NCBI RefSeq assembly: GCF_022482365.1
Contig: NZ_JAKVPE010000001.1
Span: 372,001 to 436,000 of the forward strand
Source of the DNA: Limosilactobacillus sp.
GTDB lineage: Bacteria; Bacillota; Bacilli; Lactobacillales; Lactobacillaceae
Length of the DNA: 64,000 nt
Reading direction: 5' to 3'
Each line of letters opens with the position of its first letter. Within the stretch, counting starts at the first letter, position 1. The notes beneath the pieces are model-generated. The model was not told the DNA's origin. It was given only the letters and a program-made list of their open reading frames with translations, and searched no databases. The position numbers were made by a program, and so were the translations under genes. Of the stretch, positions 1 to 64,000 are shown in pieces.

Positions 1-1197
1 AAGGAAGAAGCCGGTCAAGGTCGTCACTTCGGAATTTTCGAACTGCTCGATCTTCGTGTGGAAGAAGCGCTCGAAGTCATCCAACGGCATCTTGCCAGAA
101 ATCTCGTAGGTTGGGTTTCCCTTGGAGTCCGGCCCCTTCTTTTCAATCATGTCCGAGGTGGCGTGGTCAATTTCTTCACCAACCGTGCCGAAGAGCTCTT
201 CGTAGATATCCTTGTCGGTGATGATCCCTGAGGTCCCACCGTACTCGTCTTGGACAACAACAATTGGCACCTGCTTCTTAATCATCGTCTGCAGGACCTT
301 GGTGATCCGTTCGTTCTCGTAGACGATTGGGATCTTCCGCATGATTGTCCGGATTGACTGGTCAGGGTTGATCTGGTTTTGCCGCATCACGTCATAGGAG
401 AAGATGTAGCCAAGAATGTGGTCCTTGTCGTTATTGGCAACGACCGGGAACCGGGTGAACTTCTTTTCAAAGTACAGCTGAGCGGCGTCGGCCACCTTAG
501 CCTTGATATCGATGACCGAAAGCTGGGTCCGGTCGATCATGATGTCCTCAGCGACCTTGTCGTTCATCTCAAAGGCCCGCTGCATGAAGACGACATCTTC
601 CTTGTCCATTTCACCGGCCTTTTCTGATTGGCGGGATAGGGTCACAATTTCGTTTTGTGAGTAGGTATCCTCTTCCGGTTGGACGTTGTAACCCAGCATC
701 TTGGTGATCTGCGCCGCCACGACGGCAAAGAGCCAGACGAACGGGTAGAAGATCGTGTGGAAGAATTGGACGATGTGGACGATCGACAGCAGAATTGGCA
801 CCGGCCGGTCGATGGCCATGTTCTTTGGCACCAGGTCGGTGAAGACGGCGTGGAAGAAGGTGAAGATCAGCACACCCAGGATTGGGGAGATGACTTCCCG
901 AACGCTGGCCGGGACAATCGTGATCTTCATCAAGAGATCGGTAATGAACTGGTCACCAATCCACCCTAAGATCAGAGAGGTCATCGTGACCCCGACCTGG
1001 GCGGTGGACAGGTACTCGTTTAAGTTGGCGACCATGTGCTCGGCCCGCTTAACTTTCCGGGTCTGCTTCAATTCCTTTAATTCACTCGGCCGGACCTTGA
1101 CGACTGAGTATTCCAGCAGGGTAAAGAGCGCTGCCAGCAACAGAATTAAAATGATAACAATTAGCTTAAACCAATATGAAGACCATAATTCACTCAT
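1..1197 (-). CDS. CNNM/CorC-HlyC family CBS-domain membrane protein (3' end cut off)
   Basis: The first 399 residues are visible; the C-terminus runs off the left edge. The N-terminus is a DUF21 transmembrane domain (MSELWSSYWFKLIVIILILL, then LLEYSVVKVRPSELKEL). A pair of CBS domains follows at about residues 205-330 (EDIMIDRTQLSVIDI and VQDEYGGTSGIITDKD). The last visible part begins the linker to the CorC_HlyC transporter-associated domain, which would lie outside the window. The family is usually labelled 'hemolysin-like', but characterised members act in Mg2+/Co2+ homeostasis, so ion transport is the better inference. The ATG is preceded by AGGAGA about 8 bases upstream. The gene is divergent from the aarF-like gene. 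Confidence 0.9.
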   Translation of the reverse strand, partial: MSELWSSYWFKLIVIILILLLAALFTLLEYSVVKVRPSELKELKQTRKVKRAEHMVANLNEYLSTAQVGVTMTSLILGWIGDQFITDLLMKITIVPASVREVISPILGVLIFTFFHAVFTDLVPKNMAIDRPVPILLSIVHIVQFFHTIFYPFVWLFAVVAAQITKMLGYNVQPEEDTYSQNEIVTLSRQSEKAGEMDKEDVVFMQRAFEMNDKVAEDIMIDRTQLSVIDIKAKVADAAQLYFEKKFTRFPVVANNDKDHILGYIFSYDVMRQNQINPDQSIRTIMRKIPIVYENERITKVLQTMIKKQVPIVVVQDEYGGTSGIITDKDIYEELFGTVGEEIDHATSDMIEKKGPDSKGNPTYEISGKMPLDDFERFFHTKIEQFENSEVTTLTGFFL

Positions 1198-1345
1198 ATT
1201 TGATAGATTCTCCTAGTCTTTCGTTTGATATTTCAACCTCTATTGTAGCAAGTTCCGCTCCCGGTGACTACATATTTGTGGCGAAGCGCGGCCGATTCTG
1301 CGGTAAAATGAAAGGTGAATCAAACGCGATAAAGGATGAGGGAAA

Positions 1346-3085
1346 ATGACCAGCGAAACCAACGATATTAATAAGAGCCAGCGGCTGCGGGAGATCATGG
1401 CGATTATGCGTCGCCACCACTTTCTCAGCAACTTCTACCACCAGACTAATCCCGGAGAGGTCTGTGCGGCCCTTCAGGAACTCGGTCCGACCTTTATTAA
1501 GCTTGGTCAGATTCTTTCGACCCGTTCGGACCTGGTCTCACCGGCTTACATTAAGGAGCTGCGCCGACTCCAGGATCAGGTCAAGGCCGACCCCTTCGAA
1601 AGCGTTCAGCAGACTTTTGAGAATCAAACTGGCAAGAAGCTTACCGATGTCTTTTCGCACTTTGACCACGAGTCCTTTGCCTCGGCTTCCATCGGCCAGG
1701 TCCACCACGCAATTTTAAAGGACGGGACGCCGGTGGTCGTTAAGATTCAACATCCGGCGGTGAGCCAACTGGTTAACACCGACATTGCTCTGATGCGGCG
1801 GGCGGTGAAGCTGTTGCGCTACGTGCCTACCGACGTCACCGTCGTCGACCTCAATAAGGTTCTGGACGAATTGAGCACCTCCCTACTCAGCGAGGTCAAC
1901 ACCATGAACGAGGTGCACAACGGTCAGCGCTTTTACGAACTGAATAACGGGGACGACATCATCACGGTGCCGCGGGTCTATGCCAAATACTGTGCGCCCC
2001 AGATTCTGGTCAACGAGGAGATGAAGGGAGAGAGCGTTCGGGTGCTCTGCGATGCGACCAAGGATCCGGCCGATCAGAAGGAAGCTCTTCAGGCAAAGCG
2101 CAAGTACATTGCCAACGTCTTAGTCAAGAACTTCCTCAAGCAGGTCTTTGTCGATCACTTCTTTCACGCCGATCCCCATCCTGGCAATATCCTGATTCGG
2201 GAGGTGGCGGATCAGTCGGTGATGAAGACAACCCATAATCATCAGGCAACGGTCGGCCCGGCCACCATCCAGTACACCCAGGAGGAACCGTTGCCGAACT
2301 ATCGAATCGTCTATCTGGATTTTGGGATGATGGGCACCCTGACGCCGACAATGGCCGACGGGATTGCCAATGTGGTGCTGGCGATCACCACGAAGAATAC
2401 CCGGCGGATCGGCCAGGCGGTCCTGGCAATCTGTAACAAGACCGGTTCGGTGGACGAACCACAATTCTTAAAGGAACTGGGCAGCTTCATTCATCCCTAC
2501 CTGTCGATGGGCCTTGGCGAGATTGATTTCACGACGATGCTCTACCAGATTGTCCAGCTTTGTCAAAAGAATCACCTCCAGATGAAGCCCGAGGTGACGC
2601 TTTTGATCAAGGCCTTTGGCGTTCTGGAGAGCACGGTGGCCAAGCTGGATCCAGACATCTCGATGATGAAGGTGGCCCGGCCGTTCGGGCTGCAGTACTT
2701 AAAACGCAAGTTCAACTGGCGCGACACACTGGATGACGGCCTGATCAGCCTCTATTCGGCAGCCAGCGAGACGACCAAGCTGCCGGATAAGCTCAGTGCG
2801 ACCCTGGAGACGATTGCCAACGGGGACGCTCAGGTCAACTTCAGCTACCGCGGGCAGGATCGGCTGGTCAAGCAGGTGGAGCGGATCACCAACCGGCTGC
2901 TGATTGTGATCATCCTGGCAGCGGTCATCCTGGGGTCATCGATTCTTGTCGAGGGCAGCAATGGCCATCCCCACATTTTCCACCTGGGGGTCGTGGGCTA
3001 TTCGATCGCCCTGATTGTCATCTGTGCCCTGGTAATCAGTGAGTTTTATCATCGCTGGAAGAACTGGCGAAACCGGAATAAATAA
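1346..3085 (+). CDS. AarF/UbiB/ABC1 family atypical kinase
   Basis: A 579-residue protein of the UbiB atypical kinase-like family. It shows the N-terminal KxGQ signature (FIKLGQILSTRSDL, about residues 50-64), an Ala-rich loop region (SASIGQVHHA), the lysine strand (VVVKIQHP), the catalytic-loop-like HADPHPGNILI and the metal-binding YLDFGMMGTL. Two hydrophobic segments near the C-terminus (IVIILAAVILGSSILVEG and the helix after it) anchor it to the membrane. Family members support quinone synthesis or lipid homeostasis and bind ADP/ATP. Lactobacilli generally lack full quinone synthesis, so its substrate here is unknown. ATG with GGATGAGGG upstream; TAAAAT at 1304-1309 may be a -10 box. Confidence 0.92.
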   Translation: MTSETNDINKSQRLREIMAIMRRHHFLSNFYHQTNPGEVCAALQELGPTFIKLGQILSTRSDLVSPAYIKELRRLQDQVKADPFESVQQTFENQTGKKLTDVFSHFDHESFASASIGQVHHAILKDGTPVVVKIQHPAVSQLVNTDIALMRRAVKLLRYVPTDVTVVDLNKVLDELSTSLLSEVNTMNEVHNGQRFYELNNGDDIITVPRVYAKYCAPQILVNEEMKGESVRVLCDATKDPADQKEALQAKRKYIANVLVKNFLKQVFVDHFFHADPHPGNILIREVADQSVMKTTHNHQATVGPATIQYTQEEPLPNYRIVYLDFGMMGTLTPTMADGIANVVLAITTKNTRRIGQAVLAICNKTGSVDEPQFLKELGSFIHPYLSMGLGEIDFTTMLYQIVQLCQKNHLQMKPEVTLLIKAFGVLESTVAKLDPDISMMKVARPFGLQYLKRKFNWRDTLDDGLISLYSAASETTKLPDKLSATLETIANGDAQVNFSYRGQDRLVKQVERITNRLLIVIILAAVILGSSILVEGSNGHPHIFHLGVVGYSIALIVICALVISEFYHRWKNWRNRNK

Positions 3086-3086
3086 G

Positions 3087-3134
3087 AAAAGCGACACCCG
3101 ATAAATTCACAGATTTATCGGGCGTCGCTTTTCA
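3087..3134. terminator. Bidirectional Rho-independent terminator
   Basis: GCGACACCCGATAAA pairs with TTTATCGGGCGTCGC around a short loop. A-runs and T-runs flank both sides, so it can serve the convergent aarF-like and VOC genes. Confidence 0.85.
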
Positions 3135-3135
3135 T

Positions 3136-3528
3136 TTACTTGTTCTTATAAACCGCGATCTCGATTAAATTCTGGTCGGGATCATGGACGTAGATTGAGG
3201 TCATCTCACCCTCGGAGCCGTATTTTTGGACTGGCCCCTCGACCACGTCAACATAATAGCTGCGCAGGTGGTGAAGGATATCGTCGACTTGGTCACCGGC
3301 AACCAGGCAGAGGTCGGCGGCACCAGTTGTCGGGTGCGGGGCCTTCAGCGCAGTATCACGATCGGCCTTTTGAAGCCGGATCAGCTGGTGACCACACCGC
3401 AACGTAATCACATCGGTGGTGGTCTGCTGCTCAATGACCGGCATGTCGAAGACCTCGTGGTAGAAGCGCATTGATTCCTCCAGGTCGCTGACGGTCAGGA
3501 CGACGTGGTCAATTCGGCGCATTTTCAT
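3136..3528 (-). CDS. VOC-family metalloprotein (glyoxalase/dioxygenase fold)
   Basis: A 130-residue single-module vicinal-oxygen-chelate protein. The beta-alpha-beta pattern opens with MRRIDHVVLTVSDLEESMRF. Candidate metal ligands are the His in RIDHVV, a His in CGHQLIRL and the Glu in QNLIEIAVYKN near the C-terminus. The family includes glyoxalase I, fosfomycin-resistance enzymes and ring-cleavage dioxygenases, and nothing here decides between them. The start could be either of two Met codons 6 bases apart; AGAGGG lies about 8 bases upstream of the first. It stands alone, convergent with the aarF-like gene and divergent from crcB. Confidence 0.85.
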   Translation of the reverse strand: MKMRRIDHVVLTVSDLEESMRFYHEVFDMPVIEQQTTTDVITLRCGHQLIRLQKADRDTALKAPHPTTGAADLCLVAGDQVDDILHHLRSYYVDVVEGPVQKYGSEGEMTSIYVHDPDQNLIEIAVYKNK

Positions 3529-3586
3529 GTTAAAACCCTCTTCTTCTAAAATAGTCTGCCTTGATTATACTGATTTTGCTGCCGAC

Positions 3587-3615
3587 TTGGCAATGGGCGG
3601 CGATAAATGTACAAT
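3587..3615 (+). promoter_or_regulatory. Sigma-A-type promoter of the crcB pair
   Basis: TTGGCA (3587-3592), a 17-base spacer, then TACAAT (3610-3615). It lies 33 bases before the chosen TTG start. The transcript leader is too short for a fluoride riboswitch. Confidence 0.7.
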
Positions 3616-3647
3616 TAAAAGGCTGTTTTCAGATAGGAGTGAGTGTT

Positions 3648-4031
3648 TTGAAATTAAAAAACATGCTGAGTGTTGCTGCCTTTGCCTTTCTCGGGGGCAT
3701 TGGCCGTGATCTGCTCAGCGAGTACTTTTCTAGTGCTGGTATTTTAGTTGCCAACCTGTTGGGCTGCTTCCTGCTGGCCTTTTTGACCTACTACGTCATC
3801 GACCGCGACTTGCTGGCCGGCTGGCTGGATGCCGGCCTGGGCACCGGGCTGATTGGCGCCTTTACGACCTTTTCGTCCTTTGCAACAGCAACCGTCAAGC
3901 TGGGACAGGGAAGTGTTCTTATCGCCGGCGCTTACTTCTTAGCAAGTGCTCTCGGCGGGTTGGCTATGGCCTGGCTGGGCTTTGTTCTTGCCAAACGCTT
4001 GGCGGAAAGGGCGGTGACGACCGATGATTAA
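3648..4031 (+). CDS. crcB: Fluoride channel subunit CrcB/Fluc (first of two)
   Basis: About 127 residues with four hydrophobic helices. Fluc markers are visible: GGIGRDLLSEYF in helix 1, an Asn in VANLLGCFLLAFL, and the TTFSSFATATV pore/Na+-site motif. Fluc channels export fluoride as dual-topology dimers. Where two small paralogues are encoded together, as here, they usually pair in opposite orientation. The TTG start is chosen because TAGGAG lies 6-8 bases upstream and a good promoter ends just before it; an upstream in-frame Met would lie 5' of that promoter. The last 8 bases overlap the next crcB. Confidence 0.9.
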   Translation: MKLKNMLSVAAFAFLGGIGRDLLSEYFSSAGILVANLLGCFLLAFLTYYVIDRDLLAGWLDAGLGTGLIGAFTTFSSFATATVKLGQGSVLIAGAYFLASALGGLAMAWLGFVLAKRLAERAVTTDD

Positions 4032-4362
4032 CGTTGGCTGCGGGGCGGCGCTCGGTGCCGTCTTGCGTTACCTGCTGACGACCCTTTGGAAGCGGCAGCG
4101 GATTGATTGGCCGCTAGCGACCCTGGTGATTAACCTCAGTGGTGCCTTTGCCCTTGGAATTCTGACCGGCCACCTAACACCGGGTTCGGCCGCGATGACC
4201 TTCTGGGGTGTTGGTGTGCTGGGTGGCTACACGACCTTTTCGACCTTCAATACCGAGTTGGTGGCGATGATCGATGAACGCCGCTGGACCGCCCTCGCTG
4301 CCTATCTGCTGCTTTCTTACGGTGGCGGACTAGCCCTTGCCTGGCTGGGGATGCAGCTGTAG
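4024..4362 (+). CDS. crcB: Fluoride channel subunit CrcB/Fluc (second of two)
   Basis: A 112-residue four-helix protein overlapping the first crcB by 8 bases, so the two are translationally coupled. It carries GAVLRYLLTTLW in helix 1, the conserved Asn in LATLVINLSGAFALG and GGYTTFSTFNTE, the equivalent of the Phe/Thr-lined fluoride path. It is expected to form a heterodimeric fluoride exporter with the upstream subunit. It is shorter than its partner by about 15 residues, mostly at the C-terminus. Confidence 0.92.
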   Translation: MINVGCGAALGAVLRYLLTTLWKRQRIDWPLATLVINLSGAFALGILTGHLTPGSAAMTFWGVGVLGGYTTFSTFNTELVAMIDERRWTALAAYLLLSYGGGLALAWLGMQL

Positions 4363-4372
4363 CCGTTTTTAC

Positions 4373-4403
4373 TTGACTGTCCCGCCGGTGGATGGTTTAT
4401 GCT
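4373..4403 (+). promoter_or_regulatory. Probable promoter of the uvrA-like gene
   Basis: TTGACT (4373-4378) and TATGCT (4398-4403) with a 19-base spacer. If real, transcription starts near 4410. That excludes the upstream in-frame ATG at 4392 and supports the TTG at 4437. Confidence 0.45.
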
Positions 4404-4436
4404 GGGGATAGCAATTTTGTGAAATGGGATGATTTT

Positions 4437-6956
4437 TTGACGGAAGCAAAGCAAAAACTACCGATGAAGATTGAAGTCCGTGGTGCCCGGGTGCATAACC
4501 TTAAGAATATCGACATTGACATTCCACTCCATCAGTTCGTGGCGATCTCCGGCCTGTCGGGATCGGGCAAGAGCTCACTAGCGATGGGTATTCTCTACGA
4601 AGAGGGCTCGCGACGCTACCTTGAGGCCCTTTCGACCTACACCCGGCGGCGAATCAAGCTGGGTGCCCAAGCCGATGTCACCAGCGTTAAGCACATCCCG
4701 TCGGCCCTGGCGCTCAAGCAGCGGCCAGCGATCCCGTCCGAGCGAGCCACCGTCGGGACGATGAGTGAAACCTTCAACGTCATTCGGCTAATTTTCTCCC
4801 GGCTCGGGTCGCCGGTCTGTCCGAATGGCCACCGGTTGCAGCCGAGCCTGGCAATTGCCCAGGCGATGAGCAAGGGCGACGACGCGATGGGGCAGCTGAC
4901 CTGTCCAACCTGCGGCGTGACCTTTTCTGCCTTCAGTGCCGAGGATTTTGCCTTTAATTCCGCCGGCGCCTGCGAACGCTGTCAGGGGACCGGTCGGGTG
5001 CGGGAACTGGATGAAGCCAAGCTGATCGGTGACCCCAACCTCAGCCTGGCAGATGGGGCCGTGGCCTCCTGGCATTTGCCAGGTCGGAATTTCATGCCAA
5101 GCGTGGCCCAACAGGCTGGAGTCCGGATCCACGTTCCCTATAAAGACCTGACGGATAAGGAAAAGGATTTTGTTTTAAACGGACCGAAGAAGAAGTTTCG
5201 GATGGACTTTCGCTCCGGGACCGGCCGGGTCTTTCACGACTTCAACGCCCTCTATGAGAACGCTCACGAAGCCGTCTTGGAATCCGCGCGGACCAGCAAG
5301 AGTGAGCGGGCTCAGAAGCGGATTAGCGAATTCTTCCACTATTCGACCTGCCCGGTCTGTCACGGGACCCGACTCAAGCCGGAGTTGCTGAATCAAGTGG
5401 CTGGTGGGCTAAACATCGCGCAGGTCAGTGACCTAACCTTGGGCGAGCTGCCAGACTGGAAGAAAAAGGTTCAGGCCAGCCTGCCTGCTAATATGAAGAA
5501 GATGGCCGATTCGCTCTTTAAGGAGTTCGACGACAACTTGCGACCGCTCCTTGAACTGGGGCTAGACTACCTGACCCTGTCACGGAACGGTAATAGTCTG
5601 TCGACCGGGGAACTGCAGCGAATCCAGCTGGCGCGGACGCTACGGACGGCGACAACCGGCGTACTCTACATCCTCGATGAGCCGTCGATTGGTCTTCACC
5701 CCGACAACGTCAGCGGCCTGCTGAACGTCTTCCGCGAGTTGGTCGACCAGGGCAACTCCCTGGTGGTCGTTGATCACAATGTCGACATCATCAAGGCGGC
5801 GGACTGGATCATTGAGATCGGCCCCGGTTCCGGCGAACAGGGCGGGCGAATCCTAACCGAGGGGACACCTGCTCAGGTAGCGGATGACCCGGCGTCAAAG
5901 ATCGGCCCCTACCTTAATGGCCAGGCAAAATTACTGGCCCGACCGCTCGAAAGCGCGGCGGCCAAGGACCAAATTAAGTTCCGCGTTGCGAATTACTACA
6001 ACCTAAAGGATGTTCAGGGACAGTTGCCGCTCAATCGGCTGACGGCGATCACCGGCTTTTCTGGGGCGGGGAAGACTAGTCTGATTCTCGATAGCCTCGT
6101 TCCAGCAATCAAGGCCCAGGCCGCGGGGCTCGGCCTGCCACGGCAGGTCAAGGAGCTGGAGACGCCGGTTAAAGAGGTTGTCAGTGTGGACGCCGCACCG
6201 ATTGGCAAGACGATGCGGTCGACCGTTGCCACCTACACCAGCATCATGGACAACCTTCGCCGGCTTTTTGCCGACCAGCCCCTTGCAAAGCAAAAGCACT
6301 ACACGCCAAGCTGGTTTTCCTACAATAACAAACAAGGAGCCTGCCCGAATTGTGGGGGCAGCGGGGTTGTGACGCTGGACATCCAATTTTTGCCGGATAT
6401 GCAGCAAACCTGTCCCGTCTGCCACGGTGATCGCTACAACAAGGCTGTCCAGGAGGTCAAGTGGCACGGCTACTCGATCGTCGACTTGTTGAAACTCGAC
6501 GTGGCCGCAGCCCTGCCGGTGTTCAAGCGGGCGCCGAAGATTGAACGGGAATTGAAGCTGCTTCAAGAAGTTGGCCTCGACTACCTTCACCTGGGCGAAA
6601 GCACACCAAGCCTGTCCGGTGGTGAGGCCCAGCGGCTCAAGCTAGTCAAGCACCTCAATCGTGACCAGGGGGAGACGCTCTTCGTCTTTGATGAACCGAC
6701 GATCGGCCTCCATCCCCTCGACGTCAAGACCCTGCTCGGTGTCATGCAACAGCTGCTTGACCGGGGTGCGTCGATCGTGACGATTACCCACGACCTAAAC
6801 CTGATTGTCAACGCCGACTACCTGCTCGATCTGGGGCCCCGTGGTGGCATCAATGGTGGTCGAATCGTTGCCCAGGGACGGCCACTTGACTTGGTTCAAA
6901 AGCCAACCAGTCTGACGACGCGTTACCTGGCGGAGTACTGGGGACGGTTTAACTAA
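4437..6956 (+). CDS. UvrA-like ABC-type excinuclease subunit, short class lacking the UvrB-binding domain
   Basis: About 839 residues, against about 940 for housekeeping UvrA. Both ATPase halves are intact: Walker A GLSGSGKSS and GFSGAGKTS, signatures SLSTGELQRIQLAR and SLSGGEAQRLKLVK, and Walker B YILDEPSIGLHP and FVFDEPTIGLHP. Zinc modules are present (CPTCG, CERCQGTGR, CPVCHGTR; CPNCGGSG, CPVCHGDR). Between CPNGHRL and CPTCGVTF only about 27 residues remain, where canonical UvrA carries a roughly 100-residue UvrB-binding insert. Proteins of this class (UvrA2) are linked in other bacteria to drug tolerance or damage sensing rather than classic nucleotide excision repair. Start: TTG 4437 or ATG 4464 (MKIEVRGARVHNL); neither has a strong ribosome binding site. 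Confidence 0.88.
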   Translation: MTEAKQKLPMKIEVRGARVHNLKNIDIDIPLHQFVAISGLSGSGKSSLAMGILYEEGSRRYLEALSTYTRRRIKLGAQADVTSVKHIPSALALKQRPAIPSERATVGTMSETFNVIRLIFSRLGSPVCPNGHRLQPSLAIAQAMSKGDDAMGQLTCPTCGVTFSAFSAEDFAFNSAGACERCQGTGRVRELDEAKLIGDPNLSLADGAVASWHLPGRNFMPSVAQQAGVRIHVPYKDLTDKEKDFVLNGPKKKFRMDFRSGTGRVFHDFNALYENAHEAVLESARTSKSERAQKRISEFFHYSTCPVCHGTRLKPELLNQVAGGLNIAQVSDLTLGELPDWKKKVQASLPANMKKMADSLFKEFDDNLRPLLELGLDYLTLSRNGNSLSTGELQRIQLARTLRTATTGVLYILDEPSIGLHPDNVSGLLNVFRELVDQGNSLVVVDHNVDIIKAADWIIEIGPGSGEQGGRILTEGTPAQVADDPASKIGPYLNGQAKLLARPLESAAAKDQIKFRVANYYNLKDVQGQLPLNRLTAITGFSGAGKTSLILDSLVPAIKAQAAGLGLPRQVKELETPVKEVVSVDAAPIGKTMRSTVATYTSIMDNLRRLFADQPLAKQKHYTPSWFSYNNKQGACPNCGGSGVVTLDIQFLPDMQQTCPVCHGDRYNKAVQEVKWHGYSIVDLLKLDVAAALPVFKRAPKIERELKLLQEVGLDYLHLGESTPSLSGGEAQRLKLVKHLNRDQGETLFVFDEPTIGLHPLDVKTLLGVMQQLLDRGASIVTITHDLNLIVNADYLLDLGPRGGINGGRIVAQGRPLDLVQKPTSLTTRYLAEYWGRFN

Positions 6957-7008
6957 AAATGGATTTGCAATCCCGCATGATAGTTGCGAGAGCGCAAATC
7001 CATTTTAT
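6957..7008. terminator. Bidirectional terminator
   Basis: ATGGATTTGC pairs with GCAAATCCAT across a 26-base loop region, with A- and T-runs outside. It separates the uvrA-like gene from the convergent TVP38 gene. Confidence 0.75.
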
Positions 7009-7011
7009 TTT

Positions 7012-7701
7012 CTAGGCTGCCTGTCGTTTCGTCTTGCTGCTCTTAATCATCTTTTTCACCAGGAAGTAGCAGAGCAGGACGATCACGATGGCAATTACAG
7101 CTGCAATGATTCGCTTGCTATCGCCCTTGAAGATCGCGTCCCCACCAAAGGCGTAGATAAAGGAGGTTGGCGCCATACCAATGGCCACCATCGGCAAGAA
7201 CTGTTTGCGGCTGACCTTCAGTCGGGTGCAGGCGAAGTTGACCAGGACGCTGGGGATGATCGGGATCATGTAGCCAATCGTCAGCCCAATCAACGGGTGC
7301 TTTTGGTTCAGCAGGTAGCCGAGCAGCTTCGACTTCTTGGCCCGCTTGGACAGGTCGATCTTAGCAATCAGGTTTTTGACTGCACAGTTGCCGAGAACAT
7401 TGCCGCACCAGTTGATCAAAAAACCAACGGCGGGGCCGTAACAGAGGCCGGCAAAGATGCAGACGACCGAATTGGACATCCCCGGAATGGCATTGAAGAT
7501 GGCAATCAGGATCAGCAACAGGAGCATATCCCAGGCCCCGTGGCTACGGATCAGTTTGAGCAGAATCTGTTGGTTGTGGTGGGTCGGGTTGAGCAGCAAT
7601 GCAATTTCCGGCCGGTAGTCCCGGTAAATCAGGAAGAGGATGAGCAGTGCGGCGACGATACCGGCACCAATCAGGGTGGGTTTGTTAAGGTATTTTTTCA
7701 T
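7012..7701 (-). CDS. TVP38/TMEM64 (VTT/DedA-like) membrane protein
   Basis: A 229-residue protein with about six hydrophobic segments. The VTT/SNARE-associated domain is recognised from FNAIPGMSNSVVCIFAGLCY, the glycine-rich GPAVGFLINWCGNVLG and the re-entrant-like IGYMIPIIPSVLVNFACT. DedA/TVP38 relatives are lipid scramblases or transporters (for example of undecaprenyl phosphate). The substrate of this one is unknown. It ends in a basic tail (MIKSSKTKRQAA). It starts 5 bases after the DUF2075 gene, so the two form an operon; the functional link is not evident. Confidence 0.88.
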   Translation of the reverse strand: MKKYLNKPTLIGAGIVAALLILFLIYRDYRPEIALLLNPTHHNQQILLKLIRSHGAWDMLLLLILIAIFNAIPGMSNSVVCIFAGLCYGPAVGFLINWCGNVLGNCAVKNLIAKIDLSKRAKKSKLLGYLLNQKHPLIGLTIGYMIPIIPSVLVNFACTRLKVSRKQFLPMVAIGMAPTSFIYAFGGDAIFKGDSKRIIAAVIAIVIVLLCYFLVKKMIKSSKTKRQAA

Positions 7702-7706
7702 GCGGG

Positions 7707-8957
7707 TTATTCCTCCTTGGGCAGGTGAAAGCCGGCCTGGGTAAACAGTTGCGACAGTGTTTGGCGAAGCAGTGGGTCGTGGGCATAAAGGTAGGTTCCG
7801 TAGACGCCCCGTTTGAAGAGGACGTTGAGTGAATTCATAATCATCCGCTTTTCGAGCCGCTCAATTTGTGCCGGGTCGGTCAGGTCGGCCCTTTTCTTGA
7901 AAGCTTCGGTGTCCGTGTACTTGTCAAGGTTGACTTGAAGCCTCCTGGTGCCTGGCGTTTGGCTGATCGGCGGGCCAAGAATGATTCCGGTGTAGTTGAG
8001 ATCAAAGCCCTGGCAGGTGTAGATCGAACCGACCTCGTTGATTGTCTGGGGCAACTCCGCCCAGGGGGTTACCGTGTAGTTGTACTGATCCCATGGCATC
8101 TTGAATTTGCCTTCCTGGATGTAGTGTTTGCCGCCGTCAAGGGTCGACGGGTAGCCCGAGGTGGAGAGAATCCGCGAGAGACCGATCTCCTTGTTGCGTT
8201 GAACAATCGCCTGGCGCATTTGCTCGGCGTCCGAATAGATCCGGAAATCGTAGTGATCGCGGGCACTAGCCGGCAGGGGCGTTAGCCGGTAATCATTGGT
8301 AAAGGTGTTGAACCAGTCAACCAGGTCCTGGCTGGCGTTCATTCGAAACATCTTGGTCAGGTGATATTCCTTATGCGGGTACCGATTAGTGATTTGGTGG
8401 AGGCGCTCCGGGGTCCAGAGACTCTTCATCCGGAGAACCTGGTACTGGTCGAAGACGATCACGACCACTTTGGCCCGCTTGATAATCTCAACCAGCTGGT
8501 TGTCGTGGTAGAAATTATTATAATGATCGGGCTTAGAAAGCAAAAGGTGGGCTTCGTCAATGATGGCGACGTCGATGGTCTCTTGACGCTTATCCAGCTG
8601 GTTGATCAGCGAGGTCGGCCGGGCGAAGTCTTTCTTGTAGAGTTCCGGCAGACCGCCAGCAATCTCCCGGTAGACCTTTAAGATCTCGGGGTGGTTGACT
8701 AAAAAGTAATTGGTAGTGTGGTAAAAGGGCGAGCTGGGGTCCTTCCTGGCGGCCGTTTGCAGGCGGTCGAAAAGTTGGGAGAGGACGACGCTCTTGCCTG
8801 TTCCAGCGTCCCCGATGATTGTGTAGATCGCCGGCCAATCGCCCTGGAGGTGACTGGCCGTGAAGGACAAGATATCCTCAACGAGGCGGGCTTGCTCAGG
8901 GGTTAATTTTTTGAAGGGTGAGAGTTTCTCAATTGCAGCATTGCTAATCTGTGTCAT
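7707..8957 (-). CDS. DUF2075 (Schlafen group 3-like) P-loop ATPase/helicase
   Basis: 416 residues. Walker A is GDAGTGKSVVLS (about 49-60). Walker B is the DEAH box in IIDEAHLLL (134-137). A superfamily 1-like C-terminal part contains VGSIYTCQGFDLNYTGIILG, and a motif-VI-like segment NSLNVLFKRGVYGTYLYA. The family is annotated as Schlafen-type DNA/RNA helicase, but no member has a well-settled cellular role. The N-terminal GIY-YIG nuclease seen in its relative at 58.2 kb is absent, so this is the stand-alone form. It is co-transcribed with the TVP38 membrane gene. No obvious partner nuclease lies nearby. Confidence 0.85.
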   Translation of the reverse strand: MTQISNAAIEKLSPFKKLTPEQARLVEDILSFTASHLQGDWPAIYTIIGDAGTGKSVVLSQLFDRLQTAARKDPSSPFYHTTNYFLVNHPEILKVYREIAGGLPELYKKDFARPTSLINQLDKRQETIDVAIIDEAHLLLSKPDHYNNFYHDNQLVEIIKRAKVVVIVFDQYQVLRMKSLWTPERLHQITNRYPHKEYHLTKMFRMNASQDLVDWFNTFTNDYRLTPLPASARDHYDFRIYSDAEQMRQAIVQRNKEIGLSRILSTSGYPSTLDGGKHYIQEGKFKMPWDQYNYTVTPWAELPQTINEVGSIYTCQGFDLNYTGIILGPPISQTPGTRRLQVNLDKYTDTEAFKKRADLTDPAQIERLEKRMIMNSLNVLFKRGVYGTYLYAHDPLLRQTLSQLFTQAGFHLPKEE

Positions 8958-9137
8958 TTCCGAATCGTTCTTTCGTCTAGTAGAATCACTCTAATGGTAT
9001 CTTAAACCGGCGCAAGACGTCAATTTCCAACGGTAGATAATTTCCCGATAAGTAAAGAAAGTGATAAAATACTAATTAAGGTATCGGAGAAAATAAGTAA
9101 TTGTGAAATAAACACTAATTAAAGGAGTGGGCTTCTG

Positions 9138-10910
9138 ATGAATCTGCATCCAGATTATTTATTAAACGAAGTAAACGAACCGGCAGATATTAAGAAGATG
9201 TCGCTGGATGAGCTGAAAGAACTGGCAACCGAGATGCGCCAACTAGTCCTGGAACGGGATGCTGCAATCGGTGGTCACGTGGGTCCTAATCTGGGGGTGA
9301 TGGAACTCACGATTGCTTACCACTACGTTTTCAATTCTCCTCACGACAAGGTTGTTTGGGACGTTTCCCACCAGTCCTACGCCCATAAGATGCTGACGGG
9401 CCGGAAGCTGGGCTTCTTGGATCCCGATCACTACGAGGACGTGACGGGCTACACGTCGCCCGAGGAGAGTGTCCACGATTTCTTTGAGATTGGGCACACC
9501 TCGACCTCCATTTCCCTGGCAATTGGGTTGGCACAGGCGCGCGACCTGATGAAGCCGCAGTCGAAGAACAACATTGTGGCCGTGATCGGGGATGGCTCGC
9601 TGAGCGGTGGTCTGGCCTTTGAGGGCCTAAACAACGCTGCCAAGCTGCACTCCAACCTGATCATTGTGGTCAACGACAACCAGATGGCCATTGACAAGGA
9701 CCAGGGCGGGCTCTACCAAGGCCTTAAGGAGCTGCGAGACACCAACGGCCAATCCGCCAACAACATCTTTAAGTTCATGGGATTAGACTACAAGTACGTG
9801 GCGGACGGCAACGACCTGCAGACGATGATTGACGCCTTCCGCAGCGTCAAAGACACCGACCACCCAATCGTTCTCCACGTCAACACCGAGAAGGGAAAGG
9901 GTTACGCGCCGGCCGAGGAACACAAGATGGAGTATCACTGGCGCGATCCGTTCGACCTGAAGACCGGTAAGGACAAGCACCCGGTTGTTAACGGCTATAG
10001 CGAGGCCATCCTGGATGAATTGGACAAGCAGGTGGAAGCCGGTGTACCAGTGGTGGCCATCAATGCCGCCATTCCGGGCGTCTTCGACCTAAAACGATTC
10101 CAAAAGGCCCACCCAGATCGCTACTTTGACGTCGGCATTGCCGAACAGGACTCGATCACGACGGCGACGGCAATGGCAACGGCTGGTGCCCGGCCGGTAG
10201 TCTTCCAGAACAGTACCTTTCTTCAGCGGGCCTATGACCAGCTGATTCATGACATGGCATTGAATGATTCGCCGGTGGTTATGATCGTCCGGGGTGGAAC
10301 GATCGCCTCGGGTTCGGCCACTCATCAGGGAAGTTTTGACATTTCAATGATCAGTACTCTGCCAAACATTGAATACTTGGCACCAACCAACGTTGAGGAA
10401 ATGATTTCAATGCTGCGCTGGGCTCTGAAACAGACCGAGCAACCGGTCGTGATCCGTCAACCGGAAAAGGAGTTGTTGCACGGGACGCCGAGCCAGGATG
10501 ACTACTCGCGGATCAACTACGACGTGGCTCACCAGGGCAGTGAAGTGGCGATCATGGCGGTTGGCGACTTCTGGAAGCTGGGCGAGGAGGTTTGCGACCA
10601 GTTAAAGAAGAAGCTCAATATTGACGCCACCCTGATCAATCCAAAGTCGGTTACCGGGATTGATCAGCACGACCTTCACCACCTGGCCGAGAACCATGAC
10701 GTGGTGGTCACGTTGGAGGACGGCAACCTGAGCGGTGGCTTCGGCGAAACGATTGCTCGCTACTACGGTCCAACCGACATGAAGGTTTTGAATTTCGGTG
10801 CGCCGCGCGAATTTGCGGATAACATTCCACTGGAAGTCATGGATGAGTGGTACCACCTGACACCCAAGCAGATCGTCGATGATATCGAAGGTGTTATTCA
10901 TTCACTATAA
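9138..10910 (+). CDS. 1-deoxy-D-xylulose-5-phosphate synthase-like thiamine-diphosphate enzyme
   Basis: 590 residues, slightly shorter than typical DXS (about 620). Domain I has GGHVGPNLGVMELTIAYHYV, WDVSHQSYAHKMLTGR and the ThDP/Mg motif GDGSLSGGLAFEGLNN. Domain II has FDVGIAEQDSITTATAMA, with the catalytic Glu in AEQD. The C-terminal transketolase domain ends the protein. DXS condenses pyruvate and glyceraldehyde 3-phosphate to DXP. Most lactobacilli make isoprenoids by the mevalonate route, so a stand-alone DXS-like protein may feed thiamine/pyridoxal synthesis or do another acyloin reaction; this is inference. No MEP-pathway gene is in the window. AAAGGAG lies 9 bases before the ATG. It has its own terminator. 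Confidence 0.85.
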   Translation: MNLHPDYLLNEVNEPADIKKMSLDELKELATEMRQLVLERDAAIGGHVGPNLGVMELTIAYHYVFNSPHDKVVWDVSHQSYAHKMLTGRKLGFLDPDHYEDVTGYTSPEESVHDFFEIGHTSTSISLAIGLAQARDLMKPQSKNNIVAVIGDGSLSGGLAFEGLNNAAKLHSNLIIVVNDNQMAIDKDQGGLYQGLKELRDTNGQSANNIFKFMGLDYKYVADGNDLQTMIDAFRSVKDTDHPIVLHVNTEKGKGYAPAEEHKMEYHWRDPFDLKTGKDKHPVVNGYSEAILDELDKQVEAGVPVVAINAAIPGVFDLKRFQKAHPDRYFDVGIAEQDSITTATAMATAGARPVVFQNSTFLQRAYDQLIHDMALNDSPVVMIVRGGTIASGSATHQGSFDISMISTLPNIEYLAPTNVEEMISMLRWALKQTEQPVVIRQPEKELLHGTPSQDDYSRINYDVAHQGSEVAIMAVGDFWKLGEEVCDQLKKKLNIDATLINPKSVTGIDQHDLHHLAENHDVVVTLEDGNLSGGFGETIARYYGPTDMKVLNFGAPREFADNIPLEVMDEWYHLTPKQIVDDIEGVIHSL

Positions 10911-10917
10911 ATAAAAA

Positions 10918-10947
10918 AGTCCGTCAGAAAAATGGCGGATTTTTTTT
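10918..10947 (+). terminator. Rho-independent terminator of the DXS-like gene
   Basis: TCCGTC and GGCGGA stem with a short A-rich loop, followed by an 8-base T-run. Confidence 0.8.
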
Positions 10948-11074
10948 ATTGCCAGGATTCCCAGTCTGGCGGCATTTTAGGGTGCCGGACAAAAAAAGTT
11001 GAATTTAAAAAGTGATTTTTGGCCATTTTCTCCGTATTTATTAAGTGAGCGATAAAAAAGAGGAGGAATGGAAA

Positions 11075-13222
11075 ATGCAACACAACAAATTCTACCACCG
11101 CTCAATGGTAAGCCTGCTTTCGGCAACTGCGCTGCTTGGCCTGGCAACGATGCCGGTCCTGGCTGAACAAAATGATGGGGATGCGAGCGCACCACCCGTT
11201 GCGACCCCGGCGGTTACATCGCCAGACAACACCGGTGAGCAGAGTGTGGCCCGAACTCAAAAGGTGACTCGAACTATCGAATATACTAACCCAATCACTG
11301 GTGAGCGGAAAGAGGCCGTTCAAACGGCAGTTCTGAAGTATGACCAGGATGGCAACCAGATTGATGCCGATGATGCTATTTGGCCCGAATTTTTTATGCC
11401 AAGTTTTGATGGCTATTTATGTGAATACTCGGTTGTGAGGGCACAAAAAATTACTAAGGACGATGTTCGGAGCTTGAAGTATTATCTAATTTATGCGAAG
11501 GAACATACAACTCCAGCTCAGAGTATCCTAAAACTAGTTGATATCAATCGACAAAATGTTGTCCCTGACATTAAAGTCAATTTTGCAGCAGATGAGATGG
11601 AAAAAATGATTGATCTACCAACTCCGCCAGCGGGATGGGAATACGTAAACGATTTACCCGCCAAGGTTCCCATTAGCCGTTATACTGCGCCCGTCGAATT
11701 AATGGTTCGCAAGAGTGCGCCGGCAGCAAGTCACCAGGAGACCAAGGAGCTGACCCGGCGGATTATTGTTCACCTGCCGAGTGGGGATAAGACCATTACC
11801 CAAAAGGTAACCGCTACCCGAACGGTTCAGACTGACCACGGTAAAACAACGACCGGTGAATGGCAGATTCCCGCTTTTGCGGAGTACAAGGCCCCGTCAG
11901 TTGATGGCTACGTGGCCGATCAACTGACGATTCCGGCCCAGCAGCTGGACCCAAATCAATTAACTGATCAGCTCGCTCCGGTGGAGATTCATTATCAAAA
12001 AGAGGAACCTGCTAAAGGCGATACCACCGGTGAACAACCAGACAAAACGGGAGATGACCAGTCGACCACTACTGACCCCGGTGACAAACAAACGGACCCG
12101 GAAACCAAGGATGAAGGGGTTGGCGACGACACCATAGACCCTGGTGATCAGCAGAAACCGGCTATCAAAGATGAAGGTGTCGGTGATGACACGATTGATT
12201 CAGGTGACATAAAACAGCCGGAGACCAAGGACGAAGGCAGCCAAACGGACCCAGACCCATCAACGAAGGACGAAGGTGTCGGCGATGATACTATTGATCC
12301 TGGCGAAACGGAACGACCTGGAACCAAGGATGAGGGTAGCCAGACAGATCCAACCCCGTCAACGAAGGACGAGGGTGTCGGCGACGATACCATTGATCCC
12401 GATGAAACGGCGCAGCCTGGAACCAAGGACGAGGGTAGCCAAACGGACCCAACGCCATCAACGAAGGACGAAGGTGTCGGCGACGATACTATTGATCCTG
12501 GCGAAACAGAACGACCTGAAACCAAGGATGAGGGCAGTCAGACGGATCCGACCCCGTCAACGAAGGACGAGGGTGCCAGTGATGACACCATTGATCCTGA
12601 TGAAATGAAACAGCCGGAGACGAAAGATGAGGGCAGTCAAACGGATCCGGTCGCCCCTCCGTCAACTACCGATGGAAGCAGCGATGACGCAGCTGCACCT
12701 GATGATAAACGGCCAACGGGAACTACAGACACTGGTAGTCAGACGGATCCAGTACCAACTACCAAGGACGAAGGTACCGAGACAGAGCCAGTTCCAAGCG
12801 TCGATCAGGGAACCCAGACTGATGATGCTGCAATTACGGATCGGGGAGCTTCGACCAGCAAAGGCAATCAGGAAAGTCAGACTGATGAACCTTCAAGTAC
12901 AATTCAGAAGAAGGTTGGCGAACAGTCAAAACCAAATGTTATGGATCAACAACCACAATCGGAAAACGATGGCCAAAATCAATCGATGACAGCGAGCCAA
13001 TCAAATGACGAGGTAGACCCGTTGGCCTTCCATGATCGCCTGAGCCAGCTGCAGGAGCCACTGACTGACTTGACGAAGGCAACGCCAAATCAAGACAAGC
13101 AGGGGCAAGATCAGCTGCCGCAGACCGGTAACCACCGTCAGCCGGCAACGTTGCAAGCACTGGTAGCCGCCGTTTGTGGACTGCTATTTGCCTGGTGGCC
13201 ATTACGAAAGAAGGGACAATAA
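11075..13222 (+). CDS. LPQTG-anchored surface protein with mucin-binding-like modules and acidic tandem repeats
   Basis: 715 residues. A Sec signal peptide is cleaved probably after ALA (residue 30). Two Mub-B2/MucBP-like modules follow, each opening with an R-T/R-I beta strand (TRTIEYTNPITGERKEAVQT and TRRIIVHLPSGDKTITQKVT) and a GY-containing second strand. Residues about 340-530 are a low-complexity acidic stalk of TKDEGVGDDTID / TKDEGSQTDPTPS units. The C-terminus carries LPQTG (about 681-685), a hydrophobic helix and an RKKGQ tail for sortase anchoring. Mucus binding is inferred from the modules. The ATG has AGGAGG 8 bases upstream, which decides against an in-frame GTG 30 bases earlier. 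The gene stands alone between DXS-like and the convergent epimerase gene. Confidence 0.88.
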   Translation: MQHNKFYHRSMVSLLSATALLGLATMPVLAEQNDGDASAPPVATPAVTSPDNTGEQSVARTQKVTRTIEYTNPITGERKEAVQTAVLKYDQDGNQIDADDAIWPEFFMPSFDGYLCEYSVVRAQKITKDDVRSLKYYLIYAKEHTTPAQSILKLVDINRQNVVPDIKVNFAADEMEKMIDLPTPPAGWEYVNDLPAKVPISRYTAPVELMVRKSAPAASHQETKELTRRIIVHLPSGDKTITQKVTATRTVQTDHGKTTTGEWQIPAFAEYKAPSVDGYVADQLTIPAQQLDPNQLTDQLAPVEIHYQKEEPAKGDTTGEQPDKTGDDQSTTTDPGDKQTDPETKDEGVGDDTIDPGDQQKPAIKDEGVGDDTIDSGDIKQPETKDEGSQTDPDPSTKDEGVGDDTIDPGETERPGTKDEGSQTDPTPSTKDEGVGDDTIDPDETAQPGTKDEGSQTDPTPSTKDEGVGDDTIDPGETERPETKDEGSQTDPTPSTKDEGASDDTIDPDEMKQPETKDEGSQTDPVAPPSTTDGSSDDAAAPDDKRPTGTTDTGSQTDPVPTTKDEGTETEPVPSVDQGTQTDDAAITDRGASTSKGNQESQTDEPSSTIQKKVGEQSKPNVMDQQPQSENDGQNQSMTASQSNDEVDPLAFHDRLSQLQEPLTDLTKATPNQDKQGQDQLPQTGNHRQPATLQALVAAVCGLLFAWWPLRKKGQ
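12101..12655 (+). repeat. In-frame tandem repeat array (99-bp period) in the surface protein stalk
   Basis: The segment CAACGAAGGA recurs at 12261, 12360, 12459 and 12558, exactly 99 bases apart. Each unit encodes 33 residues built from KDEGVGDDTID and KDEGSQTDP. Shorter 60-base partial units precede it from 12101. Units differ by a few substitutions (GETERP, DETAQP, DEMKQP), so unit number could vary between strains by slippage or recombination. Confidence 0.9.
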
Positions 13223-13265
13223 AAAACAAGCCGCGGTAACGACCTGTTCGTCTCTTAAATAATAA

Positions 13266-14618
13266 TTACCAACCCTCGTGAATTAGTTCTTCCGGTAATT
13301 CAATCCGATCATGCTCAAGGTCGTTGAAGACCTCATCAAGTATTTCGAAGGCCTGGTCAAGCAGCTGGCGACTAATTGTCAGTGGTGGTTGGAAACGCAG
13401 CACGTTTCCATGGAGCTTTACCATGATAACGCCCTTTTGAAATGCCCGGTAGATCACCTTAGCAGCCGCCGCAGGATCCGGTTCCTTAGTCTTGCGATCC
13501 TTCACTAACTCAATACCTCCATTTAATCCAAGGACCCGGATGTCCCCGATGCAGTGGTATTTATCGGCCAGCTTTTCAAACTGTTGCCTAGCGTATTCAC
13601 CATCGACCGCTGACTTGTGAACCAAGTCTTCGTCATCAATCACGTCCAACGTGGCAAGGGCCGCTGCGGCAACGACGGGATTTCCACCGGCAGTGAAAAC
13701 ATAGGCCGAGGTTTTCAGCGAATCCATGATTTCCGCGCTGCCTAAAACGGCACTCATTGGCAGGGCGCAGGCAAGTGACTTGCCCGTAGCCAAAAGGTCT
13801 GGAGTGATGCCAAAATGCTGGTAGGACCAGAATGTTCCGGTCCGGCCCAGGCCTTGGTTGATTTCGTCGACGGCAAACATGATGCCGTGGTCGTGACAGA
13901 AATTGTAGACTAGCTGAACGTACTCCTTCGGCGGGATGATGATCCCGGAATCGCCTTGAATTGGCTCCATGATGACTCCCGCGGTTTCCTCAACTGGCAG
14001 GTAGGTTTCAAAGGGGCGCTTGAAAGCTTCAAAGTAACGAGCGGCCACGTCATGCTCGCTTTCACCGGGACGCCGCCGGTAGAGGTTCGGGTAGGGAACG
14101 TGGACAACGTTAGGCAAGAGTGGCCCAATTTTGCGAATCATGTCAACGTCGCAAGCACCAGCAGTCAAGGCCCCGTAGGTTGAACCATGATAGGCGCCTT
14201 CATATGAAACAATGTAGGAGCGGCCGGTTGCGGCCCGGGAAAATTTAATCAACGCCTCGGTGGCATCCGATCCCGAAGTCCCATAAGCAACTTTCCCACG
14301 TCCATTTCCCGGGGCCAATGCGGCCAGCCGTGCGCCGAGTTTAACGCTGACGGGGTTCGTGAAGTAGCCAGCGTCGTAACCAATGAAGTTGTCGATCTGC
14401 TTCTTCATTGCCTCGACGACCTTGGGATGATTATGACCGATGTTCATGGCCGAATCACTGCCCAGGAGATCGATGTACTTTTTACCCTCGACATCGGTAA
14501 CGATTGAACCCCGCGCCGACTTAATGACGAGGTTAAAGTATTGGATCAGCTGCGTTTCCGCAATGTTTTGGTGGTTTTCGTGTACTAATTGATCCCCAAG
14601 TGTGTTTTCCCATGCCAT
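13266..14618 (-). CDS. PLP-dependent isoleucine 2-epimerase-like protein (class III aminotransferase fold)
   Basis: 450 residues of the class III aminotransferase fold. Visible features are SGSDATEALIKF, the His/Tyr of SYEGAYHGSTYG, PLP-nitrogen Asp251 in VDEINQGLGRTG and Schiff-base Lys280 in ATGKSLACALPMSAVLG. Generic annotation would be GABA aminotransferase. However, the length and long stretches (RKIGPLLPNVVHVPYP, FKRPFETYLP, GLNGGIELVKD) match what I recall of the Lactobacillus buchneri isoleucine 2-epimerase, which interconverts L-Ile and D-allo-Ile and acts on other branched residues. Epimerase is therefore the better call, pending alignment. GGAGG precedes the ATG. Divergent from the leader-controlled permease. 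Confidence 0.8.
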   Translation of the reverse strand: MAWENTLGDQLVHENHQNIAETQLIQYFNLVIKSARGSIVTDVEGKKYIDLLGSDSAMNIGHNHPKVVEAMKKQIDNFIGYDAGYFTNPVSVKLGARLAALAPGNGRGKVAYGTSGSDATEALIKFSRAATGRSYIVSYEGAYHGSTYGALTAGACDVDMIRKIGPLLPNVVHVPYPNLYRRRPGESEHDVAARYFEAFKRPFETYLPVEETAGVIMEPIQGDSGIIIPPKEYVQLVYNFCHDHGIMFAVDEINQGLGRTGTFWSYQHFGITPDLLATGKSLACALPMSAVLGSAEIMDSLKTSAYVFTAGGNPVVAAAALATLDVIDDEDLVHKSAVDGEYARQQFEKLADKYHCIGDIRVLGLNGGIELVKDRKTKEPDPAAAAKVIYRAFQKGVIMVKLHGNVLRFQPPLTISRQLLDQAFEILDEVFNDLEHDRIELPEELIHEGW

Positions 14619-14668
14619 TGCTCATTCCTCCAATTTATGTGAAAACGATGATAAAAAGATTTGAAAAC

Positions 14669-14697
14669 ACTGTAGCACACCTCATTAAAAAATACAA
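14669..14697 (-). promoter_or_regulatory. Promoter of the isoleucine epimerase-like gene
   Basis: On the minus strand, TTGTAT (14697-14692), a 17-base spacer and TACAGT (14674-14669). Confidence 0.6.
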
Positions 14698-14765
14698 TTC
14701 TACTCATTCCAGTAGTATGGGCAAGTTAATAAATTAAAAAAATCAAGCAAATTTCCAAATTCATC

Positions 14766-14794
14766 TTGCATTCTTAATTTTCTCATAGTATTCT
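14766..14794 (+). promoter_or_regulatory. Promoter of the leader peptide-permease transcript
   Basis: TTGCAT (14766-14771), a 17-base spacer and TATTCT (14789-14794). The expected start near 14801 leaves about 33 bases before the leader-peptide ATG. Confidence 0.65.
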
Positions 14795-14833
14795 AATAGC
14801 AACGATACGAAAAGGGAATTGGAGGAATCAATC

Positions 14834-14917
14834 ATGCAATTACACAACCAATCAATTATTCATCAACTAACCTCCACCTCAACCACAACAACATTCACCG
14901 TGGTTGAGCACCTTTAA
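14834..14917 (+). CDS. Thr/Ser-rich attenuation leader peptide (27 aa)
   Basis: TTGGAGGAAT lies 8 bases before ATG and the frame runs 27 codons to TAA. The peptide contains TSTSTTTTFT at residues 13-22: seven Thr and two Ser codons in ten positions (ACC TCC ACC TCA ACC ACA ACA ACA TTC ACC). These codons lie on the first strand of a four-segment RNA structure, the arrangement of classical leader peptides such as ThrL. It should sense charged tRNA-Thr (possibly also Ser) and control the permease. Too short for ordinary gene finders; no independent function is expected. Confidence 0.85.
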   Translation: MQLHNQSIIHQLTSTSTTTTFTVVEHL

Positions 14918-15014
14918 GGTATTTTCAAAGATATGCTAATGAATGGCTATCCAAAGCGTCTCAACCACTGATCCACTTCGGCACTGGTTGACGGACGCAT
15001 TGGGTAGCTTTTTT
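14878..15014 (+). promoter_or_regulatory. Ribosome-mediated transcription attenuator upstream of the permease
   Basis: Four complementary segments are exact. Segment 1 is CTCAACCAC (14878-14886), inside the Thr/Ser codons. Segment 2 is GTGGTTGAG (14900-14908), the end of the leader frame. Segment 3 is CTCAACCAC (14960-14968), identical to segment 1. Segment 4 is TGGTTGA (14985-14991). The 3:4 hairpin extends to GCGTC/GACGC and GCTATCC/GGGTAGC and ends in six T (15009-15014), making an intrinsic terminator. Pairing 2:3 is the antiterminator. A ribosome stalled on Thr codons covers segment 1, frees segment 2 and lets the permease be transcribed. The regulatory logic is inferred; the complementarity is seen directly. 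Confidence 0.85.
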
Positions 15015-15039
15015 CGTACCAAGAAATGGGGTTATAGAG

Positions 15040-16431
15040 ATGGATAATTCAGAAAATGTCAAGTTAAGGCGGACGATGACTCCCGGTCAGATGGAAATGA
15101 TTGCCATTGGGGGAACGATCGGGAGTGGGCTCTTTATGGGGGCAACCTCAACGATTAAGTGGACCGGCCCATCCGTATTACTCGCTTATGCCTTCGTCGG
15201 CCTGGTGCTGTATGGGGTCATGCGGGCGCTGGGTGAAATGATCTACATTAGCCCAGGCACCGGCTCCTTTGCCGACTATGGTTCCAAGTACATTCACCCA
15301 ATGGCCGGCTACCTGACGAAGTGGAGCAACGTCTTCCAGTTCATCATCGTCGGAATCTCGGACATTATTGCCATGAGTCAGTACCTGAACTACTGGTGGC
15401 CGAACCTGCCGGACTGGATTTCTGGCCTGGTGATGATCACGATTCTGACCCTCGCCAACCTGGCCTCGGCCAAAGCCTATGGGCGGCTCGAATTCTGGTT
15501 TGCCATGATCAAGGTGGTTACGATCATCACCATGATCATCCTGGGGCTGCTGGTCATCGTCCTCGGGCTCGGGAACAACTGGCACCCCGTTGGAATTTCT
15601 AACCTATGGAAGCACGGTGGCTTCTTTACTGGCGGTTTCATGGGCTTCATGTTCTCGCTGTCCGTGATTGCCGGTTCCTACCAGGGGATCGAGCTGCTGG
15701 GGATTACCGCTGGTGAAGCGGCTTCCCCACGTCACGCGATCATTAAGTCCGTTAAGTCCGTTATCTGGCGGATCCTGATCTTCTACATCGGTGCGATCTT
15801 CGTCATCGTTTCGATTTACCCGTGGAACCAGCTGAGTGCCGTGGGTTCACCATTCGTTGAAACCTTTACCAAGGTCGGGATCACCGGTGCGGCTGGAATC
15901 ATTAACTTCGTTGTGCTGACGGCGGCACTGTCCGGTGCCAACTCCGGGATCTACAGTGCCAGCCGGATGCTGTTCAAGCTGTCAATCGACGGCGAAGTGC
16001 CAAAGATCTTCTCGAAGCTGTCCAAGCGGGTCGTGCCAAACGTGGCCATCCTGACGATTTCATTCTGGATCTTCCTCGGCTTTGCAGTGAACATGCTGTT
16101 GAACGCCTTCAGTCCTAGTGCCAAGAACATCTTCGTGATTGTCTACAGTTCCAGTGTTCTGCCCGGGATGGTGCCATGGTTCATTATCCTGCTGTCCGAA
16201 TTAAACTTCCGGAAGCAGCACCCAGAAAAGCTGGAGAATCACCCATTCAAGATGCCACTCTACCCGGCCTACAACTACTTCAGCCTGGCTGCCTTGACGA
16301 TCATCTTGATCTTCATGTTCTTCAACCCAGATACCCGGGTTTCCGTATCCGTCGGGGTTATCTTCCTGATTATCATGAGTCTGATCTACAAGTTCCACAC
16401 CTCAAAGAAACTTGCCAGTGTTAATGACTAA
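15040..16431 (+). CDS. APC-superfamily amino acid permease, probable threonine/serine importer
   Basis: 463 residues and about 12 transmembrane helices. The family hallmark lies in helix 1 (MIAIGGTIGSGLFMGATSTI), followed by GEMIYISPGTGSFADYG and the helix 6 region (IAGSYQGIELLGITAGEA). It belongs to the AAT/YbxG-like branch of proton-coupled amino-acid transporters. Substrate cannot be read from the sequence, but the leader peptide's run of Thr and Ser codons points to threonine, possibly also serine. The start codon follows a weak GGGG-type ribosome binding site, 26 bases after the attenuator T-run. It is followed by its own terminator. Confidence 0.88.
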   Translation: MDNSENVKLRRTMTPGQMEMIAIGGTIGSGLFMGATSTIKWTGPSVLLAYAFVGLVLYGVMRALGEMIYISPGTGSFADYGSKYIHPMAGYLTKWSNVFQFIIVGISDIIAMSQYLNYWWPNLPDWISGLVMITILTLANLASAKAYGRLEFWFAMIKVVTIITMIILGLLVIVLGLGNNWHPVGISNLWKHGGFFTGGFMGFMFSLSVIAGSYQGIELLGITAGEAASPRHAIIKSVKSVIWRILIFYIGAIFVIVSIYPWNQLSAVGSPFVETFTKVGITGAAGIINFVVLTAALSGANSGIYSASRMLFKLSIDGEVPKIFSKLSKRVVPNVAILTISFWIFLGFAVNMLLNAFSPSAKNIFVIVYSSSVLPGMVPWFIILLSELNFRKQHPEKLENHPFKMPLYPAYNYFSLAALTIILIFMFFNPDTRVSVSVGVIFLIIMSLIYKFHTSKKLASVND

Positions 16432-16438
16432 GAGCAAA

Positions 16439-16470
16439 AAAATCGTCCAGAATTGTCTGGGCGATTTTTA
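16439..16470 (+). terminator. Terminator of the permease gene
   Basis: AATCGTCCAG and CTGGGCGATT form a stem around AATTGT, followed by TTTTT. Confidence 0.8.
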
Positions 16471-16545
16471 TCGATTCTGACCATTTGTTCGCCTTTTATA
16501 GTAAAATAGGGATGAACTTTTACTTTAGCTAAGAGGGGAACGAAG

Positions 16546-17412
16546 ATGTTTCGATTAAAAAATAAAATTTGGAAGCTAGTAGCGGCCCTGGTCGTGATCT
16601 TTGGCCTCGGCGGCTTCCTGCAGCGGCCAGCGAACGGTAACGCGGCCCTGACCCAGGGTGTCCAGCGTTTCATGGCCTGGGGTAAGAATAATTCAGCCCA
16701 GTCCAAGGGCAGCACCACCAGTCAGGGCGAGAATACCCCGCCGACCAAGCAAGAAGCGTCGGTGGTTTTGACCCCGGAAGTGCGCCAGCAGCTGGGTAAT
16801 AACATTGTCTGGAACGGGCACGGGGCGTTCATCATCAATAATAACCATTCCGGCTTGAACGCCAACATTTCGAGTGCGCCCTACGCGGTCAATCAGGTGG
16901 ACAGCCGGGGACGCGCTTGGCGGGGGGATGCCTGGTTGAATAAGACCACCCGGCAGTACCAGAACCGCTCCACTACCGGTAACGGTGCCACTAACTGGAA
17001 ACCCGCGGGCTTCTTGCAGGCCTATAATTTGACCGGGGGCTATAGCCATGCCTACGATCGCGGACATTTGCTTGGTTACGCCCTAGTCGGTGGTATTAAG
17101 GGCTTCGATGCTTCCGAATCCAACCCCAAAAACATTGCCACCCAGACAGCCTGGGCGAATGAGGCCCGCAGCAGTACTTCGACTGGACAAAACTACTACG
17201 AAGGGATCGTCCGCCAAGCCCTTGACCAGGGCAAGCAGGTCCGTTACCGGGTCACTGATATTTATAGCGGGACCAGCATCGTACCAGCCGGGGCGCATAT
17301 TCAGGCCCAGTCTAAGGATGGCAGCGTCGACTTTAACGTATTTGTCCCAAATGTCCAAAACAATATCGAGATTAATTATGCAACCGGTGCGGTTAAGCAA
17401 ATCGAACATTAG
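16546..17412 (+). CDS. Membrane-anchored DNA/RNA non-specific endonuclease (EndA/DNA-entry type)
   Basis: 288 residues. An N-terminal uncleaved-signal-like anchor (residues 9-25) is followed by a polar linker and the NUC_NS fold. The catalytic DRGH motif is at residues 171-174 (HAYDRGHLLGYAL), and the metal-binding Asn region is NPKNIATQTAWAN (193-205). Relatives such as streptococcal EndA degrade extracellular DNA or process incoming DNA in transformation. No competence gene is adjacent. A paralogue lies at 40.5-41.5 kb. TAAAAT at 16502-16507 is a plausible -10; AAGAGGGG lies 8 bases before the ATG. Confidence 0.9.
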   Translation: MFRLKNKIWKLVAALVVIFGLGGFLQRPANGNAALTQGVQRFMAWGKNNSAQSKGSTTSQGENTPPTKQEASVVLTPEVRQQLGNNIVWNGHGAFIINNNHSGLNANISSAPYAVNQVDSRGRAWRGDAWLNKTTRQYQNRSTTGNGATNWKPAGFLQAYNLTGGYSHAYDRGHLLGYALVGGIKGFDASESNPKNIATQTAWANEARSSTSTGQNYYEGIVRQALDQGKQVRYRVTDIYSGTSIVPAGAHIQAQSKDGSVDFNVFVPNVQNNIEINYATGAVKQIEH

Positions 17413-17423
17413 CATTACAGCCA

Positions 17424-17456
17424 CAAGGGTATATCCTTTGCGGCTTTTATTTTTGC
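17424..17456 (+). terminator. Terminator of the first nuclease gene
   Basis: GCCACAAGG and CCTTTGCGGC form an imperfect stem followed by TTTTATTTTT. Confidence 0.65.
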
Positions 17457-17545
17457 CAAAACCAAAAATGTATAAATATTCATATTTTATTTAAAAATAG
17501 TGTCAAATAACGTCAAATATTGTCCTATGAGGGGAAAATGAGGGG

Positions 17546-17572
17546 AGAAAAAGCGGGTCGTTAAACCCGCTT
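17546..17572 (-). terminator. Minus-strand terminator of the integrase remnant
   Basis: AAGCGGGT and ACCCGCTT form a perfect 8-bp stem; on the minus strand it is followed by TTTTT. It overlaps the last codons of the decayed integrase frame. Confidence 0.7.
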
Positions 17573-17965
17573 TGGAAGCTTTTCAAGTTCCTCCATTACC
17601 TTCTTATCACTGCGCTTTTTCTGCTCGTCAATCAAAATATTCATAGGTATTAAGAGTGATATCAAACCTGGTATGACCAAGACAACGGGAAACCGTGTAG
17701 ATGACAACCCTGGAATTTAGTAGTAAAGCGACGTGGCTATGACGCAAGATATGAAAACGGGGCCCGGGTGTGCCAATTTTAACTTCATCTAGGCTCTTAT
17801 GTAGGGTATAGCCAAGCGTTGACGCCTGCAAGGGGTAGTTCTGTTTGCTATAAAACACGAATTCATCCCCATGTCCCGAATAGCTTTTATTTCATCTAAG
17901 AACTGTTCAGGCACCGGTATGGCTCGCTAACTTGCTTTAGTATTTAACGGTGAGAAATCGCGCTT
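17561..17965 (-). pseudogene. Tyrosine recombinase (phage-type integrase) C-terminal remnant with frameshifts
   Basis: The readable core carries the catalytic C-terminal boxes of a tyrosine integrase: HILRHSHVALLL (HxLRH), CLGHTRFDITLNTYEYF (GH box and the nucleophile Tyr region). It is interrupted at both ends. Downstream, one extra T shifts YEY into a stop, while the next frame continues as LIDEQKKRSDKKVMEEL and ends at 17561. Upstream, EQFLDEIKAIRDMG reads in another frame. No core-binding domain remains. It marks a former mobile element at the left border of the accessory region that holds the split surface protein. Confidence 0.8.
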
Positions 17966-18053
17966 GTTTTTTTCCGGAACGGATATCTCATTGACGGTCG
18001 ATTGTGATCGCTTTATTTTTTAAAATCGACGTGGTTCCTCGGAACGCACCGAA

Positions 18054-18087
18054 AAAAGCCCCGTAACCAAAAGCGGTTACGGGGTGA
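18054..18087 (-). terminator. Terminator of the surface-exclusion-type protein gene
   Basis: CCCCGTAACC and GGTTACGGGG form a perfect 10-bp stem; on the minus strand a T-rich tract follows. Its core is shared with the hairpin at 23133-23175. Confidence 0.8.
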
Positions 18088-18101
18088 AAAGCAATTGTTA
18101 A

Positions 18102-20998
18102 TTAAGCGTGCTTTTTAATGGTAATTAAGCCGAACATCGTAGCAAGTGAAGTACCAGCCAATGCAAGTACGCCGGCTTTGTTGTCGTTACCGGTTTGTGG
18201 TAACTGGGCAGCTTGGCTGTTGTTCTTGTTGTTAGCTGTTGGTGCAGCAACGTTAACGCCGTTAGCGGCAGTGCTTAACTTAATGACGTTGCCATCCTTG
18301 TCAACGGTGTAGCCAGGAATGATGTTGCCGTTAGCGTCAACAACGTGGCCATTGACGATCTTCCAGCCAGCTGGCAAACCAGCAATGGCAGCCGAAACGT
18401 GGAGCTCGATTTGTTTAGTAACTGTGGAGCCGTCTGGGAAGGTGACAAGGACGTCTTCAACGTAGTCGCCAGGTACTTGACTGTCGCGGGTCGCCTTGGC
18501 AGGATCGGCAAAAGCAACCGTGGTGCCAGTTGGAATCGTGTCGCCAGGCAGTTCAGCTAAGCTCATGAAGGCACTAGCGGCCATGCTTTGCGTTGGGTCG
18601 TCAGCCATGGCATTCTTAATCGAAAGCGTTGGCAGAGCTTGCTTAGCGTGCATGGAAGCGTCGTTAACTTCTACGATGTCGCCGTAGACTTTAGCATCGG
18701 TAATAAGGTTGGCCTTAGCGGTTGCTAAATCGGTGTTAGCTTTGTCTAAGGCCGCCTTTAAGTCGGCAATCTTGGCTTGAGCAGCCTTGGCAGCTGGCGT
18801 CAGCTTGTCGAGGCTGGCTTGGTCGGCCTTCACTTGGGCTTCAGCCATATCAAGGTTGTGCTGAGCATCCTTGACCGCCTTCATGGCATTGAGCAAGGCT
18901 TCGTGGCCCTTAGCTAACGTGTTGAGCTGGTCTGTTGCAGATTTGAGGTTAGCGTTGGCTTGAGTAAGCTTTGACTGAGCTTGGTCGTTAGCGGCCTTGG
19001 CAGCAGTCAAGGTAGCCTTAGTAGAATCAACCTTAGCCTGAGCTTGGGCGACCAGTTGGTTAGCCTTCGTTTGCAGCTCTTGGGCCTTCGCGAGGTTGGA
19101 CTTAGCCGTGGCCAAGTTCTTTTGCAGGGTTGCTGGGTCCTTAGCGCCGTTAGTCAGTTGTGAGTAAGTAGCTTGAGCCTTAGCGAGGGCCATTTCGGCT
19201 TGTTGGGCGGCTGACTTCGCAGAAGCAAGGTCTTGTTGTGCTGAACCAAGCGCTTGCTTATCATGCGCAATTGCGGATTGCAAAGCGGTTGTGTCAGTAG
19301 ATGGCTTGGTTGGGGTGAACATGAATACGTAGATGTTGCCATCTTGCCCGACTTGAACAGCAATGGACTTAGCTTTGCTTTGAAGAAGGAAGTTGGCATC
19401 GCCAATGAGTCCGTCATCCTGGCCTTTAGCTTCATTTTGGGCGTATTCAAAAAGGGCTCGATGGAGATTATCAACACTCAACCAGCCTTTATCAGGAAGT
19501 GTATTCTCATCAACTTCAGGGCCTTGACCGAGTTGATGCCCGTGTAAAAACCAACCTTCATTGCCACTATCTGTGTCATAGTCGGTAAATCCGTACTTCT
19601 GTGCAATTTTTTGTTCTTGATTGTAATGATTTTCCAGAGCAGACTGACTGTTTTCCCCCCAATTTAGTGCTGGTAAATTAACCATTTCTTTTACTGCTTC
19701 GGCGCCCTTATTAATGGCATTCATGTCAGTAGTCAGTGGTGCTAAGCCCCGGGATTGGCGAATTGGGTTGATTAGTTCCAGTACATAATTGGTGGCATTG
19801 ATTGAAGCGCTGCTTGATAAGCCACGATTAACGCCGGAGTAACCCAATACTTTTTTCCAGGGAGCGTGTAGGTTATTTGGATCAGTTGGCTCGTACGTGT
19901 AATAATCAGGATAGCCAACTTTGACTAATAAGCGTCGTAAGTCAGGATCAGATTGATAAGAATCATTGAGGTTCGTTAAGGTGTGGCTAGCGGGAATCTT
20001 GTCATTATCATTTAGATATTGATTCTTGGCATTCTGCGGGTTCCATTTGTGCATAAAGTTTAATATTGCTGCATCCAGTTCATTTTCAATTCGACCCTGT
20101 TCTTCTCCCTGGTTGTTTTCGATGGCTTGCTTGAGTCGGTCTTGATAACTGTTGTACATATTATTGTACTGGTCATCAAGTCGGAAATTCCCATTAGATG
20201 AGTCATCACCGTTACTTGGTACGGTTTGGGTCGCCGCATCCAACTTAGCTTGATCTTGCTTCAGTTGGTTTTCAGCCGTGTTTACAATTCCCTGCTTGCT
20301 CTTAACGTCATTGTCGGCGTTGTTCTTGGCCGTTTGGGCATCGCTGACCTTCTGAGCGGCGTTCTTGATGGCTGCGCCTTGGTTGGTGATGGCATTAACA
20401 TTGGATTGAGCGGTATTGACGTTGTTTTGCGCGTCGGTGACGGTTTGGTTGGCCTTCGTTTGCGCCTGTTTGGCGTTGGTTAAGTCCGTGTTAGCTTGAT
20501 CGGCGTTCTTTTGGGCGTTGGACAAGGCAGCAGCGGTGCTGGCTGCGTTAGCTGAAGCCGTGTCAGCCGTCTTTTGGGCCGCGTCAGCCGTGGAGTGAGC
20601 CGCGGAGATTGAGTTGACGTCAAACCCGTTGGCTGAAGCGGCAGATTGAGCCTTAGCTAGCAGTTCGTTGTTCTGGTCTAAGTTAGCTTGAGCTTGACTT
20701 TGCGGATCCTGGTCAGAGACTAACTTGGCTTGAGCATCGCTTTGAGCTTGAATCGCGTTCGATGCTTGATTGTAGTTAGCTTGCGCGCTGGATTGAGCAC
20801 TGGAAGCTTGAGCATAAGCTTGCCGCGAGGCTTTTTGAGCAGCCTTTAAGTCGCTTAAGGATGACGTGGCTTGAGTCGTTGCTGACTGTTGGTTAGCATC
20901 CGGAACTGCGTCGGCATGTGCATTCGTGGTTGCCATTGCACCGGCAGTAATAGCGACCCCAGCAGCGGCAGTAGTTGTCAAAATCTTCTTTATCTTGT
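18102..20998 (-). pseudogene. LPQTG surface protein with SEC10/PgrA-like domain, 5' end separated by IS insertion
   Basis: About 960 codons remain. After the hydrophobic signal core (TTTAAAGVAITAGAMATTNAHA) comes a long Ala/Gln/Asn-rich coiled-coil region. A globular CAP-like part follows at about residues 400-560 (LELINPIRQSRGLAPLTTDM, NWGENSQSALENHYNQ). Then a second coiled-coil, a C-terminal module and LPQTG with anchor helix and KKHA tail. The layout matches surface-exclusion SEC10/PgrA-type proteins of lactobacilli. The start codon and first 9 codons lie beyond an IS30 element at 21013-22291. Joining the parts across one 14-bp repeat copy gives an exact 975-codon frame. In the present state the only nearby in-frame start is a TTG at 20981 with a weak AAAGAAG, so expression is doubtful. 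Confidence 0.85.
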
Positions 20999-21012
20999 GA
21001 TTTTCAATAGTT
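20999..21012. repeat. 14-bp direct repeat, left copy (target-site duplication)
   Basis: GATTTTCAATAGTT, identical to 22292-22305 and in the same orientation, flanking the IS30-family element. Confidence 0.85.
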
Positions 21013-22291
21013 CCTAAATTTCAAGAATAAGTTAGCCACTGGACTCAAATAAATAATACTGACCAATTGATTATTGGTTGATGGAGCTGTGATATCTCTT
21101 GGTAGAAGGCCTTACGATAGATATCCATTGACGAATGTCCATTAAACATAGCTCGTGGATAGTGATTCATCCAATCATTAGTCGCTATGATCTGAGCACT
21201 ACTATAGTTATTTATAGCTTCACCTTTGGTAATCTCCTTGCGGAGAAACCGGTTATTGATCTCATTGGATCCACGTTCCCAAGGGGAATACGGATCAGCA
21301 TAGAAAACATGATCGTGAACTTGTGTTAACTCACTAAATTCTGAACCGTTGTCAGAGGTTATTGTCTTAAAAATGCGATAGTAAGCATCTGTGCCCATTT
21401 TCTGGCGCAAATTTATAAAGAACTGATTTACTGCATGCGCAGTTTTACCAGCAATTTTACTCGTGATATTAACTCGTGAAAGGCGATCAGTCATTACTAG
21501 TACAACACTGTCATTACCGTTTTTCTGTCCCTGAACTGTATCCAGTTCCCAATGGCCAATTTCGGACCGTTGGTCCGCAGTTTGAGGTCGTTGAGCAATA
21601 TTAGGCCCTAAGCACCTTTTAGCTTGCGGATGAGTTTGATGATGCTTACGTTTAGGTTTTTCAAAGAGGTCTAAATTGGACGTACGAAGCACACCCTCAT
21701 TAATCCATTGATATAAAGTTACAACCGACTTTGGGATCAGGGTGCCATCATTCATTAAATCTCGAGCCTTATAAATAACCGCTTGTGGGGAGTAATGGTG
21801 GTCGTCAAACTCACCAAGCATTAGCTGATCAGCTAATCGTAAAAATTGCTTTGAAGAATAATATAAGCGACGACGACCAGAATGGCGGTGATGTTCAAGA
21901 TATGTGGCCTGACCAGCTTCATAACTATAGATGTAGTAAGAATATTCGTAAATCTTACCATTAGATTTTTGACGACGAAGTTGGCGGACCGTACCACGGT
22001 TGAGCTCGTTATTAATTGTTTGATGATTAACTCCTAATTGGCGACCAATTGCGCGATTGGAAAGTCCTTGCGACTTTAAAGTCGCAATCATCACACGTTC
22101 TTCTTTAGTAAGATGAGCATTCTTTTTATGAGTAGTCAATAAAATAGTAGACATGGTATCATTTAAGTGCGTCATTTGACGGACATCCTTTCATATAGGT
22201 TTGGTTCACTTAATATGATACCTGATGTCACGCCGAATGGCGTTTTTTATTTACCACCAACTGGGTGGCTAACTTCATTCTATAATCTACC
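21013..22291 (-). mobile_element. IS30-family insertion sequence (about 1279 bp)
   Basis: Bounded by 14-bp direct repeats. Its ends carry imperfect 27-bp inverted repeats, 18 of 27 positions alike, with a perfect inner AAGTTAGCCAC (left) against GTGGCTAACTT (right). It contains one transposase gene on the minus strand. A short hairpin with T-run at 22231-22248 (CGCC GAAT GGCG TTTTTT) acts as a terminator-like barrier on the plus strand. The duplication is longer than the 2-3 bp commonly given for IS30 relatives. The element is co-oriented with the surface protein gene it splits. Confidence 0.88.
21045..22175 (-). CDS. IS30-family transposase
   Basis: 376 residues. An N-terminal HTH (KEERVMIATLKSQGLSNRAI, then GRQLGVNHQTINNELNRG) binds the terminal repeats. 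The DDE catalytic core is intact: Asp in HWELDTVQGQ, Asp in ITSDNGSEF and Glu in SPWERGSNEINNRFLRKEI. Full length and no internal stop, so it is probably active. AAAGGATG lies about 9 bases before the ATG. Transcription runs toward the truncated surface protein gene, only 64 bases downstream, so read-through is possible. Confidence 0.93.
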   Translation of the reverse strand: MTHLNDTMSTILLTTHKKNAHLTKEERVMIATLKSQGLSNRAIGRQLGVNHQTINNELNRGTVRQLRRQKSNGKIYEYSYYIYSYEAGQATYLEHHRHSGRRRLYYSSKQFLRLADQLMLGEFDDHHYSPQAVIYKARDLMNDGTLIPKSVVTLYQWINEGVLRTSNLDLFEKPKRKHHQTHPQAKRCLGPNIAQRPQTADQRSEIGHWELDTVQGQKNGNDSVVLVMTDRLSRVNITSKIAGKTAHAVNQFFINLRQKMGTDAYYRIFKTITSDNGSEFSELTQVHDHVFYADPYSPWERGSNEINNRFLRKEITKGEAINNYSSAQIIATNDWMNHYPRAMFNGHSSMDIYRKAFYQEISQLHQPIINWSVLFI

Positions 22292-22305
22292 GATTTTCAA
22301 TAGTT
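22292..22305. repeat. 14-bp direct repeat, right copy
   Basis: GATTTTCAATAGTT; second copy of the duplication flanking the IS. It is part of the original signal-peptide coding sequence. Confidence 0.85.
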
Positions 22306-22319
22306 TTAGTATTAGACAT
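22292..22319 (-). pseudogene. Detached 5' end of the LPQTG surface protein gene
   Basis: Minus strand: GGGAGG (22333-22328), then ATG at 22319 and codons for MSNTKTIEN before the IS begins. Continuing at the far side of the IS gives MSNTKTIENHKIKKILTTT, a normal basic n-region and h-region of a signal peptide. The sum of the two parts (28 + 2897 bases) is divisible by three with no stop. Confidence 0.85.
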
Positions 22320-22493
22320 AATTACGTCCTCCCTTTGTTCATATATAATAGCTATTATTGATACGAACATATCAACATATTTATTATACCTCTTATTGAT
22401 TCTATTGAATCACTATAGTATAAAAATTGATTAAATTAGACGTCGAAAGTTAATAACGTTTTTTTCTATGCTTATTGAAAAAGGGCGGTTCAC

Positions 22494-22820
22494 ATGAGCA
22501 TAGGCGAAAATATTTCTAAACATCGACGACGTCAAAAATTAACGCAGGAACAGCTAGCCGATATGAGCGGGTTAACACCTAACTACCTCTCAAAGATTGA
22601 GCGGGGCGTTGCTGATAAGTTCAGCGCGGTTAACTTGGTTCATATCGCGCAAGCGTTAAATGTTAGCGTTGACGATCTCACAAATAACGACGTCAAGACG
22701 TTGGCAAACCGCCCACACCAACAAGAATTAAACGATTTATTAAACGATCTTGATACCCAGACCAGCGAGCACCTTAGCTCTCTGCTTGTTGAATTATTGA
22801 AAACAGCTAATAATAAATAG
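22494..22820 (+). CDS. Small XRE-family transcriptional regulator
   Basis: 108 residues. The N-terminal helix-turn-helix is clear: GENISKHRRRQKLTQEQLAD, then MSGLTPNYLSKIERG and FSAVNLVHIAQALNVSVDDL (residues 3-62). The C-terminal 45 residues are helical and acidic (NDLLNDLDTQTSEHLSSLLV) and probably mediate dimerisation; no peptidase or sensor domain is present. Such regulators are common on mobile elements. It stands alone next to the IS insertion, and its targets are not evident. AAAGGGCGG lies 6 bases before the ATG. Confidence 0.85.
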   Translation: MSIGENISKHRRRQKLTQEQLADMSGLTPNYLSKIERGVADKFSAVNLVHIAQALNVSVDDLTNNDVKTLANRPHQQELNDLLNDLDTQTSEHLSSLLVELLKTANNK

Positions 22821-23383
22821 GAATAGATAGGCAGAATTGCAATCTTTTCTAATTTAACAAATTGCTTTTCAAAATTTTGACGAATTGACGGTAAATGATG
22901 TCAAAAGGGCTTAAACGATGATCGATGGTTTTTGTGGCAATTGGTCGAATTTTGACAAAAGCGGAAACGCTGCTAATAAATAACGATCGTGACGTCAACT
23001 TCTACCTAATTAATGAGAAATAAACGACGGGTGTCCATTTTGTGATCACTGCCGATTTCTCTTATGTTCTTTCCGCGGCGTGTATCGTCATCGAAGACGA
23101 TCCGAAAATCGTATGCAAAATTACGGTAAAAAAATAGATCCCGTAACCGATTCTTGGGTTACGGGATCTATTTTTATGTCGGAGTCGCGCCCGAGCGAAC
23201 TGGCTTTCGTAGCGATACTCGCAATGGTGGGTGTCCTCGTTGTAGATGCCGATTATAGGATGCGCCGGCTTTTTTCCACTGCAGAAGGCATCCAATAACG
23301 TTAAAATTTGATCTCTGTGTCATTTTTGTGTTTGCTCTGGACCACATTAGGCATTAATCATATAAACAAAAAAGGGCAGGCAG
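22821..23383. other. Intergenic stretch without a supported gene
   Basis: About 560 bases. The left part is AT-rich with several CAAAATTTTGA-like self-complementary words (near 22867, 22954). The right part (23062-23295) is GC-richer and ends in a strong hairpin. A minus-strand frame containing NEDTHHCEYRYESQFARARL and crossing the hairpin is open, but it has no ribosome binding site. I do not call it a gene. Confidence 0.5.
23133..23175. terminator. Strong hairpin with A/T flanks (bidirectional terminator-like)
   Basis: AGATCCCGTAACC pairs perfectly with GGTTACGGGATCT; AAAAAATAG on one side and TATTTTTA on the other. No gene in this window obviously uses it. Confidence 0.7.
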
Positions 23384-24568
23384 TTAATGATCAGCCGAAG
23401 TGCTTGCCCCTGCCTTAACAACAAACCGATGCACCAGCCAGGTCAGCACCATTACCACCAGGATGGTCGGCACGGTGCTGCCACAGGGCAGGTTAAGGTT
23501 GATCAGGATCCGGTAGAGGATAAAGCCAACCGCCCAGAGCAGCAGGTTTGGCCAGGAAAATTCTTGGTGCCGATGATCCGCGTGGACAAGAAAGTAATCG
23601 GTCAGCTGAACTGCGATCATTGGGGCGAAGACAGAACCAATCAAATAGAGAAAGTTGGAAAAATTATCCATCGGCAGGGTAATTGCGCCGATCACTCCGA
23701 TGATGGTAGCGACAATAGCAGTTAGGGTGCCCGACCAACTGCTAAAAATCGCCTTGGCGGAAATCCCTGCGGAGTAGGCATCCATGAAGGTGGTAGTGAC
23801 GGTTGAGAAGACGACGATGATTAAGCCGGCGCTTCCCAGCCCAGCCCGCAGAATAATGGTGGCGATGTTGGTATCCTTGGTTAGCAGGGCCGCGCCAAGG
23901 CCAATAAAGGCCATCCAGCAAGAAGTAAGGCCGTAGACAATGGCGCTGACTGCACTGGCGCCAACCGGTTGCTGAGCGGCGGAGGTGTAGTCACTGATCA
24001 GCGGGAGCCAGGAAAGGGGCATCGCAATAACCAATTCCATTCCCTGGGCCCATGAAAGCTGACCGCCAGCCGGCAAGACCTGATGATGGGTGAAGATAAC
24101 GCCACATAGGATGGCCGTCAAAATGACCAGGACCGTAATGGCGACGATGTTAAAGCCTCGCAGGTGCCGAATCCCGATCCGCAACCAGAGAATAATCAGG
24201 AGCCCGATTAAAAGTGCCCAGAGCCACTGGCCAAAGTGCCAAATGCCGTTCGCGGCGACGGCACCATCGTAGATCATGATTCCAGTCCAACCGACCAACT
24301 GGAGAACATTGAGCAGGGCAAAGAGGTAGGCGCCGTGTCGACCAAACGATAGCTTGGTGGCATTCATGGCGCTGAGCCGTTGCTGCCCACCAATCACGCC
24401 CGACAAGAAGAGCAGGAGGCAACCGATCAAATGACCAATCAGGATTACTAAGAGTCCCTGCCACATGCCGAGCGGGGCGAGGTAGGTTCCGGTTAGAATT
24501 TCCGCAATCGAAATTCCGGCACCGCACCAGATTAGTCCATTCTCTGTTAAACTTGTTCTTCTTTCCAC
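23384..24568 (-). CDS. cytX: NCS1-family permease CytX, probable hydroxymethylpyrimidine importer
   Basis: About 395 residues with 10-12 transmembrane helices. NCS1 features are seen in ENGLIWCGAGISIAEILTGT (helix 1), GRHGAYLFALLNVLQLVGWT and LVIAMPLSWLPLISDYTSAA. CytX transports the thiamine precursor HMP or cytosine-like bases. The assignment rests mainly on the TPP riboswitch and terminator directly upstream. An earlier in-frame TTG at 24613 would lie inside the riboswitch terminator, so it is rejected. GTG at 24568 or 24577 follows AGAAGGA; I use 24568 but the choice is uncertain. A C-rich hairpin overlaps the 3' end at about 23370-23410. Confidence 0.87.
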   Translation of the reverse strand: MERRTSLTENGLIWCGAGISIAEILTGTYLAPLGMWQGLLVILIGHLIGCLLLFLSGVIGGQQRLSAMNATKLSFGRHGAYLFALLNVLQLVGWTGIMIYDGAVAANGIWHFGQWLWALLIGLLIILWLRIGIRHLRGFNIVAITVLVILTAILCGVIFTHHQVLPAGGQLSWAQGMELVIAMPLSWLPLISDYTSAAQQPVGASAVSAIVYGLTSCWMAFIGLGAALLTKDTNIATIILRAGLGSAGLIIVVFSTVTTTFMDAYSAGISAKAIFSSWSGTLTAIVATIIGVIGAITLPMDNFSNFLYLIGSVFAPMIAVQLTDYFLVHADHRHQEFSWPNLLLWAVGFILYRILINLNLPCGSTVPTILVVMVLTWLVHRFVVKAGASTSADH

Positions 24569-24611
24569 AGTAAGCACCGTCCTTCTAATATTGTGCTCGG
24601 ACAGTGTCCCC

Positions 24612-24644
24612 AAGAAAAAACGACCAGGGAAATTCGCCTGGTCG
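24612..24644 (-). terminator. Riboswitch expression-platform terminator
   Basis: Minus strand: CGACCAGG and CCTGGTCG stem followed by TTTTTT. It lies between the TPP aptamer and the cytX start. Confidence 0.85.
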
Positions 24645-24649
24645 CCACT

Positions 24650-24737
24650 TTTGATCCCTTCGCTGGCATTATCCGAATCAGGTTCAATGGGTCGAGACGC
24701 GCAGTCTCCTCTCAGCCTGTTTGCAAGCTCCCCGTTA
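24650..24737 (-). promoter_or_regulatory. TPP (THI-box) riboswitch
   Basis: On the minus strand, GGGGAGC, then CTGAGAGGAGACTGCG, then GACCCATTGAACCTGATTCG and GATAATGCCAGCGAAGGGA. The CTGAGA, ACC..TTGAACCTGAT and GGATAATGCCAGCG..GGGA blocks are diagnostic of the thiamine pyrophosphate aptamer. With the following terminator it should shut off cytX when TPP is plentiful. Confidence 0.95.
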
Positions 24738-24927
24738 TTTATTTCACTTTTAACATAGCAGATCTAAGTAATTTGTCAACCACAGTTAGTCATTGAGATG
24801 TTAGCAGCAATTTACTTTAACTAAATTCAAAACTAAAACAATAAAAAAGAACAGCCAAAACTTGAAAAATCGCGCTAAATCAACGAAAATAATGATAAAT
24901 ACACCAGAAAAGTAAAGGATAACATTT

Positions 24928-27255
24928 ATGACTAATGATCCAAGCTTAAATAAAATTCATATCGTTTTCAACGGCCAAGAAACACCACCGATGAAGGTGA
25001 GCCAGCTCTTTGATGCCCACCGCTTTAACCGTTTAACTGCGGTCACGGGAGCAGTGACGGCCGATTTCATCAACGATTACCTGAGCAAATTCATTCAAGT
25101 CGAGATCGCTCTGAAAACGCCAGTAACTGCTGATGCTAATACTGCTGAGGACGAGATCACCAAAGAAGCGTTAGCCAACGCTCTCTTAGCAATGGCCAAT
25201 AAGCAGCCGGCTAAGCTTTTCGAAGGCTTGACTAGTGCCAACCAGGCAAACGTGCTGAATGGCCTGTTTAGCGTTGAAATCTCACCGGCGCAGGCCTTGC
25301 ATTCCCAATTCTACCTGCTCAGCAATTCGGAAACGCACGATACGCGGGTAATCCTCGGGAGCATCAATCTTGATCAGAAAGACTTTGATAAGGGCCAAAA
25401 TCGCTTTGAGGAAATTCTGGTCTTTGATAGCGATATTCGGCTGTTCCAAAACCTTAGCGAACATTTTAAGAAGGATATTAAACCCGTTCTGCGGCCATAT
25501 TTCACGGCTAACCTCCTGAAGGCCGCGCAAGCACAGCTGGACGAGGGGGCCAAGGACAAGCAGACCACCACCGGCAATCAGGTGGTGATCCTTGATAACG
25601 AGACAACTGATCAGATTGCCGCGGCGGACATGACCGACATCATCAGTCACGACGTTCAACAGCTCTTGGATAAGAAACTGATTCCAGAAGCGACCACGCT
25701 TGCGATGCGTGAGGTGACAACCAACCGTTCGCAGACAAAGGAAGCAATTGAGCGGGACGTCAAGCAGCATGACACGATCTACACCCTGCAGAAGGGGTCG
25801 GTTTCACCACGGGCAGCCAAGCCAAAGATCAAGACTCGTGAAAAAATCTACCAGCAGGTTCAGCAGGCCCTGATCAGTGGCATGACGCCACAGCAGCGCA
25901 AGGCTGAAAAGAAATACACGACCTTCCTTTACGATCGACCAATGGAGCGGAACCTATTGGCCAATAATAGTGGCCTTTACGTGCCGAACGATGCCGGAAC
26001 CCACCCAATTCCCTTTGGCAAGCTAGCAACAATCAGCCAGATTCGCGATGGCCTGAAGAGCATCAATGCCGTCTTGGATGGCTACCGGAAGTACGTGGTA
26101 GACTACGACGACGATTACGGGAAACGATTCTACGAAGCAATCCTTTACGCCTTTACCGCACCCTTCCTGTGGGAAATTCGTCAGAAGGCCAGCCTGAACC
26201 CCGAGGACGGGAATGATGTGCCGAACTTCCTGGTGTTGGGAGCAACGGCCGGTTCCGGGAAGTCAACACTTTTGCGGATCATTAATCAGCTGACTTGGAA
26301 CACCGACCGCTCACTGATCGACTTTGGGACGATTTACCCAAGTGATACCGCCCAAAAGAAAACCAAGACGGTCGAAGCTATTGAGCACTACATGAAGCAG
26401 GGAAGCTCCTATCCGGTTCTGCTGGATGAGATTGAACCGTACTTCTTCCAGCAGGATCAGTACAGTCGGCACCTGGTAGTGGATACGATGAACGAGTTGA
26501 TCAACAATCCCCACCCAATCGCACCCTTAATTGGGACGACCAACTACGATTCCGGATTTACGATGCTTCGTGAAACCGCACGACGAACCTACTACCTGCA
26601 GATGGATAAGGTGATCGACGACCGGCAAAAGGGCGAGGCTAACAAGTACATCTACAACGTTCGCCAGACCCTCAACAACACGCTCTTCAAGGACTTCGTA
26701 ATGCGGATGGCTAACCTGCTTGAGGACGATGAGACCCCATGGCGGGACTTCAACACCGCTAACGGCCAGCTTGACTTCCTGTCAAACACCCGGCAGATCT
26801 TCCGGGACTACTACAAGATGGCCGGAATGGAAGTGCCAGCCTACTTTGCGGATCAGATCTGCGATGACTTCCAGGAGAGCTCCCGGAATAGCTGGGCGAA
26901 ATTGTATGTCACCCAGGCCGACGACTTCAAGTATCGCGAGGCCGACGACAGTCTCTTGTTTGACATCTCCAAGCTCAATACCTTTAACGGTTTCTCGGCC
27001 GATAGCATCGAGAAGTACCGGAACGCCCTGCCGATCGAACTCTGCGTCGACGGCATTAACGGTAAGCGGGGGAAGTTCGTGGAGATCAAGGCCCCGGACT
27101 TCTTCAAGTGGATTGGAGAGCGCAACCCATATGCTAAGAATTCCGAGACGAGCTCTGAAACATCATCCCCAGAGACAAATGATGACCAACAAACTGTCTC
27201 GCAAGAAGAAAAGCCAGTTAAAAAGAAGGGCTTTTGGGCCCGGTTATTCGGTTAA
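24928..27255 (+). CDS. PLD-like/AAA+ ATPase fusion of unknown function
   Basis: 775 residues. The N-terminal third resembles a phospholipase D-like fold with an imperfect HKD box: HSQFYLL at about 125 (H-x-Q in place of H-x-K), GSINL at 144-148 and an Asn/Glu-rich follow-up (QNRFEEILVF). A linker precedes a P-loop NTPase with Walker A GATAGSGKST (about 438), Walker B YPVLLDEIEPYFF (about 495-508), a sensor-like IGTTNYDS and an arginine pair in RETARRTYY. The tail ends in KKKGFWARLFG, a possible membrane-binding amphipathic end. PLD-like domains fused to ATPases occur in restriction and anti-phage proteins, but I recognise no described system. Monocistronic: AAAGGATAA before the ATG and a strong terminator after. 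Confidence 0.75.
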   Translation: MTNDPSLNKIHIVFNGQETPPMKVSQLFDAHRFNRLTAVTGAVTADFINDYLSKFIQVEIALKTPVTADANTAEDEITKEALANALLAMANKQPAKLFEGLTSANQANVLNGLFSVEISPAQALHSQFYLLSNSETHDTRVILGSINLDQKDFDKGQNRFEEILVFDSDIRLFQNLSEHFKKDIKPVLRPYFTANLLKAAQAQLDEGAKDKQTTTGNQVVILDNETTDQIAAADMTDIISHDVQQLLDKKLIPEATTLAMREVTTNRSQTKEAIERDVKQHDTIYTLQKGSVSPRAAKPKIKTREKIYQQVQQALISGMTPQQRKAEKKYTTFLYDRPMERNLLANNSGLYVPNDAGTHPIPFGKLATISQIRDGLKSINAVLDGYRKYVVDYDDDYGKRFYEAILYAFTAPFLWEIRQKASLNPEDGNDVPNFLVLGATAGSGKSTLLRIINQLTWNTDRSLIDFGTIYPSDTAQKKTKTVEAIEHYMKQGSSYPVLLDEIEPYFFQQDQYSRHLVVDTMNELINNPHPIAPLIGTTNYDSGFTMLRETARRTYYLQMDKVIDDRQKGEANKYIYNVRQTLNNTLFKDFVMRMANLLEDDETPWRDFNTANGQLDFLSNTRQIFRDYYKMAGMEVPAYFADQICDDFQESSRNSWAKLYVTQADDFKYREADDSLLFDISKLNTFNGFSADSIEKYRNALPIELCVDGINGKRGKFVEIKAPDFFKWIGERNPYAKNSETSSETSSPETNDDQQTVSQEEKPVKKKGFWARLFG

Positions 27256-27257
27256 GG

Positions 27258-27305
27258 CCAAAACGTGGCAAAGCAATTATCCGCTTTGTCACGTTTTGTT
27301 TTAAA
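27258..27305 (+). terminator. Terminator of the PLD/AAA+ gene
   Basis: AAAACGTGGCAAAGC pairs with GCTTTGTCACGTTTT (one mismatch), followed by a T-rich tract. Confidence 0.88.
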
Positions 27306-27383
27306 TTTAATTGATTTTATTCACCAACCGGGCGAACTTGCGCGATAATAATGATAGACGAAATGGTGAAAAGAGCTGATTAG

Positions 27384-28259
27384 ATGCAACGTCTCCATAA
27401 AATTGGCAAATTTATTGGCTACGGGCTGGGGGGATTATGCCTCGTCCTCGTGTTAACCCAGGCCTTCCTTCTGCGGGGGACTGCCGGGCAGACACTCAAT
27501 TCGCATGCCTATCGGGATGATACTCATTATTCCCGGGTACCAACGCTGCTCATCCCCGGCTGGGGTGGCAACACGGTTACCTACAACCGGCTGATTAAGA
27601 CCTATCAGCGGCAAAACGTCGCCCAGAAAGTGATGACCGTTTGGGTTTCACCGCGTAATCACATCCGGGTCAGCGGGAGTTGGCACGGGCAAAAGAACGC
27701 CCTGATCCAGGTGCTGTTTGACTGGAACTATAGCGGAACATACCATCCCCAGGTTACCCAGCTGCGTCACGTCCTAATTTATTTGCGGACCCACTACGGA
27801 ATTAAGCGGACCAACGTCATTGCCCATTCGTATGGCGGGACCGAATTCATCCACGCTTACATGGGTTCCAAGTGGCTTCAGCACCACCTCCAGCTGCACA
27901 AACTGGTCTTCCTCGGGGTTCCGGTGGAGGAAAGTCTGCCGGAGCGGCTGTCCTACCACTACCCGCTCATTCACCATTCCAAAGATCAGAACTTCCAGCG
28001 GCTTTACCACCAGATGAAGAATTGGCAGGTCAACTATCCGGTGATTATCTATAACCTGATGGGCACAAAGGAGGGGAGCCGGGTTACGGATGGTTCCGTT
28101 CCCCATATCCAGTCGGAGATGCTGAAGGCACTGATCCAGTCACACCCAACAATTGAATACCACCAGAAAAACTACCGGAACACGTCCCACACGCAGCTGC
28201 ACGATCGACCCCTGATCCTGCGGCAGATCCGGCAGATTCTCTGGGGAAAGGAGCAGTAG
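27384..28259 (+). CDS. DUF915 alpha/beta hydrolase, membrane-anchored or secreted
   Basis: 291 residues. A basic N-terminus and hydrophobic segment (GYGLGGLCLVLVLTQAFLL, 13-31) give a signal anchor. The hydrolase fold shows the oxyanion strand PTLLIPGWGGN and the nucleophile elbow AHSYGGTEF (Ser in H-S-Y-G-G). The catalytic His is probably in the RNTSHTQLHD segment near the C-terminus. DUF915 proteins are cell-surface hydrolases of Firmicutes with unknown substrates. Its stop is followed after 2 bases by a small coding region, so the two are coupled. Confidence 0.88.
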   Translation: MQRLHKIGKFIGYGLGGLCLVLVLTQAFLLRGTAGQTLNSHAYRDDTHYSRVPTLLIPGWGGNTVTYNRLIKTYQRQNVAQKVMTVWVSPRNHIRVSGSWHGQKNALIQVLFDWNYSGTYHPQVTQLRHVLIYLRTHYGIKRTNVIAHSYGGTEFIHAYMGSKWLQHHLQLHKLVFLGVPVEESLPERLSYHYPLIHHSKDQNFQRLYHQMKNWQVNYPVIIYNLMGTKEGSRVTDGSVPHIQSEMLKALIQSHPTIEYHQKNYRNTSHTQLHDRPLILRQIRQILWGKEQ

Positions 28260-28261
28260 GT

Positions 28262-28417
28262 ATGCAAAAAGAACACGGTCAGGTGACCGGCTTAATCTGG
28301 CGCGGTCCGGATGACCTGGCGACTTACCAGTTACTCAAGAACTATGCCGATCAGCATCAACTGACGGTCCCAGCGGCAGCAAAACAGCTGCTCGCCGAAG
28401 CCCTGCGGAAGCATTAG
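28262..28417 (+). CDS. Small uncharacterised protein (51 aa)
   Basis: ATG with AAAGGAG 10 bases upstream, inside the end of the DUF915 gene. The 51-residue product (MQKEHGQVTGLIWRGPDDLA, then a helical TYQLLKNYADQHQLTVPAAA and KQLLAEALRKH) has no signal peptide or membrane segment. The helix-strand pattern and basic end faintly resemble a ribbon-helix-helix or adaptor peptide, but I cannot assign a family. Two-base spacing implies co-expression with the hydrolase. Confidence 0.65.
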   Translation: MQKEHGQVTGLIWRGPDDLATYQLLKNYADQHQLTVPAAAKQLLAEALRKH

Positions 28418-28510
28418 GTAAAATTTATCAAGTGTAAACATTTTACTTTAGGAGCCCTTCTTACTAAAATATAGTCATAATTTTAAAACGCGAAAGAGGG
28501 ACTTTTAGCG

Positions 28511-29380
28511 ATGAAGCAAATTGTTGATCAGTATTTTGATGGGGAGCGACCACTCTTTGGGGCGCACGACCTCCAATTGATTCGAACGACCTTTGGAGAA
28601 GGGGAGCCCCCGTTGAAGAATGGTCACGACTTAGAGCTCGACGGGGTGGTTTTCCAGTGGAAATACCCACTTTGGTATGACAAACACGTCAAAGTCGACA
28701 ATACTATTTGGGAGACTATGTCGCGCTCCGGGATCTGGTACACTGATGACATCACAGTGACCAACAGCGCAATCCAGGCCCCTAAGCAGTTTCGGCGCTG
28801 CGACGGGGTGAACCTGAAGAACGTTCACTTCGGGGATGCCGCAGAAACGCTCTGGTCCTGTAAGAACATTCGCATGGAAAATGTCCAGGCCACTGGCGAC
28901 TACTTCGGCATGAACAGCGAGAACGTCTACGCCGATCACCTGAACCTGATCGGGAACTACGGTTTTGACGGGGCCAAGAACGTTGAGGTTCATAACTCAA
29001 CGATGGTCACCAAGGACAATTTCTGGAACTGCGAAAACGTGGTTGTCTACGACTCGGTCTTAAACGGTGAATACCTCGCCTGGAATACCAACCACATTAC
29101 ATTGATTAACTGCACGATCATCAGTGATCAGGGGCTCTGTTACACTAAGAACTTGACGATGAAGAATTGCCGCTTGCTGCGGACGGATTTAGCCTTTGAA
29201 TACTGTGAGAACATTGATGCCGAAATCGATTCCGCGATCATGAGCGTTAAGAACCCGATCAGCGGACGGATTAAGGCCCGCCACATCGATGAAATCATCA
29301 TGGATCCCAACGAGATCGACCCCAGCAAGACGACCATCGTGACTGACGATGATTCCGACCAGCACATCAAGCAACACTAG
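28511..29380 (+). CDS. DUF3737 family right-handed beta-helix protein
   Basis: 289 residues. Short repeats of strand-turn units run through the protein (GVNLKNVHFGD, NIRMENVQATGD, NVYADHLNLIGN, NVEVHNSTMVTK, NVVVYDSVLNGE, HITLINCTIISD), giving a parallel beta-helix. DUF3737 proteins are widespread in gut lactobacilli and have no known reaction; there is no signal peptide. The next gene (C-S lyase) starts 16 bases later, so they form an operon. The start ATG is preceded by GAAAGAGGGA. Confidence 0.88.
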   Translation: MKQIVDQYFDGERPLFGAHDLQLIRTTFGEGEPPLKNGHDLELDGVVFQWKYPLWYDKHVKVDNTIWETMSRSGIWYTDDITVTNSAIQAPKQFRRCDGVNLKNVHFGDAAETLWSCKNIRMENVQATGDYFGMNSENVYADHLNLIGNYGFDGAKNVEVHNSTMVTKDNFWNCENVVVYDSVLNGEYLAWNTNHITLINCTIISDQGLCYTKNLTMKNCRLLRTDLAFEYCENIDAEIDSAIMSVKNPISGRIKARHIDEIIMDPNEIDPSKTTIVTDDDSDQHIKQH

Positions 29381-29396
29381 AAGGGAAGCATGGATA

Positions 29397-30572
29397 ATGA
29401 AATATGATTTTGACACGATCCTTGACCGGCGCGCTACCAATTCCGAAAAGTGGCATATCAAGGAGGGCGAGCTGCCGCTGACCATCGCCGACATGGACTT
29501 CAAGACGGCCACCGAAATCACGGATGCCATGAAGAAAAAGATCGACCAGGGGGCATTTGGCTACGAGTACCCAACCAAGGAATACTATGAGGCCGTTGCC
29601 TACTGGTACCAAAGCGAACACCACGCCCATGCCGAGACCGATTGGATGCGTTTCACGACCGGGGTCATTCCGGCCCTGACGGCCAGCGTTCACCACTTCA
29701 GCCACGAGGGCGACAACGTCCTGCTGATGGAGCCGGTCTACAACACCTTCTATAACTCGATCATCAACAGCGGCCGGCACGTCATTGCCAGCCAGCAGCT
29801 CTACGACAACGAAACTCACACCTACCAGGTTGATTGGTACGACCTGGAGGACAAGCTGGCCAACCCGTTGACCACCTTGATGATCCTTTGCAACCCTCAC
29901 AACCCGACCGGCTACGTCTGGACCAGGGATGAACTGGAACGCATCTTGTCCCTTGCCAAGCGTCACGGGGTGATCGTGATTTCCGATGAAATTCACGGCG
30001 ATCTGGTACTGGAAGGGGCGGATTACACCCCGGCCTTCTCGCTGCCAACCGATTTGACGACCAACCTGATTACCCTGGTTTCGACCAGTAAGACCTTCAA
30101 CCTGGCGGCCCTGCACTCGGCCACCGGGATCGTGCCGAATCCAATCCTGCGGGAGCGCTTCGACCGGGCCATCAACAAGTATGAGGTGGCCGAGCCAAAC
30201 CTGCTAGCCATCCCGACGACCATTGCAGCCTACCGTCACGGTGCGGATTGGCTTCACCAACTGAAGGATTATGTGCGTGGCAACAAGGAATACGTTGCCG
30301 AATTCATCAAGCAGAATCTGCCGGAACTGCACCTGGTTCCGGGGACGGCCACCTACCTGCTCTGGATTGACACCAGTGCCCTGAGCGATGATAGCCAGCA
30401 GCTGGCTGACTTTATCCGTGAAGATACGGGTCTGATCATCAATCCGGGGACTTACTACCACGGTAATGGTGGCGACTTTATCCGAATCAATATCGCCTAT
30501 CCGCGCAAGCAGATCGAGGATGGGATGAAGCGGCTTGCCAAGGCAATTACCGATTTTCCGGATGCTAAGTAG
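29397..30572 (+). CDS. PLP-dependent C-S lyase / aminotransferase (MalY/PatB family)
   Basis: 391 residues. Fold-type I aminotransferase I/II, MalY/PatB branch: MKYDFDTILDRRATNSEKWH, MRFTTGVIPALTASVHHF, CNPHNPTGYVW, PLP-Asp in VISDEIHGDLV, Schiff-base Lys in STSKTFNLAALHS and the substrate-carboxylate Arg in FIRINIAYPR. These enzymes cleave cystathionine or cysteine C-S bonds, giving pyruvate, ammonia and a thiol. AGAAGGGA upstream supports the ATG at 29397 rather than an earlier in-frame GTG that overlaps the DUF3737 gene. Confidence 0.9.
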   Translation: MKYDFDTILDRRATNSEKWHIKEGELPLTIADMDFKTATEITDAMKKKIDQGAFGYEYPTKEYYEAVAYWYQSEHHAHAETDWMRFTTGVIPALTASVHHFSHEGDNVLLMEPVYNTFYNSIINSGRHVIASQQLYDNETHTYQVDWYDLEDKLANPLTTLMILCNPHNPTGYVWTRDELERILSLAKRHGVIVISDEIHGDLVLEGADYTPAFSLPTDLTTNLITLVSTSKTFNLAALHSATGIVPNPILRERFDRAINKYEVAEPNLLAIPTTIAAYRHGADWLHQLKDYVRGNKEYVAEFIKQNLPELHLVPGTATYLLWIDTSALSDDSQQLADFIREDTGLIINPGTYYHGNGGDFIRINIAYPRKQIEDGMKRLAKAITDFPDAK

Positions 30573-30581
30573 CCGGTTTAA

Positions 30582-30636
30582 ACTACTAACGCCAGCTCTC
30601 GAACTAGTAATTTGCTCGTGGGCTGGCGTTGTTTTA
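30582..30636. terminator. Bidirectional terminator
   Basis: TAACGCCAGC pairs with GCTGGCGTTG, then TTTTATTTA. It lies between the convergent C-S lyase and wecB-like genes. Confidence 0.75.
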
Positions 30637-31740
30637 TTTAATCAGATAATCATGGCAAATTTGGCCGATGCGCTCGGCCGCGTGGCCATCACCGTAAGGA
30701 TTCTTGGCTTCTGCCATTTGCTTGTATTCCTGAGGATCATCGAGCAAATGTTCCATCGCCGCCTTAACCCGATGGTAGTCAGTACCGACGACTTTCAGCG
30801 TGCCGGCGGTAACCCCCTCGGGCCGCTCGGTAGCATCGCGGAGAACCAAAACCGGTTTGTTTAAGGATGGGGCCTCTTCCTGAACACCACCGGAATCGGT
30901 CATGATAAAGTAGCTTCGGGCCGCCAGATTATGAAAGTCGAGGACGTCAAGCGGGTCGATCAGGTGAACGTTCGCCACGCCATCAAAGATCCGGTGCGCC
31001 GTTTCCTGGACCCGGGGACTGAGGTGAACCGGGTAAACCACGTCGATCTGGGGCCGCTGGCTGGCAACATCCCGGACAGCTCTGAAGACTTCTTCCATCG
31101 GTGATCCCTGATTTTCCCGCCGGTGCATAGTCAACAAAATAATGCGGTGATCATCCGGAATCTTGCTTAAGATCTCATGATGGTAGTCCTGACTGACCGT
31201 GTAGTGAAGGGCATCAATCGCCGTGTTTCCGGTGACAAAGATCTGTTTGGCTGGGTGGTTCTCCTTGAGCAGGTTTTCCCGACTGAGTGGGGTGGGAGCA
31301 AAGTAGAGCGTGGTGAGGTCGTCGGTTAGTTGGCGATTGGCCTCCTCCGGGAACGGTGCGGCCAGGTTCCACGTCCGCAGTCCCGCCTCAACGTGCCCGA
31401 TCGGAACATGGTGATAGAAGGCACTGAGGCTGGCGGCCATGGTGGTCGTGGTGTCCCCGTGAACCAATAGGAGATCTGGCTTTTCTTGGTTAAGGATTTC
31501 ATCCAGTCCGGACAGCACCTTGTTGGTTATCATTGTGAGAGTTTGGCTTTGATGCATAATTTTGAGGTCGTAGTCCGGTTGGAGCTTGAAAACGTCGAGC
31601 ACCTGCTGAAGCATTTCCCGGTGTTGGCCGGTTACCACGACGATTGGCGTCAGGTCCGGTTCCTTTTCCAACTGCTTGACGACCGGCGCCATCTTAATGG
31701 CCTCCGGACGGGTGCCGAAGACAAGCATTATCTTTTTCAA
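30634..31740 (-). CDS. wecB: UDP-N-acetylglucosamine 2-epimerase (non-hydrolysing)
   Basis: 368 residues. MKKIMLVFGTRPEAIKMAPV opens the first Rossmann domain. VHGDTTTTMAASLSAFY, IGHVEAGLRTWNLAAPFPEE (catalytic His/Glu region) and TDSGGVQEEAPSLNKPVL (UDP-binding) are all present. The enzyme interconverts UDP-GlcNAc and UDP-ManNAc in the cytoplasm. As the last gene of the operon after a processive GT2 and a GH8 hydrolase (start adjoining the GH8 stop), it probably supplies UDP-ManNAc for the polymer, though a role in wall teichoic acid is also possible. Confidence 0.93.
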   Translation of the reverse strand: MKKIMLVFGTRPEAIKMAPVVKQLEKEPDLTPIVVVTGQHREMLQQVLDVFKLQPDYDLKIMHQSQTLTMITNKVLSGLDEILNQEKPDLLLVHGDTTTTMAASLSAFYHHVPIGHVEAGLRTWNLAAPFPEEANRQLTDDLTTLYFAPTPLSRENLLKENHPAKQIFVTGNTAIDALHYTVSQDYHHEILSKIPDDHRIILLTMHRRENQGSPMEEVFRAVRDVASQRPQIDVVYPVHLSPRVQETAHRIFDGVANVHLIDPLDVLDFHNLAARSYFIMTDSGGVQEEAPSLNKPVLVLRDATERPEGVTAGTLKVVGTDYHRVKAAMEHLLDDPQEYKQMAEAKNPYGDGHAAERIGQICHDYLIK

Positions 31741-32868
31741 TTATCTCATTCCTTTCAGCGCGGCAATTGTCGTAAGCGTTGCGTCATAATAGTTGTGTTT
31801 CGTCAGTGGCTTGGCGAAGATGTGCTTCTGGCTTTCAAAGAGGTTGTCATAGCCGCGGCCCCGGTTGGCGCTGACGGCATAGAAGATTGGGGCGCTGAAG
31901 CTGTCGGATTGGTAGTGGTTCAGCTGTTTGCTGTTTAGTCGGTAGCCAGCGGTGACGTACTGGCGATGGGCAAAGAACTTCATCATCTTCGTCAGCACCT
32001 TCTGGGCCCGCGGATCCTTGCAGTCCGCTAGCATCATCGGTACCCGGCAGGCGTTAGCAGAGTAGTTGCCATCGTTTTTGCCGGCAACCGCGTTTGGTCG
32101 GACCGGCTTGGCCGAATGCCTGCCAACCCAGGCAAAGTCCGGGACGAGACCGGTCTTGTGCTGCTTACTGAGGGTCAGCAGGTGGTCCAGCATGCCGTTC
32201 TTAACGGTTCGCCACCGCCGATCGTGGGAAAGTTGGTAGAACTGGTCGAAAAAGCTTGGGGCAACGTCGGAGGTCCGCATTAGGCGGTAATATTTGGAAT
32301 CGGCCGTTGCCCAGTCACCAACCGTTAGCGACCGGGTTTGTGGATTGTATTCGTAGTGGAGGATATCGGCGCACACTTTTTGCTCCAGCTGACGGTAGTA
32401 ACTGGCGTGCTGTGGCCAAACCTTCGCCGCGGATCGGAGGGAGGCGGCGATGAAGAGGTCCCCATCGGTTGCGCTGTTGGCCTGGCTAGTCCACTTGCCT
32501 TTCTTAGATGCTTGTCGCCAGGCCATCAAATGGTTCCGGTGCGATTTGACCGTATCACGATGGGCAAGGTAGTAATTAAGCAGGTGGCGGTAATCTTTTT
32601 CTTGCGCCCACCCCTTCTCACCGGCCCAGGCCGTGATGCAGAGGCCGTACCCCTGACCTTCAGAAAGGGCGACGGGCTTGCGGCGATTATTGCTGGTATT
32701 AACGAAGGCTCGCTCCTTGGTCTGGTTGATGACATAGGCCTCTTGCCAGCGGGTATAGGTGGTTTTCTGAATGGATTTGGGATTTTCGAGCCGAATGGTT
32801 ACCAGGGTTGCGGTATAAATCAGGGTGATGATCCCCAGCAGAATCCATAAATATCTTGAATGTTTCAT
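31741..32868 (-). CDS. Glycoside hydrolase family 8 protein, membrane-anchored (BcsZ/PssZ-like)
   Basis: 375 residues. An N-terminal anchor (LWILLGIITLIYTATLV, 7-23) is followed by a GH8 barrel: SEGQGYGLCITAW (general-acid Glu at about 70) and NSATDGDLFIAASLR (Asp at about 135), with GDWAT and NYSANACRVPMMLAD typical of the family. GH8 members in exopolysaccharide operons trim or release the nascent polymer. The ATG at 32868 follows AAGGAAG and lies 10 bases after the GT2 stop; a further upstream start would overlap that gene. Confidence 0.85.
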   Translation of the reverse strand: MKHSRYLWILLGIITLIYTATLVTIRLENPKSIQKTTYTRWQEAYVINQTKERAFVNTSNNRRKPVALSEGQGYGLCITAWAGEKGWAQEKDYRHLLNYYLAHRDTVKSHRNHLMAWRQASKKGKWTSQANSATDGDLFIAASLRSAAKVWPQHASYYRQLEQKVCADILHYEYNPQTRSLTVGDWATADSKYYRLMRTSDVAPSFFDQFYQLSHDRRWRTVKNGMLDHLLTLSKQHKTGLVPDFAWVGRHSAKPVRPNAVAGKNDGNYSANACRVPMMLADCKDPRAQKVLTKMMKFFAHRQYVTAGYRLNSKQLNHYQSDSFSAPIFYAVSANRGRGYDNLFESQKHIFAKPLTKHNYYDATLTTIAALKGMR

Positions 32869-32878
32869 GTTTTCTTCC

Positions 32879-34189
32879 TTAATCATTAAAACGTTTCGTT
32901 TTGACCCAGACGTTGCCGTTACGGTGGAAGAGAGCGTCCATCGTTACCGAGCAGATGGCATGAATCGAAACCACGATGAAGAGCTGCGAGTAGGTGAAGT
33001 AGGAGGCCAGGGCGAGCCAAACCTGGCTGGTCGTTGCCTGTCCATACTGGGTTGCCATGGCAATCGAAATCTGCAAGATGTAGAGAATGATCATTAGCAA
33101 CCAGTTCAATAACAGCAGCTGCATCATTAGAATATTACTCTCTCCGAAGGTAAAGGGGAGCGTCAATCCGGGGATGAAGAGTCGGGCGATCAGGGTGATC
33201 ACGTTGGCAATAAAGATGATATCAGACAAAACGATGGCAGCATTGAACCAAAAGAAGGTACAGGAATAGTAGAAGGTTTCCAGCTTGACCCGCCAGTTGC
33301 TGTGATCAAAGAGATGGCGGAAGTTATGGATCACAACCTGGTAGTTTCCCTTTGCCCAGCGCAGGCGCTGAAAGTAATAGTCGTGCAATCGTTCCGGTTC
33401 CTGCTGAAAGGCCTCGGAATTATAGGCCAGGGCAATCAGTTTGCCACTCTGCATGATCTTAAATGAGATATCCGTGTCCTCGGTCAGGGCCCCGTTACGC
33501 CAGCCGCCGATCGACTTGACAAATTCCCGTTTAATGATGAAATTGGTGCCAGGAATCCGGCCAATCTTAAACATGAACCAGATGGCACAGTGCTGAATGC
33601 GTTGCGTGACCACGATTTCCTGGTTAATGCACCGGGTCAGAAAATTCTGCTGAGCATTCCGTGTCTTGTTGCGACCAAAGACAGCCATGTAACGATCGGG
33701 ATTTTCGAGGGCTTTTTTCACCAGGAAGTAGAGGGCATTTTGCTCCGGCATGGCGTCCGCATCGTAAACGCCAATGAATTCGCCCTGAGCCATTTCCAGC
33801 GCTTCGTTGAGGACCCCAGCCTTTCCGCCGGTCCCGGTCCGCTCGATCACCCGGGCATTGCGGCTCCTGTATTGGGGAAGGGCAAGTACTCGCCGCATTT
33901 CCTGTGCGGTGTGATCGGCGCAATTATCCGCGAAAAGCAGCAGCTCTACTCGATCGGCCGGGTAGTGGAGGTCAAGGATCGCCTTGGTTGTCTGGGCGAT
34001 CACGACCTCCTCATTGTGGGCGGGAACGACAATCGTGATCAGGGGGTAACGGGAAAGGGGAGTAATCTTCACCAGCTTGGTGCTGTGCTTGAGCCAAAAG
34101 ACCGTTGCCCCACCCAGTGTCGTGGTGGACATTAGAAGAGAGAACCAGATGGAAACCAAGGTGATAATCATTAATATTTCTTCAACCAT
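32879..34189 (-). CDS. Processive family 2 glycosyltransferase (polysaccharide synthase)
   Basis: 436 residues. The cytoplasmic GT-A domain lies between an N-terminal helix and about three C-terminal helices. Catalytic motifs are complete: VVPAHNEE (56-61), DNCAD (88-92), DAD (143-145), TED (236-238) and QRLRW (274-278). The layout is that of BcsA/PgaC/PssC-type synthases that extend and extrude a beta-linked polymer. No PilZ domain is attached, so any c-di-GMP control would need the separate GGDEF-like protein. It overlaps the small membrane peptide gene by 3 bases. Confidence 0.9.
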   Translation of the reverse strand: MVEEILMIITLVSIWFSLLMSTTTLGGATVFWLKHSTKLVKITPLSRYPLITIVVPAHNEEVVIAQTTKAILDLHYPADRVELLLFADNCADHTAQEMRRVLALPQYRSRNARVIERTGTGGKAGVLNEALEMAQGEFIGVYDADAMPEQNALYFLVKKALENPDRYMAVFGRNKTRNAQQNFLTRCINQEIVVTQRIQHCAIWFMFKIGRIPGTNFIIKREFVKSIGGWRNGALTEDTDISFKIMQSGKLIALAYNSEAFQQEPERLHDYYFQRLRWAKGNYQVVIHNFRHLFDHSNWRVKLETFYYSCTFFWFNAAIVLSDIIFIANVITLIARLFIPGLTLPFTFGESNILMMQLLLLNWLLMIILYILQISIAMATQYGQATTSQVWLALASYFTYSQLFIVVSIHAICSVTMDALFHRNGNVWVKTKRFND

Positions 34190-34347
34190 CAGTTTCGCTC
34201 CTCCTTTTTCTGCTGAAAATGATCATAGCGCAGCATTGTCTTCTCCACGCGGGTGTAGATCACCCACTGACAGACAAAGAGCACTAGAACCAGGATAAAA
34301 AAGATCGCGGTGATGACCGTTGCTACCCAAAAGAAGATGCTCGTCAT
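34189..34347 (-). CDS. Small single-pass membrane protein of the exopolysaccharide operon (52 aa)
   Basis: MTSIFFWVATVITAIFFILV starts a single transmembrane helix, followed by a basic cytoplasmic tail (YTRVEKTMLRYDHFQQKKEE). It starts 1 base after the GGDEF-like gene and its TGA overlaps the GT2 ATG, so all three are translationally coupled. Small accessory membrane subunits (for example PgaD-like) are common beside such synthases; this is the likely role, by position only. Confidence 0.8.
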   Translation of the reverse strand: MTSIFFWVATVITAIFFILVLVLFVCQWVIYTRVEKTMLRYDHFQQKKEERN

Positions 34348-34348
34348 T

Positions 34349-35209
34349 TTAGTCATCCTCCTTTAAGTACTCAACTACCAGATCGGTTTCCATATCACGA
34401 CCGATGTGGCGCATGACGTCATGCAACTCTGGGAAGGCGGCTGCCGACTTTCGATCGACCCGCTTGGCACCCCACTTAAACTGCGGGGTCGAACCCATGA
34501 TTTTGAGATCGGCAAGATGATCACGAGTCAGGTGATTTTGGTAGTCATAGGCCTCTCGAGAAAAGTTATAGGAGATAATCAAAAAGGTGGCATTCCCCAT
34601 GTAGAACAGGGCCTCTGACGGTCGCCGATACTTCTTAAGAACCGCAGCAATTTCCTTAACGGTGCGGTCGTACTCGTGGGCATGGAACTGGCGCAGTTGG
34701 TTTCCATGGGCAAGGTGAATGGCAGTCACGTACATCGACAGGTTCCCCTGGGGGTCATCTTTAATAAACTTGATTTCCTTTGCGTAGCGCTTGGCAGCGT
34801 TATACTTGGTCAACAGTTTGGTGACCGGATCGTAGTGTTCGACGTAGCTTTCGACGGCTTGGCGGTCGCGGTCAATCCAAAGCCAGCGTGCAAGGCGGTG
34901 CCGGCTGATAACATCAAAGCTGGCGCAGATCGGGAAGGCCAGTAGCAGCGCAAGCTTAAGTGAGAATGGCATCACGACGTAACCAAAAAGCAAGATGGCG
35001 CAGCCGATGGTGGTTAGGCCAATGATCAGCCAAGTAACTAGGATGCTGGGAATCAACAGGCCGGTGGCCATCCCCAGGATCATCATCACGAGAATGGCAG
35101 TAGAGGCATTGACGGAGTATAGGCCGGCCCACCACATCATGACCGCAATCAACGTTCCCATTAGGAAAAGAATAAAAAGGTCGAATTCAAGAGCGTGTCG
35201 CTGTTTCAA
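34349..35209 (-). CDS. Membrane protein with degenerate GGDEF domain
   Basis: 286 residues. Four or more transmembrane helices fill residues 10-95. A GGDEF-like fold follows, opening with HYDPVTKLLTKYNAAKRYA (compare the D-x-L-T-x-L-x-N start of GGDEF domains). At the active-site turn the sequence is LFYMGNATFLIIS (202-214), so the GG(D/E)EF signature is lost and cyclase activity is not expected. It may be a nucleotide receptor or structural partner for the GT2, as degenerate GGDEF proteins are in other exopolysaccharide systems. The TTG start follows GGAGGAG. First gene of the five-gene operon. Confidence 0.75.
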   Translation of the reverse strand: MKQRHALEFDLFILFLMGTLIAVMMWWAGLYSVNASTAILVMMILGMATGLLIPSILVTWLIIGLTTIGCAILLFGYVVMPFSLKLALLLAFPICASFDVISRHRLARWLWIDRDRQAVESYVEHYDPVTKLLTKYNAAKRYAKEIKFIKDDPQGNLSMYVTAIHLAHGNQLRQFHAHEYDRTVKEIAAVLKKYRRPSEALFYMGNATFLIISYNFSREAYDYQNHLTRDHLADLKIMGSTPQFKWGAKRVDRKSAAAFPELHDVMRHIGRDMETDLVVEYLKEDD

Positions 35210-35416
35210 AGTAGACTCTCCTCCAAAATAAATAATTTTTGCACAAACTATATTATTATAGTCATTTTTTCGCTAAAATAGAAATGAAGAGTGACGTTAT
35301 ATAAGTAATTTTGTAGTGTGAAGTTAAATGAATGGGCTTTCACTAGATGAGCGCAGAATGTGCAAAATTTATATAAATGGTCGCTAATTCATTCATATTA
35401 TGTGGAGGAGATCCTT

Positions 35417-35893
35417 ATGCAAAAAGCAAAGACAGTTTACTTCTGTGCCGGCTGGTTCACGGACAAGCAAAACAAGGCCTACAAGCAAGCAATGGCAGCT
35501 ATTCAGGAAAATTCAACGATTGATGTTGAGAATTCTTACATTCCATTGCAGCACCAGTACAAGAATTTGCGGGTTGACGAACACCCGGAATTGCTTGAAG
35601 ATAAGGAATGGGCGACGGCAACTTACAACGGTGATCGGGTCGGCGTTTCCACATCCGACATGGTCCTGGCCGTTTACATCCCCGAGGAAGAAGACGTTGG
35701 AATGGGGGTTGAGCTAGGCATGGCCAGCGCCCTCGGCAAGTACATCACGGTGGTTATTCCAGACGAGGACTTCGGTAAGCCCATCAACCTGATGAGCTGG
35801 GGCATTGCGGATAACTTTATTAAGATGTCCGAACTGTCATCATATAATTTTAACCGGCCCGGCTTTGACTTCTACGACGGGGCCGTCTACTAA
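35417..35893 (+). CDS. ntd: Nucleoside 2-deoxyribosyltransferase
   Basis: 158 residues. KTVYFCAGWFTDKQNKAYKQ binds substrate, MVLAVYIPEEEDVGMGVELG contains the catalytic Glu (VELG), and the C-terminal FDFYDGAVY is typical of the Lactobacillus enzyme. It swaps the base between 2-deoxyribonucleosides, a salvage reaction characteristic of lactobacilli. GGAGGAG lies 5-11 bases before the ATG. Upstream (35310-35400) sit two self-complementary words, AAATGAATG and ATTCATTCAT, possibly operator-like. Terminator at 35896. Confidence 0.93.
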   Translation: MQKAKTVYFCAGWFTDKQNKAYKQAMAAIQENSTIDVENSYIPLQHQYKNLRVDEHPELLEDKEWATATYNGDRVGVSTSDMVLAVYIPEEEDVGMGVELGMASALGKYITVVIPDEDFGKPINLMSWGIADNFIKMSELSSYNFNRPGFDFYDGAVY

Positions 35894-35895
35894 TG

Positions 35896-35934
35896 TTAAA
35901 GGCATTCTTGCAAGAGCGCAGGAATGCCTTTTGA
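35896..35934 (+). terminator. Terminator of ntd
   Basis: AAAGGCATTC pairs with GAATGCCTTT around a 14-base loop. Confidence 0.8.
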
Positions 35935-35972
35935 TGTTGATATGAAGTTTTAGTTTACATAATATCGGTGCA

Positions 35973-36785
35973 TTATTTTAGCTGAAAAAGCTGTTCGATT
36001 TCTCGCAACAGGCCATCGTGGTTGTTGTCATACTGGGTGGTGCGATCGGCGAGCTCGAGCAGGTCGGGGGTGGCGTTCTTCATGGCGTAACCACAACCGG
36101 CTTCAGCAATCATCTCCTGATCATTGGAAGTGTCACCAAAGGCAACTAACTCATGCATTTCTCCACCGGTAGAGTGAATTAGTTGGGTGAGGCTGACGGC
36201 CTTGTCGACGCCGGCCGGGAGAATGTCAATGCCCCAGGCGCCGCTATAGGTAGCGTGCACTTTGGGGAAATGGCGATTGATTTGACGAACGAGATTGTGA
36301 ATCCACGCTAACGGGGGATGATGGAGGTACCAATTAAGGTTAAGATTATAGATTGGCTCATTAACGTCGGCAAGCCGTGAAAAATAAGCATGGTGCGGGT
36401 AGTAGGGGACCGGGACGTCGCGGAAGCGTTCGGCAATGAAAGTTTGCCGTGCCCCAGAAAGAGAGAGGAGGTCCGGTTGAGGAACAATTCCATTCACGTA
36501 GTCGAGCAGGTTGGCGATGGTTTTGCGTTCGTGGGGCTGGCTGAAGCTTTCCTTGCCGTTGACGATAATTCTACCCCCGTTTTCGGCCACAAAATTTTGG
36601 ACAGCCGGGCAGGGATGAAAAATTGTCTGCAGGGCATCATAGCTGTTACCGCTGGCAACGATAAACATCACCCCTCGAGTAGCCAATTGCTGAACATCGC
36701 GATTAAGTCGGTCAGCAGCGAAGTGGTCTTGATCATCGAGCAGTGTCCCGTCGACGTCAATCGCCACGTAGCGCCATTTGGTCAT
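35973..36785 (-). CDS. Cof-type HAD-IIB phosphatase
   Basis: 270 residues. HAD motif I is AIDVDGTLLDD, motif II is FIVASGNSYD (Ser), motif III Lys is in GVDKAVSLTQLI, and motif IV is VAFGDTSNDQEM. A large C2B cap lies between motifs II and III. Such enzymes dephosphorylate sugar phosphates, FMN or similar; the substrate is not predictable. A single gene with GGAGC-type ribosome binding site, between ntd and a low-GC region. Confidence 0.9.
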   Translation of the reverse strand: MTKWRYVAIDVDGTLLDDQDHFAADRLNRDVQQLATRGVMFIVASGNSYDALQTIFHPCPAVQNFVAENGGRIIVNGKESFSQPHERKTIANLLDYVNGIVPQPDLLSLSGARQTFIAERFRDVPVPYYPHHAYFSRLADVNEPIYNLNLNWYLHHPPLAWIHNLVRQINRHFPKVHATYSGAWGIDILPAGVDKAVSLTQLIHSTGGEMHELVAFGDTSNDQEMIAEAGCGYAMKNATPDLLELADRTTQYDNNHDGLLREIEQLFQLK

Positions 36786-37022
36786 TGTAAGTGCTCCTTT
36801 CGTTTTTTCTTCCTATATTACAGTCAGAAGTAGTGGATTGAAAGCTAATCTTTAGTGAGTCCAATATTATGATTACGATTTAATACACAAAATAAGTTTA
36901 CATAATGTTTGATGCGTAATTTCAATTTAATCTTTCAGAATAATCATTATCCTGAATAGACGTTTATTAAATCTCACTTCTTTTAAATTGGTCTACCGGA
37001 TCCAGCGAAAAGGAGCTTAAAT

Positions 37023-37175
37023 ATGAATAAGATCTTTGTTGAGGATCAATGGACGTCCTTGATTATCTCTGTTATGCTTAAGGAAACGATTACAATATTT
37101 ATGTATATTCTAGAGCAAAATTTCAGCTATGATTATACGGATCTGATCGATGGTTTGAATATTGTATTCGAATAG
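37023..37175 (+). CDS. Small hypothetical protein (50 aa), AT-rich
   Basis: AAAGGAG lies 7 bases before ATG. The frame encodes MNKIFVEDQWTSLIISVMLK, then ETITIFMYILEQNFSYDYTD and LIDGLNIVFE. It has one moderately hydrophobic stretch (TSLIISVM) and an acidic end; no family recognised. The surrounding 36.8-38.3 kb is clearly poorer in GC than its neighbours, which suggests acquired DNA. Supported only by ribosome binding site and frame. Confidence 0.4.
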   Translation: MNKIFVEDQWTSLIISVMLKETITIFMYILEQNFSYDYTDLIDGLNIVFE

Positions 37176-37328
37176 CATTTAGAAGGCAGATAGCTCAATT
37201 TACGTTGAGCATGACAAGCTATGTAAACGCAATTAATGGTCTTAGAATGATTGGAAAAGATAAATGTGTCAAAATTTATAAAAGAAATGTCTGACATGAA
37301 TCGGGCCATATAAAAAGAAGGGAATATT

Positions 37329-38081
37329 ATGGGACGGCGATTCGGCAGCAAAAATGGAATGAGAACTAAAACTCCTTATGTTTATAAAGGACGTCATGTA
37401 GGGCCCAGCTCTTCTTCTCACTTTAATTTTAGGGGACCTGGACGGCCGCGGCGAAACATGACTCCCCGTGAAGCAGCTTGGGCAATCGTGATGATAATAG
37501 TTGCCTGTATTGCTGTCGCCTTTATTGGCCTCAAGATAGGTACGAGCAATAGTCAGTCTCAAAATGCTTCAACTTTGTCCAGGAGTGTAAGTAAGCAATC
37601 GAGCTCGGCCGAAAGTAAAGATTCTAAAGCTAAGCAAAAGAAAAGAAAAAGTAGCGAAATAAGTGATCGTACAAATAGTGCTGCAAACAGCAATGAAAAC
37701 AAAGGCCCAAATGGTTCACGGAATTCGAATGTTCAAGCTAGCTCTGCTTCAACTTTGTCTAACCGTGAAGTTGATGATCGCCTCGCTCAAGAGCTAGCTG
37801 AAATTAAAGCGGCTGCCAATCAATATCATCAAAACAATAATGGACAGGAGTTTGATGAGCGCTTGGACACAATAGAGAACAAAAATGAACAGCTGGCAAA
37901 CCAAACAACAGATGAACAAACGCGCGATGCACTTGAAAGTGTCAATAATGCGGTCAACCAGATTCGTCAGGATCCAAATAATGCTGAGAATGTAGTGAAT
38001 GACCTGAAAAATCAGGATGGCTTCGCGGAAATATGGGATAACATGAATGGAATGACCCATGCTTGGATGAGTGGCAATTAA
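37329..38081 (+). CDS. Hypothetical single-pass membrane protein, Ser/Asn-rich
   Basis: 250 residues. A basic N-terminus (GRRFGSKNGMRTKTP, RGPGRPRRN) is followed by one transmembrane helix (AWAIVMIIVACIAVAFIGL, about 50-68). A Ser/Lys/Asn-rich linker and a helical C-terminal part (DDRLAQELAEIKAAANQYHQ, ENKNEQLANQTTDEQTRDAL) complete it. It looks like a membrane-tethered coiled-coil protein facing outward. Codon use is AT-rich relative to neighbours. AGAAGGGA precedes the ATG. No family recognised. Confidence 0.75.
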   Translation: MGRRFGSKNGMRTKTPYVYKGRHVGPSSSSHFNFRGPGRPRRNMTPREAAWAIVMIIVACIAVAFIGLKIGTSNSQSQNASTLSRSVSKQSSSAESKDSKAKQKKRKSSEISDRTNSAANSNENKGPNGSRNSNVQASSASTLSNREVDDRLAQELAEIKAAANQYHQNNNGQEFDERLDTIENKNEQLANQTTDEQTRDALESVNNAVNQIRQDPNNAENVVNDLKNQDGFAEIWDNMNGMTHAWMSGN

Positions 38082-38235
38082 AACGAAAAATTGTCTATTC
38101 AAGTATTGAGTCTAGGTAAAGGCATGCTTAAGTATGACGGATCTTAATTGCGCACCACAGATGTGAAGTTCCTTCAATGACAAAATGATTGACCAGCTCG
38201 GCAACTAATATTACAAATATGTATATATTTCAAAC

Positions 38236-38270
38236 AGCGGCATTTTCTTGTTGAGAGAATGTCGCTATGT
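38236..38270. terminator. Hairpin downstream of the Ser/Asn-rich protein gene
   Basis: AGCGGCATTTTCT pairs with AGAGAATGTCGCT (one G-T and one mismatch). Terminator-like on either strand; it also sits 3' of the tRNA-Arg on the minus strand. Confidence 0.6.
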
Positions 38271-38304
38271 TATATAAATAACGTTTATAAAAAGTCTTCA
38301 AAAA

Positions 38305-38376
38305 TGCGTCCCCCGGGAATCGAACCCGGATCATGAGGACCGAAATCTCATGTGCTATCCTTTACACTAAGGACGC
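38305..38376 (-). tRNA. tRNA-Arg (anticodon TCG)
   Basis: Folds as a cloverleaf on the minus strand: acceptor GCGTCCT/GGGACGC, D-stem GTGT/GCAC, anticodon arm TGAGA-TTTCGGT-CCTCA, T-arm CCGGG-TTCGATT-CCCGG, discriminator A. The loop places TCG at 34-36, reading CGA (and by wobble CGG). The top anticodon pair is an A31-C39 mismatch. CCA is not encoded. Confidence 0.88.
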
Positions 38377-38460
38377 TGTTCAATTATCATTATAGTCTTC
38401 TTTTATCAAAATGGCAGAAGAATTATTGTAATTACCAATTGTATTTTCGAAAAGCAAAAT

Positions 38461-38541
38461 TTGCCGCTCAGACGAAACGAAATTAGTTAAGACGGGTAGT
38501 TGATCGTCTCATTTCGCCTGAGCGGCATTTCTCGTTTTTGG
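38461..38541. repeat. Long inverted repeat (hairpin) in a gene-free gap
   Basis: TGCCGCTCAG-A-CGAAA pairs with TTTCG-C-CTGAGCGGCA around about 36 bases, followed by TTTCTCGTTTTT. It could terminate plus-strand transcription, but no gene precedes it. The 38377-38779 gap otherwise holds only the GTGTTATT repeats. Confidence 0.7.
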
Positions 38542-38573
38542 CCTCAATCTAGCCAAAACGGCGCCGAAAACAG

Positions 38574-38677
38574 GTGTTATTTGTATATAATAACACTTCA
38601 AAAACGCTGATTTATCGGCATGAATTCGAACAGGAAAATGCAGAAGTGTTATTTCTACATAAATCTGAATAATAACA
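38574..38677. repeat. Two inverted pairs of GTGTTATT half-sites
   Basis: GTGTTATT-N7-AATAACAC is a perfect inverted repeat at 38574-38596. A second pair, TGTTATT (38647-38653) and AATAACA (38671-38677), has a 17-base spacer. A third related site lies at 41545-41568, in front of a tyrosine recombinase gene. Confidence 0.7.
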
Positions 38678-38779
38678 TCTACAAATTACGCCACTTTTAA
38701 TGACTATTTTAACCGCAAAATTAACACCAAACGGTCCATTTTTATTTTAATCGTCACGACATATATTATGTAAACTAAA

Positions 38780-39586
38780 TTATAGATGATAACCGTCAGC
38801 AATTAATTTCTCCAGTTCTATGGCAACTCCATCAGCTTCATTAGAGCCCGTGACCCTGGTGGCAATTTTTTTGACCGCCGGCAAGGCATTTCCCATCGCA
38901 ACCGAAGTACCAACTGCTTCTAATAGTGGGAGATCATTTTCACCATCGCCAAACGCCATTGTTTCATTTTTAAGAAGTCCTTCTCGTTCTTGAATAAAAT
39001 GGACACCCTTATCTTTGGTTGCTGCCCGTGCTGTCACCTCATAGTAAGCAGCACCGGTTGATTTAGCAACGATATTATTCAACCCCAGGTTTTTGACGGC
39101 CTGGCGAATTCTTGATTTAATGGCTGGCCGAGCTTCAATAATCATAATCTTAAATACTGCTTGCTGATGGGCTGGGGTATCGACAACCTGTGGCGGGAAT
39201 CCCGTCAATGAATATTCATATTTAATCCCTGCATCAATTTTGTACGTAAACCAACCATCCTGACTGTACCAGCTTAATGACGTATCAGGAAATTGTGAAT
39301 GAACTGTGGCAATTATTTTGCTGACATCACTATTTGAAATTGGCTGCCGATAAAGATACTCAATCTGGCCACTTACGTTTTCAAAGATGAGGCCACCATT
39401 AAAGGCAATCTGCGGACCGGTTAACTTTAACTGCTCAATTGCGTTGAGCATCTCATGAGGTGCCCGGGCAGAAACGCAGGTAAAAGGAATTGTCAAGTCT
39501 TTGATTGTCTCGATTGTTGCTGGGGTTAACTGCCCAGCCTCGTTTAAGAGAGTATGGTCCATATCGGAGAAAATGTGTTTAATCAT
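38780..39586 (-). CDS. Cof-type HAD-IIB phosphatase
   Basis: 268 residues. Motif I is IFSDMDHTLLNE, motif II is PFTCVSARAPHEM, the Lys motif is TKDKGVHFIQ and motif IV is MAFGDGENDLPLLEA. MIKHIF is chosen as the start because AAAGGAG lies 9 bases upstream; an earlier TTG is only 3 bases from that site. It starts 2 bases after the DeoR-type regulator, suggesting the regulator and phosphatase act on the same sugar phosphate. Confidence 0.9.
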   Translation of the reverse strand: MIKHIFSDMDHTLLNEAGQLTPATIETIKDLTIPFTCVSARAPHEMLNAIEQLKLTGPQIAFNGGLIFENVSGQIEYLYRQPISNSDVSKIIATVHSQFPDTSLSWYSQDGWFTYKIDAGIKYEYSLTGFPPQVVDTPAHQQAVFKIMIIEARPAIKSRIRQAVKNLGLNNIVAKSTGAAYYEVTARAATKDKGVHFIQEREGLLKNETMAFGDGENDLPLLEAVGTSVAMGNALPAVKKIATRVTGSNEADGVAIELEKLIADGYHL

Positions 39587-39588
39587 TC

Positions 39589-40359
39589 TCAATTGCTCCT
39601 TTCCGGGTATCGAACGGTCAGCCCCGAGCCAAACCAGTTTTGATAATCTTTTCTTACTGGTTGATCCGTAACTAAAATATCGATTTGATCAGGTTTGAGG
39701 ATGCGGTGCGGCGATGAATTGGCTGCAGCAAATTTATGCTTTTCTGCAACTAGCAAACGCGATTGTGCCTGCTGAGCTGCTTTGCGGTTCGTGGCGGCAT
39801 CGGTACCATTCACGACAAAAGCACCCTGGTCGGTTAGCCGCGAGGTGCCGAATAGCGCCATGTCAAAATTATAATTGTCCAACTGATTGATCGTTTCTGG
39901 AGAATAGGTGTAGTGGTTTTCCTTATTCAACGCCCCGCCAAGCAAAATGACCTGTGGGTAGTCACTGGTCAGCATTTGAACGGCATTGTCAATCGAATTA
40001 GTTACGATCGTAATATTCATTCCCTGACATAGCTGGCAAAACTGCAAGAGGGTCGTGGAGCTGCTAACGAAATAGCAACCATTGGAACGAATGAATTCCA
40101 GTGCTAGTTTGGCTAACTGCTTTTTCAGGGGCGACTGGATTTGGCGACGAGCGCTGAACCCAGGCACATTATCATGCTCGAGTTTCATCAAGCCACCGTG
40201 AAAACGAACTGCCCGTCCGGTATTCGTCAGCCGAATGATATCTCGTCGAGCAGTGTCAAATGAAATGCCAAACTCTTTCATGATCTCACGGGTCGTCAAC
40301 TGATTTTTTTGCTCAAGGATTTGAATAATCTCTTTCAGACGTTTTTCCTGACTGGTCAT
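39589..40359 (-). CDS. DeoR-family transcriptional regulator
   Basis: 256 residues. The N-terminal winged HTH (RLKEIIQILEQKNQLTTREI, then MKEFGISFDTARRDIIRL) is followed by the sugar-phosphate-sensing DeoRC fold (GCYFVSSSTTLLQF, VTNSIDNAVQML, VILLGGALNKENH, ADNYNFDMALFGTS-like). DeoR regulators sense phosphorylated sugars. First gene of the pair with a HAD phosphatase. AAGGGGG lies 8 bases before the ATG and decides against an earlier GTG. Confidence 0.9.
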   Translation of the reverse strand: MTSQEKRLKEIIQILEQKNQLTTREIMKEFGISFDTARRDIIRLTNTGRAVRFHGGLMKLEHDNVPGFSARRQIQSPLKKQLAKLALEFIRSNGCYFVSSSTTLLQFCQLCQGMNITIVTNSIDNAVQMLTSDYPQVILLGGALNKENHYTYSPETINQLDNYNFDMALFGTSRLTDQGAFVVNGTDAATNRKAAQQAQSRLLVAEKHKFAAANSSPHRILKPDQIDILVTDQPVRKDYQNWFGSGLTVRYPERSN

Positions 40360-40529
40360 TTGATTTGCCCCCTTCACCCATAGGGTATCAACAATATTCC
40401 GACTATGGAACAGTCAAATCAGTATTTCTAAAGGAAGATCAGTATTTATCTGCATTTACTGATTTATCCGCTTAGTTTACATAACAAATAAGCCGTAAAG
40501 TTTTGGCTTCACGGCTGTTAATAATTATT

Positions 40530-41465
40530 TCATTTTACCCGTGTGTAGTGACGAGGGCTGCTTGCGGTCGGTCGAACGTAGTGATCGATCACTTTCAATG
40601 AACCGTTATCCATTGAACGGGTGCTTTCATCCCCGGATTCATCCAGTGATTCGACGGGCACTGGAATTTTCATCTGCGAATCACTAGTGGAAGATCCATT
40701 TTGGTAGTCAATGCGGGTTCCCGGTTCGACATTATACAGGAAGACGTTAAAATCCAAGCTGCCATCCGTTGAAATAGCCTGGAGATTGATTCCCCGTGCC
40801 ATCAGTTCCTTCCCACGAAAAATCGGGGTGGCCTGGTAAACGACGTGTTTGCCCTGGATAAGTGTTCGTCGTACCCGCGCTTCGTAAATTGTTTGAAGCA
40901 TCTGGTTGGTAAAATCGGTTTCGGTGAAAAGGTTGCGGGGGTTATCCTGGTCACCGACGGGATTGGACCGATATCTCCCAGTGCTTTGATCAATCCCCGC
41001 CGTCAGTGAATAGGCAATTAGGTGACCACGGTTATAGATCAGATTTCCATTCTGATTTGCGTGCCAGCCACTTGGCTCAATTGTCTGCCGCGTTCGGAGG
41101 CTTGTATTAGCCTGATTGTGCCAATTGAGGAAGGCGGTGTTGGAACTCGCCGTTCGGTGCAAGCTGTCGAGCTGCTGGTAGATGACCTTATTGCTACGCC
41201 ACGACTTTGGGTTGAGTGTTGATCGACCATGATTAACTTGAACCACCGGATTGGCACCCGACTGATAATTAAGCTGTGCCAGTTTCCGATACTGCTTGCC
41301 CGGTAGGCCACCGATCTCACTAGCTGGACGATGGTCACGTTGGGCAAAATGAAGTCGTTCCAGTTGTGCTTGATGAAAATCATGATAACTAGCCCAGCCG
41401 GTGCCAATCAATAGGCCGACTATAAATAGGAAGATAAATTGGAAAATTTGCTTTGGCTTTTGCAG
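40530..41465 (-). CDS. Second membrane-anchored DNA/RNA non-specific endonuclease
   Basis: About 311 residues. The NUC_NS fold has NRGHLIAYSL (catalytic His at about 148) and metal-region Asn in DQDNPRNLFTETDFTNQ; it parallels the paralogue at 16.5 kb through QGKHVVYQATPIF and DGSLDFNVFLYNV. In-frame sequence upstream of the first TTG (41411) encodes a membrane anchor (QIFQFIFLFIVGLLIGTG). AAGAGG sits before ATT-CTG at 41468-41463 with no ATG/GTG/TTG nearby. A non-standard start (CTG 41465 or ATT 41468) is therefore likely, otherwise the protein would lose its anchor. Single gene. Confidence 0.75.
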   Translation of the reverse strand: MQKPKQIFQFIFLFIVGLLIGTGWASYHDFHQAQLERLHFAQRDHRPASEIGGLPGKQYRKLAQLNYQSGANPVVQVNHGRSTLNPKSWRSNKVIYQQLDSLHRTASSNTAFLNWHNQANTSLRTRQTIEPSGWHANQNGNLIYNRGHLIAYSLTAGIDQSTGRYRSNPVGDQDNPRNLFTETDFTNQMLQTIYEARVRRTLIQGKHVVYQATPIFRGKELMARGINLQAISTDGSLDFNVFLYNVEPGTRIDYQNGSSTSDSQMKIPVPVESLDESGDESTRSMDNGSLKVIDHYVRPTASSPRHYTRVK

Positions 41466-41544
41466 AATCGCAGCCCTCTTTCAACTCTTAATGTCTTCAT
41501 TTTAATTGGATTGGCACTCAGGTCAAGGCTAGGTGTCAAACTAT

Positions 41545-41568
41545 GTGTTATAGTTAAATAAATAACAC
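41545..41568. repeat. GTGTTAT-N9-AATAACAC inverted repeat before the recombinase gene
   Basis: GTGTTAT (41545-41551) and AATAACAC (41561-41568), 20 bases before the recombinase ATG. Related to the perfect site at 38574-38596. Confidence 0.6.
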
Positions 41569-41587
41569 GTGATCGAGGCAAACAAAG

Positions 41588-42181
41588 ATGCGACAATTAG
41601 TACTACCAATCAAGGACTCCAATGTTCTCGCCGAAGTTCAGGACACCTTGCTGAATAACTTCAAGGCCGGGCGACGCAATTATACAATCTTTCAAGTGGG
41701 GAAGGCCACCCTCCTGCGGGTCAGCGATGTCTTGCGTCTTAAGCAGTCCGATGTATTCGACGATTATGGCGCGGTCCGTCAGCACGCCTTCATCAAAGAT
41801 AAGAAAACCGGTAAGCCCAATACTCTCTACCTGCGACCGGTCACTAATGATTTGGCGATTTACCAGCAGTGGCTGAAGCGCAACCGGTACGAGGGAACGA
41901 CCGAATGGCTTTTCCCATCGACGTCCCGTCCAGACAAACATATCGACGAGCGGCAATTTTACAATGTCATGCACCGGGTAGGGGAGCTGCTGGACATTAA
42001 TTACCTGGGTACCCACACGATGCGCAAAACCGGAGCCTACCGGGTCTACGTCCAGAGCAACTACAATATTGGGCTAGTAATGCGGCTGCTCAACCATTCC
42101 AGTGAGGCGATGACCTTGGCTTATCTCGGCCTCGACCAGGTCAGTCGTGAGCACATGTTGGATAAAATTGATTTTGGCTAA
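41588..42181 (+). CDS. Minimal tyrosine recombinase (catalytic domain only)
   Basis: 197 residues. The catalytic boxes are present: Arg in ATLLRVSDVLRLKQSD, a beta-hairpin Lys region in FIKDKKTGKPNTLYLRP, HTMRKTGAYRVY (H-x-x-R variant), LLNHSSEAMTLAYLGLDQ (H/W box and nucleophile Tyr). There is no N-terminal SAM-like core-binding domain of the usual about 100 residues, yet the frame begins at a normal ATG. Such short recombinases occur as stand-alone chromosomal genes in lactobacilli; their substrate is unknown. A GTGTTAT inverted repeat overlaps its promoter region. Confidence 0.85.
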   Translation: MRQLVLPIKDSNVLAEVQDTLLNNFKAGRRNYTIFQVGKATLLRVSDVLRLKQSDVFDDYGAVRQHAFIKDKKTGKPNTLYLRPVTNDLAIYQQWLKRNRYEGTTEWLFPSTSRPDKHIDERQFYNVMHRVGELLDINYLGTHTMRKTGAYRVYVQSNYNIGLVMRLLNHSSEAMTLAYLGLDQVSREHMLDKIDFG

Positions 42182-42186
42182 AGCAA

Positions 42187-42222
42187 AACGGCAGTGAAAT
42201 TCTTCGCTGCCGTTTATTTTAA
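42187..42222. terminator. Bidirectional terminator
   Basis: AACGGCAG pairs with CTGCCGTT, flanked by A-run and TTATTTT. It serves the convergent recombinase and SemiSWEET genes. Confidence 0.8.
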
Positions 42223-42503
42223 TGAACATAGGCTGTAATAAAGGTCAGAAGGCCGAAGATGATTCCTGGGAAGTTGGCGATGATGACCGGCCAATCCTTT
42301 TCAGGCTTGACCCAACCGTAGGCCACCCAGAGCGTTGCGTTGATCGCTGCACAGACTGGTTGGACAGGCGAAACCGGGTGACCGGAAAGATTGGAAATAA
42401 TCTGCCCGATGTAAGAGGTATACATCACGAGGCAGGCAATGGTGGCGGTGTTGCCAAAAATTTTTGCTTTGTGGAGGCGCTTGACAAATTCTTCCTTATT
42501 CAC
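42219..42503 (-). CDS. SemiSWEET-type small sugar transporter
   Basis: 94 residues with three transmembrane helices, the length of a SemiSWEET. GNTATIACLVMYTSYIGQII is helix 1, PVSPVQPVCAAINATLWVAY covers helix 2 (with the conserved Asn) and PVIIANFPGIIFGLLTFITA is helix 3. SemiSWEETs form dimers that pass mono- or disaccharides down their gradient. GTG start at 42503 with AAAGGA 10 bases upstream; the longer frame from 42560 has no ribosome binding site and adds a stretch untypical for the family. Confidence 0.87.
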   Translation of the reverse strand: MNKEEFVKRLHKAKIFGNTATIACLVMYTSYIGQIISNLSGHPVSPVQPVCAAINATLWVAYGWVKPEKDWPVIIANFPGIIFGLLTFITAYVH

Positions 42504-42760
42504 GATATCATCATCCTTTTCTATCAAAATTAAAAGCCAAATTCCAAAGGCTTTTCTCAATCCGAATTTTCCAACTAAATAAGATAGCGCATCGTACCAA
42601 AGTAATCAAGCCACCTGAAGGAATTTTTCAAATTTTGTCAAACGCTTGGCACACAAGCTTTCTTATTCACAATAATAACTAGTTCTACAAATGATAAAGG
42701 GTGATTTCCAAATGGCAGATTCTTGCTGCGCAATATTCGCCGCTAATGTTTTTCAATTTT
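42504..42760. other. Intergenic region before the VOC/dehydrogenase operon
   Basis: About 257 bases upstream of the palindromic promoter. AT-rich; no coding frame with a ribosome binding site, no RNA gene and no repeat was seen. Confidence 0.5.
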
Positions 42761-42803
42761 TCTATGTCAACCGGTTGACATAGAAAGCAAAAACAAGTAT
42801 TAT
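42761..42803 (+). promoter_or_regulatory. Promoter with 24-bp palindromic operator
   Basis: TCTATGTCAACC (42761-42772) is followed directly by its exact reverse complement (to 42784). The right arm contains a perfect -35 TTGACA (42775-42780). After 17 bases comes TATTAT (42798-42803). A repressor bound here would block RNA polymerase. The central CCGG symmetry resembles LacI-family operators, but the spacing does not fit a CcpA cre site. Confidence 0.88.
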
Positions 42804-42856
42804 AAAAGCGTCGAAAGAGAAAGAATTCACAAACTCACTCAAGGAGATGGCTTTCA

Positions 42857-43267
42857 ATGGCATTTAATAAGAGCTTGGCCGGTTACTTTGACGACCTGGC
42901 ACACGTTGGGATTCCAACTGATGATATGGACAAAACAATTCGTTTTTGGGAAAAACTGGGCTTCAAGAAGCAGGGCCAGTTCGACACCGATGACCAGGGA
43001 CACCAGGTGACCTTCATGAAGGCCGCCCACCTGATGCTGGAAATCTGGGATAGTGATGGTGCCGTTCACCAAACCGGTGCAATCAACCACATTTCACTGA
43101 ACGTTGAGGATGCCGACAACGCCTTCAAGGCCGCTAAGGCAGAGGGCTTTGCTGTCAAGGAAGCCGAAGTTCAACACCTCGATTTCTGGAAGCACGGGAT
43201 TAAGTTCTTCAACATCACCGGTCCCAACGATGAAACCATCGAATTTTGTGAAATTGTTAAGGATTAA
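42857..43267 (+). CDS. VOC-family protein (glyoxalase-like)
   Basis: 136 residues. Paired beta-alpha-beta-beta-beta modules with possible metal ligands His in DDLAHVGIPTDD, Glu in LMLEIWDSD, His in AINHISLNVED and Glu in ETIEFCEIVK. It may be a lyase or isomerase for a 2-oxoaldehyde or sugar derivative. It is the first gene after the palindromic promoter, 16 bases before a zinc alcohol dehydrogenase, so the two probably share one catabolic or detoxification path. AAGGAG precedes the ATG. Confidence 0.88.
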   Translation: MAFNKSLAGYFDDLAHVGIPTDDMDKTIRFWEKLGFKKQGQFDTDDQGHQVTFMKAAHLMLEIWDSDGAVHQTGAINHISLNVEDADNAFKAAKAEGFAVKEAEVQHLDFWKHGIKFFNITGPNDETIEFCEIVKD

Positions 43268-43283
43268 TTAGGAGGATTTACTA

Positions 43284-44300
43284 ATGAAGGCATTAGTTTT
43301 AACTGGATTAAAGCAGCTCGAAGTTCAAGATTACGATAAGCCAGCAGTTAAGCCGAACGAAGTGCTGATTCACACTGCTTGGGCTGGTATCTGTGGTACC
43401 GACAAGGCCCTGTACGGTGGCCTGCCGGGTTCTGCCGACGCTGTTCCACCGATTGTTTTAGGCCACGAAAACTCCGGGGTCGTTACCGAAGTCGGCAGTG
43501 CCGTTGAAAACTTTAAGGTGGGCGACCGGGTTAGCGTTGACCCGAACGTTTACTGCCACAAGTGCAAGTTCTGCCGGTCATCCCGCCCAGAACTGTGTGA
43601 ACACCTGGATGCCGTTGGTGTTACCCGTGACGGTGGTTTTGAAGAATACTTCACCGCTCCCGAAGAAGTTGTTTACCACATTCCGGACAACGTTTCCCTG
43701 GAAGCTGCTGCCGTAATCGAACCAATCTCCTGTGCTGAACACGGGGTTGACCTTTTGGAAACTCACCCATACCAGAACGCCATCGTTATCGGTGATGGTT
43801 TCGAAGGCCAACTGATCGCCCAGATTCTGAAGTCCCGTGGTGTTCACGAAGTTACCCTGGCTGGTTCCAACGAAGAAAAGCTGGAAAACAACAAGAAGCA
43901 CTTTGGCTTCAAGACCATCAACAACGTTAAGCACCCCGAAGAAGTCAAGGCCGACTCCTACGACATCGTGGTTGAAGCCGTTGGTCTGCCAAAAACGCAG
44001 GAACAAGCCGTTGAAGCCGCTGCCCGTGGTGGCCAAGTCCTGATGTTCGGTGTTGGTAACCCTGACTCAACTTTCAAGGTTAACACCTACAAGGTCTTCC
44101 AAAAGCAGCTGAAGATCCAAGGAACCTTCATCAACCCATACACCTTTGAAGACTCCATTGCCCTGCTGCAATCCGGTGCCGTTGATCCGCTGCCACTGAT
44201 TTCCCATGTCCTCGACTTTGACCATGTCGAAGACTTCGTTAGTGGCAAGCTGACCGGTGTTTCCAAGGCAATCGTCAAGGTTGCTGGTGAAGAAGCCTAA
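43284..44300 (+). CDS. Zinc-dependent medium-chain alcohol/polyol dehydrogenase
   Basis: 338 residues of the MDR family. Catalytic zinc ligands are Cys in GICGTDKALYGG and His-Glu in LGHENSG. The structural zinc site is CHKCKFCRSSRPELC (about 92-106). The Rossmann turn reads AIVIGDGFEGQLIAQ, where the usual G-x-G-x-x-G is altered (G-D-G-F-E-G). Sorbitol, butanediol and threonine dehydrogenases are the nearest functional classes; the substrate is unknown. AGGAGG precedes the ATG. Co-transcribed with the VOC gene and under the same operator. Confidence 0.9.
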   Translation: MKALVLTGLKQLEVQDYDKPAVKPNEVLIHTAWAGICGTDKALYGGLPGSADAVPPIVLGHENSGVVTEVGSAVENFKVGDRVSVDPNVYCHKCKFCRSSRPELCEHLDAVGVTRDGGFEEYFTAPEEVVYHIPDNVSLEAAAVIEPISCAEHGVDLLETHPYQNAIVIGDGFEGQLIAQILKSRGVHEVTLAGSNEEKLENNKKHFGFKTINNVKHPEEVKADSYDIVVEAVGLPKTQEQAVEAAARGGQVLMFGVGNPDSTFKVNTYKVFQKQLKIQGTFINPYTFEDSIALLQSGAVDPLPLISHVLDFDHVEDFVSGKLTGVSKAIVKVAGEEA

Positions 44301-44317
44301 CGCCTATTAATTCATCC

Positions 44318-44357
44318 TCAAAAGGGTCGTTATCAAATTCGATAGCGGCCCTTTTTA
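44318..44357. terminator. Bidirectional terminator
   Basis: AAAGGGTCGTTATC pairs with GATAGCGGCCCTTT, followed by TTTATAG. Shared by the dehydrogenase and the convergent PucR-type regulator. Confidence 0.85.
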
Positions 44358-45707
44358 TAGTTGCTGGAGCAAGATTGCCCCGAGGATTAAGTTGGCGTTA
44401 CGCTGGGGATCGTCGAAGTGATAGTCCCACTGGTCCATGATCCGGTTGAGGCGATAGAGAACGGTATTGTGGTGAAGATGAAGCTGGTGGGCGGTTCGGC
44501 TGACGCTGCCATTGTTCAACAGGTAGGTGACCAGGGTCTGGAAAAAGGCAGTCTGATGTTTTTCATCGTCCGTCTTGAGCTTGCGCAGGGCGGGATTGAT
44601 GAAACCCAGCTGATGGTTGTCACGGAGATAACCAGCTAAGATCACCGGCGTAGCATCTTCAAACAAAAGGAAGGCTTGATGGCGCTCGCTTGCGACCTGT
44701 ACCGCGAGTCGGGCTTGATCGTAGGCCTGGAAGAATTCCGCCAGGATGGTGAAGGTACTGCTGACGCCAACGATAACGCGGTCGGGGTCACCGATTTGCT
44801 TGAGCTGCATAAGCTCAGGCGGACAGAGCTGCTCAGTAGGTGCGAGGTTGGTTAGCAGGATGATATCCCGGTCAAAGAAACAGTAAATTCCCTGGGGGAT
44901 CAGTCGATTAAGCCGGCCGAGAAGGTTACGAAGAAAGATTTCATTGAATTGCTGCTCTAGGCGGATGTCAATTAAGTACTTGGCACCTGGCCGTGCTAAG
45001 AAGGGTTGAAGGTCCGACCGTCGAGCCGGGCTATCAAAGGTTCGATCACTGATTGCTAATTCCAGGCTGCTGGAATAATTGAGTCGATTAGACTGGGATC
45101 GCTTCTCAGTTGTTGTAATTACGTTGATTGTAAACTCCAAGTAGTAGCTAATAACCAGGCGGATGAGCAGTGAAGGAAGTCGACCATTGCTGACGACGAT
45201 GATCCGACCGATTCGCTTTTCATGATTGAATAGTTGATAAATGCCAACCGGGTATCTTCCCAATTGACGATGGCAAAACGGATCGTTCATCTGGTCACCA
45301 AGCTGATTTGCCTGAGTAATTAATTTTTTGTCAAAGCGGGGAGGGAAGAGTTGGTCGATAATCTGCTTGTTCGTGGCTGTGAGAATGGTTCCGGAAGGAT
45401 TAATGAGAAAAATTGCACAATTGGTTTGCTTGCTGAGCGTGTTGAGGGCAACATTTAGGTCGTCGGAGCGAAGATACTGCGGGACACTGTTATTAAAAAT
45501 CTGCAGGGCACGGTAATCGTCCTCAATAAGTGCTTTGATTTGTTGAGGGGTCGGTTGGGCCTTCAGTTCGTCCCAGCCTAGCCGCTTTCCATTGTCTAAC
45601 GTTACTCCTGCCATTGATACGTTGACAACTGAGCAATTTAAAATACCTGTAATCAATGAATTTGTTGTGTGAATATCCAAGGCGTATAATGCCTGATTTA
45701 ATTTCAT
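44355..45707 (-). CDS. PucR/CdaR-type transcriptional regulator
   Basis: 450 residues. A GAF-like sensory region in the first half (NTLSKQTNCAIFLINPSGTI) is followed by a GGDEF-like/CdaR middle domain and a C-terminal HTH_30 (TLVTYLLNNGSVSRTAHQLH, then LHHNTVLYRLNRI). Such regulators activate catabolic genes on sensing small metabolites. It diverges from the SDR gene 141 bases away, the likely target. GGAGG lies before the ATG. The substrate is not apparent. Confidence 0.88.
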   Translation of the reverse strand: MKLNQALYALDIHTTNSLITGILNCSVVNVSMAGVTLDNGKRLGWDELKAQPTPQQIKALIEDDYRALQIFNNSVPQYLRSDDLNVALNTLSKQTNCAIFLINPSGTILTATNKQIIDQLFPPRFDKKLITQANQLGDQMNDPFCHRQLGRYPVGIYQLFNHEKRIGRIIVVSNGRLPSLLIRLVISYYLEFTINVITTTEKRSQSNRLNYSSSLELAISDRTFDSPARRSDLQPFLARPGAKYLIDIRLEQQFNEIFLRNLLGRLNRLIPQGIYCFFDRDIILLTNLAPTEQLCPPELMQLKQIGDPDRVIVGVSSTFTILAEFFQAYDQARLAVQVASERHQAFLLFEDATPVILAGYLRDNHQLGFINPALRKLKTDDEKHQTAFFQTLVTYLLNNGSVSRTAHQLHLHHNTVLYRLNRIMDQWDYHFDDPQRNANLILGAILLQQL

Positions 45708-45848
45708 TTCTGCCTCCGTTTAACTTCACGAGAGTTTGTTATGTCCTATTGTATCAAAAATCTTTGTGAAAACACATAAAGACGCTGAAACCGATTCCAC
45801 ATACAATGTACCCGTAAAGTTAATTAATACACAAACGGAGGGATAATC

Positions 45849-46616
45849 ATGGCTGACGAAAAAGTTGCCTTAATTACGGGTGCTAGTTCAGGAATTGGTT
45901 ACGGAATCACGGAAGTTTTCGCAGCTAACGGTGTCAACGTTGCAATGGTTGCGCTCGGGGCTGAGACGCTAAATGAAAAGACTCAAGAGATTCGGGATCA
46001 ATACCACGTCGAAGCCTTACCAATTGTTGCGAACATTGCAAATGAAGATGAAGTTAATCACGCGGTTCAAGAGACAATTGAAAAGTTTGGTCACCTTGAC
46101 TACGCGGTTAATGATGCAGGAATCAGTGGAACATTCAAGGCCTTTCATGAACTGACCAGTGCCGATTTCGATAAGACGATGGGGGTTGACCTCCGCGGGA
46201 CCTTCCTGTCAATGAGCGCCGAAATTAAGCAGTTCGTTAAGCAGGGCTACGGTTCGGTTGTCAACATTACCGCCCTCGGCACCGAGGTTGCGGCACCATC
46301 AATGTCGCTCTACATTGCTGCTAAGGCCGGCATCGTTGGCTTTACCCATGCCGTAGCAATGGACTACGCCGACAAGGGCATTCGGGTTAACGCTGTTTCA
46401 CCTGGTGCGGTCCGGACCAACATGACCAAGGCCGTTCTCGACGACACCAGCGAGGGCAGCTTCGGTCAATTGCTGCTGAACGGAATTCCAAATAAGCGTG
46501 CCGCGGATCCAAAGGAAATTGGTGAAGCTGTTTACTTTGTTGCTTCCGAAAAGGCCTCTTACATGACCGGCCAGAACGTCTGTGTCGATGGTGGGGCTTC
46601 AACTGGTAATAACTAA
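45849..46616 (+). CDS. Short-chain dehydrogenase/reductase
   Basis: 255 residues. TGASSGIGYG (cofactor turn), NDAGISG (NNAG variant), YIAAK (YxxxK, active Tyr/Lys) and SPGAVRTNM are present. The catalytic Ser normally 13 residues before the Tyr is not there: the segment reads VVNITALGTEVAAPSMSLY, with Ala at that place and Thr beside it. It may use Thr or another residue, or have altered activity. GGAGG precedes the ATG. Divergent from the PucR-type regulator. Probably a keto-acyl or sugar-derived ketone reductase; the substrate is unknown. Confidence 0.88.
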   Translation: MADEKVALITGASSGIGYGITEVFAANGVNVAMVALGAETLNEKTQEIRDQYHVEALPIVANIANEDEVNHAVQETIEKFGHLDYAVNDAGISGTFKAFHELTSADFDKTMGVDLRGTFLSMSAEIKQFVKQGYGSVVNITALGTEVAAPSMSLYIAAKAGIVGFTHAVAMDYADKGIRVNAVSPGAVRTNMTKAVLDDTSEGSFGQLLLNGIPNKRAADPKEIGEAVYFVASEKASYMTGQNVCVDGGASTGNN

Positions 46617-46656
46617 ATTTCTCCTTAATGGTATTTGAATCAACATCAACATTGGG

Positions 46657-46687
46657 CTGTGATCCGGTAGTGGACCACGGTCTTTTA
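46657..46687 (+). terminator. Terminator of the SDR gene
   Basis: CTGTGATCC and GGACCACGG form a stem (one mismatch) around GGTAGT, then TCTTTT. Confidence 0.65.
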
Positions 46688-46789
46688 GTTTAATCTGCAC
46701 CAACCCAGGCATCTTGTCGATTTGGCAATTGACTGAGCTTATTAGTTAAAGATGAAAAGCAAAACTGCAGCAAAATTTGTCAAATGGTC

Positions 46790-46818
46790 TTGCTATTTTA
46801 GCTGATTCTTGGTAAGAT
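46790..46818 (+). promoter_or_regulatory. Promoter of the tRNA cluster
   Basis: TTGCTA (46790-46795), a 17-base spacer and TAAGAT (46813-46818), about 30 bases before tRNA-Val. Confidence 0.6.
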
Positions 46819-46847
46819 ATTATCTGTTGTCATGAGGAATGACATTT

Positions 46848-46920
46848 GGAGGATTAGCTCAGTTGGGAGAGCGTCTGCCTTACAAGCAGAGGGTCACAGG
46901 TTCGAGCCCTGTATCCTCCA
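46848..46920 (+). tRNA. tRNA-Val (anticodon TAC)
   Basis: Acceptor GGAGGAT/ATCCTCC, D-arm AGCTCAGTTGGGAGAGCG, anticodon arm TCTGC-CTTACAA-GCAGA, T-arm CACAGG-TTCGAG-CCCTGT. First of three tRNAs in tandem. Confidence 0.95.
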
Positions 46921-46946
46921 TTGCGGCTTTACCGCAAACATAATAT

Positions 46947-47018
46947 TGGGCTATAGCCAAGCGGTAAGGCAACGGTTTTTGGTACCGTCATGCGCTGGTT
47001 CGAATCCAGCTAGCCCAA
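46947..47018 (+). tRNA. tRNA-Gln (anticodon TTG)
   Basis: Acceptor TGGGCTA/TAGCCCA, anticodon arm ACGGT-TTTTGGT-ACCGT, T-arm GCTGG-TTCGAAT-CCAGC; the U1-A72 start is typical of tRNA-Gln. 26 bases after tRNA-Val. Confidence 0.95.
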
Positions 47019-47023
47019 TATTT

Positions 47024-47098
47024 GGTCCGTTGGTCTAGTTGGTTTAGGACGCATCCCTGTCACGGATGAGATCACGAGTTCGAGTCTCGTACGGACCG
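47024..47098 (+). tRNA. tRNA-Asp (anticodon GTC)
   Basis: Acceptor GGTCCGT/ACGGACC, anticodon arm CATCC-CTGTCAC-GGATG, T-arm ACGAG-TTCGAGT-CTCGT, discriminator G as expected for tRNA-Asp. 5 bases after tRNA-Gln. Confidence 0.95.
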
Positions 47099-47103
47099 TT
47101 AGC

Positions 47104-47140
47104 GAAAGCATCTGGTTTCTACCGGATGCTTTTTCTTTTA
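47104..47140 (+). terminator. Terminator of the tRNA cluster
   Basis: AGCATCTGG and CCGGATGCT stem followed by TTTTTCTTTT. Confidence 0.85.
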
Positions 47141-47191
47141 CTCTTTAGTAAAAATCAGTAAAAAAAGTTAATTGTCATCCGTTTGACAGAG

Positions 47192-47405
47192 TTGTAAACG
47201 ATTTCACAATATAGTATAATAAAGTTGTTGTCGAAGGAGATTGGGATAGAGTTATTATATTAAGAATAAATGTAAATGTCGGTTCAATATTTTTGGGGTA
47301 AAAGATCGTTTAATATAGGGAGCAATTATTTCTTAAGCTACTAATTTCGGCAACCTGAAGCGGGCGGGAACGGGATCTAGATCTCGTCTCCGCCCTTATT
47401 TGTTT
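47192..47405 (+). ncRNA. Candidate small non-coding RNA with own promoter and terminator
   Basis: TTGTAA (47192-47197), a 17-base spacer and TATAAT (47215-47220) give a start near 47227. A GC-rich hairpin, GGGCGGGAACGGGATCT with AGATCTCGTCTCCGCCC, ends at about 47394, followed by TTATTTGTTT. The roughly 170-base transcript holds no frame with a good ribosome binding site; a 22-codon frame (MSVQYFWGKRS...) lacks one. The family is not recognised: it does not show the marks of 6S RNA, tmRNA, RNase P RNA or SRP RNA. Confidence 0.45.
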
Positions 47406-47482
47406 AAATGTTAGGATAAAAGTAGAAACGGTCTTAACCAGAACTAGACAGTAATGCATTAGAGAAAGCGGGCTTGATATCA

Positions 47483-47869
47483 ATGGCCAAGGTTGATTTT
47501 ATGCAAGAAACGGTCCAGACCATGCTCAGCAAAAATGTGCCGTCATATGTTGATGAAAATGCCTTTTTGCGAGCGCAGGGGACACAGGAGCAGTTAAGTG
47601 CCAGCCAATTTAGAAAAATCTTCGTTGAATCAGGGGAGTTGCTTCCCTTACAGTCGCAAAGCTTGGATGATTGCAGTGAATACATCATCTCGATGGCCTT
47701 AGTGCATCATCCAGGGAGCGACCTGCCACTTTATCATCTGGTGGCCACGGAACTGACTGAGCATCCCCTTAGCCTGATTGGTGATCGCTATTATTATCAA
47801 GCGACTACTGGCGATACTTTACGTCAGACAATTGACCAGCTCGATCGTATTCGGTCGACCATTGATTGA
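47483..47869 (+). CDS. Hypothetical cytoplasmic protein (128 aa)
   Basis: A helical N-terminal half (MAKVDFMQETVQTMLSKNVP, QEQLSASQFRKIFVESGELL) and a strand-rich second half (EYIISMALVHHPGSDLPLYH, IGDRYYYQATTGDTLRQTI). No signal peptide, membrane segment or recognised family. The ATG at 47483 is used; a TTG at 47474 with AGAAAG upstream is an alternative that adds three residues. It stands alone after the candidate small RNA. Confidence 0.65.
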   Translation: MAKVDFMQETVQTMLSKNVPSYVDENAFLRAQGTQEQLSASQFRKIFVESGELLPLQSQSLDDCSEYIISMALVHHPGSDLPLYHLVATELTEHPLSLIGDRYYYQATTGDTLRQTIDQLDRIRSTID

Positions 47870-47938
47870 TTTTCTTCTGTGGTAAAATAAAAGTAGATAC
47901 TAAACTAACTGGGACGAATCTGCGAAGGGGATGTTAGG

Positions 47939-48064
47939 ATGTTCAAGAAAACAGCACACCAACCAGCCAAGCAAAACAAGTTTATGCGGGCCATTCTCGT
48001 CACTGCGGCCGCACTGCAGGTGGTTAATGCAGTGACAACGCTCAGACATGCCTTACGGAAGTAG
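47939..48064 (+). CDS. Small membrane protein (41 aa)
   Basis: AAGGGG lies 9 bases before ATG; TAAAAT (47884) is a plausible -10. The frame encodes MFKKTAHQPAKQNKFMRAIL, then VTAAALQVVNAVTTLRHALR and K: a basic start, one hydrophobic helix and a basic end. The following hairpin supports an independent transcript. The function is unknown; the type resembles small membrane-associated peptides. Confidence 0.6.
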   Translation: MFKKTAHQPAKQNKFMRAILVTAAALQVVNAVTTLRHALRK

Positions 48065-48099
48065 ACGAAATTAAACAAGTGTCTTACAATGCAATTATA

Positions 48100-48131
48100 A
48101 TTGGGAATCGTCATGGGGCGGTTCCCTTTTT
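48100..48131 (+). terminator. Terminator of the 41-residue protein gene
   Basis: GGGAATCG pairs with CGGTTCCC, followed by TTTTT. Confidence 0.8.
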
Positions 48132-48152
48132 CGTGTTATGATAGAAGTGTAT

Positions 48153-48166
48153 AGTAACCGCTTTCA
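48153..48166 (+). promoter_or_regulatory. Candidate CcpA cre site before the L-HicDH gene
   Basis: AGTAACCGCTTTCA fits the TGNAANCGNTNNCA consensus except for the first base. It lies just downstream of a TATGAT -10-like box (48137-48142), a position suited to repression. Confidence 0.4.
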
Positions 48167-48187
48167 TTATAGACAGGAGTGATCTAC

Positions 48188-49096
48188 ATGCATAAGATTG
48201 GAATTATTGGACTTGGTCACGTTGGGACCACCGTTGCTCACATCTTATTGATGAAGGGACTGGCCGATGAGCTGGTACTGATTGATCAGGACGAAAAGAA
48301 AGTTGCGGCAGAGTACAATGACTTTGGGGACTCGTTCCCGCGGACCAATCATTCCGCGGTGATCAAACAGAATGACTATGGTGAACTGGCCGATGCTGAC
48401 ATTGTGATCACGGCATTTGGGGACATTGAAGCCACGAACCGGACTGGTGACCGGTTCGCCGAACTGCCAATCAACAAGAAAAATGCCCGCGAGGTTGGTG
48501 CAAAGATCAAGGAAAGCGGTTTTAACGGCATCCTGATCAACATTTCTAATCCGTGTGACGCGGTACTGGGTGTTCTCCAGGAAGCAACCGGTCTGCCGTA
48601 TGAGCGGATCTTCGGAACTGGGACTTCGCTGGACACGGCCCGGATGCAGCGGGCGGTTGGAACGACCTTCAACGAGGCACCGCAAAACGTTGATGGTTAC
48701 GTCCTTGGTGAGCACGGGAACACCCAGTTTACTGCTTGGTCAACGATTCACCTGGACGGGATCCCGGTAACCAAGCTGGCCGATGAGGGCAAGGTTGACC
48801 TTGATGGCCTGGCCACCACGATTCGGAACGGGGCCTTCACGATCATGGCTGGTAAGGGCTACACCTGCTTTGGCGTTGCTACCTGCGCAGCACTGCTGGT
48901 TGAGGCGGTCTTCACCAACAAGCACCTCTTCGGACCGGTTTCCGTTTACATGGAGAAGTACGGTTGCTACGTCGGCTACCCAGCTGTTGTTGGTGCCCAC
49001 GGGATTGAGGACATCCATGAGATTAAATTGACGGCCGAAGAAGAAGAGTTGCTGGCAAAGTCCGCTGAGACAATTAAGGATAAGATGAAGGATTAG
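48188..49096 (+). CDS. L-2-hydroxyisocaproate dehydrogenase-type (L-LDH family) oxidoreductase
   Basis: 302 residues. It shows NAD-binding GIIGLGHVGTTVAH, the substrate Arg in TGDRFAELP, the NISNPCDAV loop and the catalytic His in YVLGEHGNTQFTAWS. GTGTSLDTARMQRAVG and GKGYTCFGVAT match L-HicDH rather than standard L-lactate dehydrogenase. L-HicDH reduces branched 2-oxoacids to 2-hydroxyacids, regenerating NAD+ and disposing of amino-acid carbon. AGGAG precedes ATG at 48188; a GTG 9 bases earlier overlaps that site and is rejected. Confidence 0.88.
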   Translation: MHKIGIIGLGHVGTTVAHILLMKGLADELVLIDQDEKKVAAEYNDFGDSFPRTNHSAVIKQNDYGELADADIVITAFGDIEATNRTGDRFAELPINKKNAREVGAKIKESGFNGILINISNPCDAVLGVLQEATGLPYERIFGTGTSLDTARMQRAVGTTFNEAPQNVDGYVLGEHGNTQFTAWSTIHLDGIPVTKLADEGKVDLDGLATTIRNGAFTIMAGKGYTCFGVATCAALLVEAVFTNKHLFGPVSVYMEKYGCYVGYPAVVGAHGIEDIHEIKLTAEEEELLAKSAETIKDKMKD

Positions 49097-49102
49097 TTTT
49101 AC

Positions 49103-49143
49103 GAATCGGCGATCAGGTTGTCTGACCTGGTCGCCGATTTTTG
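49103..49143 (+). terminator. Terminator of the L-HicDH gene
   Basis: AATCGGCGATCAGG pairs with CCTGGTCGCCGATT, then TTTTG. Confidence 0.88.
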
Positions 49144-49234
49144 TTTGTGAAAATATTTCATTTTAGGATAACAAAGGCTTGGTTATTACCATAAATCAAG
49201 TATAATTAAAGGTAAAGAGAAGGGGGATATCGAT

Positions 49235-49510
49235 ATGTCATTAATGAAAGATACAGCAGAAATCAGCAAGACCGATAGTCAAGTTTACCTGGTCACCATG
49301 GTTCGGCAGAGTACCGACATGCCAATGTACATTGACCACATGGTTTACCAAACGGCCGCTGGCGGTCAAAAGTTCATGACTAAGCTGGTGTCAGCATTTG
49401 CCCACGCCGACTACCGCGAAAAGAAAGTGGATGCCGACCACTACGAATTGAGCAACGGCTTGGACAAAATCAGCCTGACTGGTCAGCTGGAAGACGTTTA
49501 CGAGGACTAA
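49235..49510 (+). CDS. Hypothetical protein (91 aa)
   Basis: MSLMKDTAEISKTDSQVYLV, then TMVRQSTDMPMYIDHMVYQT and a charged second half ending QLEDVYED. Short strands and one or two helices, acidic, cytoplasmic; no recognised family. AGAAGGGGGATA before the ATG is a good ribosome binding site and a terminator follows, so it is a real single gene. Confidence 0.75.
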   Translation: MSLMKDTAEISKTDSQVYLVTMVRQSTDMPMYIDHMVYQTAAGGQKFMTKLVSAFAHADYREKKVDADHYELSNGLDKISLTGQLEDVYED

Positions 49511-49513
49511 CTT

Positions 49514-49557
49514 TCCAGAAAAGTCTCCTCGCCCGCTTGGGTGGGGAGACTTTTTTT
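49514..49557 (+). terminator. Terminator of the 91-residue protein gene
   Basis: AAAGTCTCCTCGCCC pairs with GGGTGGGGAGACTTT around GCTT, then TTTT. Confidence 0.9.
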
Positions 49558-49662
49558 GCCCACTGTCTTGCTGGTTAACAGTTGTAACAAATTGAATGGT
49601 GAAGTACTTTCTAAACAACGGTTAGACTTAAGTTAAGAAAGTATTCGGAATAGAAAGGATTC

Positions 49663-52557
49663 TTGATTAACTTGAGAAATAAAGTAAAACTGTCCTGGCC
49701 ACTCCTGATCTATGGGCTACTGGTGTTGCTGGCATTTTGGGGTACCGTCCTTCACTGGCAAACCGGCTTGCTGCAGGCCGGGAGTATTGGGGGCCTCGCC
49801 GGTTGGGAACTACTGAAGGTGCTAGGCGGAACCAGCGCCATCATCATTCCCATGCTGGTCGGGTATTATCAGGGGCCGATCCACCGTCGTTGGCCGCTGG
49901 CCTTGGGCTATGGTCTGGTGGGGGCGGTAACATTTTCACTTGCCCACTGGCTGCCTAGTGGTGGCGGCACTACCGAACGCTATCTAGTCCAGCAGATCTT
50001 CATCACATGGTTGGGCACTCTCTTGCTGTGGATGGCCGCACCGGTGCTTCACCGAATTCTGCATCGTTGGCAAGCCAAGCAGCGACGAACAGTTATCCTT
50101 GCCCTCATCGGTGTCTTCTTGGTGCTGGAAATTCTGGGTTGGCAGATGCTGCTCGGTTTTGCCGGGGGCCGCAGCCTGGTCTGGTTGGCATTTCTGTTTA
50201 CGATCGGCGACTGGCTGGCCACCGATCGTGCCTGGTGGCAGCGCTTCTCTCGCTGGTTCTACTTAGTGCTCGGCTTGATTTCCTGGCTGCTGACCGCGCT
50301 GACAATCTGGCTGCACAACAGTCGGGTTGATTATAATCCGCATCGCGGCCTGCTGGTGGATCATCTGCACCAACTGATCGGAATCGCTCCCTGTCAGCCG
50401 CTCCTGCTGATCACCAGCGTCCTGCTGCTGATGGCGGTTGGCTACCATCACTTGGCAATTAGTTTGGCCGATCTGGGACGGGGAATCCTGACCCTTAACT
50501 TGCTGGGCATCCCGCTGGCCTTTGCTCCGGTAGCTTCGAAGATCCCTTGGCTGCTCTGCTGGATCGTTTTGACGGCCGCCATCATCACTGGCCTGCCGCT
50601 ATTGTTTGAGCGACTATTCGCCGACGTATCCTGGACGATCAGTGGGGCGGCAATTCGACGGTGGGCCGGTCGGGTTATTCGATTTGGCTGGCCGCTGCTT
50701 TTGACCTATCTGATATTGTGGCTGCTGACGGTGGCATCGTTCGCCCTCCTGTGGAACAACGACTGGACGATGGTCACCTGGGCAGTAACTAAGCGGGCGG
50801 CAATCATCAACATCAATACCCTGATGATCTTTGCCATCTGCCTGGTCCTGATGGCCATCACCAATCGCTGGTGGCTGAGCAGCGGAATCACGATTGCCTT
50901 CTATATTGGCTGGATCGTTGCCAGTCAGCTAAAGATTGCGGCACGGGAGGAACCAATCCTGCCGACCGACATGTCAACCCTGACCGCCCCAAAGGAAATG
51001 CTGGGGATGGTCGATAGTAAGACCATCGTCGCCGTGGTTGGTGGAGCCATCCTGCTTTTAGGGGTCTGTGCCTGGTTGGAACACCGCTATGGGCATCCCC
51101 GCCTGCGCTGGTGGGGTCGCCTCGGGGTTGCACTGGTGGCCGTGCTGTTCCTGGGATCATTCACCCGGGCCAACCACAGTAATTCGCTGACCTTTAAACA
51201 GTTGCAGAAGTACCACGACATTCCGTACTTCTACAAGCAGATCCGTGGTGCCCAAATGAATGGTACGCTGCTCCAGTTTGCCAACAACATCGACGTCCAC
51301 GTCATGACCAAGCCGGTGGGGTATTCGGCGGCCCGGATGCACCAGATCGAGCAGCGCTACACGACTGTTGGCGCCAAGATCAATCAGGATCGCCAGCACG
51401 GCACGGTTGGCCGGCAGAACCTGGTCTTCGTGCTTAGCGAGAGTTTTGCTGATCCATCCCGGGTTCCGGGGATGAAGGTCCACGGTGGCGACCCGCTGCC
51501 GTTCCTTCACCAGCTTGAAAAGCACACCACCAGCGGTCTGATGCTCAGTTCCGGTTACGGCGGGGGAACCGCCAACATGGAATACCAGGCGCTGACCGGG
51601 CTGGCGGTCGCCAGTTTCTCGCCGACGATGCCGACACCGTATTCTCAGTTAGTGCCGTACCAAAAGCGAGCCTGGTCGATCAACCAGCTCTTCAATTATA
51701 GTATTGGGATCCATCCCTTCACGGCCAATCTATATAGCCGTAAGACCGTCTACCACAAGTTCGGCTTCGCGAAGTTCTACCACTTCGGCAGTGCCGACAA
51801 GCTGACCTACACGAAAAAAATCTACCATAATCCAAAGGTCAGCGACGATTCGACCTATAAGGAAATCACGTTGAATCTGCGTCGTCAGCCCCATGGCAAG
51901 TTCGTTCAGGTGGCGACGATGCAGAATCACATGCCCTACCAAAACTACTACAGGCATAATCATTATTCGATCAGTGGTGACAACTTCAGTGAGGGCCAAG
52001 AAAATTCGATTGAAACCTACATCCAGGGAATTCACTATACCGACACCGCGCTTAAAAGCTGGATCCACCAGCTGGACGAGCTCGACCAGCCAACCACGGT
52101 GGTTTGGTACGGTGACCACTTGCCGGGAATCTACAACAAGGTCTCAATGAGCAAGTATGGGGTCCCGCTGCACGAGACCGACTACTTCATCTATAGCAAC
52201 AAGGCTGCTCGGCGCCTTAATCATGACCGAATTGTCAACCAGCACCAACTGGTCAGCCCGAACGTCTTTGGGGCGCTGGCCCTGGCGAAGATGGACATGA
52301 AGGTTTCCCCGTACTACGCGCTCCTGACCAAGGTGTCAGAAGAGATCCCGGCGACCTCGCTGCCGCTGGATGGGTCTTCCAAGAACAACACTGCGCACCA
52401 GGGCGGGATCAGCTTTGTCGACCAGCACGGTAAGGAGGTTAAGCTGAACGCTAAGCAGCGACAACTTTACCATGACTACCAGCTGGTTCAATACGACCTG
52501 ACAGCGGGACACGGCTACTTGATGAAGGACCGCTTCCTGAAGAGCGTTGCTAAGTAA
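49663..52557 (+). CDS. LtaS/MdoB-like membrane sulfatase-fold protein (polyglycerol-phosphate or related transferase)
   Basis: 964 residues. About 12 transmembrane helices fill the first ~490 residues, about twice as many as in housekeeping LtaS, followed by an extracellular sulfatase-fold domain. Active-site parts are LVFVLSESFADPSRVPG (metal Glu), GYGGGTANMEYQALTGL (nucleophile Thr), ATMQNHMPYQNYY and WYGDHLPGIYNK (metal Asp-His). Likely acts outside the membrane on a lipid-linked phospho-alcohol, adding it to a wall or membrane glycopolymer. The start is uncertain: TTG 49663 or TTG 49672, both near AAAGGA. An imperfect inverted repeat AGTACTTTCT...AGAAAGTATT lies at 49601-49645. Confidence 0.82.
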   Translation: MINLRNKVKLSWPLLIYGLLVLLAFWGTVLHWQTGLLQAGSIGGLAGWELLKVLGGTSAIIIPMLVGYYQGPIHRRWPLALGYGLVGAVTFSLAHWLPSGGGTTERYLVQQIFITWLGTLLLWMAAPVLHRILHRWQAKQRRTVILALIGVFLVLEILGWQMLLGFAGGRSLVWLAFLFTIGDWLATDRAWWQRFSRWFYLVLGLISWLLTALTIWLHNSRVDYNPHRGLLVDHLHQLIGIAPCQPLLLITSVLLLMAVGYHHLAISLADLGRGILTLNLLGIPLAFAPVASKIPWLLCWIVLTAAIITGLPLLFERLFADVSWTISGAAIRRWAGRVIRFGWPLLLTYLILWLLTVASFALLWNNDWTMVTWAVTKRAAIININTLMIFAICLVLMAITNRWWLSSGITIAFYIGWIVASQLKIAAREEPILPTDMSTLTAPKEMLGMVDSKTIVAVVGGAILLLGVCAWLEHRYGHPRLRWWGRLGVALVAVLFLGSFTRANHSNSLTFKQLQKYHDIPYFYKQIRGAQMNGTLLQFANNIDVHVMTKPVGYSAARMHQIEQRYTTVGAKINQDRQHGTVGRQNLVFVLSESFADPSRVPGMKVHGGDPLPFLHQLEKHTTSGLMLSSGYGGGTANMEYQALTGLAVASFSPTMPTPYSQLVPYQKRAWSINQLFNYSIGIHPFTANLYSRKTVYHKFGFAKFYHFGSADKLTYTKKIYHNPKVSDDSTYKEITLNLRRQPHGKFVQVATMQNHMPYQNYYRHNHYSISGDNFSEGQENSIETYIQGIHYTDTALKSWIHQLDELDQPTTVVWYGDHLPGIYNKVSMSKYGVPLHETDYFIYSNKAARRLNHDRIVNQHQLVSPNVFGALALAKMDMKVSPYYALLTKVSEEIPATSLPLDGSSKNNTAHQGGISFVDQHGKEVKLNAKQRQLYHDYQLVQYDLTAGHGYLMKDRFLKSVAK

Positions 52558-52576
52558 CAATTTAAGATCATCGACG

Positions 52577-52616
52577 GAATCCGTTACTGCCAAGGAGCAG
52601 GACGGATTCTTTTTGT
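52577..52616 (+). terminator. Terminator of the LtaS-like gene
   Basis: GAATCCGT pairs with ACGGATTC, followed by TTTTTG. Confidence 0.8.
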
Positions 52617-52651
52617 TTAAGACATTTCAGGTAAACCGATTCGCGCTCAGG

Positions 52652-52681
52652 TTGGCGTGGCATTACAAGGAATATTATAAT
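52652..52681 (+). promoter_or_regulatory. Promoter of the P-type ATPase gene
   Basis: TTGGCG (52652-52657), an 18-base spacer and TATAAT (52676-52681). Confidence 0.6.
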
Positions 52682-52731
52682 GATAATAGGGAAGTATTAG
52701 ACACAAACGTGCTGAAATGGGGGAATAGCCG

Positions 52732-55380
52732 ATGAGTGCGAAATTTTATCAAGAGAGTACCCAGGACGTCATCAAGCAACTGCGGGGAACGCCCCAGGGA
52801 CTGACGACCAGCGAGGCCCAGACGAGGCTAAAGGAGGACGGGCCCAATGCCCTGCCAGCGGGGGAACACCTGTCCTTATTGCAAAAGTTCATCGCCCAGT
52901 TCAAGGACCTGATGATTCTGATCCTGATCGTGGCAGCAGTTGTGGCTGCCATTGCTGGCGAAATTTCTGATGCCATCATCATTCTAGTCGTCGTTATCCT
53001 GAACGCGGCCTTCGGAGTTTTCCAGGAGACCAAGGCGGAGAACGCGATTGACGCCTTGCAAAAGATGAGTACACCAACGACCAATGTGCTGCGGGATGGG
53101 CACGTCAAACAAATTTCCAGTAAGGACTTGGTGACGGGCGATGTGATCCTGCTGGAAGCCGGGGACATCATCCCGGCTGACGTTCGTTTTCTCAAGACGC
53201 AGAATCTCAAGGTCGAGGAGGCAGCCCTGACCGGTGAGTCGGTTCCGGTTGACAAAAACAGTGAAACGATCACTGACGATTCTACCGTTCTCGGCGACCA
53301 GCACAACATGGGCTTCATGAACACCAACGTAACGGCTGGGACGGCCGAGGGGATTGTGACGGCAACCGGGCTTCAGACCGAAGTGGGAAAGATCGCCGAC
53401 ATGCTCAATAATGCCAAGCCGACGACCACGCCTCTGCAGAAGAACATTACCCACCTGAGCAAGGTCCTCTCCGTGCTGGTTCTGGTGATGGCCGTTGCGA
53501 TTTTCCTGATTGGGATGCTGACCCATCGGGAATCGACATTGGACATGCTGCTGACGGCAATTTCACTGGCGGTGGCTGCAATTCCAGAAGGGCTGCCAGC
53601 GATCGTCACGATTACTCTGGCCCTGGGAACCCAGGCGATGGTCAAGCGCAACGCCCTGATCCGGAAGCTGCCGGCAGTTGAAACGCTGGGCGCCACGGAG
53701 ATCATCGCCTCAGACAAGACCGGGACGCTGACGAAGAATCAGATGACGGTCGAACAGGTGATGATCGATGGCCAGCTAGTTGCCAGCAAGGACTTCGACA
53801 AAGCAGACAGTGCTCCGCTGGAAAAGGCGATGATTTTGGCTAACGACGCCCAGGAAGGTGATAAGCAGGAGCTGCTTGGTGATCCGACTGAGACGGCCCT
53901 GTGGCAATTCTATATCAACAAGGGCGTCAGCATCGCGGATTTCAAGGCTAAGTACCCGCGGATTAACTCCCTGCCATTCGACTCCGAGCGGAAGCTGATG
54001 TCGGCGGTAGTCAAAGAAAATTCGCAGCCGGTTCTGTACACCAAGGGGGCCGTGGACGAACTGCTGGCCCGGACCAATCGCATCCTTGATCACGGGCAGG
54101 TACGGCCAATTACGGATGCCGACCGGGAAACTATTCTAAAGTTTAACAACGACCTGGCCAAGCAGGCGCTCCGGGTCCTGGCCTACGCCTACCGGCCGCT
54201 GGCGGCGGATGAAGCCCACAGTTCGGACTCCAGCCGGGTTGAGCAATCGTTGATTTTTATTGGTTTGACGGGGATGATCGATCCACCGCGTCCCGAGGTC
54301 AAGGCAGCCATCAAGGAGGCCAAGCAGGCTGGTATTCGGCCGCTGATGATCACCGGGGATCACAAGGTGACGGCGCGGACAATTGCCGAACGACTCGGCA
54401 TTATCGAACCGGGCGACGAGGATGGCGCAATTACCGGGGCTGAATTAAACGAGCTGAGTGACGCGGAGCTCAAGGACAATGTCGAGAAGTACCACGTTTA
54501 CGCCCGGGTGGCTCCCGAGCACAAGGTTCGGATCGTCAAGGCTTGGCAGGCCCACGATAAAGTAGTGGCCATGACCGGTGACGGGGTCAATGATGCCCCG
54601 GCACTGAAGGCAGCCGACATCGGGGTCGGCATGGGGATCACCGGGACCGAGGTTTCCAAGAACGCGGCCGACGTGGTTCTGGCCGATGACAACTTTGCGA
54701 CGATCATTGCGGCAGTCAAGGAGGGGCGGAAGGTTTTCGCCAACATTCAAAAGGCGATTCAGTACCTGCTCTCCGCCAACCTGGGTGAGATGTTGACCCT
54801 TTTCCTGATGACGATCCTGAACTGGGCAATCTTGACCCCGGTCCAAATTCTCTGGATCAACCTGGTCACCGACACCTTCCCGGCGATCGCCCTTGGGGTT
54901 GAACCGGCGGAAGGGGACGTCATGAAGCAGCAGCCGCGGGGATTGCACTCCAGTTTCCTGTCGAACGGCACCGGATCCAACATCATCTATCAGGGCCTCT
55001 TGGAGGGAGCGTTGACCCTCGGGGTATACTGTCTGGGGATCACCTTCCCAGTTCACCAGAGTGCGGCCCTGGTCCACGCCGATGCTCTGACGATGGCCTA
55101 CATCACGCTGGGACTGATCCAGCTGGCCCACGCCTTCAACTGTAAGTCATTGCACGGCACGATTTTTAAGAGTGGAACCTTTGCCAACCACTACTTCAAC
55201 TGGGCAATCATCGTTTCGACCATTGCACTGGTAGTCACGGTCTTCGTTCCGCAGTTGAATCCAATCTTCCACACCACCGAGTTAAACAGGATGCAGTGGG
55301 GAATTGTCCTGCTGGCCGGGATCCTGATGGTGGCCGTGGTTGAAATCGTGAAGTTCTTCCAGCGGCAATCAAATAAGTAA
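52732..55380 (+). CDS. P-type cation ATPase, Ca2+ (SERCA/LMCA1-like) class
   Basis: 882 residues, 10 predicted helices. Actuator TGESVPV, phosphorylation motif [10 protein letters not shown] (Asp about 330), nucleotide KGAVDELL, hinge [20 protein letters not shown]. Helix 4 has [12 protein letters not shown] and helix 6 [13 protein letters not shown], the Ca2+-site patterns of PMCA/SERCA-type pumps. It probably exports Ca2+ (or Mn2+) from the cytoplasm. It starts [17 protein letters not shown] with GGGGGAA upstream. Single gene with its own promoter. Confidence 0.92.
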
Positions 55381-55385
55381 GCAAA

Positions 55386-55413
55386 AAGACTTCCAAGCGG
55401 AAGCCTTTTTATT
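55386..55413. terminator. Bidirectional terminator
   Basis: AAAAGACTTCC and GGAAGCCTTTT around AAGC. Shared by the P-type ATPase and the convergent cyclase-family gene. Confidence 0.8.
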
Positions 55414-55423
55414 TGTTAATACA

Positions 55424-56194
55424 TTATTTATTAGCAGCTTTTCCCTGTTCCTGTTCAAAGACAGCAAAGGCACGAACCGGGAATCCGGGGGCCTTTTCCG
55501 GCTTGGCAACCGAAACAAAGATCTCTGCCCCAGTGGCGGGAACCCGATCAAGGTTATCCAGCAGTTCGACCTGGTAGTGGCCGTGTGACAGAACATAGTA
55601 CTCGCCGACTAGCCCATCCTGCTGTTCCTTTGCCGTATCGGTATCAAAAGTTTCGTGACCATTGGCAGCGGCGTGGCGCGTTTCGTAAATGTACTTCAGC
55701 GCGTCCAGTGACCAACCCGGGTAGTGATTTTGTCCCTTGTCGTCCTTGTTTTCAAACTTAGCTTGGGATGGCCAACGCTTGCCCCAATCGGTACGCAGGG
55801 CAACGAATGAACCCGCGGGGATTTCACCATGTTTCTTTTCCCACGCCTTGATATCCTTAACCGTTAGACTGCGGTCGGGATCCTGCTCGGCCTGCTTGTG
55901 GAAGTCGATTACCACCAGTGGCAAAACCAGGTCTTTGAGCTTGAGGTCCTCGACGTAGCGATCGTCGTCCTTATAAAAGTGAACGGGTGGATCAATGTGC
56001 GTTCCGTATTGACCAGGAAAGGTGTATTGCTTGACGAAAAAACCGTCGCTGTGCGTGAAGATGGTCTCAAACTTAGCGGGCTTAAATTCCGGGAAGCGGG
56101 GACTGTCCGGCCCAAAGGTATGGGTTAAGTCGACCCATTCTTTGCTTTTGAGCGTGGCAACTAATGATTGAACTGAATTTTGATTTGCTGACAT
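55424..56194 (-). CDS. Cyclase-family metal hydrolase (kynurenine formamidase-like fold)
   Basis: 256 residues. Opens WVDLTHTFGPDSPRFPEF; metal motif QYGTHIDPPVHF (H-x-x-x-D-x-x-x-H type); YYVLSHGHYQVELLDNL and GAEIFVSVAKPEKAPGFPVR complete the fold. The family hydrolyses amides or lactones; the substrate is unknown. It follows the MetE-like gene (28 bases between stop and start) and so lies under the same Met T-box. AAAGGAG before the ATG at 56194 supports this start over an earlier in-frame Met that would overlap the upstream gene. Confidence 0.88.
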   Translation of the reverse strand: MSANQNSVQSLVATLKSKEWVDLTHTFGPDSPRFPEFKPAKFETIFTHSDGFFVKQYTFPGQYGTHIDPPVHFYKDDDRYVEDLKLKDLVLPLVVIDFHKQAEQDPDRSLTVKDIKAWEKKHGEIPAGSFVALRTDWGKRWPSQAKFENKDDKGQNHYPGWSLDALKYIYETRHAAANGHETFDTDTAKEQQDGLVGEYYVLSHGHYQVELLDNLDRVPATGAEIFVSVAKPEKAPGFPVRAFAVFEQEQGKAANK

Positions 56195-56222
56195 GATAAG
56201 AGCTCCTTTCAATGCGGGGTCA

Positions 56223-57344
56223 CTAGCCCCAAACTTCATCGGCAATTGACTTGATTAGCTTGAGCTTATTCCATTGCTGTTCTTCGGTGAGAATGTTTCC
56301 CTCTTCGGTCGAGGCAAAGCCACACTGCGGGCTGAGACAGAGGTTTGCCAATGGGACGTGCTCGGCCGCTTCGTGGATCCGGGCAATGACTTTTTGCCGG
56401 TCCTCCAATTTCCCGGACTTCGAGGTAATAAGACCCAGGACGATCCGGACATCCTGGCGGTTATTCCAAATGGTGGCCAGCGGTGAGAAGTCGCCGGCAC
56501 GATCACTGTCGTACTCGAGGAAGAAGCCGTCGTAATTCAGCTGGGCGAGGTACTTGGCAACCGGCGTGTAGCCACCAGAGAAGAGGAAGGTGGACTTGAA
56601 GTTTCCCCGACAGATGTGGGTAGTAACGGTTAGATCGTCAGGCAGGCCATCCAAGGCACCATTGATTACCGTGACCGCATCCTCAGCCAGGCCGACGTAC
56701 TTGGCATGCTCTTCCGGTTGCCCCTTGGTTTCGTTTAGCTTGCTGATAAGGAATGCCCAGGTGGTGTCATCGATCTGCAGGTAACGGCAGCCGAGGTCAT
56801 AGAAGTGCTGGATGGTCTTATGATAGGCGGTCGACAAGTCAGCTAGGTAGTCGGCGCGCTGGTCATAGAATTCGGGCCAGTTATCGGAACGGTTATCACG
56901 GAAGAGCATCGTCGGGGAGGGAATCGTTTGCTTGGCAATCGCGTCATCTCCTGCAACCTGTTGGGTGAACTTAAAGGCGGCGAAGAAGGGGTGCTCGGGA
57001 TTGTAGGCAACCTTGCCGGCAAGTTCGGCGTTGTCCGTTCGAGTCTTGGCCCCGTGGAATTTGTAACTTTCCTTGTAATCATACTTGGCCACGCCCTTCA
57101 GTCCCCAGAGAAAGTCGAGGTGCCACCAGCTGCGGCGAAACTCGCCGTCCGTCACGGCATGCAGGCCCACCGCCTTTTCCTTTTGAATCAGATCGGTGAT
57201 GAACTGATCCTCGACTTCAGTTAGTTCTTCCCGGCTAAGGTCACCCTTGGCAAATTTAGCCCGAGCCTCCTTTAAGCCTTGTGGACGCAGGAAGCTGCCG
57301 ACGATGTCATAACGAAATGGGGCTTTGAATGTTGATTGAGTCAT
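56223..57344 (-). CDS. MetE C-terminal-domain-like methyltransferase (YxjG/YxjH type)
   Basis: 373 residues, matching stand-alone MetE catalytic-domain proteins. Opens FRYDIVGSFLRPQGLKEAR; GLHAVTDGEFRRSWWHLDFL; zinc ligands His and Cys in THICRGNF, Glu in FFLEYDSDRAGDF and Cys in LSPQCGFASTEEG. Such proteins methylate homocysteine or related thiols with a folate or other donor and lack the N-terminal MetE half. Met control is shown by the T-box upstream. ATG at 57344 with AAAGGAT; an earlier in-frame Met falls inside the T-box terminator and is rejected. Confidence 0.9.
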   Translation of the reverse strand: MTQSTFKAPFRYDIVGSFLRPQGLKEARAKFAKGDLSREELTEVEDQFITDLIQKEKAVGLHAVTDGEFRRSWWHLDFLWGLKGVAKYDYKESYKFHGAKTRTDNAELAGKVAYNPEHPFFAAFKFTQQVAGDDAIAKQTIPSPTMLFRDNRSDNWPEFYDQRADYLADLSTAYHKTIQHFYDLGCRYLQIDDTTWAFLISKLNETKGQPEEHAKYVGLAEDAVTVINGALDGLPDDLTVTTHICRGNFKSTFLFSGGYTPVAKYLAQLNYDGFFLEYDSDRAGDFSPLATIWNNRQDVRIVLGLITSKSGKLEDRQKVIARIHEAAEHVPLANLCLSPQCGFASTEEGNILTEEQQWNKLKLIKSIADEVWG

Positions 57345-57396
57345 AGATAATCGATCCTTTCTCTGCTTGTCAGGAGGGATGGGCGCGGCATTGGAA

Positions 57397-57685
57397 CAAA
57401 AAAACGTCCCTAGAAAAAGCATTCACTTCTTCTAGGGACGTTGGAAACGTGTTACCACCCTAATTTAACCAGGCTTTACAACCTGATCCTCTGTAAGTAC
57501 ACCCGCAGGTAAACCTAGGCGAGGTAACGATCGCCAGTCGGGAACCACTTACCATTGCTCGCGGTTCTTGATTTGCTCCAAGACCATCTTCGTGCTTCTC
57601 TGTAGTACCAGTTCTCAGCTCGTCCGGCTCTCTGTAAATACGCTGAAGCATTACTCATCTTTTCTCAGCATTTTCTAATTGAATT
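57397..57685 (-). promoter_or_regulatory. T-box riboswitch, Met specificity
   Basis: On the minus strand: stem I with AGAGAGCCGG and GCTGAGAACTGG, a candidate specifier ATG (57587-57585) in CGAAGATGGTC, and the T-box core AATTAGGGTGGTAACACG (57465-57448). A terminator AACGTCCCTAGAAGAAG / CTTTTTCTAGGGACGTT with T-run ends at 57397. Uncharged tRNA-Met would bind and prevent termination, turning on the MetE-like and cyclase genes. The T-box is certain; the Met specifier is fitted by eye. Confidence 0.93.
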
Positions 57686-57691
57686 GTCATT

Positions 57692-57720
57692 ATCATATGC
57701 GCCTTTGGTTGAAAAGTCAA
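57692..57720 (-). promoter_or_regulatory. Promoter of the T-box/MetE-like operon
   Basis: Minus strand TTGACT (57720-57715), a 17-base spacer and TATGAT (57697-57692). Confidence 0.75.
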
Positions 57721-57842
57721 CACCATTATTGCGGAATTTTGACTAAAATCATCCTCCTTATTCCTCAATCTTGTTGCCTGCCGGGATCCGTATTATCATT
57801 AATTTATAAAGATTGATATTCGGTACAAAGCAGGTGAATTTT

Positions 57843-58157
57843 ATGAACTACGATCAAACATTAGAGTTGCTAAAAAACTTTCGTGATCAAAGGGGATGGG
57901 CCAAGTTTCATAATTTAAAGGATCTGGCAATCTCCGTTAATCTTGAGGCCAGCGAAATTCTCGAAATCTTTCAATGGCAACCCGCTGACCAGTCATTAAG
58001 CCCAGAAGAGAGGAAGCATCTTCAGGATGAAATGGCGGATACAATGATCTATCTGATCTACATGTTTGATAAATTAGATGTTGATCCCGGACAGGCGATT
58101 CGTGAGAAGGTTGAGTACAACCATTCTCGTAAATGGCCGAAGATTGACCAAAAGTAG
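57843..58157 (+). CDS. MazG-like nucleotide pyrophosphohydrolase
   Basis: 104 residues. The all-alpha NTP-PPase fold is seen in MNYDQTLELLKNFRDQRGWA, then NLEASEILEIFQW (E-x-x-x-E metal motif) and LQDEMADTMIYLIYM (E-x-x-D motif). RS21-C6/dCTPase-like members hydrolyse non-canonical or deoxynucleoside triphosphates to monophosphate and pyrophosphate. It ends 9 bases before the GTG of the GIY-YIG-helicase gene and shares its transcript. AGGTGA lies 8 bases before the ATG; an earlier in-frame start lacks a site. Confidence 0.88.
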   Translation: MNYDQTLELLKNFRDQRGWAKFHNLKDLAISVNLEASEILEIFQWQPADQSLSPEERKHLQDEMADTMIYLIYMFDKLDVDPGQAIREKVEYNHSRKWPKIDQK

Positions 58158-58166
58158 GTGAGCTTG

Positions 58167-59894
58167 GTGGCTAAAAAGTACATTCTCAAGGAATTTAAGA
58201 TTGATCGACTTTCTAAAGAGCCACGACCAATCAAGGGCGAACGGATTGGAATCAAAGATCGGCAACGCCTCGAGAAGGGTGACTCTATTTATATCTATTT
58301 TGGCCGAAGCCACAGTTATGTTGGGCAAACCAAGCAATTCTTGACTCGCTATAAGCAGCATTATGACCTCCAGTCTAAGTTTGATATTCATAACTATAAC
58401 TGTGTTGTCATGTCGTTTGGCCAATTGATCAATAGAAATTCGCTTGACGATATCGAAAATCAGCTGATTTCCTATATTGCTGCCGATGGGAAGCACAACG
58501 AGGTCCTCAGCGATAACTCAACCGGTGGTAATTCCGTCGTTGGGTATCCGCAACAAAACCTGGTTAAAAGTGACTTCATCATTCCGTTCTGGCACGATCT
58601 CTATACACGTAATTACGTTCAAACGCCAAATCTGGACGTTGTTCAAAATTCCCTCCTTTTCAAATATTCGCCCTTTCACCAACTTTCCGACGTTCAGGCC
58701 GGCATTATCCAGGAAATTGTCGACGATCCTGATCATAGCTTCGTCATTAATGGCATGGCCGGTACTGGGAAAACCGTGATGCTAACTAACCTCGCCGCAA
58801 CTTTAAGACATAAAATGCCGACTAAGACCGTCGCAGTAATCGTCAAGACAAACTGGGTCAAGACGGCGAAGAAGATCTTCAAAACTTATGGTGATAAAGA
58901 CATCCATGTTTTTACCGCTGTTCAGTTTATCAATTCTGGTAAACATTACGACTACCTGATCGTTGATGAAGCACATCGCTTGCGCCGCTACTACTCAAAG
59001 AGCAATAACGTGTTAAACGTGATTTTTAAGTACCCAGAAAAAGTGGCGGAGGAAAAGGGAACCAATTATGACCCCAACGGAAATGAATTATTAAAAATCG
59101 TCAAGCAATGCAAACAGCTAGTTTTGATGTATGATCCAAGCCAACAAATCAGGCCAGGAGACATTACCGCCACCCAGTTCCAACACGTTATTCAAAATGG
59201 CAATTTCAGACAGTTTAATCTGCCAACTGAATATCGAATTAACATTGAACCCACTCAAAAGGGCTACCAAAGGGCTTTCTCCGGTGACAACTTTATTAAT
59301 GGAATCAAAGCTTTCCTCGGGATTGGTGGACCTAACACCAAATTCTATAAGGAATTGTTTACGAATTATCTGGTTAACGGCGAGGATGCCTACTTCGGAA
59401 TTTGCAATTCGATTCAAGAGCTATTTGACTACCTTAACGATATGCGAAACTATGATCCGACGTCCCAGAATCGGGTTGTTGCTGGTTATTGCCGAAAATG
59501 GGTCAGTCGTAAGAATGGTAAACCTGATTGGGTTGAGGGAGAGCATCACTGGAACTGGAATTCACGTTTGGAAGACTGGCTGGACGCACCCGATTCTGAA
59601 AACGAAATTGGTTCCATTCATGCTGTTCAAGGAATTGACTTAAACTATGTTGGAGTTATTGTTGGTAAAGATCTGACGGTTGACGACAACGGACACTTGG
59701 TCGCAAATCCCCAATTCTACTACGATAGCTATGGTAAGTTTAAGAAGGATGATCCTCATCCCGTCGAATTTGATCGCTTCGTCAAGAATATCTACTATGT
59801 CTTGCTAACAAGGGGAATTAACGGCATCCGTGTTTACTTTGAAGATCCAAAAGTAGAGCGATTGTTTAAGAGGTTTATGGGGATCGAGAAGTAA
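58167..59894 (+). CDS. GIY-YIG nuclease-DUF2075 helicase fusion
   Basis: 575 residues. Residues about 40-125 are a GIY-YIG nuclease: SIYIYFGRSHSYVGQTKQFL, catalytic Arg61 in LTRYKQH, Glu97 in DDIENQLISYI, Asn in DNSTGGN. From about 190 comes a DUF2075/Schlafen group 3 superfamily-1-like ATPase: Walker A GMAGTGKTV (196-204), DEAH in LIVDEAHRLRR (267-270), CKQLVLMYDPSQQI, IGSIHAVQGIDLNYVGVIVG and the motif VI region YYVLLTRGINGIRVYF. A DNA-targeting nuclease-motor is implied. GTG at 58167 with AGGTGA is preferred over a GTG 9 bases earlier. It may be an anti-phage or repair system with the preceding MazG-like protein. Terminator after. Confidence 0.85.
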   Translation: MAKKYILKEFKIDRLSKEPRPIKGERIGIKDRQRLEKGDSIYIYFGRSHSYVGQTKQFLTRYKQHYDLQSKFDIHNYNCVVMSFGQLINRNSLDDIENQLISYIAADGKHNEVLSDNSTGGNSVVGYPQQNLVKSDFIIPFWHDLYTRNYVQTPNLDVVQNSLLFKYSPFHQLSDVQAGIIQEIVDDPDHSFVINGMAGTGKTVMLTNLAATLRHKMPTKTVAVIVKTNWVKTAKKIFKTYGDKDIHVFTAVQFINSGKHYDYLIVDEAHRLRRYYSKSNNVLNVIFKYPEKVAEEKGTNYDPNGNELLKIVKQCKQLVLMYDPSQQIRPGDITATQFQHVIQNGNFRQFNLPTEYRINIEPTQKGYQRAFSGDNFINGIKAFLGIGGPNTKFYKELFTNYLVNGEDAYFGICNSIQELFDYLNDMRNYDPTSQNRVVAGYCRKWVSRKNGKPDWVEGEHHWNWNSRLEDWLDAPDSENEIGSIHAVQGIDLNYVGVIVGKDLTVDDNGHLVANPQFYYDSYGKFKKDDPHPVEFDRFVKNIYYVLLTRGINGIRVYFEDPKVERLFKRFMGIEK

Positions 59895-59920
59895 ATTAAC
59901 AAACAGAATAAGTTTTACAC

Positions 59921-59956
59921 GCAGTGCTTATCTAAATTTAGGTAAACACTGTTTTA
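59921..59956 (+). terminator. Terminator of the MazG/GIY-YIG module
   Basis: CAGTGCTTATCTAAA pairs with TTTAGGTAAACACTG, followed by TTTTA. Confidence 0.8.
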
Positions 59957-59999
59957 CGTATTGCATTTAAGACTAAAAAAACACTGACACTTTTTACCA

Positions 60000-60018
60000 T
60001 AACTGGTTCAACCAGTTA
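60000..60018. promoter_or_regulatory. Palindromic candidate operator upstream of the hydroxyacyl-CoA dehydrogenase gene
   Basis: TAACTGGTTCAACCAGTTA is a perfect 9-bp inverted repeat around one base. A related AACCGGTT lies at 60069-60076. No regulator gene is adjacent. Confidence 0.55.
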
Positions 60019-60128
60019 CCAATCCAACATTTGTCCTCAATTGCCGCGCCGAAAGTCCCCAAGCTATTTAACCGGTTTCATTTAATTGCTAACCTAAGGG
60101 TGAACAATCAAATGAAAGGGTGAGCATT

Positions 60129-61022
60129 ATGCCAATTCAAAACGTTGTCGTTGCCGGTGGGGGTGTCCTCGGCAGCCAAATCGCCTATCAGACCGCATTG
60201 CATGATTTCAAGGTGACCCTCTACGACCTCAGCAGTGAATCTCTTCAGCAGGCTCAGGAAAGAATCAAGGTCCTCTTCCCGGACTACCATCACGACCTCG
60301 GGCTTTCGCAAGCGGACTTTGACCGCCATCTCGCCAATCTCTCTTACACCACCGGCCTAGAGACAGCGGTGGCCGATGCGGACCTGGTCATCGAGGCCAT
60401 CCCCGAAAAGCTGACGATCAAGGAGGCCTTTTACCAACAGCTGTCTAAGCTTGCACCTGAAAAGACGATTTTCGCCAGCAACTCCTCCTCGCTTCTGCCA
60501 TCCCAGCTGGTGGGTTACACTGACCGGCCGGATCGCTACCTGCACCTGCACTTTGCCAACCACATCTGGAGCCGCAATACTGCCGAGGTCATGGGCACCA
60601 AGGATACGGATCCGAAGATCTTCGCCGAGATCGTAAATTTTGCCAGTGCGATCGGGATGATCCCGGTTCCACTGCACAAGGAACAGCCCGGTTACGTTCT
60701 CAACGCCATGCTGATTCCGTGGCTGAACAGTGCACTGATCCTGTGGGCAAAGGGCGTTACCGATCCGCTGACCATTGATCGGACCTGGATGAAGGACCTC
60801 GAAGCACCGGTGGGCCCGTTCGGCATCCTTGACATCATTGGTCTGCGTACCCACTACAACATTGTCAAAAACATGGCCGACAAGACCGACAATGCGGATC
60901 TCCAGCTGGCCGCTGCCAAAATGAAGGAGCGAATCGACGCTAACAAGTTAGGCCCGAGCACCGGCGAAGGTTTCTACCATTGGCCGAACCCCGCTTTCCT
61001 GTCACCTGATTTCCTGAAGTAA
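60129..61022 (+). CDS. 3-hydroxyacyl-CoA dehydrogenase family NAD-dependent enzyme
   Basis: 297 residues. VVVAGGGVLGSQIAYQTAL binds NAD; LVIEAIPEKLTIKEAFYQQL and ASNSSSLLPSQL are typical of the family; the catalytic His is in HLHFANHIW, and the C-terminal domain has PGYVLNAMLIPWLNSAL and GPFGILDIIGL. The organism's route is unclear because no thiolase or enoyl-CoA hydratase is near; relatives also act on free hydroxyacids such as gulonate. AAAGGGTGA precedes ATG at 60129. A palindromic candidate operator lies upstream. Confidence 0.88.
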   Translation: MPIQNVVVAGGGVLGSQIAYQTALHDFKVTLYDLSSESLQQAQERIKVLFPDYHHDLGLSQADFDRHLANLSYTTGLETAVADADLVIEAIPEKLTIKEAFYQQLSKLAPEKTIFASNSSSLLPSQLVGYTDRPDRYLHLHFANHIWSRNTAEVMGTKDTDPKIFAEIVNFASAIGMIPVPLHKEQPGYVLNAMLIPWLNSALILWAKGVTDPLTIDRTWMKDLEAPVGPFGILDIIGLRTHYNIVKNMADKTDNADLQLAAAKMKERIDANKLGPSTGEGFYHWPNPAFLSPDFLK

Positions 61023-61039
61023 CAACTAAATACTGAGAA

Positions 61040-61082
61040 AAAAGCACTTCGAATTGATCAAAAATCAGTCCGAAGTGCTTTC
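61040..61082. terminator. Bidirectional terminator
   Basis: AAAGCACTTCG pairs with CGAAGTGCTTT around a 19-base loop; A- and T-tracts outside. Between convergent genes. Confidence 0.85.
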
Positions 61083-61095
61083 ACTATCTTTATTC

Positions 61096-62586
61096 TTAAT
61101 CGAGGTGGGGAACCGGGTTTAGCAGCTTAAACTGGCGCTGCTCCTCAAACAGCCTGGCAACCTGCAGGAGGAGGTCTTCACGCCCCTTGTTAGCGATGAA
61201 CTGAATCCCCATTGGCGTTCCCTGCTTGCTCATGCCAGTCGGCAGGGAGATGGCGGGCTCGCCGGTCATGTTGGCCTGCTCCGTAAACGGTGATTGGATG
61301 GTCGCAGGCAAACATTGGTCGTAGATAAGCTGCCGCTGCTCTCCTGGCGTCAATTCATCCATGTGCTTCATCTGCTCGACATATTCCGGCCGATCCTGGT
61401 AATCGACCCGTGGTGCTGGCTGAGCATTCGTCGGGGTTAGGAAGAGTGGGAAGAATTCATGCATTTGGACGTGCTGGTAAGCCGTCTGGTCCCAGAGTGC
61501 GAGGGTTCGGCTGTAATCAGCCGCCGAGACGTTCTTGCCCATCTGCCACAGCGCCCAGGTGTACAGCTCCATGTCGTTTTTAGTCAGCGGTCGCTTCATC
61601 CCCGCCTGAACGTTTTGGAACATCGCCGCGGTCTCGGCGCCATTCATCAGGTAGTAGGACCGCATCAGCTTGGCGCCGTCCACCGGATCGTACATCTTTT
61701 GAACCCGGAAGCCCCGTTCCCGCAGGAAGTCGACCGCGGACAACACGGCGGCCTTGGCCTCTGGGCTGACGGGCGTGCCCAGCGGGGACTTAGTCGTATA
61801 GCCGATCGTGATCTTCGGCAACGGCGTGTTTAACGCATTAGCAAAGCCCGGCTCGTACTTTGGCGTCTGGAAAACAGCTGCCGGTTGAACGGTTTGCAGC
61901 TGGTCCAACAGCATTGCTGTGTCCTTGACGGTGCGGGTCAGGGCAAAGTTAATTGAGGCACCCTGCCAGGACCGCCAGCTATCTGGCCCGGTTGGTACCC
62001 GGCCACGTGTGGGTTTCAAGCCGATCAGGCCGGTCCAGGCAGCCGGAATCCGGATGGAACCGCCACCGTCATTGCCGGCCGCAATTGGCACCCAGCCATC
62101 CGCCAGGGCCGCCGCGGAACCACCGGAAGAACCACCCGGTGTATATTTCTTGGCCCACGGGTTGTGAACTGGTCCGTAGAGCTGGTCATCCGAGCGGTTT
62201 TTAAAACCAAACTCGGGAAAGTTGGTCTGGCCAACGATGATAAAGCCGGCCTCCTGCAGGGCCCGGACAAAGTTGCTCGTCGTTTCCGCCTTGTGGTCTT
62301 TGAATAATTTGTTGCCGTTGGTGTCGGGTTCACCGGCGAGGGCTTGGCCCAACCCCTTGAGGAGGATTGGCACCCCGAGGAAGGGCTGGCCGGTGTCTTT
62401 TAACTGGCGCGCCTCTTTCAAGGCGGCCTCCTCACGCAGGGAGATCACGGCGTTTAACTTTGGATTGCGCTTCTTAATTCGGGCGATCGCGGCGGACACC
62501 AGTTCCGCGCTCGTGACCTGCCCAGTCCGCACGAGCTGGGCCAGCTGGTAGGCGGGCAGCGTCAGCAGCATTGTGTTAATGTTCAT
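61096..62586 (-). CDS. Amidase (amidase-signature family)
   Basis: 496 residues. Catalytic Lys77 in VPILLKGLG, cis-Ser in TPGGSSGGSAAAL (about 153-154) and nucleophile Ser177 in GNDGGGSIRIPA form the Ser-cisSer-Lys triad. Full length for the family. It is not part of a gatCAB cluster and lacks GatA context, so a general amide or peptide-amide hydrolase is more likely. GAGAGGATG precedes the ATG. Single gene, divergent from the ABC transporter. Confidence 0.9.
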   Translation of the reverse strand: MNINTMLLTLPAYQLAQLVRTGQVTSAELVSAAIARIKKRNPKLNAVISLREEAALKEARQLKDTGQPFLGVPILLKGLGQALAGEPDTNGNKLFKDHKAETTSNFVRALQEAGFIIVGQTNFPEFGFKNRSDDQLYGPVHNPWAKKYTPGGSSGGSAAALADGWVPIAAGNDGGGSIRIPAAWTGLIGLKPTRGRVPTGPDSWRSWQGASINFALTRTVKDTAMLLDQLQTVQPAAVFQTPKYEPGFANALNTPLPKITIGYTTKSPLGTPVSPEAKAAVLSAVDFLRERGFRVQKMYDPVDGAKLMRSYYLMNGAETAAMFQNVQAGMKRPLTKNDMELYTWALWQMGKNVSAADYSRTLALWDQTAYQHVQMHEFFPLFLTPTNAQPAPRVDYQDRPEYVEQMKHMDELTPGEQRQLIYDQCLPATIQSPFTEQANMTGEPAISLPTGMSKQGTPMGIQFIANKGREDLLLQVARLFEEQRQFKLLNPVPHLD

Positions 62587-62652
62587 GGAATCATCCTCTC
62601 AATGCTAATTTACATTACTTTACTACCTGTATTATAAGCCGACATATATCGC

Positions 62653-62681
62653 TTGTAAAAACGTTTCCAGCGTCCTATACT
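62653..62681 (+). promoter_or_regulatory. Promoter with overlapping cre-like site, ABC transporter operon
   Basis: TTGTAA (62653-62658), a 17-base spacer and TATACT (62676-62681). TAAAAACGTTTCCA (62656-62669) in the spacer fits the cre consensus TGNAANCGNTNNCA except for the second base, so CcpA control is possible. Confidence 0.6.
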
Positions 62682-62713
62682 TTAGCTAACAATTTACAAG
62701 GAGATGATGTCTT

Positions 62714-63394
62714 TTGGGTTGGGCCAAGTACCTGTCGATCCCCGGATTCTTTGATGCGCCCTTAGCCTTTCAATCCCTGCCGACGATCCTATCTGGTTTG
62801 CCGCTGTCACTGCTATTATTGCTCATTTGTTTCACTACGGCGAACATCGTTGGTATTCTGGTAATGTTTTGCCGGATCAGCAAGTCAAAGGCCTTATCAT
62901 GGGTAGCACGTTTCTATATCTCATTCTTCCGTGGGGTACCGATGCTGGTGGTCCTGTTCTTGACCTACTTTGGTTTTAATCTTGATGCCATGCCAGCCGC
63001 GATCTTGTCATTCACGCTGGTGCCGAGCGCCTTCCTTGCCGAGTATTATCGTTCGGCCTTGAAGGGGGTCGGCAACTCGCAGTATGACTCCGCCCGCGCG
63101 TTAGGGATGTCATACACGACCATGATGCGTTACGTCATCATGCCACAGGCGTTTCGGATCGTGTTGCCATCCCTCGGGAATGTGATGCTGGATATGTTCA
63201 AGGGAACGTCACTGGCGGCGATGATTACGGTCTCCGAAATGTTTATGAAGGCCAAGATTGTTGCGGGGGCCAGTCAGGACTATATGACCATCTATATTGA
63301 AATTGCGGTTATTTACTGGTTAGTCTGCTGCGTGCTCGGCTGGATTGAACACCGGTCCGAACGCCATTTTGAACACGGAGCTGTGAAGGAATAG
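62714..63394 (+). CDS. Polar amino-acid ABC transporter permease
   Basis: 226 residues with about five helices. ILSGLPLSLLLLLICFTTAN opens the HisM/GlnP permease fold; the cytoplasmic EAA loop is seen in ARALGMSYTTMMRYVIMPQA, then FRIVLPSLGNVMLDMFKGTS. Such permeases pair with a substrate-binding lipoprotein (next gene) and an ATPase, expected to the right of the window. TTG start with AAGGAGATG 10 bases upstream. Confidence 0.9.
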   Translation: MGWAKYLSIPGFFDAPLAFQSLPTILSGLPLSLLLLLICFTTANIVGILVMFCRISKSKALSWVARFYISFFRGVPMLVVLFLTYFGFNLDAMPAAILSFTLVPSAFLAEYYRSALKGVGNSQYDSARALGMSYTTMMRYVIMPQAFRIVLPSLGNVMLDMFKGTSLAAMITVSEMFMKAKIVAGASQDYMTIYIEIAVIYWLVCCVLGWIEHRSERHFEHGAVKE

Positions 63395-63424
63395 TTTGCT
63401 TAGTTTGTTGAAGGAGAATCTTTT

Positions 63425-64000
63425 ATGCGTCGCAAAAAATTAATTTTTCTACTGTCAATGGTTGCACTGGTCGTCGTGGGCCTGTCAGCCTGTGGACGGA
63501 AGAGTGCTGCCGACAAGGATACTTGGACGGTTGCCACTTCCGGGACCCTGTACCCAACGTCCTACCATGATTCCAAGACGAAGAAGCTGACAGGTTATGA
63601 CGTCGAGGTTATTCGGGCCGTCGCCAAGGGCCTGCACAAGAAGGTTAAGTTCAAGGAATACAATGTTGACGGGATGCTGACGGCGGTCAAGTCCGGCAAG
63701 GCCGACATGGCCGTGGACGACTTCGCTATTTCACCAACCCGGACGAAGTCATACCGGATGTCCACCCCAATCAAGCACTCGTTCAACGCCCTGATCGTGC
63801 GGAAGAGTGATAACTCCGGGATCAACTCCTGGAAGGACATCAAGGGCAAGAAGGCCGCCGGTGAAGCCGGGACCGGCTACCAGCGGCTGTCACAGCAGCT
63901 CGGTGCCAAGCTGGTCAACTACGACAACGTTTCCAACGATGTCTACATGCGGGACGTTGCCTCTGGGAAGACCGACTTTATCATGAACGACTACTACCTG
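63425..64000 (+). CDS. Amino-acid ABC transporter substrate-binding lipoprotein (3' end cut off)
   Basis: 192 codons visible. The lipoprotein signal is MRRKKLIFLLSMVALVVVGL with lipobox LSAC (Cys at residue 23). The periplasmic-binding type 2 fold follows: TWTVATSGTLYPTSYHD, TGYDVEVIRAVAKGL, DGMLTAVKSGKADMAVDDFA and SSWKDIKGKKA-like. AAGGAGAA precedes the ATG; 30 bases after the permease stop. The ligand is probably a polar amino acid or cystine; not decidable here. Confidence 0.9.
   Translation, partial: MRRKKLIFLLSMVALVVVGLSACGRKSAADKDTWTVATSGTLYPTSYHDSKTKKLTGYDVEVIRAVAKGLHKKVKFKEYNVDGMLTAVKSGKADMAVDDFAISPTRTKSYRMSTPIKHSFNALIVRKSDNSGINSWKDIKGKKAAGEAGTGYQRLSQQLGAKLVNYDNVSNDVYMRDVASGKTDFIMNDYYL

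Follow-up and report, generated by a model that had tools for sequence, protein, structure and literature searches.

The feature described here lies in a 64,000-nucleotide stretch of a Limosilactobacillus genome (the window), directly upstream of a gene for an amino-acid permease. The best NCBIfam model for the permease is ThrP (NF047867), matched with 565.7 bits and thus below the cut-off of 850; the next models are PRK10746 (560.5 bits, of the same length as the ThrP model), ProY (405.7 bits) and a D-serine/D-alanine/glycine transporter (381.6 bits), and Pfam AA_permease matches with 355.5 bits. Judged by these scores, the protein is a relative of ThrP and, by the curated cut-off, no member of that family. 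Divergent from the permease, positions 13266-14618 (minus strand) encode a class III aminotransferase that passes the cut-off of its NCBIfam model (PRK08593, 617.4 bits, cut-off 570); there is also a match, below cut-off, to a model for leucine/methionine racemases, and by these matches the product may be an amino-acid racemase. Beyond it, positions 11045-13222 (plus strand) encode a 725-residue repeat protein with several near-identical KDEGVGDDTIDPG-like repeats and an LPQTG-type anchor at its end, and elsewhere the window holds a TPP riboswitch (24638-24744, minus strand).

Table 1. Elements of the leader region and the permease gene, with positions in the window and the basis of each assignment.
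Feature	Position	Strand	Basis and remarks
Probable promoter, TTGCAT, 17 nt, TATTCT	14767-14795	+	Sequence
Shine-Dalgarno GGAGG of leader ORF	14821-14825	+	Sequence
Leader ORF (MQLHNQSIIHQLTSTSTTTTFTVVEHL)	14834-14917	+	27 codons, ATG 14834, stop TAA 14915-14917; sequence read, Thr run conserved in relatives
Segment 1 (CTCAACCAC)	14878-14886	+	Within Thr codons; sequence; folds with segment 2
Segment 2 (GTGGTTGAG)	14900-14908	+	Close to end of leader ORF; pairs with segment 1 or 3
Auxiliary hairpin GATA-GCTA...TGGC-TATC	14930-14951	+	Predicted fold alone; holds outer 5' arm of terminator in the antiterminator fold
Intrinsic terminator	14945-15014	+	Long hairpin 14945-15009, T-run (six T) 15009-15014; contains segment 4
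Segment 3 (CTCAACCAC)	14960-14968	+	Inner 5' arm of terminator; antiterminator partner of segment 2; 2:3 covariation
Segment 4, TGGTTGA	14985-14991	+	Sequence
Amino-acid permease, 463 aa, nearest ThrP (threonine/serine APC transporter)	15040-16431	+	NCBIfam, Pfam; ATG 15040

A short open reading frame precedes the permease (Table 1). An earlier note on this DNA had described it as a frame of 27 codons with seven Thr and two Ser codons in ten positions, and the sequence bears this out: codons 13-22 read ACC TCC ACC TCA ACC ACA ACA ACA TTC ACC, the remaining codon being Phe. Among open reading frames of 10-60 amino acids in the window, seven Thr in ten codons is unique to this one, if its own longer version starting at TTG 14819 is left aside, and six in ten are reached in one further region. 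The probable promoter is absent from the list of a consensus promoter scan, and a simple terminator scan returned nothing in the leader region, missing the terminator of Table 1 because its stem is interrupted.

In the transcript, the identical segments 1 and 3 compete for segment 2. All four segments and the six T are present as previously described, as is the 3:4 hairpin, but the latter is merely the inner part of a longer stem that spans 14945-15009. This stem has a folding energy of -35.0 kcal/mol (z -6.85, with 0 of 200 shuffles equally stable), and leader and terminator together (14834-15020) fold with a z of -5.29, likewise with 0 of 200 shuffles as stable. In predicted folds of the nascent RNA to 14980, in which the extent of RNA masked by the ribosome is an assumption, a free leader forms 1:2 and leaves segment 3 open; masking to 14889 or 14895, as by a ribosome on the Thr codons, leads to 2:3 (-20.6 and -20.5 kcal/mol), accompanied by the small auxiliary hairpin; and masking to 14928, as by a ribosome that has reached the stop codon, hides segment 2 and leaves only weak structure (-6.4 kcal/mol), so that the terminator can form. 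The 2:3 pairing is still favoured in the predicted fold of a transcript ending at 14990, and from 15000 on the terminator stem is favoured. Equilibrium folding at full length, with the leader masked, gives the terminator -42.7 kcal/mol versus -27.3 with 2:3 forced; because the terminator outcompetes the antiterminator at equilibrium even with the leader masked, the switch must act kinetically, during transcription.

A search for the permease covered 50 Limosilactobacillus genomes, the window's own included, and the upstream regions of 45 full-length orthologues (30 loci plus 15 fetched later) were examined; the other five genomes, without an intact orthologue, hold a paralogue (G017, G025, G040), a more distant homologue (G024) or a fragment (G041). 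A Thr-run leader with a Shine-Dalgarno sequence, an SD-like motif being a requirement of the search, precedes 41 of the 45 genus orthologues (29/30 and 12/15), some of these leaders being degenerate, and is absent from four (L026, L043, L053, L054). At L026 the leader is missing and the permease is immediately preceded by the 3' end of a gene for an LPQTG protein; displacement of the leader was considered and rejected, its core being found nowhere else within that locus. A similar LPQTG open reading frame stands upstream of the leader in L020. At L043, which like L084 belongs to Limosilactobacillus caecicola, an inverted repeat survives together with a terminator-like hairpin, and the frame of Thr codons is lost, as read by eye, and the region is possibly a decaying attenuator.

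A collection of named species, considered for the best 80 of 117 relatives and possibly lacking records close to the window's own genome, extends this distribution. Within those 80, named Limosilactobacillus species carry the leader, the highest permease identity being that of L. kribbianus (98%), with L. caecicola (L084) lacking it, and it also precedes the permease at 5/6 Ligilactobacillus, 2/2 Weissella and 1/1 Pediococcus loci. The survey yielded 53 unique leader sequences, near-copies among them, all found by requiring a Thr/Ser run. At least five Thr in ten codons occur in 47 of the 53 and only three or four Thr codons in the other six; a hairpin followed by at least four T is present in all 53. 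A loose promoter pattern (TTGNNN, 16-18 nt, TANNNT) likewise lies upstream of the leader in 53/53, the listed match standing at another register in at least two of the printed leaders (L027, L100). The earlier note had looked to homologous regions as the place where its reading could fail, and these keep both the Thr codons and the pairings across four genera. Because it is conserved in relatives, chance is excluded as an explanation of the leader: the leader with its Thr run is real.

Seven places with an exact core pattern of the Thr run were found across 395 genomes of the order, every one of them before the permease gene; the pattern is strict and describes the Thr leader only, leaving unmatched, for example, genome G029, whose leader is seen in L037. 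That the same Thr leader also serves other genes was rejected on the basis of these seven places. No leader was found on the 69% identical paralogue in the same genome (L002), nor in five paralogue upstream regions (L055-L059).

The pairings were compared with dinucleotide shuffles and with pairings swapped between relatives. The 2:3 duplex beats its shuffles at the 5% level in 48 of the 53 unique leaders, the exceptions being L094, L095, L096 and L100 together with L049, in which the Thr run is kept and 2:3 is not detectable (p 0.85); 1:2 does so in 33 of 53. For the swap test L045 and L049 were dropped, and the remaining 51 were thinned by k-mer similarity to 30 representatives, swapped pairs being given equal freedom in the choice of window. 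Own 2:3 pairs averaged -15.94 versus -13.23 kcal/mol for swapped ones, with 0 of 20,000 permutations as good (relatedness uncorrected), and own pairing exceeded the median swap in 28/30 representatives. The control pairing 1:3 gave no significant effect (p 0.20), which argues that relatedness alone does not cause the 2:3 result. For 3:4, own pairs reached -29.39 versus -17.42 kcal/mol when swapped, again with 0 of 20,000 permutations as good (27 representatives), and for 1:2, which is almost invariant, p was 0.041, with own pairing better than the median swap in 12/30.

Pair counts, made on 27 of the 30 representatives (L041, L088 and L093 were left out because their anchor was wrong), point the same way for 2:3. 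With the windows of segments 1 and 3 picked for best complementarity, so that percentages lean towards pairing, 2:3 pairs in 75.7% of cells versus 27 to 50% after a shift of 1-3 positions, and 1:2 in 68.5% versus 25 to 53%. Of the 14 positions of 2:3, seven show changes on both sides, versus 2 to 6 when slid; examples are a G-C to C-G change two bases before the GGTTG core and an A-T to G-C change right after it, each in five sequences. In 1:2 such changes occur at three positions, not above the slid registers (0 to 3), and because 1:2 hardly varies, covariation barely tests it. Of the check proposed in the earlier note, covariation of all three pairings with retained Thr codons, most is thus borne out: by these comparisons 2:3 and 3:4 covary across lineages and the Thr codons are kept, but 1:2 shows little covariation.

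Thr accounts for 29% of residues over the 53 leaders (initiator Met excluded), encoded by 180 ACC, 125 ACA, 34 ACT and 8 ACG codons. This bears on the idea that something other than translation of the Thr run is the signal, the element being an antiterminator of an RNA-only or protein-dependent kind or the frame coding for a functional small protein. The pairing core alone would indeed impose part of the repeated ACC/TCA spelling, but Thr codons are kept outside that core with all four codons in use, and the remainder of the leader peptide varies. An Rfam search of the site up to E 10 speaks against such a form as well, with seven matches only, all below the gathering score (E 0.79 to 8.5), and there is only the slenderest chance that it is correct. 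A T-box (RF00230) or other Rfam element as the identity of the leader was likewise rejected, neither matching at the site; the T-box model does match elsewhere in the window, at 57431-57675 (minus strand). RF00506, the Rfam family for the Thr leader of proteobacteria, was not among the matches at the site up to E 10, and no sequence relation to the proteobacterial attenuators was found.

More distant homologues of the permease are preceded by a different kind of element. None of 37 loci at 58.6-66.7% permease identity (L101-L139 minus L109 and L111) has a Thr-run leader, a T-rich open reading frame far upstream in L123 (-350) not being counted. An Rfam T-box search, run on 34 of the 37 (without L129, L136 and L138), found a T-box close before the permease at 12 loci, scoring above the gathering score at eight of them and below it, with E values of 9.4e-15 to 7.7e-12, at the other four (L106, L125, L139, L133). 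The remaining 22 show no T-box at the thresholds used, a count in which T-boxes may be missed because the laxer threshold covered only 11 of the 34 loci. Specifier codons were placed by the known rule for T-boxes. All nine read from Rfam alignments, that of L106 among them, are ACU, and by eye L133 reads ACU and L139 ACC; for L125 the strict alignment column gives UAC, and alignment to L108 and L120, with which it shares a GAAAG/CUUUC stem, gives ACU, the reading taken. The specifier thus reads as Thr in 12 of 12 T-boxes, one (L125) with a caveat of register.

Taken with the anatomy of the region, these observations indicate that the leader is very probably a ribosome-mediated transcription attenuator sensing charged tRNA-Thr and controlling a probable threonine importer. 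An open reading frame with a Shine-Dalgarno sequence, a Thr run, an intrinsic terminator and a 2:3 antiterminator that at the sequence level is under selection are all present, and the 1:2 protector or pause hairpin folds in the window and is almost invariant among relatives. With sufficient Thr, the ribosome would reach the leader stop and cover segment 2, leaving segment 3 free for the 3:4 terminator, which would halt transcription ahead of the permease. When Thr is short, the ribosome would stall at the Thr codons and cover segment 1; 2:3 would then pair, the terminator would be blocked and the permease transcribed. Without translation 1:2 would form, making termination the default.

An open reading frame, antiterminator and terminator would serve any stall alike, and the bmrCD attenuator of Bacillus subtilis is ribosome-mediated and drug-induced in the available part of its description (PMC4191407), so that the leader might instead respond generally to slow translation or to drugs that target the ribosome, like the bmrB or erm leaders, with the Thr run doing no more than mark a slow stretch. 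Such a role is highly improbable, given the predominance of one amino acid in the leaders, the resemblance of the permease to ThrP and the T-boxes, read as Thr, of its homologues. A joint sensor of threonine and serine has somewhat more in its favour, with two Ser codons inside the run, at least one Ser somewhere in 53/53 unique leaders, and a relative, Escherichia coli ThrP (YifK), that carries Thr and, at lower affinity, Ser according to the available text of PMC10070963. It is nevertheless unlikely, given the Thr reading of the 12 T-boxes and the fate of the Ser codons. In Ligilactobacillus, Weissella and Pediococcus leaders a Thr codon stands in place of the window's TCC, so that of the two Ser codons just the TCA in the pairing core is left, and in L034-L038, L040 and L086 the TCA position is Thr (ACA) and only the upstream TCC is kept; because none of the Ser positions is retained in every relative, the leader probably does not sense Ser.

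Threonine as the amino acid sensed by the attenuator, and as the likely substrate of the transporter, had been proposed in the earlier note and gains support both from ThrP as the nearest model and from the T-boxes before homologous permeases. For this permease family, which occurs in lactobacilli of gut and food and which NCBIfam can assign no more closely than to the neighbourhood of ThrP, the leader thereby indicates a signal and a likely substrate. Auxotrophy of the organism for Thr was considered as well: the thrB and thrC families have only matches below cut-off in the window's own genome, and such weak matches could be divergent members. The same genome contains 30 T-box matches, 11 above cut-off, and among so many T-boxes the leader is the exception. 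Before a 39% identical permease in this genome (L003, 1264-1443) stands a weak T-box (46.9 bits, below the gathering score).

The relationship between the two kinds of control can be followed on a permease tree of 86 rows, from which L141, L143, L144 and L145 were left out as copies, and on which the leader label was set by hand for L074, L080, L085 and L088 (fewer Thr) and removed from L123. All leader-bearing permeases fall into one clade of 51 rows with support 100/100, consisting of 45 leader rows and six without a leader, namely the paralogue group L002, L101, L102 and L104, and L114 and L084. The label needs four changes on the tree, which a single gain with three losses would explain, and the starred branches force at least three changes. 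Outside the leader clade lie the T-box rows, from Liquorilactobacillus, Leuconostoc fallax, Periweissella, Apilactobacillus and Ligilactobacillus ubinensis; L133, labelled 'none' on the tree because its T-box was found later, branches as the sister of the leader clade, weakly supported (86/47). Since the leader-bearing permeases form one well-supported clade, the Thr leader probably took the place of a Thr T-box at the same gene, the direction of change depending on the midpoint root and the weak L133 branch. On balance it appears reasonably likely that, within one family, a tRNA-Thr T-box before a threonine permease gave way to a protein-coding leader reading the same signal, charged tRNA-Thr, by way of a stalled ribosome. 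If so, input and target gene stayed unchanged while the sensor machinery changed, yielding a natural before-and-after pair of switches, and in such an exchange of regulators with the same signal and the same gene the dynamics could be compared in the laboratory.

Attenuators of the ThrL, TrpL and HisL type are proteobacterial; they have a short leader, in which regulatory codons follow one another, and four segments whose pairing is decided by the position of the ribosome. The Thr leader described here has in common with them the codon run, the four segments and the 1:2, 2:3 and 3:4 pairings, and differs in its target, which is a permease and not a biosynthetic operon. The earlier note's view that such attenuators are mainly proteobacterial needs amending, for amino-acid attenuators are in print for the Bacillota (PMC5864092, PMC5794164, PMC2965389, PMC9413887, each as far as its available part goes). 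Rli60 of Listeria monocytogenes, an ilv-leu attenuator tested with leader and hairpin mutants, is also ribosome-mediated and from the Bacilli, but concerns branched-chain amino acids and a biosynthetic operon, not threonine and a transporter (PMC5864092, available part). The Leu-rich ilv attenuator of Staphylococcus aureus likewise combines leader peptide, terminator and antiterminator in the Bacillota, and in the accessible portion of its description (PMC5794164), which cites predictions in the Lactobacillales Lactococcus lactis and Streptococcus, it differs in responding to leucine/isoleucine, in governing a biosynthetic operon and in being combined with CodY.

Closer in kind are the His leaders, which like the Thr leader are one-amino-acid leaders standing in place of a T-box or repressor and differ in the amino acid. 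The parts of two papers at hand name them in bacilli, along with leaders replacing T-boxes in Firmicutes (PMC2965389), and place them in the Bacillus cereus group, Peptostreptococcaceae and Erysipelotrichaceae, with T-boxes for His genes in Lactobacillales (PMC9413887). A Thr-specific T-box on an APC transporter, the SteT orthologue, reported only from the Bacillus cereus group in the available part of PMC2494555, resembles the leader as a Thr-sensing control of an APC-family transporter, but concerns a different APC protein and is a tRNA-binding RNA without a leader peptide. Attenuators of this kind in Bacillota and switching between T-box and leader are therefore known already. Among the literature matches listed, the scope of which left aside subscription papers and supplements, no Thr leader in lactobacilli was found, and as far as these searches reach the threonine case, the transporter target and the same-amino-acid swap are new. 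The mechanism of this conserved threonine-coded attenuator is ordinary, its lineage and target are less usual, and it gives the Lactobacillaceae a well-conserved attenuator for an amino acid, in a genome otherwise rich in T-boxes.

Codons 13-14 of the run (14870-14875) read ACCTCC, an anti-Shine-Dalgarno sequence, and in some predicted folds this stretch pairs with the Shine-Dalgarno region of the permease, a pairing that could mean an additional, translational layer of control.
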